In this document: in pieces, positions 1-24,949 of the stretch | Position numbering within the stretch: position 1 is the first letter of the stretch | Layout of the letters: each line of letters begins with the position of its first letter | Origin: a virus | Strand: one strand, 5' to 3' | Virus record (IMG/VR): IMGVR_UViG_3300045135_000293 | Span: 1 to 24,949 of that record | DNA: 24,949 nt | Notes under the pieces: model-generated | Databases searched by the model: none | What the model saw: the letters and a program-made list of their open reading frames with translations, nothing else | What the model was told of the DNA's origin: nothing | Translations under genes and position numbers: made by a program

Positions 1-50
1 CATGTGCGGTAAATCATTGCGATTGTCGGGTTTTCGTATCTCTTGTCCAT
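1..50 (-). CDS. Start of an unknown minus-strand gene (partial)
   Basis: Read on the minus strand, an ATG at 50 opens a frame that stays open to the window edge and begins MDKRYENPTIAMIYRT. An AAGGA Shine-Dalgarno sequence lies six bases upstream of the ATG, which supports a real start. Only 16 codons are visible, so no family can be named. It is the next gene after the hairpin array (71-495) in the minus-strand direction. The array would therefore be in its 5' leader, or in the intergenic part of a shared transcript with the 180-aa gene upstream. Confidence 0.55.
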   Translation of the reverse strand, partial: MDKRYENPTIAMIYRT

Positions 51-70
51 TTGTTTTCCTTGTTATTTGC

Positions 71-495
71 GAGGCGACTGGGGCGTGGCATTGCTGCGTC
101 TCGATTGTGGCCTCTGGTTATTGGGCGAAAGCATCCTAACATCTCTGCGTTGGTCTATTGGCCCAAATTAGGTGGGGGCGACGAATGTATGGCATCGCTG
201 CGCTTGGACGGTGGCCCCCTGTAACTGGTTGGGAAGGGCTTTGGTCATGTGGCATTGCTGCATCGTATCAATGACCCTTCCCATGGAGCGTTCGGATTTT
301 GGCATTGCTGCGTGGTCATGATGGCTCCTGTAACTGGTTGGGAAGGGTGAACCGTCTGTAGCAATTCTGCGGCGAATGAATGACCCTTCCCTTGGTGCGA
401 TCTGAAATTGGCATTACTGCTGTCTCCTGTTGGCACCAAATAAACTGGTGGGGGCGTGCCATACATGGCATTGCTGCGGACATTGTATGACCCCC
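71..495 (-). ncRNA. Tandem array of eight GNRA-capped RNA hairpins
   Basis: Eight hairpins stand head to tail at 71-114, 121-166, 174-219, 231-282, 285-328, 340-391, 392-439 and 450-495. Outer stems of 5 to 9 bp differ in sequence but are each complementary: GAGGC, TTGGGC, GGGGGC, GGGAAGGG, GGAGC, GGGAAGGGT, TTGGTGC and GGGGG on the plus strand. On the minus strand each apex reads GCA-tetraloop-TGC (TGT in one), with tetraloops GCAA (four times), GCGA, GTAA, GAGA and one GAAT. Twelve bases separate outer stem and apex on each side in six hairpins; the other two have 13, or 12 if one mismatched pair is counted as stem. GNRA loops appear only on the minus strand, which points to an RNA made from that strand. 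Other-frame ORFs here are not convincing. I recognise no known RNA family. Confidence 0.85.
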
Positions 496-502
496 TGTAA
501 CA

Positions 503-1045
503 TTATGCTGCCATCGTTTCTGTGTGCAGCTTCTCAACCTCCTCAATCGTCCATACATCACGGACAATCTTATCCTCTGGCATCTTGTTCAGAATAGCCG
601 AGAAGAATTTATGGTTGCGTTTATGTGTGCGCATCAAACCCTCTTCAGACTGCACAACCTGCACTAGATCGTCGCGGGTTGCGTCACCAAGAGAGATGCC
701 AAGTTTCGGCAGCATAAACCGCTCAAACATATCTTTGGCATAAACTGATGCTGTGTTCTTCAGAGACACGGACGGTGTAGACGTTTCGCCCTTCTTTAAT
801 ACAACTTGGCGCGTGACTTTTTCAGCCTCACGCTTAAATGTAGCGCGGCTAGAGCGTGACCGACGACTGACATCCTCAGTTGCAATGCGCTCAAGCACAC
901 GCTCAGTTGCAGCCTCACGCAATGCTGTATCTTCACGCAGCATCTTCAGATATTTCTCAGCAGCCTCGCGGTGCGTCTTTGAGCCGTCCCACGCTTTTTC
1001 TACCGCTTCCAATACGAGTGATTTTTTAGGTTCTTGGTATGTCAT
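503..1045 (-). CDS. Hypothetical charged helical protein (180 aa)
   Basis: The protein starts MTYQEPKKSL and ends HTETMAA. An AGGGAGA Shine-Dalgarno sequence just upstream of 1045 supports this start over a longer frame opening at 1141, whose extra 32 residues look like untranslated leader. The sequence is rich in Arg, Lys and Glu and looks almost entirely helical. A central basic stretch around residues 55-75 (SRRSRSSRATFKREAEKVTR) could bind nucleic acid. There is no signal peptide or membrane segment. I do not recognise the family. The stop lies seven bases before the hairpin array, so gene and array probably share a transcript. An RNA- or DNA-binding role linked to the array is possible but only positional. 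Confidence 0.75.
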   Translation of the reverse strand: MTYQEPKKSLVLEAVEKAWDGSKTHREAAEKYLKMLREDTALREAATERVLERIATEDVSRRSRSSRATFKREAEKVTRQVVLKKGETSTPSVSLKNTASVYAKDMFERFMLPKLGISLGDATRDDLVQVVQSEEGLMRTHKRNHKFFSAILNKMPEDKIVRDVWTIEEVEKLHTETMAA

Positions 1046-1059
1046 AATTTTCTCCCTGC

Positions 1060-1152
1060 TTACCAAATGCCGACAACCACGCCGACTGTCCATGTGATGA
1101 CAGCCACGGCTGTCGTTCCGAAAATAAAATAATCTTGCCAATCAGCTTTCAT
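1060..1152 (-). CDS. 30-aa single-pass membrane microprotein
   Basis: A short frame starts MKADWQDYFIF and continues as an uninterrupted hydrophobic segment (residues about 9-30, ending TVGVVVGIW) to a TAA at 1060-1062. A GAGGAG Shine-Dalgarno sequence lies seven bases before the ATG. The start overlaps the last codons of the upstream 77-aa gene in another frame, which suggests translational coupling. Length, one transmembrane helix and an acidic amphipathic N-terminus resemble small phage membrane peptides such as holin-like or inner-membrane effector peptides, but nothing identifies the function. Its distance from the lysozyme-bearing virion genes argues weakly against a classic holin. Confidence 0.6.
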   Translation of the reverse strand: MKADWQDYFIFGTTAVAVITWTVGVVVGIW

Positions 1153-1375
1153 TTTCCAACTCCTCAATTTTCTTTTCATGCTCTGCAATGCGATCTTGTG
1201 CGTTCATGCAGATTAAGTCGTATGCTGCGAGATCAGCGCTGATGCTGCCTGATCTAACGCCGCTGTTCTGTGTGCGCATGCGGTCTTGGGCTGCGCGTTC
1301 ACGTTCAATCAGCTTGCGCTCTAAAGCGATCTGATACTTTAGCGCGTCTATTATTTCGTCTTTGTTCATAGCCAT
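1142..1375 (-). CDS. Small coiled-coil protein (75-77 aa)
   Basis: First gene of the minus-strand module, reading MAMNKDEIIDALKYQIALE and ending KKIEELENES. Two starts are possible. The ATG at 1375 sits almost on top of the AAAGGAA ribosome-binding sequence, whereas the ATG at 1369 (MNKDEI) has about seven bases of spacing and is the better candidate. The composition is strongly helical, with long Glu/Lys/Arg/Leu stretches that suggest a coiled coil interrupted near residues 36-47 by a Ser/Gly-rich turn (NSGVRSGSIS). Function unknown. The promoter region upstream carries palindromic operators shared with the divergent plus-strand operon. Confidence 0.75.
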   Translation of the reverse strand: MAMNKDEIIDALKYQIALERKLIERERAAQDRMRTQNSGVRSGSISADLAAYDLICMNAQDRIAEHEKKIEELENES

Positions 1376-1396
1376 TTCCTTTCTTCTTTCACTTTA

Positions 1397-1412
1397 CTAG
1401 CAATAATGCTAG
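1397..1412. promoter_or_regulatory. Operator-like palindrome 1
   Basis: The 16-mer CTAGCAATAATGCTAG has perfect 6-bp arms (CTAGCA/TGCTAG) around four bases. It closely matches the second palindrome at 1455-1470, starting 58 bp away. The pair looks like binding sites for a dimeric regulator. The ribbon-helix-helix-like protein encoded immediately downstream (1498-1680) is the obvious candidate. Confidence 0.6.
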
Positions 1413-1454
1413 AAGCAGTCAAGAAAATAAATCAGGGCTTGATTTGGAATATTA

Positions 1455-1470
1455 CTAGCTGTATTGCTAG
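1455..1470. promoter_or_regulatory. Operator-like palindrome 2
   Basis: The 16-mer CTAGCTGTATTGCTAG has 5-bp arms (CTAGC/GCTAG) around six bases and the same overall length as palindrome 1. It overlaps the candidate -10 of the plus-strand operon, and a further half-site-like ATAGCA follows at about 1473-1478. Confidence 0.6.
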
Positions 1471-1497
1471 GAATAGCAAAACACATAAGGGGCTGCT

Positions 1498-1680
1498 ATG
1501 AAGTATAAAAAAGAACAGTGGAACCACCGCATCAGAGTTGAATTGGCTGATCGTATGCGGAAGGTGCAGCAGTTAAAGTCAGATGCAAGTGGTAACGAAT
1601 ATTCACTGCGCGATGTGACAGAAGAGGCATTTGACCTTTATTGCAACTTTCACGGCGTAACATCCAAGGATGCGGCATGA
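1498..1680 (+). CDS. Small ribbon-helix-helix-like regulator (60 aa)
   Basis: This 60-residue basic protein opens the plus-strand operon. After a short basic tail the segment HRIRVELADRMRKVQQL looks like the beta strand and first helix of a ribbon-helix-helix (Arc/MetJ-type) fold. SLRDVTEEAFDLYCNFHG matches the second helix with the usual polar turn before it. Such proteins bind palindromes as dimers, and two matching palindromes lie directly upstream, so autoregulation and control of the divergent operon are plausible. Its TGA overlaps the ATG of the RuvC-like gene. The Shine-Dalgarno sequence is AAGGGG. The fold call is by pattern only; it could instead be an uncharacterised early protein. 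Confidence 0.65.
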   Translation: MKYKKEQWNHRIRVELADRMRKVQQLKSDASGNEYSLRDVTEEAFDLYCNFHGVTSKDAA

Positions 1681-2183
1681 CAGTCGTAATAGGCATAGAC
1701 CCTGGCTACAGCGGTGCAGTCGCATTCCTTTGGCCCAACATGAAGCTCGAAATACACGACATGCCTGTGCTGAAGAACGCCAAAGGCAAAACAGAGCTAA
1801 ACATGCACATACTGCACGAGCTGCTCACACCCGAGGGCGAACACAGACATGTAGCTTTCATTGAAAAGGTGCATGCAATGAGCGGTCAAGGCGTGTCGTC
1901 TATGTTTCGTTTTGGAGAAACATACGGCGCAACGCAGATGGCAGTGGCAGCGCATAAAATACCAATGCAGCATGTAGCGCCCGCAACATGGAAAAAACAT
2001 TTTAAGCTGTCACGCGATAAAGGCGTGTCACGAGGTCTAGCAACGCAGCGCTTTCCAGACTGCGCAGACCTATTTAAGCGCGTCAAAGATGACGGCAGAG
2101 CAGAGGCAGCGCTTATTGCGCTGTATGGATGGGAAACACTTAGCAGTGTGAAATTTTGGCAGAAGGTGAGAGCAGATGGCTAA
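1677..2183 (+). CDS. RuvC-like Holliday junction resolvase (168 aa)
   Basis: The start is the ATG overlapping the previous stop, giving MTVVIGIDPGYSGAVAF. The RNase H-like fold of RuvC resolvases is evident: catalytic Asp8 in GIDPG, Glu63 in AFIEKV, and the C-terminal acidic motif near residues 138-143 (DDGRAEAALIALYG). At 168 residues it has the usual RuvC length. RuvC-type enzymes cut four-way junctions symmetrically; in phages they resolve replication and recombination intermediates before packaging. Neighbours are a PD-(D/E)XK nuclease, an SSB-like protein and a primase-helicase, consistent with a recombination-replication operon. Confidence 0.88.
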   Translation: MTVVIGIDPGYSGAVAFLWPNMKLEIHDMPVLKNAKGKTELNMHILHELLTPEGEHRHVAFIEKVHAMSGQGVSSMFRFGETYGATQMAVAAHKIPMQHVAPATWKKHFKLSRDKGVSRGLATQRFPDCADLFKRVKDDGRAEAALIALYGWETLSSVKFWQKVRADG

Positions 2184-2454
2184 CATTCCAAAGGCGAGAG
2201 AAATCCTAACAGAAGCACTTGAGTTCAACATGGACGACAGAGTGCGGCAGCGGATCGAAGCAGCAATGCAAGAGATGTACCGCGAGTTTACAGGCCGCAC
2301 ATCAGTCAAGTCAGTTCCAATGACGCCAGAGATGGCGCGGCTGATTAAGCGGTACGCAAAGCAATACCCTGACGACAGCCATCAGCAGATCGCAGCCGTC
2401 TTTAACGTAAACCCAGGCCGCGTCTCAGAAGCATTGGCAGGCAAGTATGACTAA
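2176..2454 (+). CDS. Small helix-turn-helix protein (92 aa)
   Basis: The gene overlaps the RuvC-like gene by eight bases. The N-terminal half is helical and charged. The C-terminal half carries a helix-turn-helix pattern, DSHQQIAAVFNVNPGRVSEAL (residues about 66-86), in which QQIAAVFNV and GRVSEAL would be the two helices. This motif is common in small phage proteins of unknown role found among replication genes. It may bind DNA as a transcriptional or replication accessory factor. The next gene starts inside its last codons (8-base overlap), so the two are translationally coupled. Confidence 0.7.
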   Translation: MANIPKAREILTEALEFNMDDRVRQRIEAAMQEMYREFTGRTSVKSVPMTPEMARLIKRYAKQYPDDSHQQIAAVFNVNPGRVSEALAGKYD

Positions 2455-3199
2455 CGGTTTCGCAAAGCACGGCATCAAGCACCTGTCAGCCTCGTCGATA
2501 AACCTCTGGACAAATGCGCCTGACGTTTGGGTTGCGCAGTATCTGTTCGGCAGACGCACGCCAATGGGAGCAGCCGCAATGAGGGGCATTTGCACAGAGG
2601 ATGCTGTGGTTGCACATCTGACAGGCAAAAGCGACTGTGAGGCAGCTCTCAGCGCCGCTCTGGAGAAGTTTGACAAGACTTTCCCCATCGGTGACGAGAA
2701 GACAACCAAAGAACGCAACATGATCGAGCCTTGCATGACCCTCGCGCTGGAAGCACTGGCAGACTACGGCAAGCCAGAGTTTCCAGAAGAGGGTCAGGAA
2801 AAGATCAGCATAACAGCCAAGACAGACGATTATGAAATACCTGTCATCGGCTTTCTTGACCTCGTGTTTCCAGAAGCTGGGCTTGTCATAGACCTCAAGA
2901 CGACAGGCAGATGCCCTAGCGTCATGTCAGCAGAGCATCAGCTACAACGCGCGATCTACCAGAAAGCCAAAGGCAACCAAGCAGTCAAATTCCTTTACGT
3001 TACACCAAAGAAAACTGCACTCTTAGAGGACGGCGATCCGAATGAATTACTTAGCAGAGCAAAGACGCAGATTACGAGAATGGAGCGCTTCCTTAGATCG
3101 GGAACTAGACATGACATTGCAGGCGTTATCCCAGTTAATCCCAACACCTTTTACTGGAACGGAGCAGAAGCAATCAGGGAGGAGCTTTATGGAATATAA
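2447..3199 (+). CDS. PD-(D/E)XK superfamily nuclease (250 aa)
   Basis: The core of a RecB/Cas4-like nuclease is visible. A helix bears Glu51 (RGICTED). Then come IGFLDLVF with Asp138, VIDLKTT with Asp149 and Lys151 as the D-x-K signature, and AEHQLQRAIY (Q165 to Y171), the usual QxxxY helix. The N-terminal KHLSASSINLW matches the conserved LSxSxxxxW opening of this phage exonuclease family. Such proteins act as exonucleases in recombination or host DNA degradation. No helicase domain or cysteine cluster is present, so it is not a complete Cas4 iron-sulfur nuclease. It lies between the HTH gene and a 115-aa gene in the replication operon. Confidence 0.85.
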   Translation: MTNGFAKHGIKHLSASSINLWTNAPDVWVAQYLFGRRTPMGAAAMRGICTEDAVVAHLTGKSDCEAALSAALEKFDKTFPIGDEKTTKERNMIEPCMTLALEALADYGKPEFPEEGQEKISITAKTDDYEIPVIGFLDLVFPEAGLVIDLKTTGRCPSVMSAEHQLQRAIYQKAKGNQAVKFLYVTPKKTALLEDGDPNELLSRAKTQITRMERFLRSGTRHDIAGVIPVNPNTFYWNGAEAIREELYGI

Positions 3200-3536
3200 T
3201 TTTTACAAATCACACGCTTGGAAGTCAGACCCTGACGATTTATTTATGGAAAACGTCCTAGCATTCCGCAAGATCGTGCAGCTCTACGATTACGGCACAG
3301 AGTTTTACTTCCCCAACTACCGCGAAGCACCGTGGCATGTGCAAGCAGAAATTGGCGGTGAAAAGATCAACTTCTGGCCTCACAAGATGAAAGCGCATGT
3401 GGAGTACCGCAAAGGCGGGGCAGTAGAGGGCCGCTACGCAATCATTGACCTCATCAACGAGCAGATCGCAAAAGACGCAGACGGTGCATCCAATCCCGAC
3501 TATTGGAGTGATGACGAGTTTGATCTGTTTGAATGA
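3189..3536 (+). CDS. Hypothetical protein (115 aa)
   Basis: The start is the ATG at 3189 (MEYNFYKSHAW) after a GGGAGG Shine-Dalgarno sequence, inside the last codons of the nuclease gene. A longer frame from 3042 lies entirely within the nuclease and is not supported. The protein is rich in aromatic and acidic residues, ends DDEFDLFE and has no membrane segment. I do not recognise the family. The acidic Phe-containing C-terminus resembles the tail by which SSB-type proteins recruit partners, but that is only a resemblance. The stop overlaps the methyltransferase start. Confidence 0.75.
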   Translation: MEYNFYKSHAWKSDPDDLFMENVLAFRKIVQLYDYGTEFYFPNYREAPWHVQAEIGGEKINFWPHKMKAHVEYRKGGAVEGRYAIIDLINEQIAKDADGASNPDYWSDDEFDLFE

Positions 3537-4342
3537 TGCGGCATGTGGACATATGCAGCGGCATCGGCGGTTTTGCGCTGGGCTTTGAATGGGCAGAGTT
3601 AAGCAGCCCAGTTCTTTTCTGCGACATAGAGCCGTGGAGCCGCAAGATTTTAGCAAAGCATTGGCCTGATGTGCCGATTGCAGAAGATGTAAAGGAATTA
3701 GCAAATGACCCAGATGGACTTGTTCCAGACTGCGACATCATTACAGCAGGATACCCCTGCCAGCCCTTTTCACTTGCAGGGGAGCGCAGAGGCAGTGAAG
3801 ATGACAGACATATCTGGCCTTACATTTTCACCATTGTTCAAAGAAAAAGACCCTCTTGGTGCGTTTTCGAGAATGTTTATGGGCATGTCTCTATGGGCCT
3901 CGACGAGGTGCTATCTGACTTGGAAAGGCAAGGCTACGCCGCAAGGCCGTTCATTGTTCCAGCTTGTGCCGCTGACGCGCCTCACAGACGAGACAGAGTT
4001 TGGATCGTCGCCAGAAATGTGGCCGACAGCAACAGCGCGGGACTACAAGGGCGGCAGAACGCCAGAGACACTAGCCAAAGCAGGGCGCAACGAGACAAAC
4101 AGTCTGCCAGACGCAGTGAACGCCCAGATGGGCAAAACTGGCTCCCTGAACCCGCAGTGGGTCGAGTGGCTAATGGGATACCCAGAAGGGTGGACAGACT
4201 TAGAGGATTAGGAAATGCTATCGTGCCGCAGATCGCTATGCGCATAGGCCAGACGATCAAAGCGGTGCATGACATCCCAGCGCAGGGTCACGCGCACAAC
4301 AACGTCAACAAAGAAAAGGAAGACGACAATGCTAAAAATTGA
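3533..4342 (+). CDS. C5 cytosine-specific DNA methyltransferase (269 aa)
   Basis: The ordered motifs of C5 methyltransferases are present. Motif I is DICSGIGGFALGF for S-adenosylmethionine binding. Motif IV is GYPCQPFSLAG with nucleophile Cys76. Motif VI is FENV at 113-115. Motif VIII is HRRDRVWIVA around 151-160. The C-terminal motifs are VGRVANGIPRRVDRL and GLGNAIVPQ (about 209-233). The enzyme methylates cytosine at C5 in an unknown recognition sequence, probably to protect phage DNA from restriction. The region between motifs VIII and IX is short and low in hydrophobic residues, so the target-recognition domain is small. A second protein is encoded in another frame inside this gene (3705-4211). 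The start could be either of two adjacent ATGs. Confidence 0.9.
   Translation: MMRHVDICSGIGGFALGFEWAELSSPVLFCDIEPWSRKILAKHWPDVPIAEDVKELANDPDGLVPDCDIITAGYPCQPFSLAGERRGSEDDRHIWPYIFTIVQRKRPSWCVFENVYGHVSMGLDEVLSDLERQGYAARPFIVPACAADAPHRRDRVWIVARNVADSNSAGLQGRQNARDTSQSRAQRDKQSARRSERPDGQNWLPEPAVGRVANGIPRRVDRLRGLGNAIVPQIAMRIGQTIKAVHDIPAQGHAHNNVNKEKEDDNAKN
3705..4211 (+). CDS. Overlapping-frame methyltransferase-associated protein (168 aa)
   Basis: This frame lies wholly inside the cytosine methyltransferase gene, shifted by one base, yet it looks like a real protein. An AAAGGA Shine-Dalgarno sequence lies about eight bases upstream of MTQMDLFQT. The body carries segments that I recall from stand-alone phage proteins found with methyltransferases: LTWKGKATPQGRSLFQLVP, MWPTATARDYKGG and LNPQWVEWLMGYPEGWTDL. 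The last resembles the LMGFPxGWT segment of C5 methyltransferase C-terminal domains. Because the methyltransferase frame is also intact with all its motifs, both frames seem to be under selection. The role is unknown; target recognition or an accessory subunit is a guess. The family call rests on memory, not a search. Confidence 0.6.
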   Translation: MTQMDLFQTATSLQQDTPASPFHLQGSAEAVKMTDISGLTFSPLFKEKDPLGAFSRMFMGMSLWASTRCYLTWKGKATPQGRSLFQLVPLTRLTDETEFGSSPEMWPTATARDYKGGRTPETLAKAGRNETNSLPDAVNAQMGKTGSLNPQWVEWLMGYPEGWTDLED

Positions 4343-4562
4343 AAAGAACGTGCCATATCCAAAACATGGGGTGCGCAGCATATTGATGAACACAGCGGAA
4401 GCAATGCAAGTAGGTGACAGTGTGATCTGCAAAAACAATCAATCAGCGCAGTTGTGTAAGTATATTGCTCAAATGTACGGCGAAAGAGATCGTCCAATAA
4501 AAGAATACTCCATGACGCAAAAGGTAGACGACGATCATCGTCGCGTATGGCGCATCAAGTAA
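4329..4562 (+). CDS. Small conserved-type phage protein (77 aa)
   Basis: Start chosen at the ATG at 4329 (MLKIEKNVPYPKHG), preceded by GGAAG and overlapping the end of the methyltransferase. Residues AMQVGDSVIC and the ending DDDHRRVWRIK match a pattern seen in small phage proteins (a GDS turn followed by a terminal RVWR strand). That suggests a compact alpha/beta domain. No catalytic residues stand out. It lies directly before the SSB-like gene; its function in replication is unknown. Confidence 0.7.
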   Translation: MLKIEKNVPYPKHGVRSILMNTAEAMQVGDSVICKNNQSAQLCKYIAQMYGERDRPIKEYSMTQKVDDDHRRVWRIK

Positions 4563-4595
4563 TCAACAACTCAAACAAAGTGAAAGGAACACAAC

Positions 4596-5213
4596 ATGTT
4601 TGAAATCGACTTAGGTAACACAGGGTCTGACATCAACACTTTCCTCGGCTGGTCAGCACGAGGCACTCAGGACGGTGCAATCAGAGCAAAGCAGTTCTAT
4701 CTCCGCGACGGCGCGGCAAAGGACGAATACGAAGCAGCTCAAACAACTGGCTTTGTCATTGACTTAGACACCCTCAAAACAGGATGGCAAAAGTCAGAAG
4801 GCATTGCAGGCGTTGCACCTGAATGGAAGTGGAACCCCTCAGTCAACCAAATGATGGCAAAGCCAGGTGATGACTACAAAAAAGGCATCTCTGTAAAATG
4901 CGCCATCGGCGGCGGCAAGGTAGCAATGTGGGAACAAGCAGGCGCAGCAATCTGGTCTGCCCTCACTGACCTCGCGCCGAAGCTAAAGGATCAGCCCAGC
5001 AAAGGCCAAATGCCGCTCATCAAAATGACAGAAGCCAAAGAGCTAAAGTTTACGAAAGGCTCAACATGCTACCCTGTCTTTGAAGTCGTCAAATGGGTGG
5101 ACAAGCCCGACTGCCTCAAAGAAGGTGCTGCGGCAGGCATTGCAACAGACCCGACACCTGCTCCACAGCCTGAACCTGCGCCAGCAGCCGCAGCGGATGA
5201 CATGGAATTTTAA
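4596..5213 (+). CDS. Putative single-stranded DNA-binding protein (205 aa)
   Basis: The gene has a good Shine-Dalgarno sequence (AAAGGAA). The fold-defining region (residues about 1-175) is beta-rich and soluble. It is followed by a Pro/Ala linker (TPAPQPEPAPAAA) and an acidic tip DDMEF. This layout of compact domain, disordered linker and acidic tip ending in Phe is the hallmark of bacterial and phage SSBs, whose tip recruits replication partners. Position directly before the primase-helicase and after recombination genes supports the role. Sequence identity to a named SSB family is not evident by eye, so the call is by architecture and context. Confidence 0.6.
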   Translation: MFEIDLGNTGSDINTFLGWSARGTQDGAIRAKQFYLRDGAAKDEYEAAQTTGFVIDLDTLKTGWQKSEGIAGVAPEWKWNPSVNQMMAKPGDDYKKGISVKCAIGGGKVAMWEQAGAAIWSALTDLAPKLKDQPSKGQMPLIKMTEAKELKFTKGSTCYPVFEVVKWVDKPDCLKEGAAAGIATDPTPAPQPEPAPAAAADDMEF

Positions 5214-5220
5214 GAAAAAT

Positions 5221-5246
5221 GCCGTGGCGGTATGGATCGCCACGGC
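5221..5246 (+). promoter_or_regulatory. Nine-bp hairpin between SSB-like and primase genes
   Basis: GCCGTGGCG and CGCCACGGC form a perfect 9-bp stem around an 8-base loop, starting seven bases after the SSB-like stop. No T-run follows, so it is not a standard intrinsic terminator. It could stabilise the upstream mRNA, be a processing site, or lower transcription of the primase-helicase relative to the SSB-like gene. Confidence 0.55.
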
Positions 5247-5270
5247 ACTCACAGGGAGGGTAATGAAAAA

Positions 5271-7466
5271 ATGGAAATGGAACACAAAATGCAAATTGCT
5301 CCCAAGTCCGACATCATTAAGCAATTCATATCACAAATTACAAAGAATTGGAATGAAGTTGGTCAGCCTTTATTAGAGATACGAGCAATCTCAACATCTG
5401 GATCAACAAACGCAGCACGTTTTAGGCTCGATCAAATTGACGAAGCAGTCCAACACGCCGAAGCAATGAACGCAGCCAAGGCAAACATCTACATGTGCAT
5501 CAATGCCATTGATCCAATCAAAGCCGAAGACATCCCAGCAGGCAAAGCCGCCAAGGACACAGACATCCTAGCAGCATTCTACTGCTTTGCAGACGCAGAC
5601 ACAAAAGGCGCAATGGAAAACATTATGTCGTTTGCAGGGCCGAAATTCACCATGTCAGTCAAGACAGGCACAACGCCATTCTCCAGAGGCCACGCATATT
5701 GGGAACTGGAAGAGCCTTGCAAAAACATGGACGCATGGAAAGAAGTCCAAAAATCCATAGCAGCCAGTCTCCAGACAGACGCGGCAGTCATAAATCCTAG
5801 CCGTATCATGCGCGTGGCAGGCACAGTCTCATGGCCGAACAAAAAGAAGCAAGACAAAGGCTACGTTCCTGAACTCGTCACAATGCGCACTGAGTTCACA
5901 AATGACCGCGATCCTCAGCCGTTTGAACGCCTCATGCGTGCATTCCCGAAAAAAGAAGTGCCTAACAATCAAACAAGCGGCATAGAAATAGACCTCGGAC
6001 AGCAAGCAATGGATCGGCAGCTTGCAGCGCAAAGCGTCATGGCAGGCGATGATTGGCACAACAACATCATCAGGCTCGTCGCCTCATACGTCAGCAAAGG
6101 GCTGTCAGACGAGGAAATCCACGCCATCACGGACAGCTTCACATTGTCAGGCTACTCGGTAGACGACACAAGACAAGAAGTGCAGCAGGCAATCAACGGT
6201 GCAAGAGACAAAGGATGGACGCCACCGCCCGATCCCATCAAAGAACGCATGCAGAAGCAAAACCAAGCTCTAAACATAGCCACAGAGCCGTCAGAAAGCC
6301 CCACAGAGAGCGAAACAGCCCCAAATTGGCCTACGCCCTATGAAATGTTTGATGCGCTCACGCTGCCGCGCAGGGAGTGGGTCTACGGATACGACTACAT
6401 CAAAAAATACATCAGCGTGACAGCCTCGGCAGGCGGGATCGGTAAAACAAGCGCAATCATCGTGGAAGCCTTAGCAATCGCAACTGGCAAGCCGCTCCTC
6501 GGCACGGCAGTTAAGCAGCAGACAAATGTTTGGGTCATCAACCTAGAAGACCCAATGTCCGAAATGCAAATGCGCACAATCGCTGCCATGCAGCATTATG
6601 GTCTGACACCAGACGACATCAAAGGCCGACTGTTCATGAACGGCGAAGACACAATGGAAATCACGCTGGCAGCAGAAAACAGGGACGGCCTCATCACAAA
6701 CGATGACATGTTGGCAGCCATGATCCGCGTCATCAAGCAAAACAAAATAGGCGTCGTCATCCTCGATCCGTTCGTTTCAGCACACCTCGTAAACGAAAAC
6801 AACAACGGATCAGTCCAGGCAGTCGTGGCAATGCTCAGAAAGCTCGCTAGAGACACAAACAGCTCAGTCCAGCTCGTGCATCACATCAGAAAAGGCAACG
6901 GTGACGATGCAACGATTGATAGTGTCAGAGGTGCAGGCTCGCTCATTGGGGCAGCACGGGCAGCCAGAGTGATCAACAGGATCACACCAGACGATGCAAT
7001 CGCGCTGGGCGTAGACGAACACGAAGCCCTCGGCATCTTCAGAATAGACGACGGCAAAGCAAACCTCGCACCGCCATCAGACAAGGCAGTCTACAGACGT
7101 ATGCAAAGCGTCGAAATAGCAAACGGTGAACACATCGGGGTTGCCACGGAGTTTAAGCTGCCCGATCTGTTTGACGGCGTGACAACCAAGAACCTCTACA
7201 ATGTTCAACGCACAATCGGCAAGGCAGAGGAAGCAGACGGTGCATACCGAGCAAACGCACAGGCTGACAACTGGGTTGGTAAGGCAGTCGCGGCAGAGCT
7301 AGACCTTGATCTGGGCAAGCCAAATCATGTGGCAAAGACGAAGGCAATCATCAAGCAGTGGATCAGCTCTGGCAGCCTGCAAGTTGTCAAGCTGCCAAAT
7401 AAACGAAAAGGCGGCGAAGCACCGTGTGTGATTGTTGGAGAGTGGGTGAACCATGACGAGGTGTAA
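5271..7466 (+). CDS. RepA-like primase-helicase (731 aa)
   Basis: Start at 5271 (MEMEHKMQIA) after AGGGAGGG; an in-frame start at 5232 lies over the upstream hairpin. The N-terminal 220 residues resemble archaeo-eukaryotic-type primase (RepB-like) domains: FADADTK near 106-112, a conserved GHAYWELEEP segment near 140-149, then NPSRIMRVAGTVSWPNKK. The C-terminal half is a RecA-fold ATPase of the RepA/AAA_25 type: Walker A GGIGKT at 388-393, WVINLED, Walker B VVILDPF at 495-501, the LVHHIRKG sensor near 535-542 and SVRGAGSLIGAARA. A fused primase and hexameric helicase would drive phage replication fork progression. The iteron-like block immediately downstream fits an initiator role. Confidence 0.87.
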   Translation: MEMEHKMQIAPKSDIIKQFISQITKNWNEVGQPLLEIRAISTSGSTNAARFRLDQIDEAVQHAEAMNAAKANIYMCINAIDPIKAEDIPAGKAAKDTDILAAFYCFADADTKGAMENIMSFAGPKFTMSVKTGTTPFSRGHAYWELEEPCKNMDAWKEVQKSIAASLQTDAAVINPSRIMRVAGTVSWPNKKKQDKGYVPELVTMRTEFTNDRDPQPFERLMRAFPKKEVPNNQTSGIEIDLGQQAMDRQLAAQSVMAGDDWHNNIIRLVASYVSKGLSDEEIHAITDSFTLSGYSVDDTRQEVQQAINGARDKGWTPPPDPIKERMQKQNQALNIATEPSESPTESETAPNWPTPYEMFDALTLPRREWVYGYDYIKKYISVTASAGGIGKTSAIIVEALAIATGKPLLGTAVKQQTNVWVINLEDPMSEMQMRTIAAMQHYGLTPDDIKGRLFMNGEDTMEITLAAENRDGLITNDDMLAAMIRVIKQNKIGVVILDPFVSAHLVNENNNGSVQAVVAMLRKLARDTNSSVQLVHHIRKGNGDDATIDSVRGAGSLIGAARAARVINRITPDDAIALGVDEHEALGIFRIDDGKANLAPPSDKAVYRRMQSVEIANGEHIGVATEFKLPDLFDGVTTKNLYNVQRTIGKAEEADGAYRANAQADNWVGKAVAAELDLDLGKPNHVAKTKAIIKQWISSGSLQVVKLPNKRKGGEAPCVIVGEWVNHDEV

Positions 7467-7475
7467 AGTTGCTAG

Positions 7476-7528
7476 CCACACTTCCACACCTTGTTTTCCC
7501 AAAGTGTGGGTAAGGTGTGGAAGTGTGG
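7476..7528. repeat. Perfect 17-bp inverted repeat
   Basis: Arms at 7476-7492 and 7512-7528 are exact reverse complements, each containing two copies of the CCACAC/GTGTGG core. The 19-base loop includes a further GTGTGGG. It could extrude as a cruciform or fold as a long RNA hairpin at the end of the primase-helicase transcript. Confidence 0.85.
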
Positions 7529-7630
7529 AAGAAAAGCCACAAAATACCCTTCCACACCACCTGCATATATATATGCAAGGTGTGGTGGGGTGGTGGTTTA
7601 GGTTGAAGTGGGGTGTGGAACAAGGTGTGG
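7476..7630. other. Iteron-like repeat and palindrome block, candidate replication origin
   Basis: Between the primase-helicase stop and the next gene, the core GGTGTGG or its complement CCACACC, with close variants, occurs about nine times. A 17-bp inverted repeat is perfect: CCACACTTCCACACCTT at 7476-7492 and its complement at 7512-7528, around a 19-base loop. A second imperfect one surrounds the 16-base AT-rich palindrome TGCATATATATATGCA (7562-7577), flanked by CCACACC and GGTGTGG. Further copies lie near 7611 and 7622. Iterons plus an AT-rich unwinding element beside a replication gene are typical of phage and plasmid origins, so an origin is the best guess. No protein-coding frame here looks real. 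Confidence 0.55.
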
Positions 7631-7649
7631 TAAATCGGAGGGTAAACAG

Positions 7650-8216
7650 ATGAAGCAGACCAAAAGACAAAAGAAGTCGGATCGCATATTGCATGGCAGT
7701 CAGTCCAGAGATGCCATCATGTGCGACTACGCTCTGGCTCCAGTTGACAGGCTGGCAATCCAGATGGACGAGAAGTGGGGGATTGATGTGCTGCCTGAAC
7801 TGGTCAGTGTCTCGATGTCGCAAAAGTATGGCAGTGCGGTGGCCAAGATGAATGCGGCAGTTGAGGCAGGCGATGTAGAAGAATGCAAGAAGCGATGTGA
7901 GGTCGTGATAAGAGGTCTGCAAGCGATGGATGCTGAGGCTGAACGTATTGGCGCACAGAGAGCCTCTACGGATGTTTGGGAAGTAGAGATAAACGGCAAG
8001 CTGTTCGGCGTTATGAAGGACGGTAGATCGTGGCGCACGATAAAGAAGCAGCGTCCTGAGTTGGAGCTGCTAACGCTGCGTGAGGTTGGGTTGGCTTACT
8101 CTTGGTTCCGCGACAACTGGGCAGGTGAGCTAGAGAAGTCGGCTAAGAAATCATTCCCAAGCGCAGAGGTTATCGACATCAAGGGGAAACTGTTTGACGA
8201 TCCTATTCCCTTCTGA
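7650..8216 (+). CDS. Hypothetical protein with SSB-like C-terminal tip (188 aa)
   Basis: Start at 7650 (MKQTKRQKKSD) after GGAGG; the longer frame from 7608 runs through the repeat block. The N-terminus is strongly basic. The middle is helical. A segment TDVWEVEINGKLFGVMKDG (residues about 107-125) looks like beta strands. The protein ends IDIKGKLFDDPIPF. The terminal DDPIPF is nearly identical to the acidic tip of bacterial SSB proteins, through which they bind replication and repair enzymes. The body does not resemble an OB fold by eye. It may be an accessory that docks on SSB partners, or a divergent SSB. It is the last gene before the operon terminator. Confidence 0.75.
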   Translation: MKQTKRQKKSDRILHGSQSRDAIMCDYALAPVDRLAIQMDEKWGIDVLPELVSVSMSQKYGSAVAKMNAAVEAGDVEECKKRCEVVIRGLQAMDAEAERIGAQRASTDVWEVEINGKLFGVMKDGRSWRTIKKQRPELELLTLREVGLAYSWFRDNWAGELEKSAKKSFPSAEVIDIKGKLFDDPIPF

Positions 8217-8236
8217 AATAGTGTGGATACTTGATG

Positions 8237-8269
8237 ATGTAGAGATTTACCCATTTCCCTCTACATTTT
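8237..8269 (+). terminator. Possible weak hairpin terminator
   Basis: ATGTAGAG and CTCTACAT form an 8-bp stem around 14 bases, followed by a short T-run. The stem is AT-rich and the loop long, so it would be inefficient alone. It precedes the strong terminator at 8285. Confidence 0.35.
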
Positions 8270-8284
8270 CTGCCTCACTGAACT

Positions 8285-8311
8285 GGCTCGGCATTGCGCC
8301 GAGCCTTTTTT
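8285..8311 (+). terminator. Rho-independent terminator of the replication operon
   Basis: GGCTCGGC, a five-base loop ATTGC, and GCCGAGCC form a perfect 8-bp GC-rich stem followed directly by six T residues. This is a textbook intrinsic terminator, about 70 bases after the stop of the 188-aa gene. Confidence 0.92.
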
Positions 8312-8328
8312 GTTTGTAGCGTAAATGC

Positions 8329-8520
8329 ATGAACACATTTGTCGTAGAATACGATCCAGATATGGATGAGGATGAGATTGATGCAGAGGTTGCAGAGATA
8401 CTGTGGCTGATCAACGAACGCATCCTTGGTGGTAGCTGCAAGAAGGTTATGGCAGTGGCTCTCAGCTTTGCTATGAAAGAATACTTAGAGAACAGCGAAG
8501 CATTCGGCATGCATCATTAG
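8329..8520 (+). CDS. Small acidic protein (63 aa)
   Basis: The frame starts MNTFVVEYDPDMDEDEIDAE and ends AFGMHH. It is highly acidic in the first third and helical after that. It begins 18 bases after the terminator T-run and has no clear Shine-Dalgarno sequence, so it needs its own promoter or readthrough. Acidic small proteins of phages sometimes mimic DNA to block host enzymes, but nothing here proves that. I do not recognise the family. Reasonable amino-acid composition and uninterrupted length favour a real gene, with moderate confidence. Confidence 0.5.
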   Translation: MNTFVVEYDPDMDEDEIDAEVAEILWLINERILGGSCKKVMAVALSFAMKEYLENSEAFGMHH

Positions 8521-8587
8521 CGCGTCAGAACACACAGCGACGGCAAGGCGCAGGCGCACGCGCGGATACCTGAGCGCTCGTTCAATT

Positions 8588-8613
8588 ACAACATTGATAA
8601 CACTATATGTTGT
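8588..8613. promoter_or_regulatory. Operator-like inverted repeat
   Basis: ACAACAT (8588-8594) and ATGTTGT (8607-8613) are perfect 7-bp arms around a 12-base AT-rich spacer. The spacing between arm centres is about two helical turns, which suits a dimeric DNA-binding protein. Confidence 0.45.
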
Positions 8614-8647
8614 GCCATTGCGGAATTTGCATAGCTCAGTCAGCCAA

Positions 8648-8663
8648 GGCTTTGCGCAAAGCC
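8648..8663. repeat. 16-bp perfect palindrome
   Basis: GGCTTTGCGCAAAGCC is self-complementary over 16 bases and is followed by CTTATTTATAT. As RNA it would be a 6-bp stem with a GCGC loop and a weak T-rich tail, so it may be a weak terminator for the 63-aa gene. As DNA it may be a protein-binding site. Confidence 0.5.
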
Positions 8664-8725
8664 CTTATTTATATATCACATGCCATTATTGGAATTTAAC
8701 ATAATCGACATTATCGGAGTAACCT

Positions 8726-8797
8726 ATGCATTTTCTGCAACCCGAGCAGCCAGACCCCCCCCCAACGCTGCGGAAGAGGGGGGGCATGTGTGTGTAG
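8726..8797 (+). CDS. Possible 23-codon leader peptide
   Basis: A short frame MHFLQPEQPDPPPTLRKRGG runs to TAG after three more codons. A GGAG Shine-Dalgarno sequence lies six bases upstream. The C9 tract encodes the Pro run and the G7 tract the Gly pair, so translation would cross both tracts and disrupt their pairing. That is how leader peptides control attenuators, but the frame may be chance. Confidence 0.22.
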   Translation: MHFLQPEQPDPPPTLRKRGGMCV

Positions 8798-8814
8798 AAA
8801 AACGCAGACACCTG

Positions 8815-8823
8815 TGCTACAAT
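8815..8823 (+). promoter_or_regulatory. Extended -10 promoter candidate for the late operon
   Basis: TGCTACAAT fits the extended -10 consensus TGnTATAAT with one mismatch. No good -35 is seen 17 bases upstream. A transcript starting about 7 bases downstream would begin with the 10-bp hairpin arm at 8831 and lead into the terminase genes. Confidence 0.35.
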
Positions 8824-8830
8824 CAAGCCA

Positions 8831-8896
8831 GACTGCCACGCAACCTCACTGCTCTATGTTTCGTCTCTCCCTACACTCATGAGCGCCGTGGCAGTC
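8831..8896 (+). other. Long-loop hairpin in the terminase leader
   Basis: GACTGCCACG (8831-8840) and CGTGGCAGTC (8887-8896) are perfect 10-bp complements around a 46-base loop. The G7 tract upstream (8778) and the C8 tract directly after the stem (8898) could add an outer helix. The alternative is for the G7 tract to pair with the C9 tract at 8755. Confidence 0.6.
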
Positions 8897-8969
8897 ACCC
8901 CCCCCATACCCCTATTGCCAGAACTGCTAGCATGGTCTAAAATTTTAAAAATTGTGAAAGCGAGGCGAT

Positions 8970-9452
8970 ATGGCGGGAAAGCAGCTAAAAAAGACAATAC
9001 TTGCAGACGTTGCCAAGAAGGGCGGCGCGGAATATGTGCGTGAGATGGCGTCTAGCATGACATTAAAGGCTTGGGCTGCTCAGGAATGGAAATGCAGCCG
9101 CAACTACCTGAGCGAGACGATCCGCAGTGTTCCTGAGTATGCTCGTGTATTAGAAGCTGCGCAGTCGGTTTTAGCGGATGCTATGATGGAGGAAAATGTT
9201 GAGATTGCTGATAGCATTCCAGAGACTGCATCGAGTACGCAGATTGCAAAGGTTCGTGAGCAAATGCAGGCACGAAAGATGTTGGCTGCTGGGCTGAATA
9301 GGGATCGGTACGGCTCTGGCCCTCGTGCTGAGATTACGTTGAACCTTGGTGATTTGCACTTGGATGCGCTTAGGAAGATCAGCTCAGACCGCCAGGCATT
9401 GATGGCAGAGGATCGTGAGCGTGAGATGAAGGTTATTGAGCATGACGAGTGA
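8970..9452 (+). CDS. Terminase small subunit (160 aa)
   Basis: The protein sits directly upstream of the large terminase subunit and overlaps it. Its N-terminal part contains a predicted HTH (MTLKAWAAQEWKCSRNYLSETI, residues about 29-50), the expected DNA-recognition element of small terminase subunits. The middle helices (ARVLEAAQSVLADAMMEENVE and KVREQMQARKMLAAGLNRDRYG) match the oligomerisation region and the closing RxRYG-like segment common in this family. It would recognise the packaging site and load the large subunit on concatemeric DNA. The Shine-Dalgarno sequence is GCGAGGCG. Confidence 0.8.
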   Translation: MAGKQLKKTILADVAKKGGAEYVREMASSMTLKAWAAQEWKCSRNYLSETIRSVPEYARVLEAAQSVLADAMMEENVEIADSIPETASSTQIAKVREQMQARKMLAAGLNRDRYGSGPRAEITLNLGDLHLDALRKISSDRQALMAEDREREMKVIEHDE

Positions 9453-10845
9453 CGCCAATCCTTTTGAGGAGTTTACGTTACAGTATATGGATGACCCTGT
9501 GCTGTTCGTTAAGGAGGTGTTAGGCGCTGAGCCGTTGCCGTATCAGGCTGAGTTTTTGAATGCGATTGCGACAGGGGAGCGTCGGATTAGCATACGAAGC
9601 GGTCACGGCACTGGAAAGTCAACATCAGCCTCGTGGGCGATGCTGTGGTATCTGCTGATGCGTTTTCCGAATAAGGTTGTTGTGACTGCTCCCACAAGTG
9701 GACAGCTTTTTGACGCGCTGTTTGCTGAGCTAAAAAGATGGATCGGTGAGCTGCCGAAGCCAATACAAGACCTCTTGACCGTTAAGAGCGATCGAGTTGA
9801 GCTGACGGCTGCGCCGTCTGAGATGTTTATATCTGCCAGAACGTCGCGTGCAGAGACGCCAGAGGCTTTGGCGGGTGTACACAGTGACAATGTTTTGCTT
9901 GTCGTTGACGAAGCGTCTGGTGTGCCTGAGAAGGTGTTTGAGGCTGCTGCTGGTAGTATGTCGGGCCACAATGCCACGACAATCCTTCTCAGCAACCCAA
10001 CGCGGTCAACTGGTACGTTTTATGAGAGCCAGACGCGGATGGCGAACACTTGGTGGACGCAGCGGTGGAGCTGCGTTGATAGTCCGTTGGTGAGTGATGA
10101 GTTCGTTGACGAGATGCGTGAGCGGTATGGGGAAGAGAGCAATGCGTTCCGCATTCGTGTTTTGGGTGAGTTTCCTCTGGCTGATGACGATACGATTATA
10201 CCGTTTCATTTGGTTGATGCTGCGATGAACAGGGATATTGAGGTTGATGATGAGCGTCGGCCTGTCTGGGCTGTTGACCCTGCGCGGTTTGGTAGTGACA
10301 GGACTGCGTTTTGCAAGCGTGTTGGTTCGGTGATTACGGAAATAAAGAGCTGGCGTGGGTTGGACTTGATGCAGACAGTTGGTCGCGTGATGGCAGAATA
10401 TGAGGCACTAAATCCGAGCAACAGACCGTCGGAGATATTGGTTGACAGCATTGGCGTCGGTTCTGGTGTGGTTGATCGGTTGCGTGAGCTTGGTGCGCCT
10501 GTGAGGGGTGTGAATGTGGCTGAAAGTCCGTCTATGGGCGAAACGTATAATAATTTGAGAACTGAGCTGTGGTTTAAGACAAAGGCGTGGCTAGAGGATC
10601 GAGGGTGTAAGCTGCCGCAAGACGATGAGCTTATGGCTGATCTGACAGGCATTCGGTATTCGTTTACGTCGTCTGGCAAGATGGCGGCTGAGAGTAAGGA
10701 TCAGATGAGGCGCAGAGGATTAAGATCGCCTGACTTGGCAGATGCTGTTTGTTTGACAATGGCGAGTGACGCGGCGATGGCGCTGTCTGGGCCTATGTCG
10801 TCTTGGCGGGGTGAGCTGAGAAGGAATTTGCGCGGTATTGCGTAG
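9442..10845 (+). CDS. terL: Terminase large subunit (467 aa)
   Basis: Start taken at the ATG at 9442 (MTSDANPFEEF), with AAGG nine bases upstream; an in-frame TTG lies at 9436. The ATPase domain has Walker A GHGTGKS (54-60), the VVTAPTSGQ segment and Walker B VLLVVDEAS with catalytic Glu near 157. The C-terminal RNase H-like nuclease has AVDPARFGSDRT (Asp279), EILVDSIGVGSG (Asp335) and DLADAVCL (Asp434). This enzyme pumps DNA into the prohead and cuts it. Length is typical. No portal gene follows, which is unusual. Codons are rich in G and T in the third position, unlike the replication operon. Confidence 0.93.
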   Translation: MTSDANPFEEFTLQYMDDPVLFVKEVLGAEPLPYQAEFLNAIATGERRISIRSGHGTGKSTSASWAMLWYLLMRFPNKVVVTAPTSGQLFDALFAELKRWIGELPKPIQDLLTVKSDRVELTAAPSEMFISARTSRAETPEALAGVHSDNVLLVVDEASGVPEKVFEAAAGSMSGHNATTILLSNPTRSTGTFYESQTRMANTWWTQRWSCVDSPLVSDEFVDEMRERYGEESNAFRIRVLGEFPLADDDTIIPFHLVDAAMNRDIEVDDERRPVWAVDPARFGSDRTAFCKRVGSVITEIKSWRGLDLMQTVGRVMAEYEALNPSNRPSEILVDSIGVGSGVVDRLRELGAPVRGVNVAESPSMGETYNNLRTELWFKTKAWLEDRGCKLPQDDELMADLTGIRYSFTSSGKMAAESKDQMRRRGLRSPDLADAVCLTMASDAAMALSGPMSSWRGELRRNLRGIA

Positions 10846-10878
10846 TGTGATATGGTCGGTGCAACATAGGAGGTTTTT

Positions 10879-10992
10879 ATGGCATATAGTAAAAAGATGG
10901 GCGCTGCGCCTAAGTTTAAGCCTTGCAGGGGCTGCCCAACACCAGTTGCGTGCGCTCGTAAGGGCAAGTGCATGGCGAAGGCGAAGAAGTAA
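10879..10992 (+). CDS. 37-aa basic Cys4 microprotein
   Basis: An AGGAGG Shine-Dalgarno sequence sits seven bases before the ATG. The protein begins MAYSKKMGAAPKFKP and continues with four cysteines spaced CxxC-x5-C-x5-C, then ends in a Lys-rich tail. Four cysteines in a basic peptide suggest a minimal zinc-binding knuckle that could touch nucleic acid. Its TAA overlaps the ATG of the next gene (TAATG). It is too short for most gene callers. Function unknown; location right after the terminase suggests a virion or packaging accessory. Confidence 0.7.
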   Translation: MAYSKKMGAAPKFKPCRGCPTPVACARKGKCMAKAKK

Positions 10993-11162
10993 TGCCAGGA
11001 GCTAAGAAGGGGCTATATGCCAACATTCACGCTAAGCGTAAGCGCATTGAGGCGGGCAGCGGCGAAAAGATGCGCAAGGCTGGAAGCAAAGGTGCGCCGA
11101 CTGCCAAGGCGTTTAAAGCGGCGGCAAAAACGGCAAAGAAGCCAGCGAAAAAGAAAAAGTGA
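10992..11162 (+). CDS. Lys/Ala-rich histone-like small protein (56 aa)
   Basis: MPGAKKGLYANIHAKRKRIE begins a highly basic protein that ends in a Lys/Ala/Pro tail like histone H1 C-terminal tails (AAKTAKKPAKKKK). The YANIHAKRKRI and EKMRKAGSKGAPT segments recur, to my memory, in small proteins of many marine phages beside terminase or portal genes. It could neutralise packaged DNA or occupy the virion interior. It is linked to its neighbours on both sides by overlapping stop/start codons. Confidence 0.75.
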   Translation: MPGAKKGLYANIHAKRKRIEAGSGEKMRKAGSKGAPTAKAFKAAAKTAKKPAKKKK

Positions 11163-11290
11163 TGCCTTATAGTAAGTATAGTCCGAAGCAGAAGAAACTT
11201 GCAGCGATGGCTGGAAATCGTAAGAAAATTACGGCTGCTGATCTAAAAGCTGTTTCTAAGGCTAAGGCAAAGAAGAAGAAAAAGAAGTAA
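11162..11290 (+). CDS. 42-aa basic microprotein
   Basis: The frame MPYSKYSPKQKKLAAMAGNR overlaps the previous TGA (TGATG) and ends with a run of six Lys codons before TAA, which in turn overlaps the next ATG. About a third of residues are Lys or Arg. Motifs KQKKLAAMA and KITAADLKA resemble short DNA- or RNA-contacting tails in small phage proteins. No own Shine-Dalgarno sequence is needed given tight coupling. Function unknown; likely part of the same packaging or virion set as its two neighbours. Confidence 0.65.
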   Translation: MPYSKYSPKQKKLAAMAGNRKKITAADLKAVSKAKAKKKKKK

Positions 11291-11550
11291 TGGCGAAAGA
11301 CCCTAGACTGAGCCGCGTTGGCGTTTCTGGTTATAATAAGCCGAAGAGGACGCCGAGCCATCCGACAAAGAGCCATGTTGTCGTGGCGAAAGAGGGTGAC
11401 AAGACGAAGACCATACGGTTTGGTCAGCAGGGCAAGACAGGCGACAAGACGATGACGAAGCGTGCGAAGTCGTTTAAAGCGCGTCATGCAAAGAACATTG
11501 CCAAAGGCAAGATGTCTGCGGCGTATTGGGCGAATAAGGTTAAGTGGTAG
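11290..11550 (+). CDS. Small basic conserved-type phage protein (86 aa)
   Basis: MAKDPRLSRVGVSGYNKPKR begins a very basic protein that ends KMSAAYWANKVKW. The segments SHVVVAKEGDKTKTIRFGQQG and SFKARHAKNIAKGKMSAAYWA match a pattern I know from small proteins in many marine tailed-phage structural clusters. Three beta-like strands followed by a basic helix are expected. Its role is unknown, although RNA or DNA contact is likely from charge. It overlaps the preceding gene (TAATG), and the next ATG follows its stop directly. Confidence 0.8.
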   Translation: MAKDPRLSRVGVSGYNKPKRTPSHPTKSHVVVAKEGDKTKTIRFGQQGKTGDKTMTKRAKSFKARHAKNIAKGKMSAAYWANKVKW

Positions 11551-13149
11551 ATGGCGACACCTGACGAGATACGCCGAGCGCGAGAGCAATCAAGCATTTT
11601 CAGCAATTTGTTTGATTATGTGCGTGCCAATGATGCGCAACTTGCGTCAGAAGGTCGTCGGCCTGTTCTGGGTGGATTGCTGTCAAAAGAGCCTGTGATA
11701 GGAACTGACACGATCCGTTATGAAGGTTTTGTCCCTATGTTGGCAGGGCTGCTTGAGCCGTTGGCGCGTGGCGTTGATGCTCCTCGTGCTGCGGCTCAGG
11801 GGCTGATACCGCAAGAGGATATGATTGGCGAAGCGTTTGGCACTGCTGGGACTGCTATGCTTGGTGGCGGTGCGGTTGCTAAGCCTGCGGGATCGTTGGG
11901 CGCGAATACAATGCGTGTTTATCATGGCGGTGATTATAGATATGGTGATGATATAAATGCGCCATTCTTTGTAACGCCAGATCGGAAGGGTGCAGAGTAT
12001 TTTGCGCCAGATGATGTGCCTTTTAGTTCTGTTTCAAACTTTGAGGCAGATTTTAGCAATGCTCTTGATATAGACACGCCAGCAGGTCAGGCTCGATTGT
12101 CTGAGATATTGACCAAACATGGGATTGAGCATGACTACAATCCTGATGGTGTTTATGAAAAGATTGACATTTATGATGTGCCTGATGATGTGTCGTATGA
12201 CGGCACAAACTTGCTTGATGCTGCGTATATCCCGAAAGTTCAAGACGCCTTGAAGAAAGAGGGCGTCAGCGCACTTTACAGCTCGGCAGACGTACTAGAG
12301 AACTCAAGCATTCCAGCTTATGCTGTTGTTGATCCTACTATTTTAGGTGCCAACGCCTCAAAAAGCGCTGGCCTCCTATCAGTCGCATCAGACGTATCTG
12401 CACGCGGCGATCAGATATTGAATATGCTAAAGTCTGGCAGAGGGTCGGAAGTGACTGACGCGATGCTAGATATGGGCGACAGTGTAAAAAATACGCAGTT
12501 AAATCAGTACCTTGCGGCAAATTATGATTTGCCTATGGATGAAGCAAGCCGATTGGCTCGTGCGCGTGAGATGGGGTTTGACATTGATGAGGTTCAATAT
12601 CATGGCACAGCTCCATCAATGTATTCAGATGAGAATTTTTCTCCTGACATCACTGCTTTTATACCTGGTGTGAAAGGTCAATTGGGGGCAGGTGTTTATG
12701 TTGCTCCTGACGTTAGAAAAGCCAATAAATTTGCGAGTGCTGGTGAAGTCAATCGAGGCGACTTTGATCCCAATAAAGCTGTACCCAAAGGCGGCTCTGT
12801 GCTGCCAGTTTACATAAGAAGCTCAAACCCAGCGTCTTATGGTGAAATGAGAAACGCGCAGTATGGCTTAGAGAATGTTTCTGGATTTAATGATTTATCA
12901 ATGAGAGGTACGCAGGCTCTTTCAGACAAAGGTTTTACAGGCGTTAGAACTGGCAACGAGGAAAATGTTTTTGACCCCAATAACATCAGATCAATAAATG
13001 CGCGGTTTGATCCTCGTCTGTCGGAGCTAGAAAACATCTTGGCAGCCAACGCATCACCAATAAGTGGCCTTTTGGCGCAATCTGGTGTATCAAGTGAACA
13101 AGCGCAGAGGATAGAAGACTATCTGTATAGAACAGGATTGTTACAGTAA
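11551..13149 (+). CDS. Protein with two ADP-ribosyltransferase-like domains (532 aa)
   Basis: After a hydrophobic, Gly/Ala-rich segment (residues about 60-115) two ART-PolyVal-like domains appear. Domain 1 (121-265) has MRVYHGG with the Tyr-His-Gly motif at 124-126, FFVTPDRKGAEYFA at 139-152 and AYAVVDPTIL at its end. Domain 2 (about 342-488) has VQYHGT at 348-353, GAGVYVAPDVRKA at 380-391, VLPVYIRSSNP and the closing VFDPNNIRSINARFDP. YHGT plus VFDPxxIRS is characteristic of this ART group. Such phage enzymes can be injected and modify host proteins, as with T4 Alt. The location in the structural operon suggests packaging in the virion. Domain 1 is more divergent and may be inactive. Confidence 0.7.
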   Translation: MATPDEIRRAREQSSIFSNLFDYVRANDAQLASEGRRPVLGGLLSKEPVIGTDTIRYEGFVPMLAGLLEPLARGVDAPRAAAQGLIPQEDMIGEAFGTAGTAMLGGGAVAKPAGSLGANTMRVYHGGDYRYGDDINAPFFVTPDRKGAEYFAPDDVPFSSVSNFEADFSNALDIDTPAGQARLSEILTKHGIEHDYNPDGVYEKIDIYDVPDDVSYDGTNLLDAAYIPKVQDALKKEGVSALYSSADVLENSSIPAYAVVDPTILGANASKSAGLLSVASDVSARGDQILNMLKSGRGSEVTDAMLDMGDSVKNTQLNQYLAANYDLPMDEASRLARAREMGFDIDEVQYHGTAPSMYSDENFSPDITAFIPGVKGQLGAGVYVAPDVRKANKFASAGEVNRGDFDPNKAVPKGGSVLPVYIRSSNPASYGEMRNAQYGLENVSGFNDLSMRGTQALSDKGFTGVRTGNEENVFDPNNIRSINARFDPRLSELENILAANASPISGLLAQSGVSSEQAQRIEDYLYRTGLLQ

Positions 13150-13769
13150 TGGCACTTACAACCTATGATGAATTAAAAGCAAGCATTGCGGATACATTGA
13201 ACCGCGATGATTTGACTGCGGTCATTCCTGATTTTATCACGATGGCTGAGAGCGACATGAATATGAATGTTCGGCACTGGCGTCAGGAAGAGCGTGCGAT
13301 TGCGCCGATTGATACGCAGTACAGCGCCATTCCTTCTGACTTTCTTGAGGTGATTAGCTTCCACATTAGCTCTGGCGACTTTCGTGCATTGGAGCTGATT
13401 AGCAAGGCGGAGATGCTAGATCGTCGGTATAAGTCTGGCGATGCGTCTGGCAAGCCTGCGTTTTATGCGATCACTGCTGGCGAGATTGAGGTGTATCCAA
13501 CGCCTGATGGGGAATACACGACTGAGCTTTATTATTTCTCACGGTTGGACGCTCTGTCGGCTTCTAACACAACAAACTGGATGCTTGAGTATTTCCCCAG
13601 CGCTTATTTGTATGGCGCTTTGGTTCACTCTGCACCTTATTTGAAGGATGACGCTCGTGTTCAGGTTTGGGCGAGTTTGTACGCAAGCACAATAAATGCT
13701 ATAAACCTAGAAGGCGAACGGTCTAAAACTGGCGGCTCTGGACGCCGCATGAGAATTAGGAGTTACTAA
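13149..13769 (+). CDS. Phage head-tail adaptor protein (206 aa)
   Basis: The sequence has the pattern of podovirus adaptor proteins: an N-terminal helix MALTTYDELKASIADTLNR, then IPDFITMAESDMNMNVRHWR, a beta segment AIPSDFLEVISFHI, and the central KPAFYAITAGEIEVYPTPDG. It closes with SAYLYGALVHSAPYLKDD and a basic tail. Adaptors form a ring beneath the portal and bridge it to the nozzle. Its start overlaps the ART gene stop (TAATG). Normally portal and capsid genes stand just upstream; here they are absent. Confidence 0.82.
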   Translation: MALTTYDELKASIADTLNRDDLTAVIPDFITMAESDMNMNVRHWRQEERAIAPIDTQYSAIPSDFLEVISFHISSGDFRALELISKAEMLDRRYKSGDASGKPAFYAITAGEIEVYPTPDGEYTTELYYFSRLDALSASNTTNWMLEYFPSAYLYGALVHSAPYLKDDARVQVWASLYASTINAINLEGERSKTGGSGRRMRIRSY

Positions 13770-13771
13770 TT

Positions 13772-14158
13772 ATGTCATTCTCAGACACATTTGAAACGCG
13801 CGTCCTAACGTGGGTTTTCACAAACGGCGCAGCAACACGGCCCACAGCTTGGTACTTGGCGCTATTCACAACTGACCCTGCGGATGACGCGAGTGGGACA
13901 GAGGTTAGCACATCTGGCACAGCCTATGCGCGTCAATCTGCGACTTTCAGCGTCACTGGCGACACAGCGTCTAACACAGCGGCGATTGAGTTTCCTACAG
14001 CGACTGCCTCGTATGGCACAGTAAGCCATGTGGGTGTGTTTGATGCATCAACTGGTGGCAACCTGATTGCTCACGCTGCTTTGACAACAAGCAAGGCGAT
14101 TGACACAGGAGATGTGTTTAGGATACCCACAAATGACCTTGACATCACCTTAGCGTAG
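13772..14158 (+). CDS. Small beta-rich structural protein (128 aa)
   Basis: AGGAG in the end of the preceding gene serves as Shine-Dalgarno sequence. The protein MSFSDTFETRVLTWVFTNGA contains WYLALFTTDP, YARQSATFSV and VSHVGVFDASTGGNLIAHAAL. This pattern is familiar in phage tail-tip or fibre-base proteins of podoviruses, annotated only as structural. It is Thr/Ala/Ser-rich and predicted all beta. It probably attaches at the adaptor-nozzle or fibre region. Exact role unknown. Confidence 0.72.
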   Translation: MSFSDTFETRVLTWVFTNGAATRPTAWYLALFTTDPADDASGTEVSTSGTAYARQSATFSVTGDTASNTAAIEFPTATASYGTVSHVGVFDASTGGNLIAHAALTTSKAIDTGDVFRIPTNDLDITLA

Positions 14159-14165
14159 CACGAAT

Positions 14166-14197
14166 ATGTATCCACATCAGAAATGGAGTGGATACAT
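14166..14197 (+). promoter_or_regulatory. Hairpin sequestering the HNH gene start
   Basis: ATGTATCCAC (14166-14175) and GTGGATACAT (14188-14197) form a perfect 10-bp stem around 12 bases. The second arm contains the first two bases of the HNH start codon (14196-14198). The GGAG ribosome-binding sequence (14185-14188) lies at the loop-stem border. Folding would block translation in transcripts read through from upstream genes, as known for homing endonuclease genes in T-even phages. Confidence 0.75.
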
Positions 14198-14702
14198 GAT
14201 TGATTATAAGTTGGCGCATGCTTTGTTCGAATATAATCCTGATACAGGAAGTCTGGTTTGGAGAGTGCACACCAGCGCTACGCCCAAAGGGAAAGAAGCT
14301 GGCACGTTATCGGACAAAAAGAAAGAGTACTACACAAGGTACAGAAACGTGTCTGTGTTAGGTGATCGCTATAAGGCTCACAGAATAATCTGGCTTATGC
14401 AGACAGGCAGTTGGCCTGAAAAGTACATTGACCACATTGATGGCAACGGCCTGAATAACAAATGGTCAAATTTGCGAGAGGCTTCTCCATCAGAAAATAT
14501 GGCGAACCAAAAAGTACGATCCGACAGCACAAGTGGCATAAAAGGCGTTTCGTATGACAAAAAAAGAAATATGTGGTATGTCTACATTGACATAAACAAG
14601 AAGAGAAAGCACTTAGGGCGCTTTGAAACTCGTGAAGAAGCTGCTGCGGCTAGAATTGCAGCAGAAAAAGTTTATCACGGCGCGTTCGCAAAAGGGGCGT
14701 AA
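14196..14702 (+). CDS. HNH homing endonuclease with AP2-like domain (168 aa)
   Basis: Start chosen at 14196 ([14 protein letters not shown]), at the edge of the regulatory hairpin. The N-terminal domain [14 protein letters not shown] and the [33 protein letters not shown] core form the HNH_3 endonuclease, with catalytic HxxxN-type residues in [10 protein letters not shown] (about 84-93). A C-terminal AP2-like DNA-binding domain follows: [37 protein letters not shown]. This is the classic free-standing homing endonuclease of phages. It sits between two structural genes and ends in TAATG with the next gene, so its translation may help start the downstream gene. No intron boundary is seen. Confidence 0.92.
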   Translation: [168 protein letters not shown]

Positions 14703-15376
14703 TGGCTGACGTAACTTACAGAACTGGCTTTGGCACTGGTACATTTGGCACCAGAGCCTTTGGTGTTGACGGTACGATTACCGAAGGCATCAGCACAGCA
14801 GTTACTGTAAGTACAACAGCATCGGCGGGCATTCGTGTTCGCCTTGCTGCGTCTATCCCTGCCGCGCTGTCTAGCACCACATCTGCTGGCACAAGAGTGC
14901 GTGAGAGCGATGGTGCTGCATCTGCGGCTGCAAGCGCCACTGCAACAGCGGGACGCATTCGTGATGCCTCTGCGGCTGTAAGCTGCGCAGCAAGCACCAC
15001 AGCGGCCTGTGAGCGCGTCAGAGAGGCAGGCAGCAGTGTTGCCCCTGCGTTGAGCGTCACGGCTGCTGCACAGCGCGTGCGTGAGGCTGACGCTAATCCA
15101 CAAGCTGAGCTAACGACAACTGCGCGTGCAGAAGCGATCTATCAGTTTAGCGCGACGATCAACCCAGCGCTGTCGGTGTCGATTGCGTTTATCCGTGAGC
15201 GCAATGTTGACGCGACATCCTCGCCTGCTGTGACATTTGCAGCAAATGCGATTGAGAAGTTTGAGCCTGTGGTGGCTGCGGTTACACCGTGGGCAGACGT
15301 ACCGATTGAAACTTTGCCAAGCATATGGCAAGATACGCCCGTAACCCCACCTAAAGATTGGAGTTCGGCGGCATAG
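14702..15376 (+). CDS. Repeat-containing structural protein (224 aa)
   Basis: The protein starts MADVTYRTGFGTGTFGTRAFG and then consists of about eight repeats of 20-21 residues with the pattern small-Thr-Thr-Ala-x-Ala-x-x-[IV]-R-[VED], for example STTASAGIRVR, SATATAGRIRD, STTAACERVRE and SVTAAAQRVRE. It ends in a Pro/Trp-rich tail (TPWADVPIETLPSIWQDTPV). Such Ala/Thr-rich short repeats suggest a rigid beta or helical rod in the tail or fibre attachment. Related repeats in pelagic phages are annotated only as structural. Its start overlaps the HNH stop. Confidence 0.7.
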   Translation: MADVTYRTGFGTGTFGTRAFGVDGTITEGISTAVTVSTTASAGIRVRLAASIPAALSSTTSAGTRVRESDGAASAAASATATAGRIRDASAAVSCAASTTAACERVREAGSSVAPALSVTAAAQRVREADANPQAELTTTARAEAIYQFSATINPALSVSIAFIRERNVDATSSPAVTFAANAIEKFEPVVAAVTPWADVPIETLPSIWQDTPVTPPKDWSSAA

Positions 15377-15402
15377 CATAGACGCCTGATTGGAGTAGAA
15401 AA

Positions 15403-17118
15403 ATGGCAGATACAACAACCACAAATTTCGGCCTGACTAAGCCAGAAGTCGGTGCGTCTGAAGACACTTGGGGAACGAAACTCAATACCAACCTCGACAG
15501 CATTGATACGCTGCTGGGTGATGGCTCTCCGTTCCACATTGACACGACGAATAATCGGATCGGGATTGGGACGAGTTCGCCTGAAGGTCAACTTCATATT
15601 TACTCAAGTAGTGTTGGCGCGCCAGCCGCTGATGCGGATGATTTTGTGATAGAGAAGACAGGCGATACTGGCTTGTCAATCTTATCCACAACGACAGGGC
15701 GAATTTACTTTGGTGATGCTGCAAGCAATGACCAAGGTTCTATTCGCTACGTCCACACTGACAACAGTATGCGATTTGAGACTGATAGTGCAGAACGCAT
15801 GCGCATCGACAGCAGCGGTAATGTCGGGATTGGGACGAGTTCGATGCCATCCTTCCTTTCTCTTCAAGAAGAAACATCAAATACAACGACACGTTCTGAT
15901 ATGTTGCGCTTGACAGCTAAAAGTTCGGGGGCAACAGGCGTTGGTTTCGGTGCTAACATTCAATTTGTTGGAGAAAGAACAAACGGCACCCTTCAAGGGA
16001 TGGGGCGCATTGGCTTTGGAGCTAGTACAAATACAAGTACAAACTTATCGTCAGACTTTATTGTTGAAACTGCATCGTCTGGCTCTCCAGCAGAACGCAT
16101 GCGTATCAACAGCAAAGGCGCAGTTAGTCTTAACCCAAACGGTTACGTCAAAACTGATGCTGCTCAGTTTTTAGCCCTTGGAAGCGGCACTTCCGCTAGT
16201 GGTGCTGGCCTTGATATTATTCGAGGTGAGGCGTTGAGTGGCGGCACTGGCCCAATTATAAAACTGTGGCACGGCCCAGATAGTGGGACGCAAGTTGAGC
16301 ATCGCATTGCCAGCCTGTCAGGTCATCTACTTATTTCAGCAGACAATGGAAGCTCGTCTGGCGCGACGACTATGCGATTTAATGTCGATGGCAGCGAAAA
16401 AATGCGGATTGATAGTGGCGGGAACGTGGGTATCGGGCGCACTGGTCTGGACTACCACCTTGAAGTTGACGCTGCAAGCATGAGCCCTGCCGCACGCTTT
16501 CATAGATACACAGATGGCACTTCACGAACTCTAATTATATTTAGAAGCTCAAGCAATGGTAATACTGTGGGCGGGATTTCTATAAGCAACACATCCTCGT
16601 CTTTTAACACATCTTCTGACTATCGTTTGAAAGAAAACGTCATCAATCTTACTGATGGCATTGCAAGAGTTAAGCAGCTTGCGCCAAAACGGTTTAACTT
16701 TATCTCAGACCCAGAAACCACAGTTGATGGTTTTTTGGCTCATGAGGCAGAGGTTGCCGTCCCTGAAGCCGTAACAGGCACAAAAGATGGAATGCGTGAC
16801 GAGGAATACGAGGTCACGGCGGCACTAGGTGAGATTTATACTCCAGCAGTTGAAGCAACCTACGATGATGAAGGCAATGAGCTAACGGCGGCTGTTGATG
16901 AAATCATCCACAGCACAGATGTGGAGCAGCCAGAAACTTTAGAGGATGGTCAATATTGGCGCGAAACAGCAGAGCCAGTTATGGGAACCCGCAGCGTCCC
17001 TGATTACCAAGGTATTGACCAAGGAAAGTTGGTTCCATTGCTGACGGCGGCATTGCAAGAAGCGATTGCTAAGATTGAAACGCTAGAGACTAAAGTCGCA
17101 GCATTGGAGAATGCATAA
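15403..17118 (+). CDS. Tail fibre with S74 intramolecular chaperone (571 aa)
   Basis: The N-terminus [21 protein letters not shown] is the standard virion-attachment start of such fibres, with a short coil ([13 protein letters not shown]). The body consists of repeats such as [15 protein letters not shown] and [15 protein letters not shown] typical of beta-helical fibres. The C-terminal domain from about residue 400 is a peptidase S74 (endosialidase chaperone): [10 protein letters not shown] with catalytic Ser405 and Asp406, then [22 protein letters not shown], and a terminal coiled coil ([17 protein letters not shown]). The chaperone would trimerise the fibre and cleave itself off near the Ser. 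The fibre likely binds the host receptor. Confidence 0.92.
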
Positions 17119-17139
17119 CCCCAACCAAGGAGAATTCAG

Positions 17140-17364
17140 ATGGCAGAGAAAAAAACAACGCCAATCTTGATTGATGATGTAGAGTATAACCTAGAGGACA
17201 TGACGAAAGAGCAGCAGCTTTACATTCGTCATCTTGCGGATTTGGACAGAAAGATAGGCTCTGCACAGTTTAACATTGAGCAGATGCAGATTGGCAGAAA
17301 TGGCTTTATGGAGCTATTGAAGCAGTCACTAAAAAGCCCAGCAGAGGATGTAGCTGCTGAATAA
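17140..17364 (+). CDS. Small DUF6447-like protein (74 aa)
   Basis: An AAGGAG Shine-Dalgarno sequence precedes MAEKKTTPILIDDVEYNLED. The pattern is a short beta hairpin ending YNLEDMTKEQQ, followed by two long helices (LYIRHLADLDRKIGSAQFNIEQ and IGRNGFMELLKQSL). It matches the layout of a small phage and marine bacterial family described as DUF6447. It lies between the fibre and nozzle genes, so a fibre or tail accessory role is plausible. The family assignment is from memory. Confidence 0.65.
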   Translation: MAEKKTTPILIDDVEYNLEDMTKEQQLYIRHLADLDRKIGSAQFNIEQMQIGRNGFMELLKQSLKSPAEDVAAE

Positions 17365-17379
17365 ATAAAAGGTGCGTCA

Positions 17380-20319
17380 ATGGCATTGATCGACTTGAAC
17401 ATTCCAGCAGGTGTTTACCGAAATGGAACAGATTTACAATCACAAGGCCGTTGGCGCGATGCAAACTTAGTCAGATGGCATGACGGTGTGATGCGCCCAA
17501 TCGGCGGTTGGCGCACACGTTCTGATAGTGCAGGCGCAAACAAGCTGCGCGGCATGATTACTTGGTCTGACAATGACGCAGATCGTTTCATTGCGACAGG
17601 CTCACTAAATCATCTTTATGCATATAACTCAGCAGGCACGCAGTTTCACATTACCCCAGCAACGCTAACAGCAGGCCGTGAGGATGCTTTGTCGTTCACT
17701 GGTTTTGGCGGCGGCACATTTGGCAGCTATGCATGGGGCGTTGCGCGTCCTGACACATCAAACGTTCTACCTGCAACAGTCTGGCAGTTTGACACTTGGG
17801 GCGAATACCTGATTGCCATGACAGAAGACGATGGCGTGATTTATGAGTGGGACTTAACAACCACCACAGGTTCTGAGCTTGTTACGAATGGCGAATTTGC
17901 GACAGACACAGATTGGACAAAGGGCGTAAACTGGTCAATCTCTGGCGGCGTTGCAGAGTATCAGCAGCTCATTGGAACGTTTGACGCGAATGACGATGCG
18001 ATTGTTGATGCGGCAACTGACACAATTACAATAACAAGTCATGGCTTTAGTGATGGCGATGAGGTTAAGTATGTCGTACCTGCCGCGCCTGCAACAGCGA
18101 TTGATGGCCTAACTGATGGCACGAATTACTTTGTTGTCGGTTCTACAGCAAACACATTGCAGCTTGCAGCCACATCAGGTGGTGCTGCTATAAACTTAGT
18201 TGCAAACAACAGCCTTACTTTTGATGGAAATGACCTTGCTGTTGTTGACGCGGCAAACGACAAAATTGTTGAAACAAACACCTTTTCAAATGGTGATTAT
18301 GTCACATACAGCAATGGCGGCGGTGCAGACATTGATGGGCTGACAGACGGAAGCAACTATTACATAGTCAATGCTTCTGGCTCAGAGTTCCAACTTTCAC
18401 TGACATCTGGCGGTGCGGCTGTTGCGCTAACCGCAAAAGCTACTCTATCATTCGATGGGGATGATGCCGCAGTTGTTGATGTTGCAACTAATCGCATCGT
18501 GCAAATCCATTCGTTTGAGAATGGCAATGAGGTGCTTTATAGCGCAGGCGGTGGCGTTGCGATTGGTGGTCTAACAGACGCAACAAATTACTTTATCGTA
18601 AACCGCACAGGCGGCGGCTTCCAGCTTTCAGCAACGTCTGGTGGGGCAGCTATTGATCTGACTGCAAACAATAGCGTTACAATCGACAGTGAGGATGCTG
18701 CGGTTGTGGACACTGTTAATGATAAGATCATCACAGCGAACACATTTAGCGATGGCGATGAAGTTGTTTACTCTGCTGCTGGTGGCACAGCTATCGGTGG
18801 CCTAACAGATGGAACAAACTATTTTATTGTAAACTCGTCAGCAACTGAGTTTCAGCTTTCAGCAACATCTGGTGGCGCGGCTATTACTTTAACCGCAGTA
18901 GGTGTTGGCACCGCGCATGTGTTCCGTCAGGACATTGGCTCAAGCCATAGCTTAGTTCAGCAATTAGGTTCCTCTCACAACTTCCGCGTAAATGTTGGAT
19001 CGGGCCACAGAATTGAGCGCCAGAACTACGGCAACCTAGATCAGACTGTGAGCGGCCTAACCACAACAGCAACAGACTGGGCGCACGATATTATCGTAAC
19101 CCTGATTGATCCGAATGACGATGGCGATGCCACAACTGTACCTGCGCCGACTGTGAAGGTCACAGGCACAACAAGTACAACTGTGCTGGTCAATCAAACG
19201 CTGTCTGTCGGCGAGAACCGCTTTAGGTTTAAGGCTGACGATACTGAGGTAAAGATTGAGATTATCCCAAGCGCGGCAGATATGCCAAACTTTGATGTGG
19301 ATGACATTTCGCTGAAGCAGTATCCAACTGCGCAGCCTTTGGCGAATGCACCAGTGGACAATGAAAGCGTGGTTGTAACTGAAGAGCGCTTTGTGTTTGC
19401 TTTGGGCGCAGGCGGCAATCCTCGTAAGGTGCAGTGGTGTGATCGTGAGGACAACACAACTTGGACACCAGCAGTCACAAACGAAGCAGGTGACTTAGAG
19501 CTAAACACAAGCGGCGCCTTGATGAAGGGCATGCGTGTGCGTGGTCAGACCTTGCTGCTCACAACACGCGATGCGCATGTGGCGAACTACATCGGCCCAC
19601 CTTATGTGTATGGCTTTGAGCGCGTTGGCACATCGTGCGGTCTAGTTGCAAGAGAGGCTGCGGTTGTGGTTGATGCAGGTGCTTTCTGGATGGGCGCAAA
19701 TTCATTCTACACATACAACGGTAGCTCTGTTTCTGAACTGCCTTGCGATGTGTCAGACTATGTGTTTAACGACATGAACAAAGCGCAGATCAGTAAAGCA
19801 TTCGGCATGTCTAACGCGATGTTCGGTGAGATTTGGTGGTTCTACCCATCATCTGCTGAAACAGAAAACAACCGCTATGTCGTGTTTAACTATGTTGAGG
19901 GTACATGGTACATCGGTGAGCTAGATCGTACTGCTGGTGCAGATCGCGGTGCATTCCGTCAGCCTATGATGGCTAAAGCTTCAGATAAGAAAATCTACGA
20001 GCATGAAGTTGGCTTGGAGTATGACAACCTAACACCTTTTGCAGAAAGCGGGCCATTCCGCATTGGCACTGGGGATCAGGTCATGGCTGTGACTGAAATG
20101 CTGCCAGATGAAAAGACGCAAGGCGATGTGAATGCCACGTTTAAAACGCGGTTCTATCCAAACGACACAGAGCGCAGCTATGGGCCATATACAATGAGCA
20201 ACCCAACAAGCGTGCGCTTTACTGGGCGTCAAGTTCGGATGCGCGTAGAGGGTGTGAACTATTCAGACTGGCGTGTTGGCATCAATAGGCTTGATGTGAT
20301 TGCTGGGGGTCGTAGATGA
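17380..20319 (+). CDS. Tail nozzle / P22 gp10-like stabilisation protein with repeat insertion (979 aa)
   Basis: The first 160 residues (PAGVYRNGTDLQSQGRWRDANLVRWHDG, GGWRTRSDSAG) and the last 320 (ERFVFALGAGGNPRKVQWCDRED, GMRVRGQTLLLTTRDAHVANYIGPPYVYGFERVGTSCGLV) match the P22 gp10-like tail nozzle family. In the middle, a carbohydrate-binding-like jelly-roll (ELVTNGEFATDTDWTKGVNW from about 168, NFDVDDISLKQY near 645) is interrupted by four repeats of about 77 residues (about 199-508). Each has the AVVDAANDKI, FSDGDEVVY, GLTDGTNYFIV and FQLSATSGGAAI motifs. The nozzle closes the portal and contacts the fibres; the inserted modules may contact host glycans. Confidence 0.82.
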   Translation: MALIDLNIPAGVYRNGTDLQSQGRWRDANLVRWHDGVMRPIGGWRTRSDSAGANKLRGMITWSDNDADRFIATGSLNHLYAYNSAGTQFHITPATLTAGREDALSFTGFGGGTFGSYAWGVARPDTSNVLPATVWQFDTWGEYLIAMTEDDGVIYEWDLTTTTGSELVTNGEFATDTDWTKGVNWSISGGVAEYQQLIGTFDANDDAIVDAATDTITITSHGFSDGDEVKYVVPAAPATAIDGLTDGTNYFVVGSTANTLQLAATSGGAAINLVANNSLTFDGNDLAVVDAANDKIVETNTFSNGDYVTYSNGGGADIDGLTDGSNYYIVNASGSEFQLSLTSGGAAVALTAKATLSFDGDDAAVVDVATNRIVQIHSFENGNEVLYSAGGGVAIGGLTDATNYFIVNRTGGGFQLSATSGGAAIDLTANNSVTIDSEDAAVVDTVNDKIITANTFSDGDEVVYSAAGGTAIGGLTDGTNYFIVNSSATEFQLSATSGGAAITLTAVGVGTAHVFRQDIGSSHSLVQQLGSSHNFRVNVGSGHRIERQNYGNLDQTVSGLTTTATDWAHDIIVTLIDPNDDGDATTVPAPTVKVTGTTSTTVLVNQTLSVGENRFRFKADDTEVKIEIIPSAADMPNFDVDDISLKQYPTAQPLANAPVDNESVVVTEERFVFALGAGGNPRKVQWCDREDNTTWTPAVTNEAGDLELNTSGALMKGMRVRGQTLLLTTRDAHVANYIGPPYVYGFERVGTSCGLVAREAAVVVDAGAFWMGANSFYTYNGSSVSELPCDVSDYVFNDMNKAQISKAFGMSNAMFGEIWWFYPSSAETENNRYVVFNYVEGTWYIGELDRTAGADRGAFRQPMMAKASDKKIYEHEVGLEYDNLTPFAESGPFRIGTGDQVMAVTEMLPDEKTQGDVNATFKTRFYPNDTERSYGPYTMSNPTSVRFTGRQVRMRVEGVNYSDWRVGINRLDVIAGGRR
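17978..18905 (+). repeat. Four in-frame tandem repeats of about 231 bp
   Basis: Repeats begin near 17978, 18209, 18444 and 18675. Each encodes a short beta-rich module with the core GLTDGTNYFIV and LSATSGGAAI. Copies 3 and 4 are most alike and copy 1 most divergent, as expected from stepwise duplication. They are inserted in the nozzle gene without breaking frame. Confidence 0.8.
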
Positions 20320-20975
20320 CGCAGCAGAACCGCCCACCAGAGCCGAAAGGCGAAGACTGGCAAACTTGGGGGCGTCGATTGATGACGTATCTCAGCCAGA
20401 CACGCATTCCGCTTGTGCAACAAACAGGTGATGAAAGCGCGTCTGAGGACGGCTATCTTATGTGGGATCGTGCAAACAAGTATCCTGTTGTATCCAAAAA
20501 CGGCGCATGGGTGCAGGTCGTGCTTGAGGATGGGCATTATCTTGGCGCGATTACGACAGACCAAACTGCTGCATCAGCAAACACAGCGTACGCTTTAACG
20601 TACACTTCTAGCATCTCAACAGGCATTGCGAATGGCACACCTGCAAGTCGCATTGTGTTTGACGAAGCTGGCGAATACATGATTAGCTTTTCTGCTCAGA
20701 TCAGCGCAGGCTCATCGTCTAGCGTGGACTTTTACTTTTGGCCTCGCATTAATGGCACTGATGTTACTGGCTCAACAATGGTGAACACATTGAAGAACAA
20801 CGGCGCACGCTTGGTTGTTAGTCGTAGCTCAATATTTCAAGTTTCTGCTGGCGATTATCTTGAAGCGTACTGGGCGATCAGCGACACGAATGGCTTTTTA
20901 GATGCTACGGCTGCAACGGCGTTTTGCCCTGCTGCGCCTGCGTCTACGATTGCGATAACGAGGTTACATGGATAG
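20316..20975 (+). CDS. Virion protein with C1q/TNF-like jelly-roll (219 aa)
   Basis: The start overlaps the nozzle stop (ATGA). The N-terminal 75 residues (PPEPKGEDWQTWGRRLMTYL) form a coupling region. From about residue 80 the pattern YTSSISTGI, GEYMISFSAQISAG, YFWPRINGTDVTGS and IFQVSAGDYLEAYWAI resembles C1q/TNF-type beta jelly-rolls seen in phage fibres and baseplates. It probably forms trimers. Placement between nozzle and internal-protein genes suggests a short fibre or tip. Function is inferred from fold pattern only. Confidence 0.72.
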   Translation: MTQQNRPPEPKGEDWQTWGRRLMTYLSQTRIPLVQQTGDESASEDGYLMWDRANKYPVVSKNGAWVQVVLEDGHYLGAITTDQTAASANTAYALTYTSSISTGIANGTPASRIVFDEAGEYMISFSAQISAGSSSSVDFYFWPRINGTDVTGSTMVNTLKNNGARLVVSRSSIFQVSAGDYLEAYWAISDTNGFLDATAATAFCPAAPASTIAITRLHG

Positions 20976-21345
20976 CAACACGTTCAAAGATGAGATTGCA
21001 CGTTGCCGCCCTTGGATTGAGGCGGCTTTGGAGTATTCAGGCGGCACGCATGATTTTATTGATGTAGCTGAGGGGCTATACAAGGGGAACATGCAGTTGT
21101 GGCCTGCTGACAAGGGGTGTATCGTCACTGAAATTGTGGTATATCCCAGAAAAAAGGTACTGAATGTCTTTCTAGGCGGCGGTGAATTGGATCAGATTTT
21201 GGATATGCATGAAGATGTGATACAGTGGGCCAAAGCGCAAGGATGTGAAGCACTTACGATGACTGGTCGCTTTGGCTGGAAAAAACCATTAGAGAAGCAC
21301 GGTTGGAAAACTTTGCATTCCTCTTACGTTAAGGAGTTTGAATAA
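20968..21345 (+). CDS. T7 gp13-like / GNAT-like small protein (125 aa)
   Basis: The gene overlaps its upstream neighbour by eight bases. The arrangement IVTEIVVYPRKKVLNVFLGGG, then VIQWAKAQGCEALTMTGRFGW and KPLEKHGWKTLHSSYVKEF resembles the small acetyltransferase-like fold of virion-assembly proteins such as T7 gp13. GRxGWxxxLxxxGW is the most recognisable signature. The acetyl-CoA loop is degenerate, so it is probably not an active enzyme. Located before internal virion proteins, it likely assists their incorporation. Confidence 0.72.
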   Translation: MDSNTFKDEIARCRPWIEAALEYSGGTHDFIDVAEGLYKGNMQLWPADKGCIVTEIVVYPRKKVLNVFLGGGELDQILDMHEDVIQWAKAQGCEALTMTGRFGWKKPLEKHGWKTLHSSYVKEFE

Positions 21346-22991
21346 TGTCAGGCGGTAAAGGCGGCTCAACAACATCTCAGGTGCAAATCCCTGAATACAT
21401 TGAAGCAGCAGCACAGCGTAACTTGAATAAGGCTGAGCGCATTTCGCAGCTTGGTTATGTGCCTTATTATGGCCCAGACGTTGCGGCGCTCACACCAATG
21501 CAGCAAGCATCTATGCGCAACGTGGCAGGCGCTGCGGGTGCATTTGGTATGGCAGCTCCGACAGGGCAAGACATTTATGGAATGCCTGCGCCTACTGAGT
21601 ATGCAGGCGGCATTCAAGGATACTCGTCTGCTCCAATGTTTGAGCAGGCTCAGGCTGAGTTGGCTGCACGCCGCCCAGCGCAGAAGTCGTACATTGACAG
21701 CTTCTTTATTGATCCGTTTACAGGCCAATATGGCTCCAACGTACAAGCACCGATTGACTACACAGGTTATGCCACTGGTGCGCAGCAGCAGCGCAATCAG
21801 AATGCATTTGAGTTGGCTATGTCTGGCGGTGCGGCAGGTTCTGCGCTTTCACCAGCCGAGTTTAATCAGAATGTCAGCGTGATCGGTAATGTGATCGGCG
21901 ATCCAACTTATGACGGTACGCGCGTCCTAACACCATCTGAGCGTTTCTTGGTTTCAGAAAGCCCAGCCGCGCAGATGGCACAAGACACGATCTACATGAA
22001 CCAACTTGCAGGTCAGGCGCAAGGTTTGCGTGATGTTCCTAATATGCTGTTGGGCAATGAGCCAACATTCGCAGACCCAAGCAGCCGTGGCAGCTACGGC
22101 GGTTCTCTCGTAACTGGGAGCTTGAGCGGCGACTTCACGCCAATCCCTGGCATCACTGGTGAAATTGTTGATAGAGGCGTTTCAACATTTGCTCCTGAGT
22201 ATGCAATGCAGAAGCAGGGTGAGGCGATGGCAGAGGCTGCTGGCTCTACTCGTAAAGCTGACGGTTCGTATGACATCAGCTCTTGGTTTACCGACACATC
22301 AGCAACCCCAACGCTGACGCCTACAGCCAAGCCAGTTGCGACACCGACAGTCTCAACAACAACATCAACTCGCGGATCAAGCCCGCGTCCAGTCTTGCGT
22401 CCATCATCGTCCTCAAGTAGCTCTTCTTCAACTAAGAGTACTACCATAAAGAGCGGAGACACTCTTAGCGCAATCGCCAAGAAAAACAACACAACTGTTA
22501 GCGCGATTATGAAGGCAAATCCAAACATTAAAGATGCTAACAAAATTTCTGCTGGGGCGAAACTTAACGTGCCAACCTCAAAACCTGCGCCCGCACCAGC
22601 ACCTGCCCCAGCACCAGCTCCAAAGCCCAAGTCTTCTGGCAGCAGCGGCGGCGGTGGAAGCAGCAGCAGTGGCGGTGGCGGCGGTGGCGGCTGCGTAGTT
22701 GCAACACACGCAGTCAACTCAGGTGCATTCACACCAAGCATGAAGCGCGAGGCAGTCGTTTGGTGCATGCACAACTTGCATGACAAGTGGTGGGGCGAAG
22801 CGATCCGCAGAGGCTATCGTCACTTGGGCCGCAAGAAGATTGAACAAGGCAAAGCGCACGAGCATTACCAAGAGTTCCGCAACTACATTGACTTTGCTTC
22901 TGGCAAAAAACGTACAATCAAAGGCGCTATTCACTTTGCAGCGCGAACAGTCCAATTCTTTGCAGTTGGCCTAGTTAAAGGAGACGCATAA
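21345..22991 (+). CDS. Internal virion protein with LysM domain (548 aa)
   Basis: The first 300 residues (QVQIPEYIEAAAQRNLNKAER, YVPYYGPDVAALTPMQQASM) match the start of internal or ejection proteins of marine podoviruses. A Ser/Thr/Pro linker leads to a LysM domain at 366-410 (IKSGDTLSAIAKKNNTTVSAI, ISAGAKLNVP), which would bind peptidoglycan. A second Pro/Ala and Gly/Ser linker follows. A Cys-led domain then starts at C450 (CVVATHAVNSGAF), with VVWCMHNLHDKWWGEAIRRGY and a hydrophobic tail. Linkers rich in Ser and Gly are unusual for internal proteins. The TAA overlaps the next ATG. Binding of cell wall during DNA ejection is a reasonable role. Confidence 0.75.
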   Translation: MSGGKGGSTTSQVQIPEYIEAAAQRNLNKAERISQLGYVPYYGPDVAALTPMQQASMRNVAGAAGAFGMAAPTGQDIYGMPAPTEYAGGIQGYSSAPMFEQAQAELAARRPAQKSYIDSFFIDPFTGQYGSNVQAPIDYTGYATGAQQQRNQNAFELAMSGGAAGSALSPAEFNQNVSVIGNVIGDPTYDGTRVLTPSERFLVSESPAAQMAQDTIYMNQLAGQAQGLRDVPNMLLGNEPTFADPSSRGSYGGSLVTGSLSGDFTPIPGITGEIVDRGVSTFAPEYAMQKQGEAMAEAAGSTRKADGSYDISSWFTDTSATPTLTPTAKPVATPTVSTTTSTRGSSPRPVLRPSSSSSSSSSTKSTTIKSGDTLSAIAKKNNTTVSAIMKANPNIKDANKISAGAKLNVPTSKPAPAPAPAPAPAPKPKSSGSSGGGGSSSSGGGGGGGCVVATHAVNSGAFTPSMKREAVVWCMHNLHDKWWGEAIRRGYRHLGRKKIEQGKAHEHYQEFRNYIDFASGKKRTIKGAIHFAARTVQFFAVGLVKGDA

Positions 22992-23983
22992 TGGCAGGTT
23001 CAGCAGCAGGCGGTGGAGGTCTTATAGCAGCTCCAGCAGGGGTTGCGACACTAGGAGGCGCAATCGGCAGTTCAGGCGCACTTGGAGCGCCAGCGCCAGC
23101 AGGTAGCGGCAAAGGCGGCATGGGCGGTCAGCCAGCAGTCCCTGCCCCAACAGCTCCAACGCAAGCTCAGTTTGCGCCATTAACGCCGCAAGGGCCGTTC
23201 AACGTAAACCAAGCGTCAGCCGCAGCGTTGCAGCAAGCCTTGCAAGGTACACAGCGTGCAATCGGCGACACTGGCATGTATTCTAGCTTTGTTACGGATC
23301 AGACATTGGCTGATCTTGAGCGTCAGCGTCAGATGCAGCAAAATCAGATTGGCTTGCAGGCATCGCGTGCAGGCGCATTCGGTGGCTCTCGTCATGGTGT
23401 TGCAGAGGCTCTGACAAACGAAGCATTTGCACGTCAGGGTGCGCAGACATTCGGAAACCTACAGCTAGGCCAGCAGCAAGCTCGTATGCAGGGTGCATCG
23501 CAGATGGGGCAGCTTGGTCAGCAGGCGTTCAACATCGGTCAGGCAATTCAGCAGCAGCAAGCGCAGCAAGGTCTATTACAGCAAGCAATGCAGCAGCAGC
23601 TTATTGACGCAGCACGCGGTCAGTACCAAGGTTATGTTGGTTCGCCACAGCAAGCGCTGCAAGCACCACTAGCAGCGTTAGGGCAAGTTCCATCTGCTGG
23701 AACAACAACAACCCAAAGCGCACAGCCAGGCTTGTATCAAGGCTTGCAAGCATTAGCGGTGATGAAATCGCTTTGCTGGGTTGCTCGTGAAGTTTACGGC
23801 GAAGACGATCCGAAGTGGCTACAGTTCCGCGAGTGGTTGATTGGCTATTCACCTGACTGGTTCTTTAACGCATACGACAAATATGGCGAGAAAGTCGCTA
23901 AGGTCGTCCGTAAGGTTCCATTCTTGAAATCTGTCATACGTCCGTTCATGGATGCGAAACGTAAGGCAATCGGATATAAGTAA
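22991..23983 (+). CDS. Gln-rich internal virion protein with Cys-led C-terminal domain (330 aa)
   Basis: The N-terminus is a Gly/Ala/Pro-rich segment (1-60). Then comes a long helical Gln-rich region with LADLERQRQMQQNQIGLQ and QASRAGAFGGSRHGVAEALT, a pattern known in phage DNA-ejection proteins. The C-terminal 70 residues begin at C262 (LCWVAREVYGEDDPKWLQFR) and include WFFNAYDKYGEKVAKVVRK and FLKSVIRPFMD, a familiar phage domain of unknown role. It is paired with the similar Cys-led domain of the preceding gene. It is probably ejected with the DNA to form part of the trans-envelope channel. Confidence 0.75.
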   Translation: MAGSAAGGGGLIAAPAGVATLGGAIGSSGALGAPAPAGSGKGGMGGQPAVPAPTAPTQAQFAPLTPQGPFNVNQASAAALQQALQGTQRAIGDTGMYSSFVTDQTLADLERQRQMQQNQIGLQASRAGAFGGSRHGVAEALTNEAFARQGAQTFGNLQLGQQQARMQGASQMGQLGQQAFNIGQAIQQQQAQQGLLQQAMQQQLIDAARGQYQGYVGSPQQALQAPLAALGQVPSAGTTTTQSAQPGLYQGLQALAVMKSLCWVAREVYGEDDPKWLQFREWLIGYSPDWFFNAYDKYGEKVAKVVRKVPFLKSVIRPFMDAKRKAIGYK

Positions 23984-23991
23984 GGCAAAAC

Positions 23992-24949
23992 ATGGCGGTG
24001 AATTACAACATACCGTTCCAGACGCAGCTCGACTATATGATGTACGAGCTGCAAGGGCCAGAAAGTCGGACAATGGACGCTTTCAAGTCTACTGGTGCAA
24101 TCACACCGCAAGACTATGCCGAGCTGTTCGAACAAAAGTATGAACGCGCTGGCGGTCATGGCTTAGATCGTCGCAAGCAGTATGCGCTTGAAGTGTTTAA
24201 AGGCATGGGACAAGAAGTGCCAGATTTGCCGCAGAACGTTATAAAGGCTTATAAATACTTTACAGGCCAAGGCTTCACACCTGAGCAAGCGTCGGGCATT
24301 GTCGGCAACCTAATGACCGAAAGCTATGCACATTTAGACCCAAATGCATACAACCCTGCTGGCGGTGGTCAGGGCGCATATGGCATTGCTCAGTTTCGTG
24401 GATCACGACTAAAAGGGCTGCTAGATTTTGCAGGGCAGCAAGGAGATACAAGCATGGATGGAATAGAAGCAACACAGCCTGAAGTCGGCGGCTCTTTGCT
24501 AGATCAGATGAAGCAGTCAACTGGCGGTTTAAAAGGCGTCCTAGACTTTGCAACCCAGCGCAACCCAGAAACAGGACTGTCACGCTTTGAAGCGTTTGCG
24601 GCGGCTCTTGATCCGCTGATGCTGCCAAGCATGCGTGCAGGCGGTGCGATCCGAGAGCAAGGACAGGCGCGAGTGCAAAGTGGTCGTGTCAACAAGACAA
24701 TCGAGTGGCTTAGAAAAAATGGATACGAGGACATTGCTGCGGCAGTTGAGGCCAATCCTCAGTCGGCTGCTAATGTGATGAGTTCTATTTTAGCCCAACG
24801 CAATAAAACCACAGATCAATTCCGAGCGGCTACACCAGAAGAAGCAGCTCAATACGGTGCGGTTGCTGGGCAGTTTGATCAAGAAGGCCGTTTCTATCCA
24901 ACACAAAAAACTGAAATCACTGAGGTCAGAGACGACACAAAGTTTACTG
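23992..24949 (+). CDS. Tail lysozyme-type internal virion protein (partial, 3' end outside window)
   Basis: The open frame starts MAVNYNIPFQTQLDYMMYEL after AAGG and runs off the window edge with 319 codons. A tail lysozyme (Phage_lysozyme2-type) domain is split in inverted order. Residues 9-70 (QLDYMMYELQGPES, YAELFEQKYERAGGHGLDRR) match the C-terminal half. Residues about 83-148 (ASGIVGNLMTES with putative catalytic Glu110, GGGQGAYGIAQFRGSRL) match the N-terminal half. The enzyme would cleave peptidoglycan for DNA ejection. The rest is helical, with no other domain recognised before the edge. Confidence 0.78.
   Translation, partial: MAVNYNIPFQTQLDYMMYELQGPESRTMDAFKSTGAITPQDYAELFEQKYERAGGHGLDRRKQYALEVFKGMGQEVPDLPQNVIKAYKYFTGQGFTPEQASGIVGNLMTESYAHLDPNAYNPAGGGQGAYGIAQFRGSRLKGLLDFAGQQGDTSMDGIEATQPEVGGSLLDQMKQSTGGLKGVLDFATQRNPETGLSRFEAFAAALDPLMLPSMRAGGAIREQGQARVQSGRVNKTIEWLRKNGYEDIAAAVEANPQSAANVMSSILAQRNKTTDQFRAATPEEAAQYGAVAGQFDQEGRFYPTQKTEITEVRDDTKFT

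What the first reader, a model, noticed from the sequence alone, without database searches (positions are those of the whole stretch)
71..495. Eight tandem RNA hairpins with covarying stems and GNRA caps on the minus strand
Each unit has an outer stem of different sequence whose arms are complementary (for example GAGGC/GCCTC, TTGGGC/GCCCAA, GGGGGC/GCCCCC, TTGGTGC/GCACCAA). Pairing is kept while sequence changes, which is covariation within one molecule. On the minus strand the apex is GCA-tetraloop-UGC(U): GCAA four times, GCGA, GUAA, GAGA, and one GAAU. Exactly 12 bases separate stem and apex on each side in six units, 13 in two. GNRA covariation only on this strand argues for RNA, not a DNA site. 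It matches no RNA family I know, and no CRISPR, attC or REP pattern. It may be a decoy for an RNA-binding protein, a processed small-RNA precursor, or a structural phage RNA.
Basis: partly seen in the sequence, partly recalled or inferred. Interest (0 to 1): 0.95.

Follow-up and report, generated by a model that had tools for sequence, protein, structure and literature searches.

The report
Phage RNA-guide array of TIGR-Tas type
The eight hairpins are a bank of eight two-part RNA guides lying between two phage genes, one of which belongs to the TIGR-Tas family of RNA-guided DNA-binding proteins; dozens of related marine phages carry the same bank with different guides, which makes it a good natural case for asking what these systems aim at and how the guides change.

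Summary
In detail: eight tandem hairpins on the minus strand, window 70-495. All eight follow one grammar, with exactly 36 nt between stem arms: box C (YCA) - 9-nt spacer A - box D (CG/UG) - CA-GNRA-UG loop - box C (CCA) - 9-nt spacer B - box D (CG). This is the stem-loop form of a TIGR array (Faure et al. 2025, PMC12045711). The gene directly 3' of the array, cut by the contig end here but complete in relatives, encodes a 235-aa protein matching NCBIfam TIGR_Tas_endo (E 7e-22). Its only significant PDB match is TasR (9MTY, E 5e-11). It lacks a nuclease domain, so it is a TasA.

46 distinct related viral contigs carry such arrays. A covariance model trained without the window finds exactly its eight units and none in 0.53 Mb that includes TasA-less relatives.

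Three features appear new: a GNRA-capped loop; an uncharacterised gene (window 503-1045) always directly 5' of the array; and spacers exchanged while stems stay in place (last slot: same stem in 42 of 46 arrays, 28 spacer pairs with that stem). Natural targets were sought and not found; all hits are at chance level. Function is inferred: RNA-guided DNA binding without cleavage. New variant of a known kind.

The parts
450..495 (-). TIGR stem-loop unit 1: arm GGGGG, box C UCA, spacer A TACAATGTC, box D CG, loop CAGCAATG, box C CCA, spacer B TGTATGGCA, box D CG, arm CCCCC
   Evidence: E 2.3e-8
393..438 (-). Unit 2: spacers ACAGGAGAC / ATTTCAGAT; the same spacer pair occurs in arrays of L003 and L005
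343..388 (-). Unit 3: spacers TTCATTCGC / CAGACGGTT; loop CAGAATTG is the one non-GNRA loop
284..329 (-). Unit 4: spacers TCATGACCA / AAATCCGAA; the same spacer pair on a changed scaffold in L010 and L033
234..279 (-). Unit 5: spacers TTGATACGA / CATGACCAA
174..219 (-). Unit 6: spacers CCGTCCAAG / TACATTCGT
121..166 (-). Unit 7: spacers ATAGACCAA / GGATGCTTT
70..115 (-). Unit 8, tasA-proximal slot: spacers CAATCGAGA / CGCCCCAGT; GAGG stem kept in 42 of 46 arrays
3..50 (-). First 16 codons of tasA (MDKRYENPTIAMIYRT), cut off by the contig end; complete 235-aa copy in L005:7220-7924
   Evidence: homology of the complete copy:
503..1045 (-). Conserved partner gene 'P1' (180 aa, no known family); ends 8 nt before the first stem

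Best explanation
The hairpins are the guide array of a phage TIGR-TasA system of the stem-loop type. Inferred working: the operon P1 - array - tasA is transcribed from the minus strand as one RNA. The array is cut between hairpins into single units. Each unit is held by a TasA dimer through its two box C/D pairs (one at the stem base, one at the GNRA-capped loop), leaving two 9-nt spacers free. The two spacers pair with opposite strands of an adjacent DNA site. As this TasA has no nuclease domain, it would bind and bend DNA rather than cut it, possibly with P1 as partner, most plausibly to hold down a competing element or a host gene. Shown here: array grammar, covariation, linkage to a Tas homologue, linkage to P1, and spacer exchange on fixed stems. 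Inferred: transcription, processing, DNA binding and purpose.
For: Unit grammar uniform in all 8 window units, and 459 units (274 unique) across related loci, with spacer columns near random (0-0.17 bits) and box columns about 1-2 bits. Box C:D pairs covary: positions 1-36 Fisher p 8e-21, positions 14-23 p 2e-16, related units counted apart. Downstream protein: NCBIfam NF052498 TIGR_Tas_endo E 6.7e-22 over 197 of 215 profile positions, IS110 far weaker; only significant PDB hit is 9MTY = TasR. Published stem-loop TIGR arrays have palindromic edges, two 8-12-nt spacers and box C/D motifs. Homologues in cultured phages also have arrays: Rhizobium phage RHph_X2_25 and relatives with stem-CCA-9-CG-4-CCA-9-CG-stem units, Microcystis phage Mvi-JY20 with a 36-nt dual-repeat array. 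Held-out covariance test.
Against: No expression, processing or binding data. The Tas match lies below NCBI's equivalog cut-off (78.5 of 100 bits), as fits a nuclease-less relative. The AlphaFold model is poor beyond the N-terminal coiled coil and the fold search was uninformative. tasA is truncated in the window, so its sequence is taken from relatives. No natural target was found.
Confidence: 0.93

Rival explanations
1. The system does not act on foreign DNA but on the phage's own genome or on RNA (for instance as a snoRNA-like RNA-guided RNA binder), so the spacers would find partners in the phage's own sequence.
For: The Nop fold is shared with box C/D snoRNPs that guide RNA modification (PMC12045711), and TasA has no nuclease. 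Some spacer pairs stay identical on changed scaffolds (unit 4: window, L010, L033), as expected for a constant target.
Against: No excess of spacer-pair matches in 2.08 Mb of these phages and their relatives, in either orientation, against shuffled pairings. Spacers differ between near-identical phages.
Confidence: 0.15
2. The array is a bridge-RNA-like or integrase-aid device: TasA plus guides bends DNA to direct recombination or integration rather than to repress a target.
For: Weak IS110 similarity (E 2e-5); Faure et al. suggest TasA may aid integrases.
Against: No transposase DEDD domain in the 235-aa protein. Eight or more guides per array fit many targets better than one integration site.
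Confidence: 0.1
3. The hairpins are a protein-binding decoy or structural phage RNA unrelated to guides.
For: Conserved GNRA-capped apex and stems, as in protein-binding RNA repeats.
Against: Two exactly 9-nt, near-random, rapidly exchanged stretches in every unit, bounded by box C/D motifs, next to a Tas gene in every locus with room.
Confidence: 0.03

Closest known systems
TIGR-TasA stem-loop array of the Peromyscus leucopus gut contig (Faure et al. 2025, Fig. 7)
   Same: Tandem units with variable palindromic stems, two short spacers bounded by box C and box D, a nuclease-less TasA gene
   Different: Here the loop is a fixed 8-nt GNRA-capped minihelix, spacers are exactly 9 nt, the inter-arm length is exactly 36 nt in all eight window units, the array lies 5' of tasA, and a conserved P1 gene precedes it
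Dual-repeat TIGR arrays (TasR, TasH, FpTasA; also Microcystis phage Mvi-JY20, L057)
   Same: Two 9-nt spacers, box C (CCA) and box D motifs, 36-nt guide length, Nop-domain protein
   Different: Edge repeats are constant there; here they are unit-specific complementary stems separated by linkers, so the period is about 50-60 nt
Rhizobium phage RHph_X2_25 group (L056, L258-L260)
   Same: Gene - stem-loop array - tas order, box grammar, 9-nt spacers, Tas 33-40% identical
   Different: Loop between boxes is 4 nt without a GNRA minihelix; tas about 351 aa; upstream gene only distantly similar to P1 (hhalign E 7e-5, probability 63%)
IS110 bridge RNA and transposase
   Same: Nop-like RNA-binding domain, two-part guide loops
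   Different: No DEDD catalytic domain here; many guide units instead of one bispecific RNA

Membership tests
TIGR-Tas system | Gene for a Nop-domain Tas protein next to the array | tested here: met
   NCBIfam TIGR_Tas_endo E 6.7e-22 (below its curated cut-off), PDB TasR E 4.9e-11 with profile; adjacent in every locus with room; only 16 codons in the window
[quoted passage not shown]
   9 + 9 nt in all 8 window units; 274 unique units in relatives found with this fixed grammar
TIGR-Tas system | Box C and box D form covarying pairs at both edge and loop | tested here: met
TIGR stem-loop subtype | Variable but palindromic sequences in place of edge repeats | tested here: met
TIGR-Tas system | Array transcribed and processed into single guide RNAs bound by Tas | not testable with these tools
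   No expression data
TIGR-Tas system | Tandem-spacer targeting of opposite DNA strands | tested here: inconclusive
   No target excess found in related phages, IMG/VR or bacterial genomes
TasR or TasH nuclease subtype | N-terminal RuvC or HNH domain | tested here: not met
   235-aa protein; the TasR match covers TasR residues 154-295 only, after its RuvC part; no Pfam nuclease domain
CRISPR array | Identical direct repeats of about 25-40 nt between spacers of similar length | tested here: not met
IS110 bridge RNA system | DEDD transposase and element ends | tested here: not met
   no DEDD Pfam hit

The most novel reading that the evidence does not exclude
A three-part TIGR subtype: P1 is an obligatory new partner protein of nuclease-less TasA, and the arrays diversify by swapping 9-nt spacer pairs into fixed stem slots rather than by adding units at one end, giving phages a rapidly changing RNA-guided silencing repertoire.
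Probability: 0.45. Interest if true: 0.85.

Novelty: new variant of a known kind. Interest (0 to 1): 0.72.

Why it matters
Faure et al. name the natural targets and the origin of TIGR spacers as open questions, made hard by scattered metagenomic examples. Here are 46 arrays from one close phage group with many different spacer pairs on a shared scaffold, so turnover can be followed unit by unit. The conserved P1 gene is a concrete candidate for what a nuclease-less TasA works with. The group also links the compact 4-nt loop of Rhizobium-phage arrays with a GNRA-capped loop.

Tried and rejected
Rfam: nothing. Self- or relative-targeting: spacer pairs searched in 2.08 Mb of related phage DNA in two orientations, gaps 0-4 nt; counts like shuffled pairings; an earlier apparent excess at gap 2 vanished. 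Exact targets of unit 4 and of the most conserved unit in IMG/VR: 4 and 1 unrelated hits. Unit 4 in bacterial genomes: 37 stretches, 12 of them one repeat of a Lentisphaerae genome; a site in manC of two Paracoccaceae (L239, L249) looked attractive but is in 1 of 170 family genomes and the unit-5 allele does not fit ManC: treated as chance. Codon periodicity in spacer variants: not significant, p 0.15. Structure of TasA and P1: AlphaFold confidence 53 and 67, fold searches uninformative. No bacterial genome encodes this TasA closely.

Full report
What is there. The window is a whole 24,949-base IMG/VR viral fragment with phage genes: terminase, primase-helicase, tail fibre, endolysin. Its left end, read on the minus strand, runs: a 180-aa gene (503-1045, here P1), 8 nt, eight hairpins (495-70), about 20 nt, and the start codon of a gene cut off after 16 codons (50-3). 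No terminator-like site was listed between them, though that scan proves little.

The units. All eight parse with one expression: arm - [C/U]CA - N9 - box D - CA(GNRA)UG - box C - N9 - box D - arm, always 36 nt between arms. The same grammar finds 459 units, 274 unique, in related loci, always on the strand of the following gene; shuffled sequence gave 3 hits. Spacer columns carry 0-0.17 bits, boxes mostly 1-2 bits. Stems pair with their own partner and covary, and the box C:box D pairs at the stem base (C-G or U-A) and at the loop (G-C or A-U) covary strongly. A covariance model of 43 units from other phages finds exactly the eight window units and no match in 33 further sources, 0.53 Mb, which include TasA-less relatives as well as the Rhizobium and Microcystis phage loci.

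The protein. The truncated gene is complete in L005:7220-7924 and in close relatives, 83-100% identical where complete. It matches NCBIfam TIGR_Tas_endo at 6.7e-22 over nearly the whole profile, below the 100-bit equivalog cut-off. Its only significant match in the PDB is chain 9MTY, which the TIGR-Tas paper gives as the TasR structure. It lacks the N-terminal nuclease, so by the paper's naming it is a TasA. The model shows two long N-terminal helices, compatible with the Nop coiled coil, but is otherwise of low confidence.

Relatives in cultured phages. Rhizobium phage RHph_X2_25 encodes a 33% identical protein (hhalign E 7e-30) with stem-loop units on both sides; in its group the units read stem-CCA-9-CG-4-CCA-9-CG-stem. 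Microcystis phage Mvi-JY20 encodes a 23% identical protein beside a 36-nt dual-repeat array that ends in a terminator-like hairpin. The window's loop is thus an enlarged, GNRA-capped version of the compact loop repeat.

The partner gene. P1 homologues (48-100% identical) lie directly 5' of the array in every locus whose contig reaches that far. Searching by P1 instead found TasA in all loci with room; the six without it end 49-651 bases after P1. P1 has no Pfam, NCBIfam, PADLOC, PDB or PHROGs match of weight. The Rhizobium-phage group has a 199-aa gene in the same place that aligns end to end with P1 in a profile comparison, E 7e-5, probability 63%: suggestive only. The paper reports a ParB-like partner for some tasA genes; P1 showed no ParB match.

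Spacer turnover. Next to tasA, 42 of 46 distinct arrays keep a GAGG stem, while that stem carries 28 different spacer pairs. One unit (ACAGGAGAC/ATTTCAGAT) is identical in three contigs; most others differ between close relatives. Unit 4's spacers are identical in three lineages while its boxes and loop changed, which suggests selection on the spacers. This looks like exchange within slots, not growth from one end. That is inference.

Targets. None found. Spacer pairs have no excess of matches in related phages; exact searches in IMG/VR and bacterial genomes gave chance-level hits. The host is unknown; the nearest named relatives infect Sinorhizobium, so an alphaproteobacterium is likely.

Verdict. 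It is not categorically new, but it is a coherent variant with a candidate partner gene and visible spacer exchange.

Noticed in passing
window 503-1045 minus; L010 4715-5212; L034 4950-5447: Conserved uncharacterised gene P1 always directly 5' of the TIGR array; it diverges faster (48-100% identity) than TasA (83-100%).
   Followed up: partly
L057 4628-4921: Cultured Microcystis phage Mvi-JY20 carries a canonical 36-nt dual-repeat TIGR array (edge TGCGAGCC, loop CGAAACCC), directly 3' of an annotated hypothetical protein that is a Tas homologue.
   Followed up: partly
L056 3340-4990; L258-L260: Cultured Rhizobium phage RHph_X2_25 and prophage-like relatives carry stem-loop TIGR units before and after an unannotated tas gene; in L259 and L260 units also precede the upstream gene.
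   Followed up: partly
window 234-329, units 4 and 5: Spacer A of unit 4 (TCATGACCA) and spacer B of unit 5 (CATGACCAA) share eight bases; in the known target geometry both could address alleles of one site.
   Followed up: partly
L239 6540-6558 and L249 6325-6343: Exact 1-nt-gap match of unit 4 in manC of two Paracoccaceae; probably chance.
   Followed up: yes
L220, L224, L232, L233 and other contigs of the same Lentisphaerae MAG (PUNB01): A repeated element at many contig ends contains an exact unit-4 match with a 2-nt gap.
   Followed up: no
window 1394-1473: Inverted repeat of 19-nt arms (84% complementary), 42 nt apart, between the divergent gene sets; possibly a regulatory or replication site.
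   Followed up: no
window 3533-4342: C5-cytosine methyltransferase gene in the early region, 77% identical in DNA to Phage C72C1.
   Followed up: no

Follow-up and report, generated by a model that had tools for sequence, protein, structure and literature searches.

M.EcoHK31I has the target YGGCCR and M.AquI the target CYCGRG, and the small subunit of M.EcoHK31I is reported, in work of Lee et al. from 1995, to be encoded inside the gene of the large subunit in a different reading frame. Bacillus phages of the SPR, phi3T and rho11 type have multispecific m5C methyltransferases with serial target-recognising domains. Enzymes of this kind also figure in titles cited in PMC8936443. M.EcoHK31I consists of two polypeptides, a large one with motifs I–VIII and X and a small one in which motif IX stands alone, and its predicted TRD was placed in the large subunit (PMC3404938). 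M.AquI is also a two-subunit m5C methyltransferase, with motifs I–VIII in its large subunit (PMC3404938).

We propose that a locus in the 24,949-base virus record analysed here (the window), which carries phage genes for a Holliday junction resolvase, primase/helicase, terminase, tail and endolysin, very probably encodes a DNA (cytosine-5) methyltransferase with two subunits, of the same type as M.EcoHK31I, that would act as a heterodimer, the gene for the small subunit (beta) being nested in that for the large one (alpha) (Table 1). Alpha matched PF00145 in Pfam (E 4e-35) and PHROG 363 (E 7e-70), and has motifs I, IV (PCQ), VI (ENV) and VIII of the C5-cytosine methyltransferases in one chain. 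Every segment that the first-pass annotation had quoted for the methyltransferase frame was found, including VGRVANGIPRRVDRL and GLGNAIVPQ, as was the 168-aa +1 frame that it had reported to have its own Shine–Dalgarno (SD) sequence and the segments LTWKGKATP, WPTATARDYKGG and LNPQWVEWLMGYPEGWTDL. This second frame, beta, matched PHROG 1008 (E 1e-28), and a TAG at 3699–3701 lies in frame with it before its ATG. In a profile search of the PDB, alpha aligned to residues 12–176 of M.HhaI with a second, weak match to 293–319, so that alpha lacks a recognition domain and motif IX; its predicted model matched M.HhaI with a Z of 23, the low-confidence linker excepted.

Table 1. Alpha and beta features in the window.
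Feature	Position	Strand	Remarks
Alpha subunit ORF	3533..4342	+	269 aa; C5-cytosine methyltransferase with motifs I–VIII and X
Alpha CSGIGGF	3554–3574	+	located in sequence
SD-like AAAGGA for beta, inside alpha	3691..3696	+	8 nt 5' of beta ATG
Beta subunit ORF	3705..4211	+	168 aa; +1 relative to alpha, wholly nested in alpha; open and homologous in related loci
Alpha PCQPFS	3755–3772	+	located in sequence
Alpha ENV	3869–3877	+	located in sequence
Beta conserved hairpin segment LTWKGKATPQGRSLFQLVPL	3915..3974	+	aa 71–90; two predicted strands, pLDDT about 86–89; W73 and L87 conserved
Alpha HRRDR	3983–3997	+	located in sequence
Beta PTPxA-type cassette	4020..4145	+	aa 106–147; single copy here; proposed target-recognition module; type common to 7 loci, slots 1/1, 2/2, 3/3
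Alpha linker	4028..4177	+	mostly disordered (predicted, low pLDDT); overlies DNA of beta cassette and motif IX; alpha selection weak here
Beta motif-IX-like segment LNPQWVEWLMGYPEGWTD	4146..4199	+	counterpart directly precedes motif X in single-chain relatives
Alpha VGRVANGIPRRVDRL	4157–4201	+	located in sequence
Alpha motif X, GLGNAIVPQ	4205..4231	+	located in sequence

The motifs are divided between the two chains in the relatives as well. With motif IX assigned by position and pattern, a motif-IX-like pattern was present in 202 of 212 betas and in 1 of 212 alphas, while motif X was present in 195/212 alphas and 2/212 betas; alpha does not have the arrangement of a monomeric enzyme, in which IX shares a chain with I–VIII. 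This is the architecture described for M.EcoHK31I, and the frame layout reported for that enzyme is matched by the betas here, which lie in +1 wholly within alpha in 201 of the 212 loci with mapped alpha/beta coordinates. The window locus differs from M.EcoHK31I in being phage-borne, in having no restriction enzyme among the genes inspected, in that its beta relatives carry up to five apparently exchangeable cassettes, and in its recognition region, which selection would place in beta, whereas the predicted TRD of M.EcoHK31I is in the large subunit. In the corresponding part of the overlap, selection was strong on beta and weak on alpha, and alpha is there predicted to be disordered. The large subunit of M.AquI resembles alpha in its motifs I–VIII, but its small subunit holds IX and X together; in the window, X belongs to alpha, which encloses the whole of beta. 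A few actinophage loci (L440, L445 and L450) share the M.AquI division of motifs, both IX and X falling in their +1 ORF.

In some further actinophage relatives, one chain comprises motifs I–VIII, PTPxA modules, a PEWMMGWP segment (IX) and GNGVVPQ (X). With hhalign, alpha aligned onto single-chain positions 1–187 (probability 100) and beta onto positions 278–399 (probability 97.3, E 1.7e-11). These single-chain relatives match both PHROG 363 ('DNA methyltransferase') and PHROG 1008, which suggests that the two, although listed as separate families, belong to a single enzyme. When the PDB was searched with a profile of the IX–X end of the single chain, no known methyltransferase was matched. As judged from sequence, the natural reading of alpha, beta, the single chains and the L440-type loci would be one enzyme with its parts in one or two frames. 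Of the earlier claim that two recognisable protein families overlap here, the overlap is real, but the two supposed families seem to be portions of a single enzyme.

An alternative raised in the first-pass annotation was that the second family is largely a database echo of the methyltransferase frame. Some echo exists, as +1 translations of alpha with permuted synonymous codons still scored 84 +/- 13 bits with the beta profile; the window beta, however, scored 243 bits, and similarity among homologous betas was 7–16 SD over the permuted null. The beta frame stayed open in 0.11% of the permutation trials, about 0.001 per locus (0/300 for the window locus), whereas 65 non-redundant loci (<90% DNA identity to each other) had no stop in it over the overlap region; the remaining forward frame had 786 stops, and the three reverse frames had 621, 245 and 346. 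A first set comprised 80 viral loci retrieved with a beta query and 80 retrieved with only alpha; in 159 of 159 loci there was a homologous partner ORF, offset by +1 in the same way (a few at contig ends show part only), and a nested homologous beta was found in all loci picked by the alpha frame alone. Selection ratios, as simple counting estimates that leave out codons with several changes, were obtained from independent pairs at 90–99% (29 pairs), 80–90% (33) and 70–80% identity (61). In the overlap, beta dN/dS was 0.10–0.13 (NN/NS) and 0.19–0.26 (SN/SS), the alpha ratios were 0.11–0.20 (NN/SN) and 0.22–0.34 (NS/SS), and alpha-synonymous, beta-altering change occurred at 0.16–0.24 of the rate outside the overlap. 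Both frames are coding and under purifying selection, and along the overlap this selection moves from alpha in the catalytic part to beta in the recognition/IX part. Up to motif VIII, alpha NS/SS was 0.06, 0.08 and 0.12 and beta SN/SS was 0.20, 0.23 and 0.35 for pairs at 90–99, 80–90 and 70–80% identity; past motif VIII the values for the same classes were 0.81 (CI 0.44–2.1), 0.51 and 0.35 for alpha and 0.17, 0.14 and 0.17 for beta. Codon permutation, stop counts and the strong selection on the beta frame alongside that on alpha rule out the echo, to which we assign practically no probability. The proposal of long-lived overprinting with selection in both frames is thereby borne out: neither stops in the alternative frame of relatives nor a lack of constraint beyond that of the methyltransferase frame, the two results named beforehand as counting against it, was observed.

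It had also been suggested that an accessory protein overprints the methyltransferase. On this reading beta would be an independent factor, such as a regulator or an anti-restriction protein, encoded across an enzyme that is complete in itself, which would fit with its separate SD and start and with an N-terminal part that has no counterpart in solved methyltransferases. We regard this as unlikely: alpha has no motif IX and a linker predicted to be disordered, beta supplies IX, and in single-chain relatives the cassette and motif IX of beta form the TRD/IX part of the continuous chain. Moreover, each beta among the best profile matches sat on an alpha. AF2, run on alignments without database-phage rows, gave a poor model of beta alone (pLDDT 66, pTM 0.28) that was well predicted only at the hairpin and C-terminal helix, as may be expected for a subunit needing its partner; no meaningful fold match to this model was found among solved structures, nor any match to beta in the PDB by sequence. 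Another possibility is that beta has no independent start and that a programmed +1 frameshift past motif VIII yields a fusion of motifs I–VIII, the recognition part and IX. Such a fusion would join the right parts in the order seen in the single-chain relatives, but it would be without motif X, which stays in alpha, and the conservation of beta over the stretch up to the end of motif VIII (SN/SS 0.20–0.35), of the beta start region and of the SD argues against it. An SD-like site was present upstream of the beta start in 128 of 163 loci (79%); such sites precede 19% of the remaining ATGs within alpha, and the share is 43% when codons are permuted. We consider the frameshift very improbable.

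In the two-subunit enzyme that we favour, alpha would be responsible for AdoMet binding and catalysis (motifs I–VIII) and would contribute the closing motif X, with a flexible linker in the place that the recognition domain and motif IX occupy in a monomeric enzyme. Beta would be translated separately from its own SD inside alpha, in +1, and would provide the conserved N-terminal hairpin region, the recognition cassette as a putative TRD, and motif IX. The two may assemble into one enzyme as in M.EcoHK31I, and this could methylate the phage genome, most likely evading host restriction. Should methylation require both subunits, a clone of alpha by itself would show no activity, and half of the enzyme would be absent from functional predictions based on alpha-only annotation.

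The architecture is already known from a single bacterial enzyme, M.EcoHK31I; its breadth and the modularity of the cassettes are the newer aspects. The centre of beta is an array of 0–5 recognised PTPxA modules of ~39 aa, with one in the window, and 332 modules from 153 loci gave 219 types, 45 of which occurred in at least two loci. The same type was found in different slots, on backbones down to about 30% identity or less, and certain types were always last and others never last. Plausibly, the cassettes are exchangeable, recombining target-recognition units; they would differ from the SPR, phi3T and rho11 type of serial domain in being ~39 aa long and in lying in a separate nested subunit. 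Serial PTPxA modules are seen at L445:2841–4112, L064:906–1817 and L044:2501–3391, and their types recur in different orders across phages; nested betas have up to five modules and their actinophage counterpart L445 has more. More tentatively, and with a little less than even confidence, we suggest that the nested split form is old and widespread in a large phage m5C methyltransferase family, with beta as a platform on which ~39-aa recognition cassettes, at most five per beta, are shuffled between phages. The other frame need then only stay open as an alpha linker, an array could equip a single phage with several specificities of methylation, and the actinophage single chains would have arisen from re-fused frames.

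At the single-chain loci L438:2342–3673, L460:2429–3601 and L468:1502–3349, the +1 ORF still resembles the N-terminal part of beta, at about 55–64 bits against permuted averages of 29–36 and maxima of 52–64. A remnant of the beta N-terminal part is likely in these loci on sequence grounds, and the +1 ORF is perhaps the leftover of a former nested beta (cf. Babsiella gp54/gp55). A midpoint-rooted tree suggests that the single-chain forms are derived, with two changes. The tree label 'AquIlike' was not used, as it rested on a loose motif-X pattern.

The nested layout is very common and ancient in phages and prophages, across many bacterial phyla. A beta-profile search, with only best matches taken, added 80 bacterial genome loci and further viral loci, and the +1 beta–alpha overlap was present in all 147 new loci among these best matches, from Bacillota, Pseudomonadota, Acidobacteriota, Bacteroidetes, Verrucomicrobia and other genomes and viruses; no standalone beta was found among them. 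In a third set of 114 loci, found with the alphas of mycobacteriophage Zerg or coliphage K1ind1 and including eight database phage loci, beta was nested in 111, the exceptions being L340, at a contig end, L329, in which alpha is disrupted, and the single-chain locus L337. It is rare for two genes that overlap on the same strand to have hundreds of relatives, single-chain forms besides, and a function that they probably share, and the locus family is suited to measuring how selection splits between the two frames and how such overlaps arise or are lost. Literature searches for overlapping phage methyltransferase genes yielded no paper directly on the subject. Genome annotation usually records one half, alpha: in RefSeq, each of the three E. 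coli prophages inspected is listed with a single 'DNA cytosine methyltransferase', and the nested beta that it carries is unannotated. Occasionally beta is annotated, as the 'g62 internal gene' of phage Lily, the 'Mte8-like protein' of K1ind1 and gp55 of Babsiella. In the E. coli ECCTRSRTH03 prophage (L464:2818–4029) the methyltransferase is annotated as two pseudogene pieces, both spanned by an open ORF with motifs I–VIII and X and a nested beta. In cyanophage Cy-LDV1 (L163:1506–1832) a hypothetical gene is annotated on the strand opposite alpha and beta and the 'methyltransferase' label sits on the 3' part of the beta frame, which is probably a misannotation. The Roseovarius chromosome OX638333.1 has at least five near-identical copies of the locus (L219–L221, L223 and L224), perhaps repeated prophages or an assembly artefact.

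Follow-up and report, generated by a model that had tools for sequence, protein, structure and literature searches.

In PICI origins, which lie immediately 3' of the gene for their initiator, a melting region is flanked on either side by iterons (PMC6092414). According to a passage of PMC7581432 that cites Ubeda et al. 2007, the helicases of SaPI and SCCmec elements bind iterons downstream of their own genes by means of a C-terminal domain. Here we describe a locus with the same arrangement, two sets of iterons around a putative melting region 3' of an initiator-like gene, in the viral record IMGVR_UViG_3300045135_000293 (IMG/VR). The whole stretch analysed, positions 1 to 24,949 of that record, is referred to as the window. 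A preliminary description of the window had proposed a candidate phage origin in a block of short repeats. Comparison with related loci indicates that this block is very probably a phage replication origin and the binding site of the phage's own primase-helicase.

Results

The features of the locus are listed in Table 1. The word GTGTGG occurs nine times in the 155 bp of the block, in both orientations, and three times in the remaining 24.8 kb of the window. The maximum in any 155-bp stretch of 200 first-order Markov simulations of the window was three units. The block thus shows the dense clustering of a short repeated word that characterizes iteron origins. The preliminary description had counted about nine copies of GGTGTGG, which holds for the six-base core because the exact 7-mer is present only six times in the block. 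Its perfect 17-bp inverted repeat was borne out (arms of 17 nt each, 100% complementary, 19 nt apart), as were the 16-base palindrome TGCATATATATATGCA and the location directly behind a RepA-like primase-helicase gene, from which the block is separated by 9 bp. A 66-aa frame at 7453–7653 overlaps the block, and the earlier doubt about its coding capacity was justified: among 56 close loci, just 8 keep the ATG and 41 have no open plus-strand frame through the block, whose span is no fixed multiple of three. A coding frame across the block was consequently rejected.

Table 1. Coordinates of the features of the locus within the window
Feature	Position	Strand	Evidence or remark
RepA-like primase-helicase gene, 744 aa	5232..7466	+	AAA_25, PHROG 906, PDB matches
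C-terminal winged-helix domain (predicted), residues 633-744, putative iteron reader	7128..7463	+	AF2 model, VIA-align, covariation
Codon of Q677, best predictor of iteron base 1	7260..7262	+	
Wing codons of R725 (associated with iteron base 5) and K726 (associated with iteron base 4)	7404..7409	+	
Whole iteron block, putative replication origin	7476..7630	.	
Left arm of inverted repeat with two minus-strand iterons (7476, 7484)	7476..7492	.	
Three plus-strand iterons (7504, 7515, 7523); right arm of inverted repeat is 7512-7528	7504..7528	+	
Central dyad: minus-strand iteron 7552-7557, palindrome 7562-7577, plus-strand iteron 7580-7585	7552..7585	.	
Two distal plus-strand iterons (7613, 7625)	7613..7630	+	
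188-aa ORF after the block	7650..8216	+	no family match; GC3 skew +0.29, already right-like

The protein encoded upstream of the block matches PHROG 906 (DNA polymerase/primase, 1e-39) and is laid out as a putative N-terminal primase-like part, a RecA-fold AAA_25 helicase (residues 368–556) and a predicted C-terminal winged helix. The helicase part matches Pfam AAA_25 with E = 7e-35, and the closest solved helicase is RepA (PDB 1g8y, E = 8.8e-7, residues 396–623). These matches point to a RecA-fold, putatively hexameric helicase homologous to RSF1010 RepA. A match to PrimPol (6zp9, E = 0.011) argues weakly for the primase-like part. The AF2 model of the whole protein is poor (mean pLDDT 50), and the model of the C-terminal domain alone (mean pLDDT 80) was used instead. 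It contains helices at residues 652–667, 682–690 and 697–713 and wing strands at 716–722 and 729–735, which places residue 677 just before the second helix and residues 725 and 726 at the tip of the wing. PDB winged-helix chains top the VIA-align list for this model, with middling Z of 7–8. The domain matches no Pfam family, a PDB sequence search with its profile gave chance matches only, and Foldseek found nothing below 1e-3; the domain is a winged helix as modelled, and the assignment therefore depends on the model and the middling VIA-align scores.

Close relatives of the primase-helicase are encoded on 80 viral contigs. The block is found beside the gene in about 77 close relatives. All contigs on which the 3' end is intact have it, whether immediately after the gene or separated from it by an inserted ORF. 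The orientation of the units (--+++-+++) is mostly kept, the word being GTGTGG, GTGAGG or CTGTGG, and a switch of word affects all or nearly all copies within a block. The same layout, with GTGCGG, GTGGGG, CTGGGG, CTGGAG, GTGACG and other words, recurs in more distant relatives (35–60% identity), which come from viral contigs and from Alphaproteobacterial plasmids and genomes. At least six copies of one 6-mer lie within 230 bp downstream of the gene in 168 of 292 unique relatives, compared with never more than five in shuffled sequences. The remaining 124 have fewer copies and include a large Rhizobiales prophage group with a different C-terminus. Rhizobiales prophage relatives (loci L162–L209) retain the winged-helix domain and Q677, and no repeat cluster was found within 1.3–1.5 kb downstream of the gene there.

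The carriers are tailed phages, prophages and plasmids, and the named hosts are mostly Alphaproteobacteria; a search of INPHARED found no close relatives among named phages. The RepA-like gene of Microcystis phage Mae-Yong1326-1 has ACTGGCGC repeats and a hairpin of 26 bp behind it, and this locus is probably a further member of the family. The ORFs inserted between the primase-helicase gene and the block in about 21 relatives differ from one another and encode 184–283 aa. Loci L002, L006, L007, L009 and L019 are among these, and one such ORF has a PAPS-reductase-like motif. By this comparison, the gap between gene and block is a hot spot for cargo.

The sequence of the central dyad varies widely among relatives while remaining self-complementary, as in ACGTATATATATACGT, GTTGTATATATATATACAAC and CCCCTTTAGGGG. 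The best hairpins in the blocks mostly have 9–12 paired bases compared with 5–7 in shuffled sequences, a statistic that mixes the dyad with some inverted pairs of iterons. In many relatives the dyad is GC-rich with a TWWA centre, and it is AT-rich in only part of the family. The proposal that the palindrome serves as an AT-rich unwinding element is thus borne out in part. Since self-complementarity is the conserved trait and the dyad is often GC-rich, folding into a hairpin or cruciform may be more important than AT-richness, and we infer that a hairpin or cruciform step could take part in loading or priming.

The relationship between the iteron word and the protein was assessed with the iteron written as xTGyzG, where x, y and z are bases 1, 4 and 5. 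Among close relatives, the mean association of protein columns with the word is 0.24 over the final 95 residues, compared with 0.03–0.14 elsewhere. In a wider set of 151 loci and 380 protein columns, residue 677 is the best of all columns for base x (0.60, runner-up 0.15) and wing residue 726 is the best for base y (0.43). Q677 occurs with G at base x in 93 of 93 loci and R or K677 with C in 48 of 53, so that 141 of 146 fit the rule. The rule was then checked out of sample, on 79 new unique proteins retrieved once it had been settled, and it was followed in 38 of the 41 scorable loci, including 29 of the 32 whose C-terminal domain is less than 60% identical to any earlier one. On a tree built from the helicase part, with the C-terminal domain left out, base x changes 17 times; supported branches provide 11 independent pairs, of which 8 are in line with the rule, none contradicts it and 3 show no difference (p about 0.008). 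Five loci combine R677 with G, which suggests that this residue accepts either base. C and G also occur side by side within some blocks, perhaps as an intermediate stage in a change of word. In loci L281, L294 and L282, which have a near-identical helicase and C-terminal domain with R677, the commonest word is CTGCGG, CTGTGG or GTGTGG.

The first rule for base y, which took residue 726 from HMM columns, failed on distant new loci, with 6 of 20 calls right. The wing was re-anchored on the preceding Asp after this failure had been seen, and the rules for 726 and 725 are thus partly post hoc, as a consistent pattern came only with the new anchoring. With this post hoc anchoring, Q726 occurs with A in 40 of 40 loci and D726 with C in 30 of 30, with S, A, H or T base y is mostly T, with K it is either G or T, and with R it is mixed; likewise post hoc, R or K725 occurs with G at base z in 159 of 165 loci, Q with A in 5 of 6 and H with C in 3 of 3. 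Contacts of Gln with adenine, Arg or Lys with guanine and Asp with cytosine are common between side chains and bases, and by analogy this chemistry favours direct reading of the bases. Across these comparisons, the iteron word tracks the modelled C-terminal winged helix, and in this respect the adjoining putative initiator gene and its iterons are matched as in known iteron origins.

Two natural pairs illustrate the same relationship. In loci L063 and L025 the helicases match at 278 of 279 positions and the C-terminal domains show four aligned differences, one of which is Q677R; the iterons change from GTGTGG to CTGTGG, as Q677R predicts, and the intergenic DNA is otherwise nearly alike except for the central dyad, which is a different self-complementary sequence. 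For loci L318 and L344, 274 of 275 positions agree in the helicase, compared with 66 of 97 in the C-terminal domain, and their iterons read GTGCGG and CTGTGG, respectively. This second pair suggests that C-terminal domain and origin were transferred jointly, as one module.

The genes around the block in the window are all on the plus strand. Left of the block, their GC3 skew is close to zero or negative (−0.24 in the primase-helicase gene), whereas the genes that come next on the right mostly have positive values (+0.29 to +0.52). The AT skew likewise reverses at the block. The flip of third-position skew was found in all 31 testable relatives, with mean GC3 skew of −0.10 on the left and +0.35 on the right. 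In the 21 loci with inserted cargo, the inserted ORF is left-like (−0.03) and the gene past the block right-like (+0.34), so that in 21 of 21 cases the flip goes with the block and not with the point where the primase-helicase gene stops. In these loci the gene past the block has a less regular AT skew. The preliminary description had suggested a skew analysis, with absence of a change at this site counting against an origin, and sequence composition revealed the change. This indirect signal is what a bidirectional origin in the block would be expected to produce, although selection or transcription can account for part of it.

Discussion

The reading of the block as an origin is supported because the block is conserved beside the gene, its words co-vary with the C-terminal domain and the strand skew flips there. 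Counting against it are the loci that join R677 to G, the mixed blocks, the failure of the first rule for base y on distant new loci, the Rhizobiales prophages with the domain and no nearby repeat cluster, and the possible share of selection or transcription in the skew flip. An alternative is that it is an operator or attenuator for the next genes, bound by the primase-helicase or another protein, and no origin. The block sits between two genes on the same strand, and proteins that bind iterons, whether of plasmids or of viruses, are often transcriptional repressors as well. A scan detected neither promoter-like nor terminator-like sites within the block, however, and a skew flip that tracks the block past inserted genes is unexpected for an operator, which leads us to consider this explanation unlikely.

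A packaging (pac) site read by the small terminase is very improbable, even though terminases can bind repeats and a small-terminase-like gene (8970–9452) lies about 1.3 kb downstream, because the iteron word tracks the C-terminal domain of the primase-helicase at chemically plausible residues and similar blocks follow the related helicase gene on plasmids as well. We give hardly any credence to a structured RNA or small coding gene, which the strong inverted repeats and the 66-aa frame might suggest: apart from the poor conservation of that frame and the variable span, Rfam has no match to the block, and units in both orientations change their word together, as sites in double-stranded DNA would. 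The window also contains a gene for a C5 cytosine DNA methylase (3533–4342), overlapped by a second long frame at 3705–4211.

If the block is an origin, initiation could proceed as follows. The winged helices of several protomers would bind the iterons, with residue 677 contacting base 1 and wing residues 725 and 726 contacting bases 5 and 4. The helicase would assemble around the dyad and then melt it, the fused primase would prime both strands, and forks would leave in both directions. We speculate, at slightly less than even odds, that a widespread family of primase-helicases from phages and plasmids has an origin code in which residues 677 (Q for G, R or K for C), 726 (Q for A, D for C, S, A or T for T, K for G) and 725 (R or K for G, Q for A, H for C) directly contact x, y and z, respectively, and that C-terminal domain and origin are swapped between phages as one specificity module that separates the replication of related phages in a shared host.

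Beyond the preliminary description, the analysis names the putative binding domain and the likely specificity residues, with a rule for residue 677 that held on new data, and indicates that origin and C-terminal domain travel together. The choice of start site by the primase-helicase may thus be largely readable from sequence. A putative origin and initiator can now be assigned in a large group of phages, most of them uncultivated, in which a PICI-like origin layout is joined to an unrelated helicase; we found no description of this family in open PMC papers. Well over a hundred matched pairs of domain and origin form a natural library for reading origin specificity, and origins, possibly also replication compatibility groups, could be predicted from metagenomic contigs. 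If the specificity module is real, related phages could keep their replication separate in a shared host.

Comparison with known systems

Parallel diversification of iteron words and of an iteron-binding domain is known from geminivirus Rep (PMC12548392 and references therein), a rolling-circle initiator of single-stranded DNA plant viruses that is unrelated in protein and mechanism. Phage P4 alpha (ori/crr), discussed in PMC4234260, is a single protein with primase, helicase and, at its C-terminus, a winged-helix domain that binds the origin; it, too, uses iterons. Of this architecture, the helicase and the modelled winged helix are supported in the window and the primase part weakly (by the PHROG 906 and PrimPol matches); P4 alpha differs in its bacterial-type (Toprim) primase and its repeats, and no sequence match to the C-terminal domain encoded in the window was found in PDB. 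The oriV system of RSF1010 (RepA/RepB'/RepC) provides the closest solved helicase and has iterons together with hairpins (ssi) for priming (PMC4234260), but it divides the functions among three separate proteins, and RepC rather than the helicase reads the iterons. The pRN1 ORF904 replicon likewise has a primase-helicase with a C-terminal winged helix and a displaceable origin stem-loop directly downstream (PMC4234260), but it is an archaeal plasmid with an SF3 helicase and without iterons.

The closest resemblance in layout is to the pri-rep-ori region of PICI and SaPI elements, where the origin likewise lies directly 3' of the initiator gene, two iteron sets surround a central element, the iteron sequence differs between elements, and a C-terminal helicase domain, here as a prediction, binds the iterons. 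The centre in our family is a self-complementary dyad, and the carriers are tailed phages, prophages and plasmids. PICIs are satellites without structural genes that encode helicases of the PICI Rep families, whereas the window encodes a RepA-type, RecA-fold helicase (AAA_25) and carries phage terminase and packaging genes, and the element is therefore not a PICI. Judged by its layout, it would work like one at the origin only.

What the first reader, a model, noticed from the sequence alone, without database searches (positions are those of the whole stretch)
11551..13149. Two tandem ADP-ribosyltransferase-like domains in a virion-cluster gene
Domain 1 (VYHGG, FFVTPD) and domain 2 (YHGT, GVYVAPD, VFDPNNIRSINARFD) are both ART-PolyVal-like and lie between packaging genes and the head-tail adaptor. 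The N-terminal hydrophobic stretch may help delivery. Packaged ARTs modify host RNA polymerase or other targets in T4, but this one is short, duplicated and in the place where portal and capsid genes normally stand. The domains are diverged, so one may have a different target or be a pseudoenzyme.
Basis: partly seen in the sequence, partly recalled or inferred. Interest (0 to 1): 0.75.

Follow-up and report, generated by a model that had tools for sequence, protein, structure and literature searches.

The report
Swappable effector gene in marine podoviruses
A gene in a marine bacterial virus encodes a protein with two enzyme-like domains of the ADP-ribosyltransferase kind, and close relatives of the virus carry other domains in the same slots, so it looks like an interchangeable set of payloads that the virus probably packs and injects to subdue its host.

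Summary
ORF 11551-13149 (532 aa) carries two ART-fold domains between TerL and an SU10-type adaptor. Predicted structures of both halves have the same best solved match, an ART-like domain of a cyanophage A4 pre-ejectosome protein (Z 8.5 and 8.4), followed by known ARTs. D2 keeps a complete H351-Y383-E470 set. D1 keeps H125 but has F140 and A256, so it is a candidate pseudoenzyme; it is under purifying selection (dN/dS 0.07).

Two readings fail. Portal and capsid are not displaced: in relatives they lie about 15 kb downstream, beyond the end of this fragment. The N-terminus has no membrane helix.

New here: the gene is modular. A constant N-terminal domain, linker and tail frame two slots. Slot A holds this ART, other ARTs, GNATs, ParB-like or peptidase-like domains, or nothing; slot B holds different ARTs. 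Modules change at sharp borders between otherwise 80-93% identical genomes, and slot-A content does not follow the neighbouring adaptor's tree. Repeated ANxSxxxG motifs mark module ends.

Best explanation: a compact, polymorphic relative of phage polyvalent proteins, probably packaged and ejected. Packaging, catalysis and target are inferred. One isolate, Octadecabacter DB virus 2, carries the gene.

The parts
11551..13149 (+). 532-aa gene with two ART-fold domains
11551..11919 (+). N-terminal constant domain (residues 1-123), mostly helical
   Evidence: alignment A1, 37 viral loci, helices in the AF2 model
11908..12336 (+). Slot A payload: ART-fold domain D1 (about residues 120-262)
   Evidence: AF2 pTM 0.73; best solved match 9k3a_B Z 8.4, then diphtheria toxin, anti-CRISPR protein 6kyf, NatT, ParT, tankyrase
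11923..11925 (+). D1 H125 codon, the retained ART histidine
   Evidence: invariant in A6
11968..11970 (+). D1 F140 codon, where D2 and most slot-B relatives have Tyr
12316..12318 (+). D1 A256 codon, where the slot-B family's commonest residue is Glu
12340..12378 (+). Separator 1 ILGANASKSAGLL at the end of payload A
   Evidence: motif scan, alignment to separator 2, 0 of 5000 shuffles as good
12373..12576 (+). Constant linker (residues 275-342)
   Evidence: dN/dS 0.02-0.03; conserved before slot B in 54 representative relatives
12583..12996 (+). Slot B payload: ART domain D2 (about residues 345-482), H351 Y383 E470
   Evidence: Pfam ART-PolyVal; 9k3a_B Z 8.5 then PARP/tankyrase
12601..12603 (+). 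D2 H351 codon
   Evidence: H in 49 of 53 rows with a residue
12697..12699 (+). D2 Y383 codon
12958..12960 (+). D2 E470 codon
   Evidence: Glu is the commonest residue at this position, 20 of 58 distinct sequences
12997..13146 (+). Constant C-terminal tail (FARFDPRL...GLLQ in relatives)
13036..13074 (+). Separator 2 ILAANASPISGLL
9436..10845 (+). Terminase large subunit upstream
   Evidence: phrog_2, E 6.9e-45
13149..13769 (+). SU10-type head-tail adaptor, start codon overlapping the stop of the ART gene
   Evidence: PF24175 E 1.3e-36

Best explanation
The gene is a compact, modular effector gene of a marine podovirus, related to phage 'polyvalent proteins'. A constant N-terminal helical domain probably tethers the protein to the virion or ejection apparatus (inferred). 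Two payload slots separated by a constant linker and ending in ANxSxxxG separators carry interchangeable enzyme domains (shown). In this phage both slots hold ART domains: D2 is probably an active mono-ADP-ribosyltransferase acting on host proteins early in infection (inferred), and D1 is probably a catalytically weak or dead ART kept for binding a target or partner (inferred). Payloads are exchanged between close relatives by recombination in the conserved segments (shown from sequence), as expected for effectors in an arms race with hosts (inferred).
For: ART fold of both domains. The best match of both is residues about 1418-1600 of a cyanophage A4 pre-ejectosome protein (9k3a chain B, identical to Anabaena phage A-4L ORF27L), so an ART-like domain is known in a pre-ejectosome protein of a podovirus. 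Gene order TerL - gene - adaptor is conserved, with the adaptor start 0-4 nt after this gene in most close relatives. Polyvalent-associated domains occur in sister genes: LPD23 (E 2.9e-25), DUF6782 metallopeptidase, GNAT. Module exchange: sharp borders in window coordinates at 11901-11930/12343-12349 (slot A), 12581/13000-13042 (slot B) and 11548/11842 (N) between genomes otherwise about 80-93% identical; one putative GNAT-like module at 96% identity in three architectures (L009, L027, L048) and N-domains 98% identical with different payloads (L060/L108); L010 lacks slot A with a clean LGAN|ASKSAG junction. Slot-A type is not clustered on the adaptor tree: 20 changes, shuffled mean 19.7. Purifying selection on D1 (0.067) and D2 (0.05-0.08).
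Against: No proteomic or biochemical evidence that the protein is in the virion, is ejected, or has NAD-dependent activity. D2 scores below the Pfam gathering cut-off, and the structural Z values (8.4-8.5) are moderate. The ART-like domain in the A4 pre-ejectosome may be structural there. The full-length model has low pTM (0.42), so the arrangement of domains is unknown. In the wider family the acidic third residue is variable.
Confidence: 0.66

Rival explanations
1. The protein is mainly a structural neck or ejectosome component; the ART folds are repurposed scaffolds with no enzymatic role.
For: Both domains match a domain of a pre-ejectosome protein best; D1 lacks the Tyr and the acidic residue; the gene is tightly linked to the adaptor.
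Against: Structural proteins are not expected to have a domain replaced by GNAT, ParB-like or peptidase-like domains, or to lose a whole slot, between close relatives. D2 keeps H, Y and E.
Confidence: 0.15
2. An effector made late in the infected cell (for example superinfection exclusion or late host takeover, in the manner of T4 ModA/ModB) that is not packaged.
For: Co-expression with late genes fits as well; no packaging signal is known for the N-domain.
Against: Position between packaging and neck genes, a constant N-terminal domain independent of payload, and homology of the payload types to polyvalent proteins, predicted to be injected (PMC5512222); the A4 pre-ejectosome match.
Confidence: 0.15
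3. Compatible with the main reading: D1 and D2 are both active ARTs with different targets; D1 uses a non-canonical catalytic set (H125 with another acidic residue such as those in the DVLEN or DP motifs).
For: D1 is under strong purifying selection (dN/dS 0.067); some H-Y-x mono-ARTs lack the Glu (own knowledge); the acidic residues of the DP and DVLEN motifs are largely kept in the D1 relatives.
Against: Both the Tyr and the Glu positions are replaced (F140, A256), the same in L004 and L030.
Confidence: 0.3

Closest known systems
Phage polyvalent proteins (Iyer et al. 2017, PMC5512222), ART-PolyVal domain PF18760
   Same: Same ART family, same companion domains across the family (GNAT, ParB-like, metallopeptidase, LPD23), late virion gene context, predicted delivery with DNA.
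   Different: Compact (about 335-906 aa) rather than giant; fixed genome slot between TerL and adaptor; a constant N-domain, linker and tail with payloads swapped in fixed slots. The 2017 paper states that polyvalent proteins did not conform to such a polymorphic-toxin-like organisation.
Anabaena phage A-4L (cyanophage A4) ORF27L, PDB 9k3a chain B, pre-ejectosome protein
   Same: Its residues about 1418-1600 form an ART-like domain that is the best solved match of both D1 and D2; it has YHGT and GTYFS motifs.
   Different: 1717 aa, a large multi-domain ejectosome protein; no Pfam match for its ART region; the window protein lacks the ejectosome body.
Octadecabacter Antarctic DB virus 2 (OANV2) gp6, MW805364
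   Same: Orthologous gene, same position, same N-domain, linker, slot-B ART and tail.
   Different: Slot A holds a different domain (ParB-like by eye, no Pfam support); annotated only as hypothetical protein.
T4 Alt
   Same: Phage ART packaged and injected, modifying host RNA polymerase (PMC5512222).
   Different: R-S-E catalytic type rather than H-Y-E; not modular.
Bacterial polymorphic toxins
   Same: Constant leader plus swappable effector modules.
   Different: No secretion-system leader recognised; immunity genes were not looked for; here the presumed carrier is a virion.

Membership tests
ART superfamily (PARP/diphtheria-toxin-like) | ART fold | tested here: met
   D2: top hits are ARTs, 9k3a_B Z 8.5, tankyrases Z about 7. 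D1: 9k3a_B Z 8.4, diphtheria toxin 6.6, 6kyf 6.3, NatT 6.1. No unrelated fold ranks above them.
ART superfamily (PARP/diphtheria-toxin-like) | H-Y-E/D catalytic set in D2 | tested here: met
   H351, Y383, E470 aligned over 62 rows; activity itself not tested
ART superfamily (PARP/diphtheria-toxin-like) | H-Y-E/D catalytic set in D1 | tested here: not met
   H125 kept, F140 for Tyr, A256 for Glu
ART superfamily (PARP/diphtheria-toxin-like) | NAD-dependent ADP-ribosylation | not testable with these tools
   needs biochemistry
ART-PolyVal (PF18760) | Profile score above the curated cut-off | tested here: inconclusive
   D2 26.7 bits against 31.2; D1 none, its relative L030 21.4 bits; 18 of 39 relatives match at E up to 0.01
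Polyvalent proteins | Two or more domains of disparate activity in one polypeptide | tested here: inconclusive
   Met at family level (ART with GNAT; LPD23 with metallopeptidase); in the window both payloads are ARTs
Polyvalent proteins | Encoded beside late virion genes | tested here: met
   TerL upstream, adaptor 0-4 nt downstream in most close relatives
Polyvalent proteins | Delivered into the host with the DNA | not testable with these tools
   no proteomics; the OANV2 paper PMC9239159 has no occurrence of 'mass spectrometry'
T4 Alt/VIP2 ART clade | R-S-E active site | tested here: not met
   H-Y-E in D2; clade definition from PMC5512222
Podovirus ejectosome proteins (A-4L ORF27L type) | ART-like domain shared with 9k3a_B | tested here: met
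Podovirus ejectosome proteins (A-4L ORF27L type) | Presence in the in-capsid ejectosome | not testable with these tools
   needs proteomics or cryo-EM
Polymorphic toxins | Constant leader with recombining payload modules | tested here: met
Polymorphic toxins | Cognate immunity gene next to the toxin | not tested
   small upstream ORFs are conserved but were not examined for this

The most novel reading that the evidence does not exclude
Marine podoviruses of Rhodobacterales (and perhaps other hosts) keep, at one fixed position between terminase and adaptor, a single virion-delivered protein built like a polymorphic toxin: a constant delivery head and two sockets whose enzyme payloads are exchanged combinatorially at conserved ANxSxxxG separators faster than neighbouring genes diverge, including pseudo-ART payloads used as targeting domains.
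Probability: 0.45. Interest if true: 0.75.

Novelty: new variant of a known kind. Interest (0 to 1): 0.58.

Why it matters
Polyvalent proteins are best known as large multi-domain proteins of scattered phages and conjugative elements. Here a small version sits at a fixed locus in many marine podoviruses and near-identical genomes carry different payloads, which gives matched natural pairs (for example L005/L009, L007/L008, L061/L107) for asking which payload counters which host or defence. One isolate with a cultured host exists, so packaging, ejection and activity can be tested directly. It would also be a case of ART domains carried by podovirus virion proteins, in line with a solved pre-ejectosome structure.

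Tried and rejected
PHROGs has no match for the window protein and no informative one for ten relatives. Sequence search of solved structures with the family profile or D2 alone found nothing relevant; only fold comparison linked it to solved ARTs. Annotated phage records hold only one clear homologue. The idea that the gene replaces portal or capsid was rejected. The idea of a transmembrane N-terminus was rejected. A D1-specific scan gave only two further kinds of D1 sequence (L004 and L030 types), so D1 conservation rests on few sequences. Viral scans return the same contig under several locus ids; counts of loci are therefore not all independent genomes. ParB-like assignments in slot A are by eye except L055 (ParBc_2, E 0.0027, below the cut-off); the GNAT-like module of L009/L027/L048 also has no Pfam hit. 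The paper on the A4 structure is not held, so nothing is claimed about what its authors say of the ART-like domain.

Full report
The window is a virus record of 24,949 bases, evidently a fragment. The reported ORF, 11551-13149 on the + strand, is real and 532 aa long. Its start codon directly follows the stop of ORF 11290-11550 and its stop overlaps the start of the adaptor gene by one base, so it is probably translationally coupled within the late operon. Upstream lies TerL (9436-10845, phrog_2), downstream an SU10-type adaptor.

Are the two domains ARTs? D2 matches ART-PolyVal at E 1.1e-5 when given alone, below the curated cut-off. D1 has no direct match, but its relative in L030, 49% identical, matches the same family, and the D1-group profile aligns over its whole length with the D2-group profile (probability 90.7, E 1.2e-6). 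AlphaFold2 with relatives gave a full-length model (pLDDT 73, pTM 0.42) and a better D1 model (pLDDT 75, pTM 0.73). Structure comparison gave the same best solved match for both domains, residues about 1418-1600 of chain B of 9k3a, the cyanophage A4 pre-ejectosome (Z 8.5 for D2, 8.4 for D1), followed by PARP/tankyrase for D2 and by diphtheria toxin, 6kyf (an anti-CRISPR protein), NatT, ParT and tankyrase for D1. That chain is identical to Anabaena phage A-4L ORF27L, which has the YHGT and GTYFS motifs in that stretch. Against predicted viral proteins the top named hits are ART-PolyVal and other polyvalent-type proteins.

Catalytic residues. In D2, H351 and Y383 are the family's commonest residues, and E470 stands at the position, nine before the I of IRS, where Glu is the commonest residue in the wider family (20 of 58 distinct sequences). 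By the spacing of the strand it corresponds to the Glu of PARPs (own knowledge of PARP1 NEYIVYD). In D1, H125 is kept but the Tyr is F140 and the Glu position is A256, the same in L004 and L030. D1 is nonetheless under strong purifying selection (dN/dS 0.067 against L004; 0.148 against L030, with saturated dS). It is therefore a maintained domain, possibly a pseudoenzyme, not a decaying copy. Because some active mono-ARTs lack the Glu (own knowledge), inactivity is not shown.

Portal and capsid. In Octadecabacter Antarctic DB virus 2 the order is TerS, TerL, two small genes, gp6 (the orthologue), adaptor, tail genes, hydrolase, portal (17.4-19.5 kb), capsid (20.9-21.9 kb). Portal homologues were found in six of seven related viral records and capsid homologues in all seven; in G002 the portal lies at 22.6-24.6 kb and the ART gene at 6.4-8.0 kb. 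The window ends in a lysozyme-domain gene that corresponds to the hydrolase before the portal. Nothing has been displaced.

Modularity. Relatives from viral contigs and one Rhodobacteraceae MAG contig share constant parts: the N-domain (residues 1-123 here), a linker (275-342) and a C-terminal tail (479-531), found by profiles. Between N-domain and linker (slot A) they carry D1-type ART (window, L004, L030), other ARTs (L005, L007, L023, L034), GNAT domains (L008, L075, L091, L099, L102, L111), a putative GNAT-like domain without Pfam support (L009), ParB-like domains (L055 with weak Pfam support; L002, L056, L115 by eye), LPD23 with metallopeptidase-like sequence (L044, L079 by Pfam; L014, L027 by eye), or nothing (L010, L013). 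Slot B holds several ART types (compare W, L004, L013), and in another branch linker, ART and tail are replaced by a 330-residue domain without known family. Some relatives have other N-termini joined to the same linker, ART and tail.

The exchanges are sharp. Blastn against near relatives shows about 80-93% identity up to 11901-11930, no similarity across slot A, and resumption at 12343-12349; slot B breaks at 12581 and resumes at 13000-13042; the N-domain can break at 11548 and resume at 11842. One putative GNAT-like module is 96% identical in L009, L027 and L048, which have three different architectures; L060 and L108 have N-domains 98% identical with different slot-A payloads; L034 and L036 share the C-terminal domain at 99% with different slot-A domains. 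On a tree of the adjacent adaptor (38 rows), slot-A type needs 20 changes, shuffled mean 19.7, so it is not clustered by descent; near neighbours such as L005/L009 and L007/L008 carry different payloads. The slot-A labels used there were assigned by hand from the sequences.

Separators. Module ends carry an ANxSxxxG motif: ILGANASKSAGLL after D1 and ILAANASPISGLL after D2. It occurs 56 times in 90 family proteins (not all independent) against 3.0 expected on shuffling. The two stretches here align over 30 residues better than any of 5000 shuffles. In L010, which lacks slot A, the junction reads LGAN|ASKSAG at the motif. Codons at the two copies differ, so conservation is at the protein level; whether it serves as a hinge, a processing site or a recombination point is open.

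Mechanism and limits. Shown: ART folds (by prediction and comparison), residue states, gene order, module exchange. Inferred: packaging and ejection (from gene position, the payload-independent N-domain, kinship to polyvalent proteins of PMC5512222, and an ART-like domain in a solved pre-ejectosome protein), ADP-ribosylation of host proteins by D2, and a binding role for D1. ARTs near head-packaging genes have been read as packaged before (PMC9503650). The target is unknown. The polyvalent protein paper states that those proteins did not follow the leader-plus-variable-payload organisation of secreted toxins; this family does, which is why it is filed as a new variant of a known kind.

Noticed in passing
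window 3533-4342 (+) and 3705-4211 (+): A C5-cytosine methyltransferase (PF00145 E 4.1e-35; phrog_363 E 6.9e-70) contains, wholly nested in another frame of the same strand, a 168-aa ORF that itself matches methyltransferase PHROG phrog_1008 (E 1.2e-28). Both reading frames of the same DNA look protein-coding.
   Followed up: partly
window 10968-11162 (+) and 11290-11550 (+): Two small basic genes before the ART gene (phrog_16028, phrog_7595; the second weakly resembles a stretch of the 'minor head protein and DNA pilot' family phrog_220). In some relatives the first lies instead between the ART gene and the adaptor. Possibly packaged DNA-binding proteins.
   Followed up: partly
L015, L026, L029, L030, L034, L038-L043, L047: A domain of about 330 residues (starts DPLGYQKTKMR) with no Pfam or PHROG family takes the place of linker, ART and tail; distant relatives lie just before the portal gene in Phage C72C1 and in Roseobacter phage CRP-902 (context checked for C72C1 only).
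   Followed up: partly
window 14166-14702 (+): An HNH plus AP2 gene (PF13392 E 8.6e-16, PF00847 E 1e-7), probably a free-standing homing endonuclease, inserted in the tail gene cluster.
   Followed up: no
window 17380-20319 (+): A 979-aa virion protein with about four repeats of a roughly 65-residue unit (four stretches to phrog_4711).
   Followed up: no
L136 (MW202573.1): A P22-like phage has an ART/polyvalent-type gene between the tail adaptor and the stabilisation and injection protein genes, another instance of the neck-gene position.
   Followed up: no
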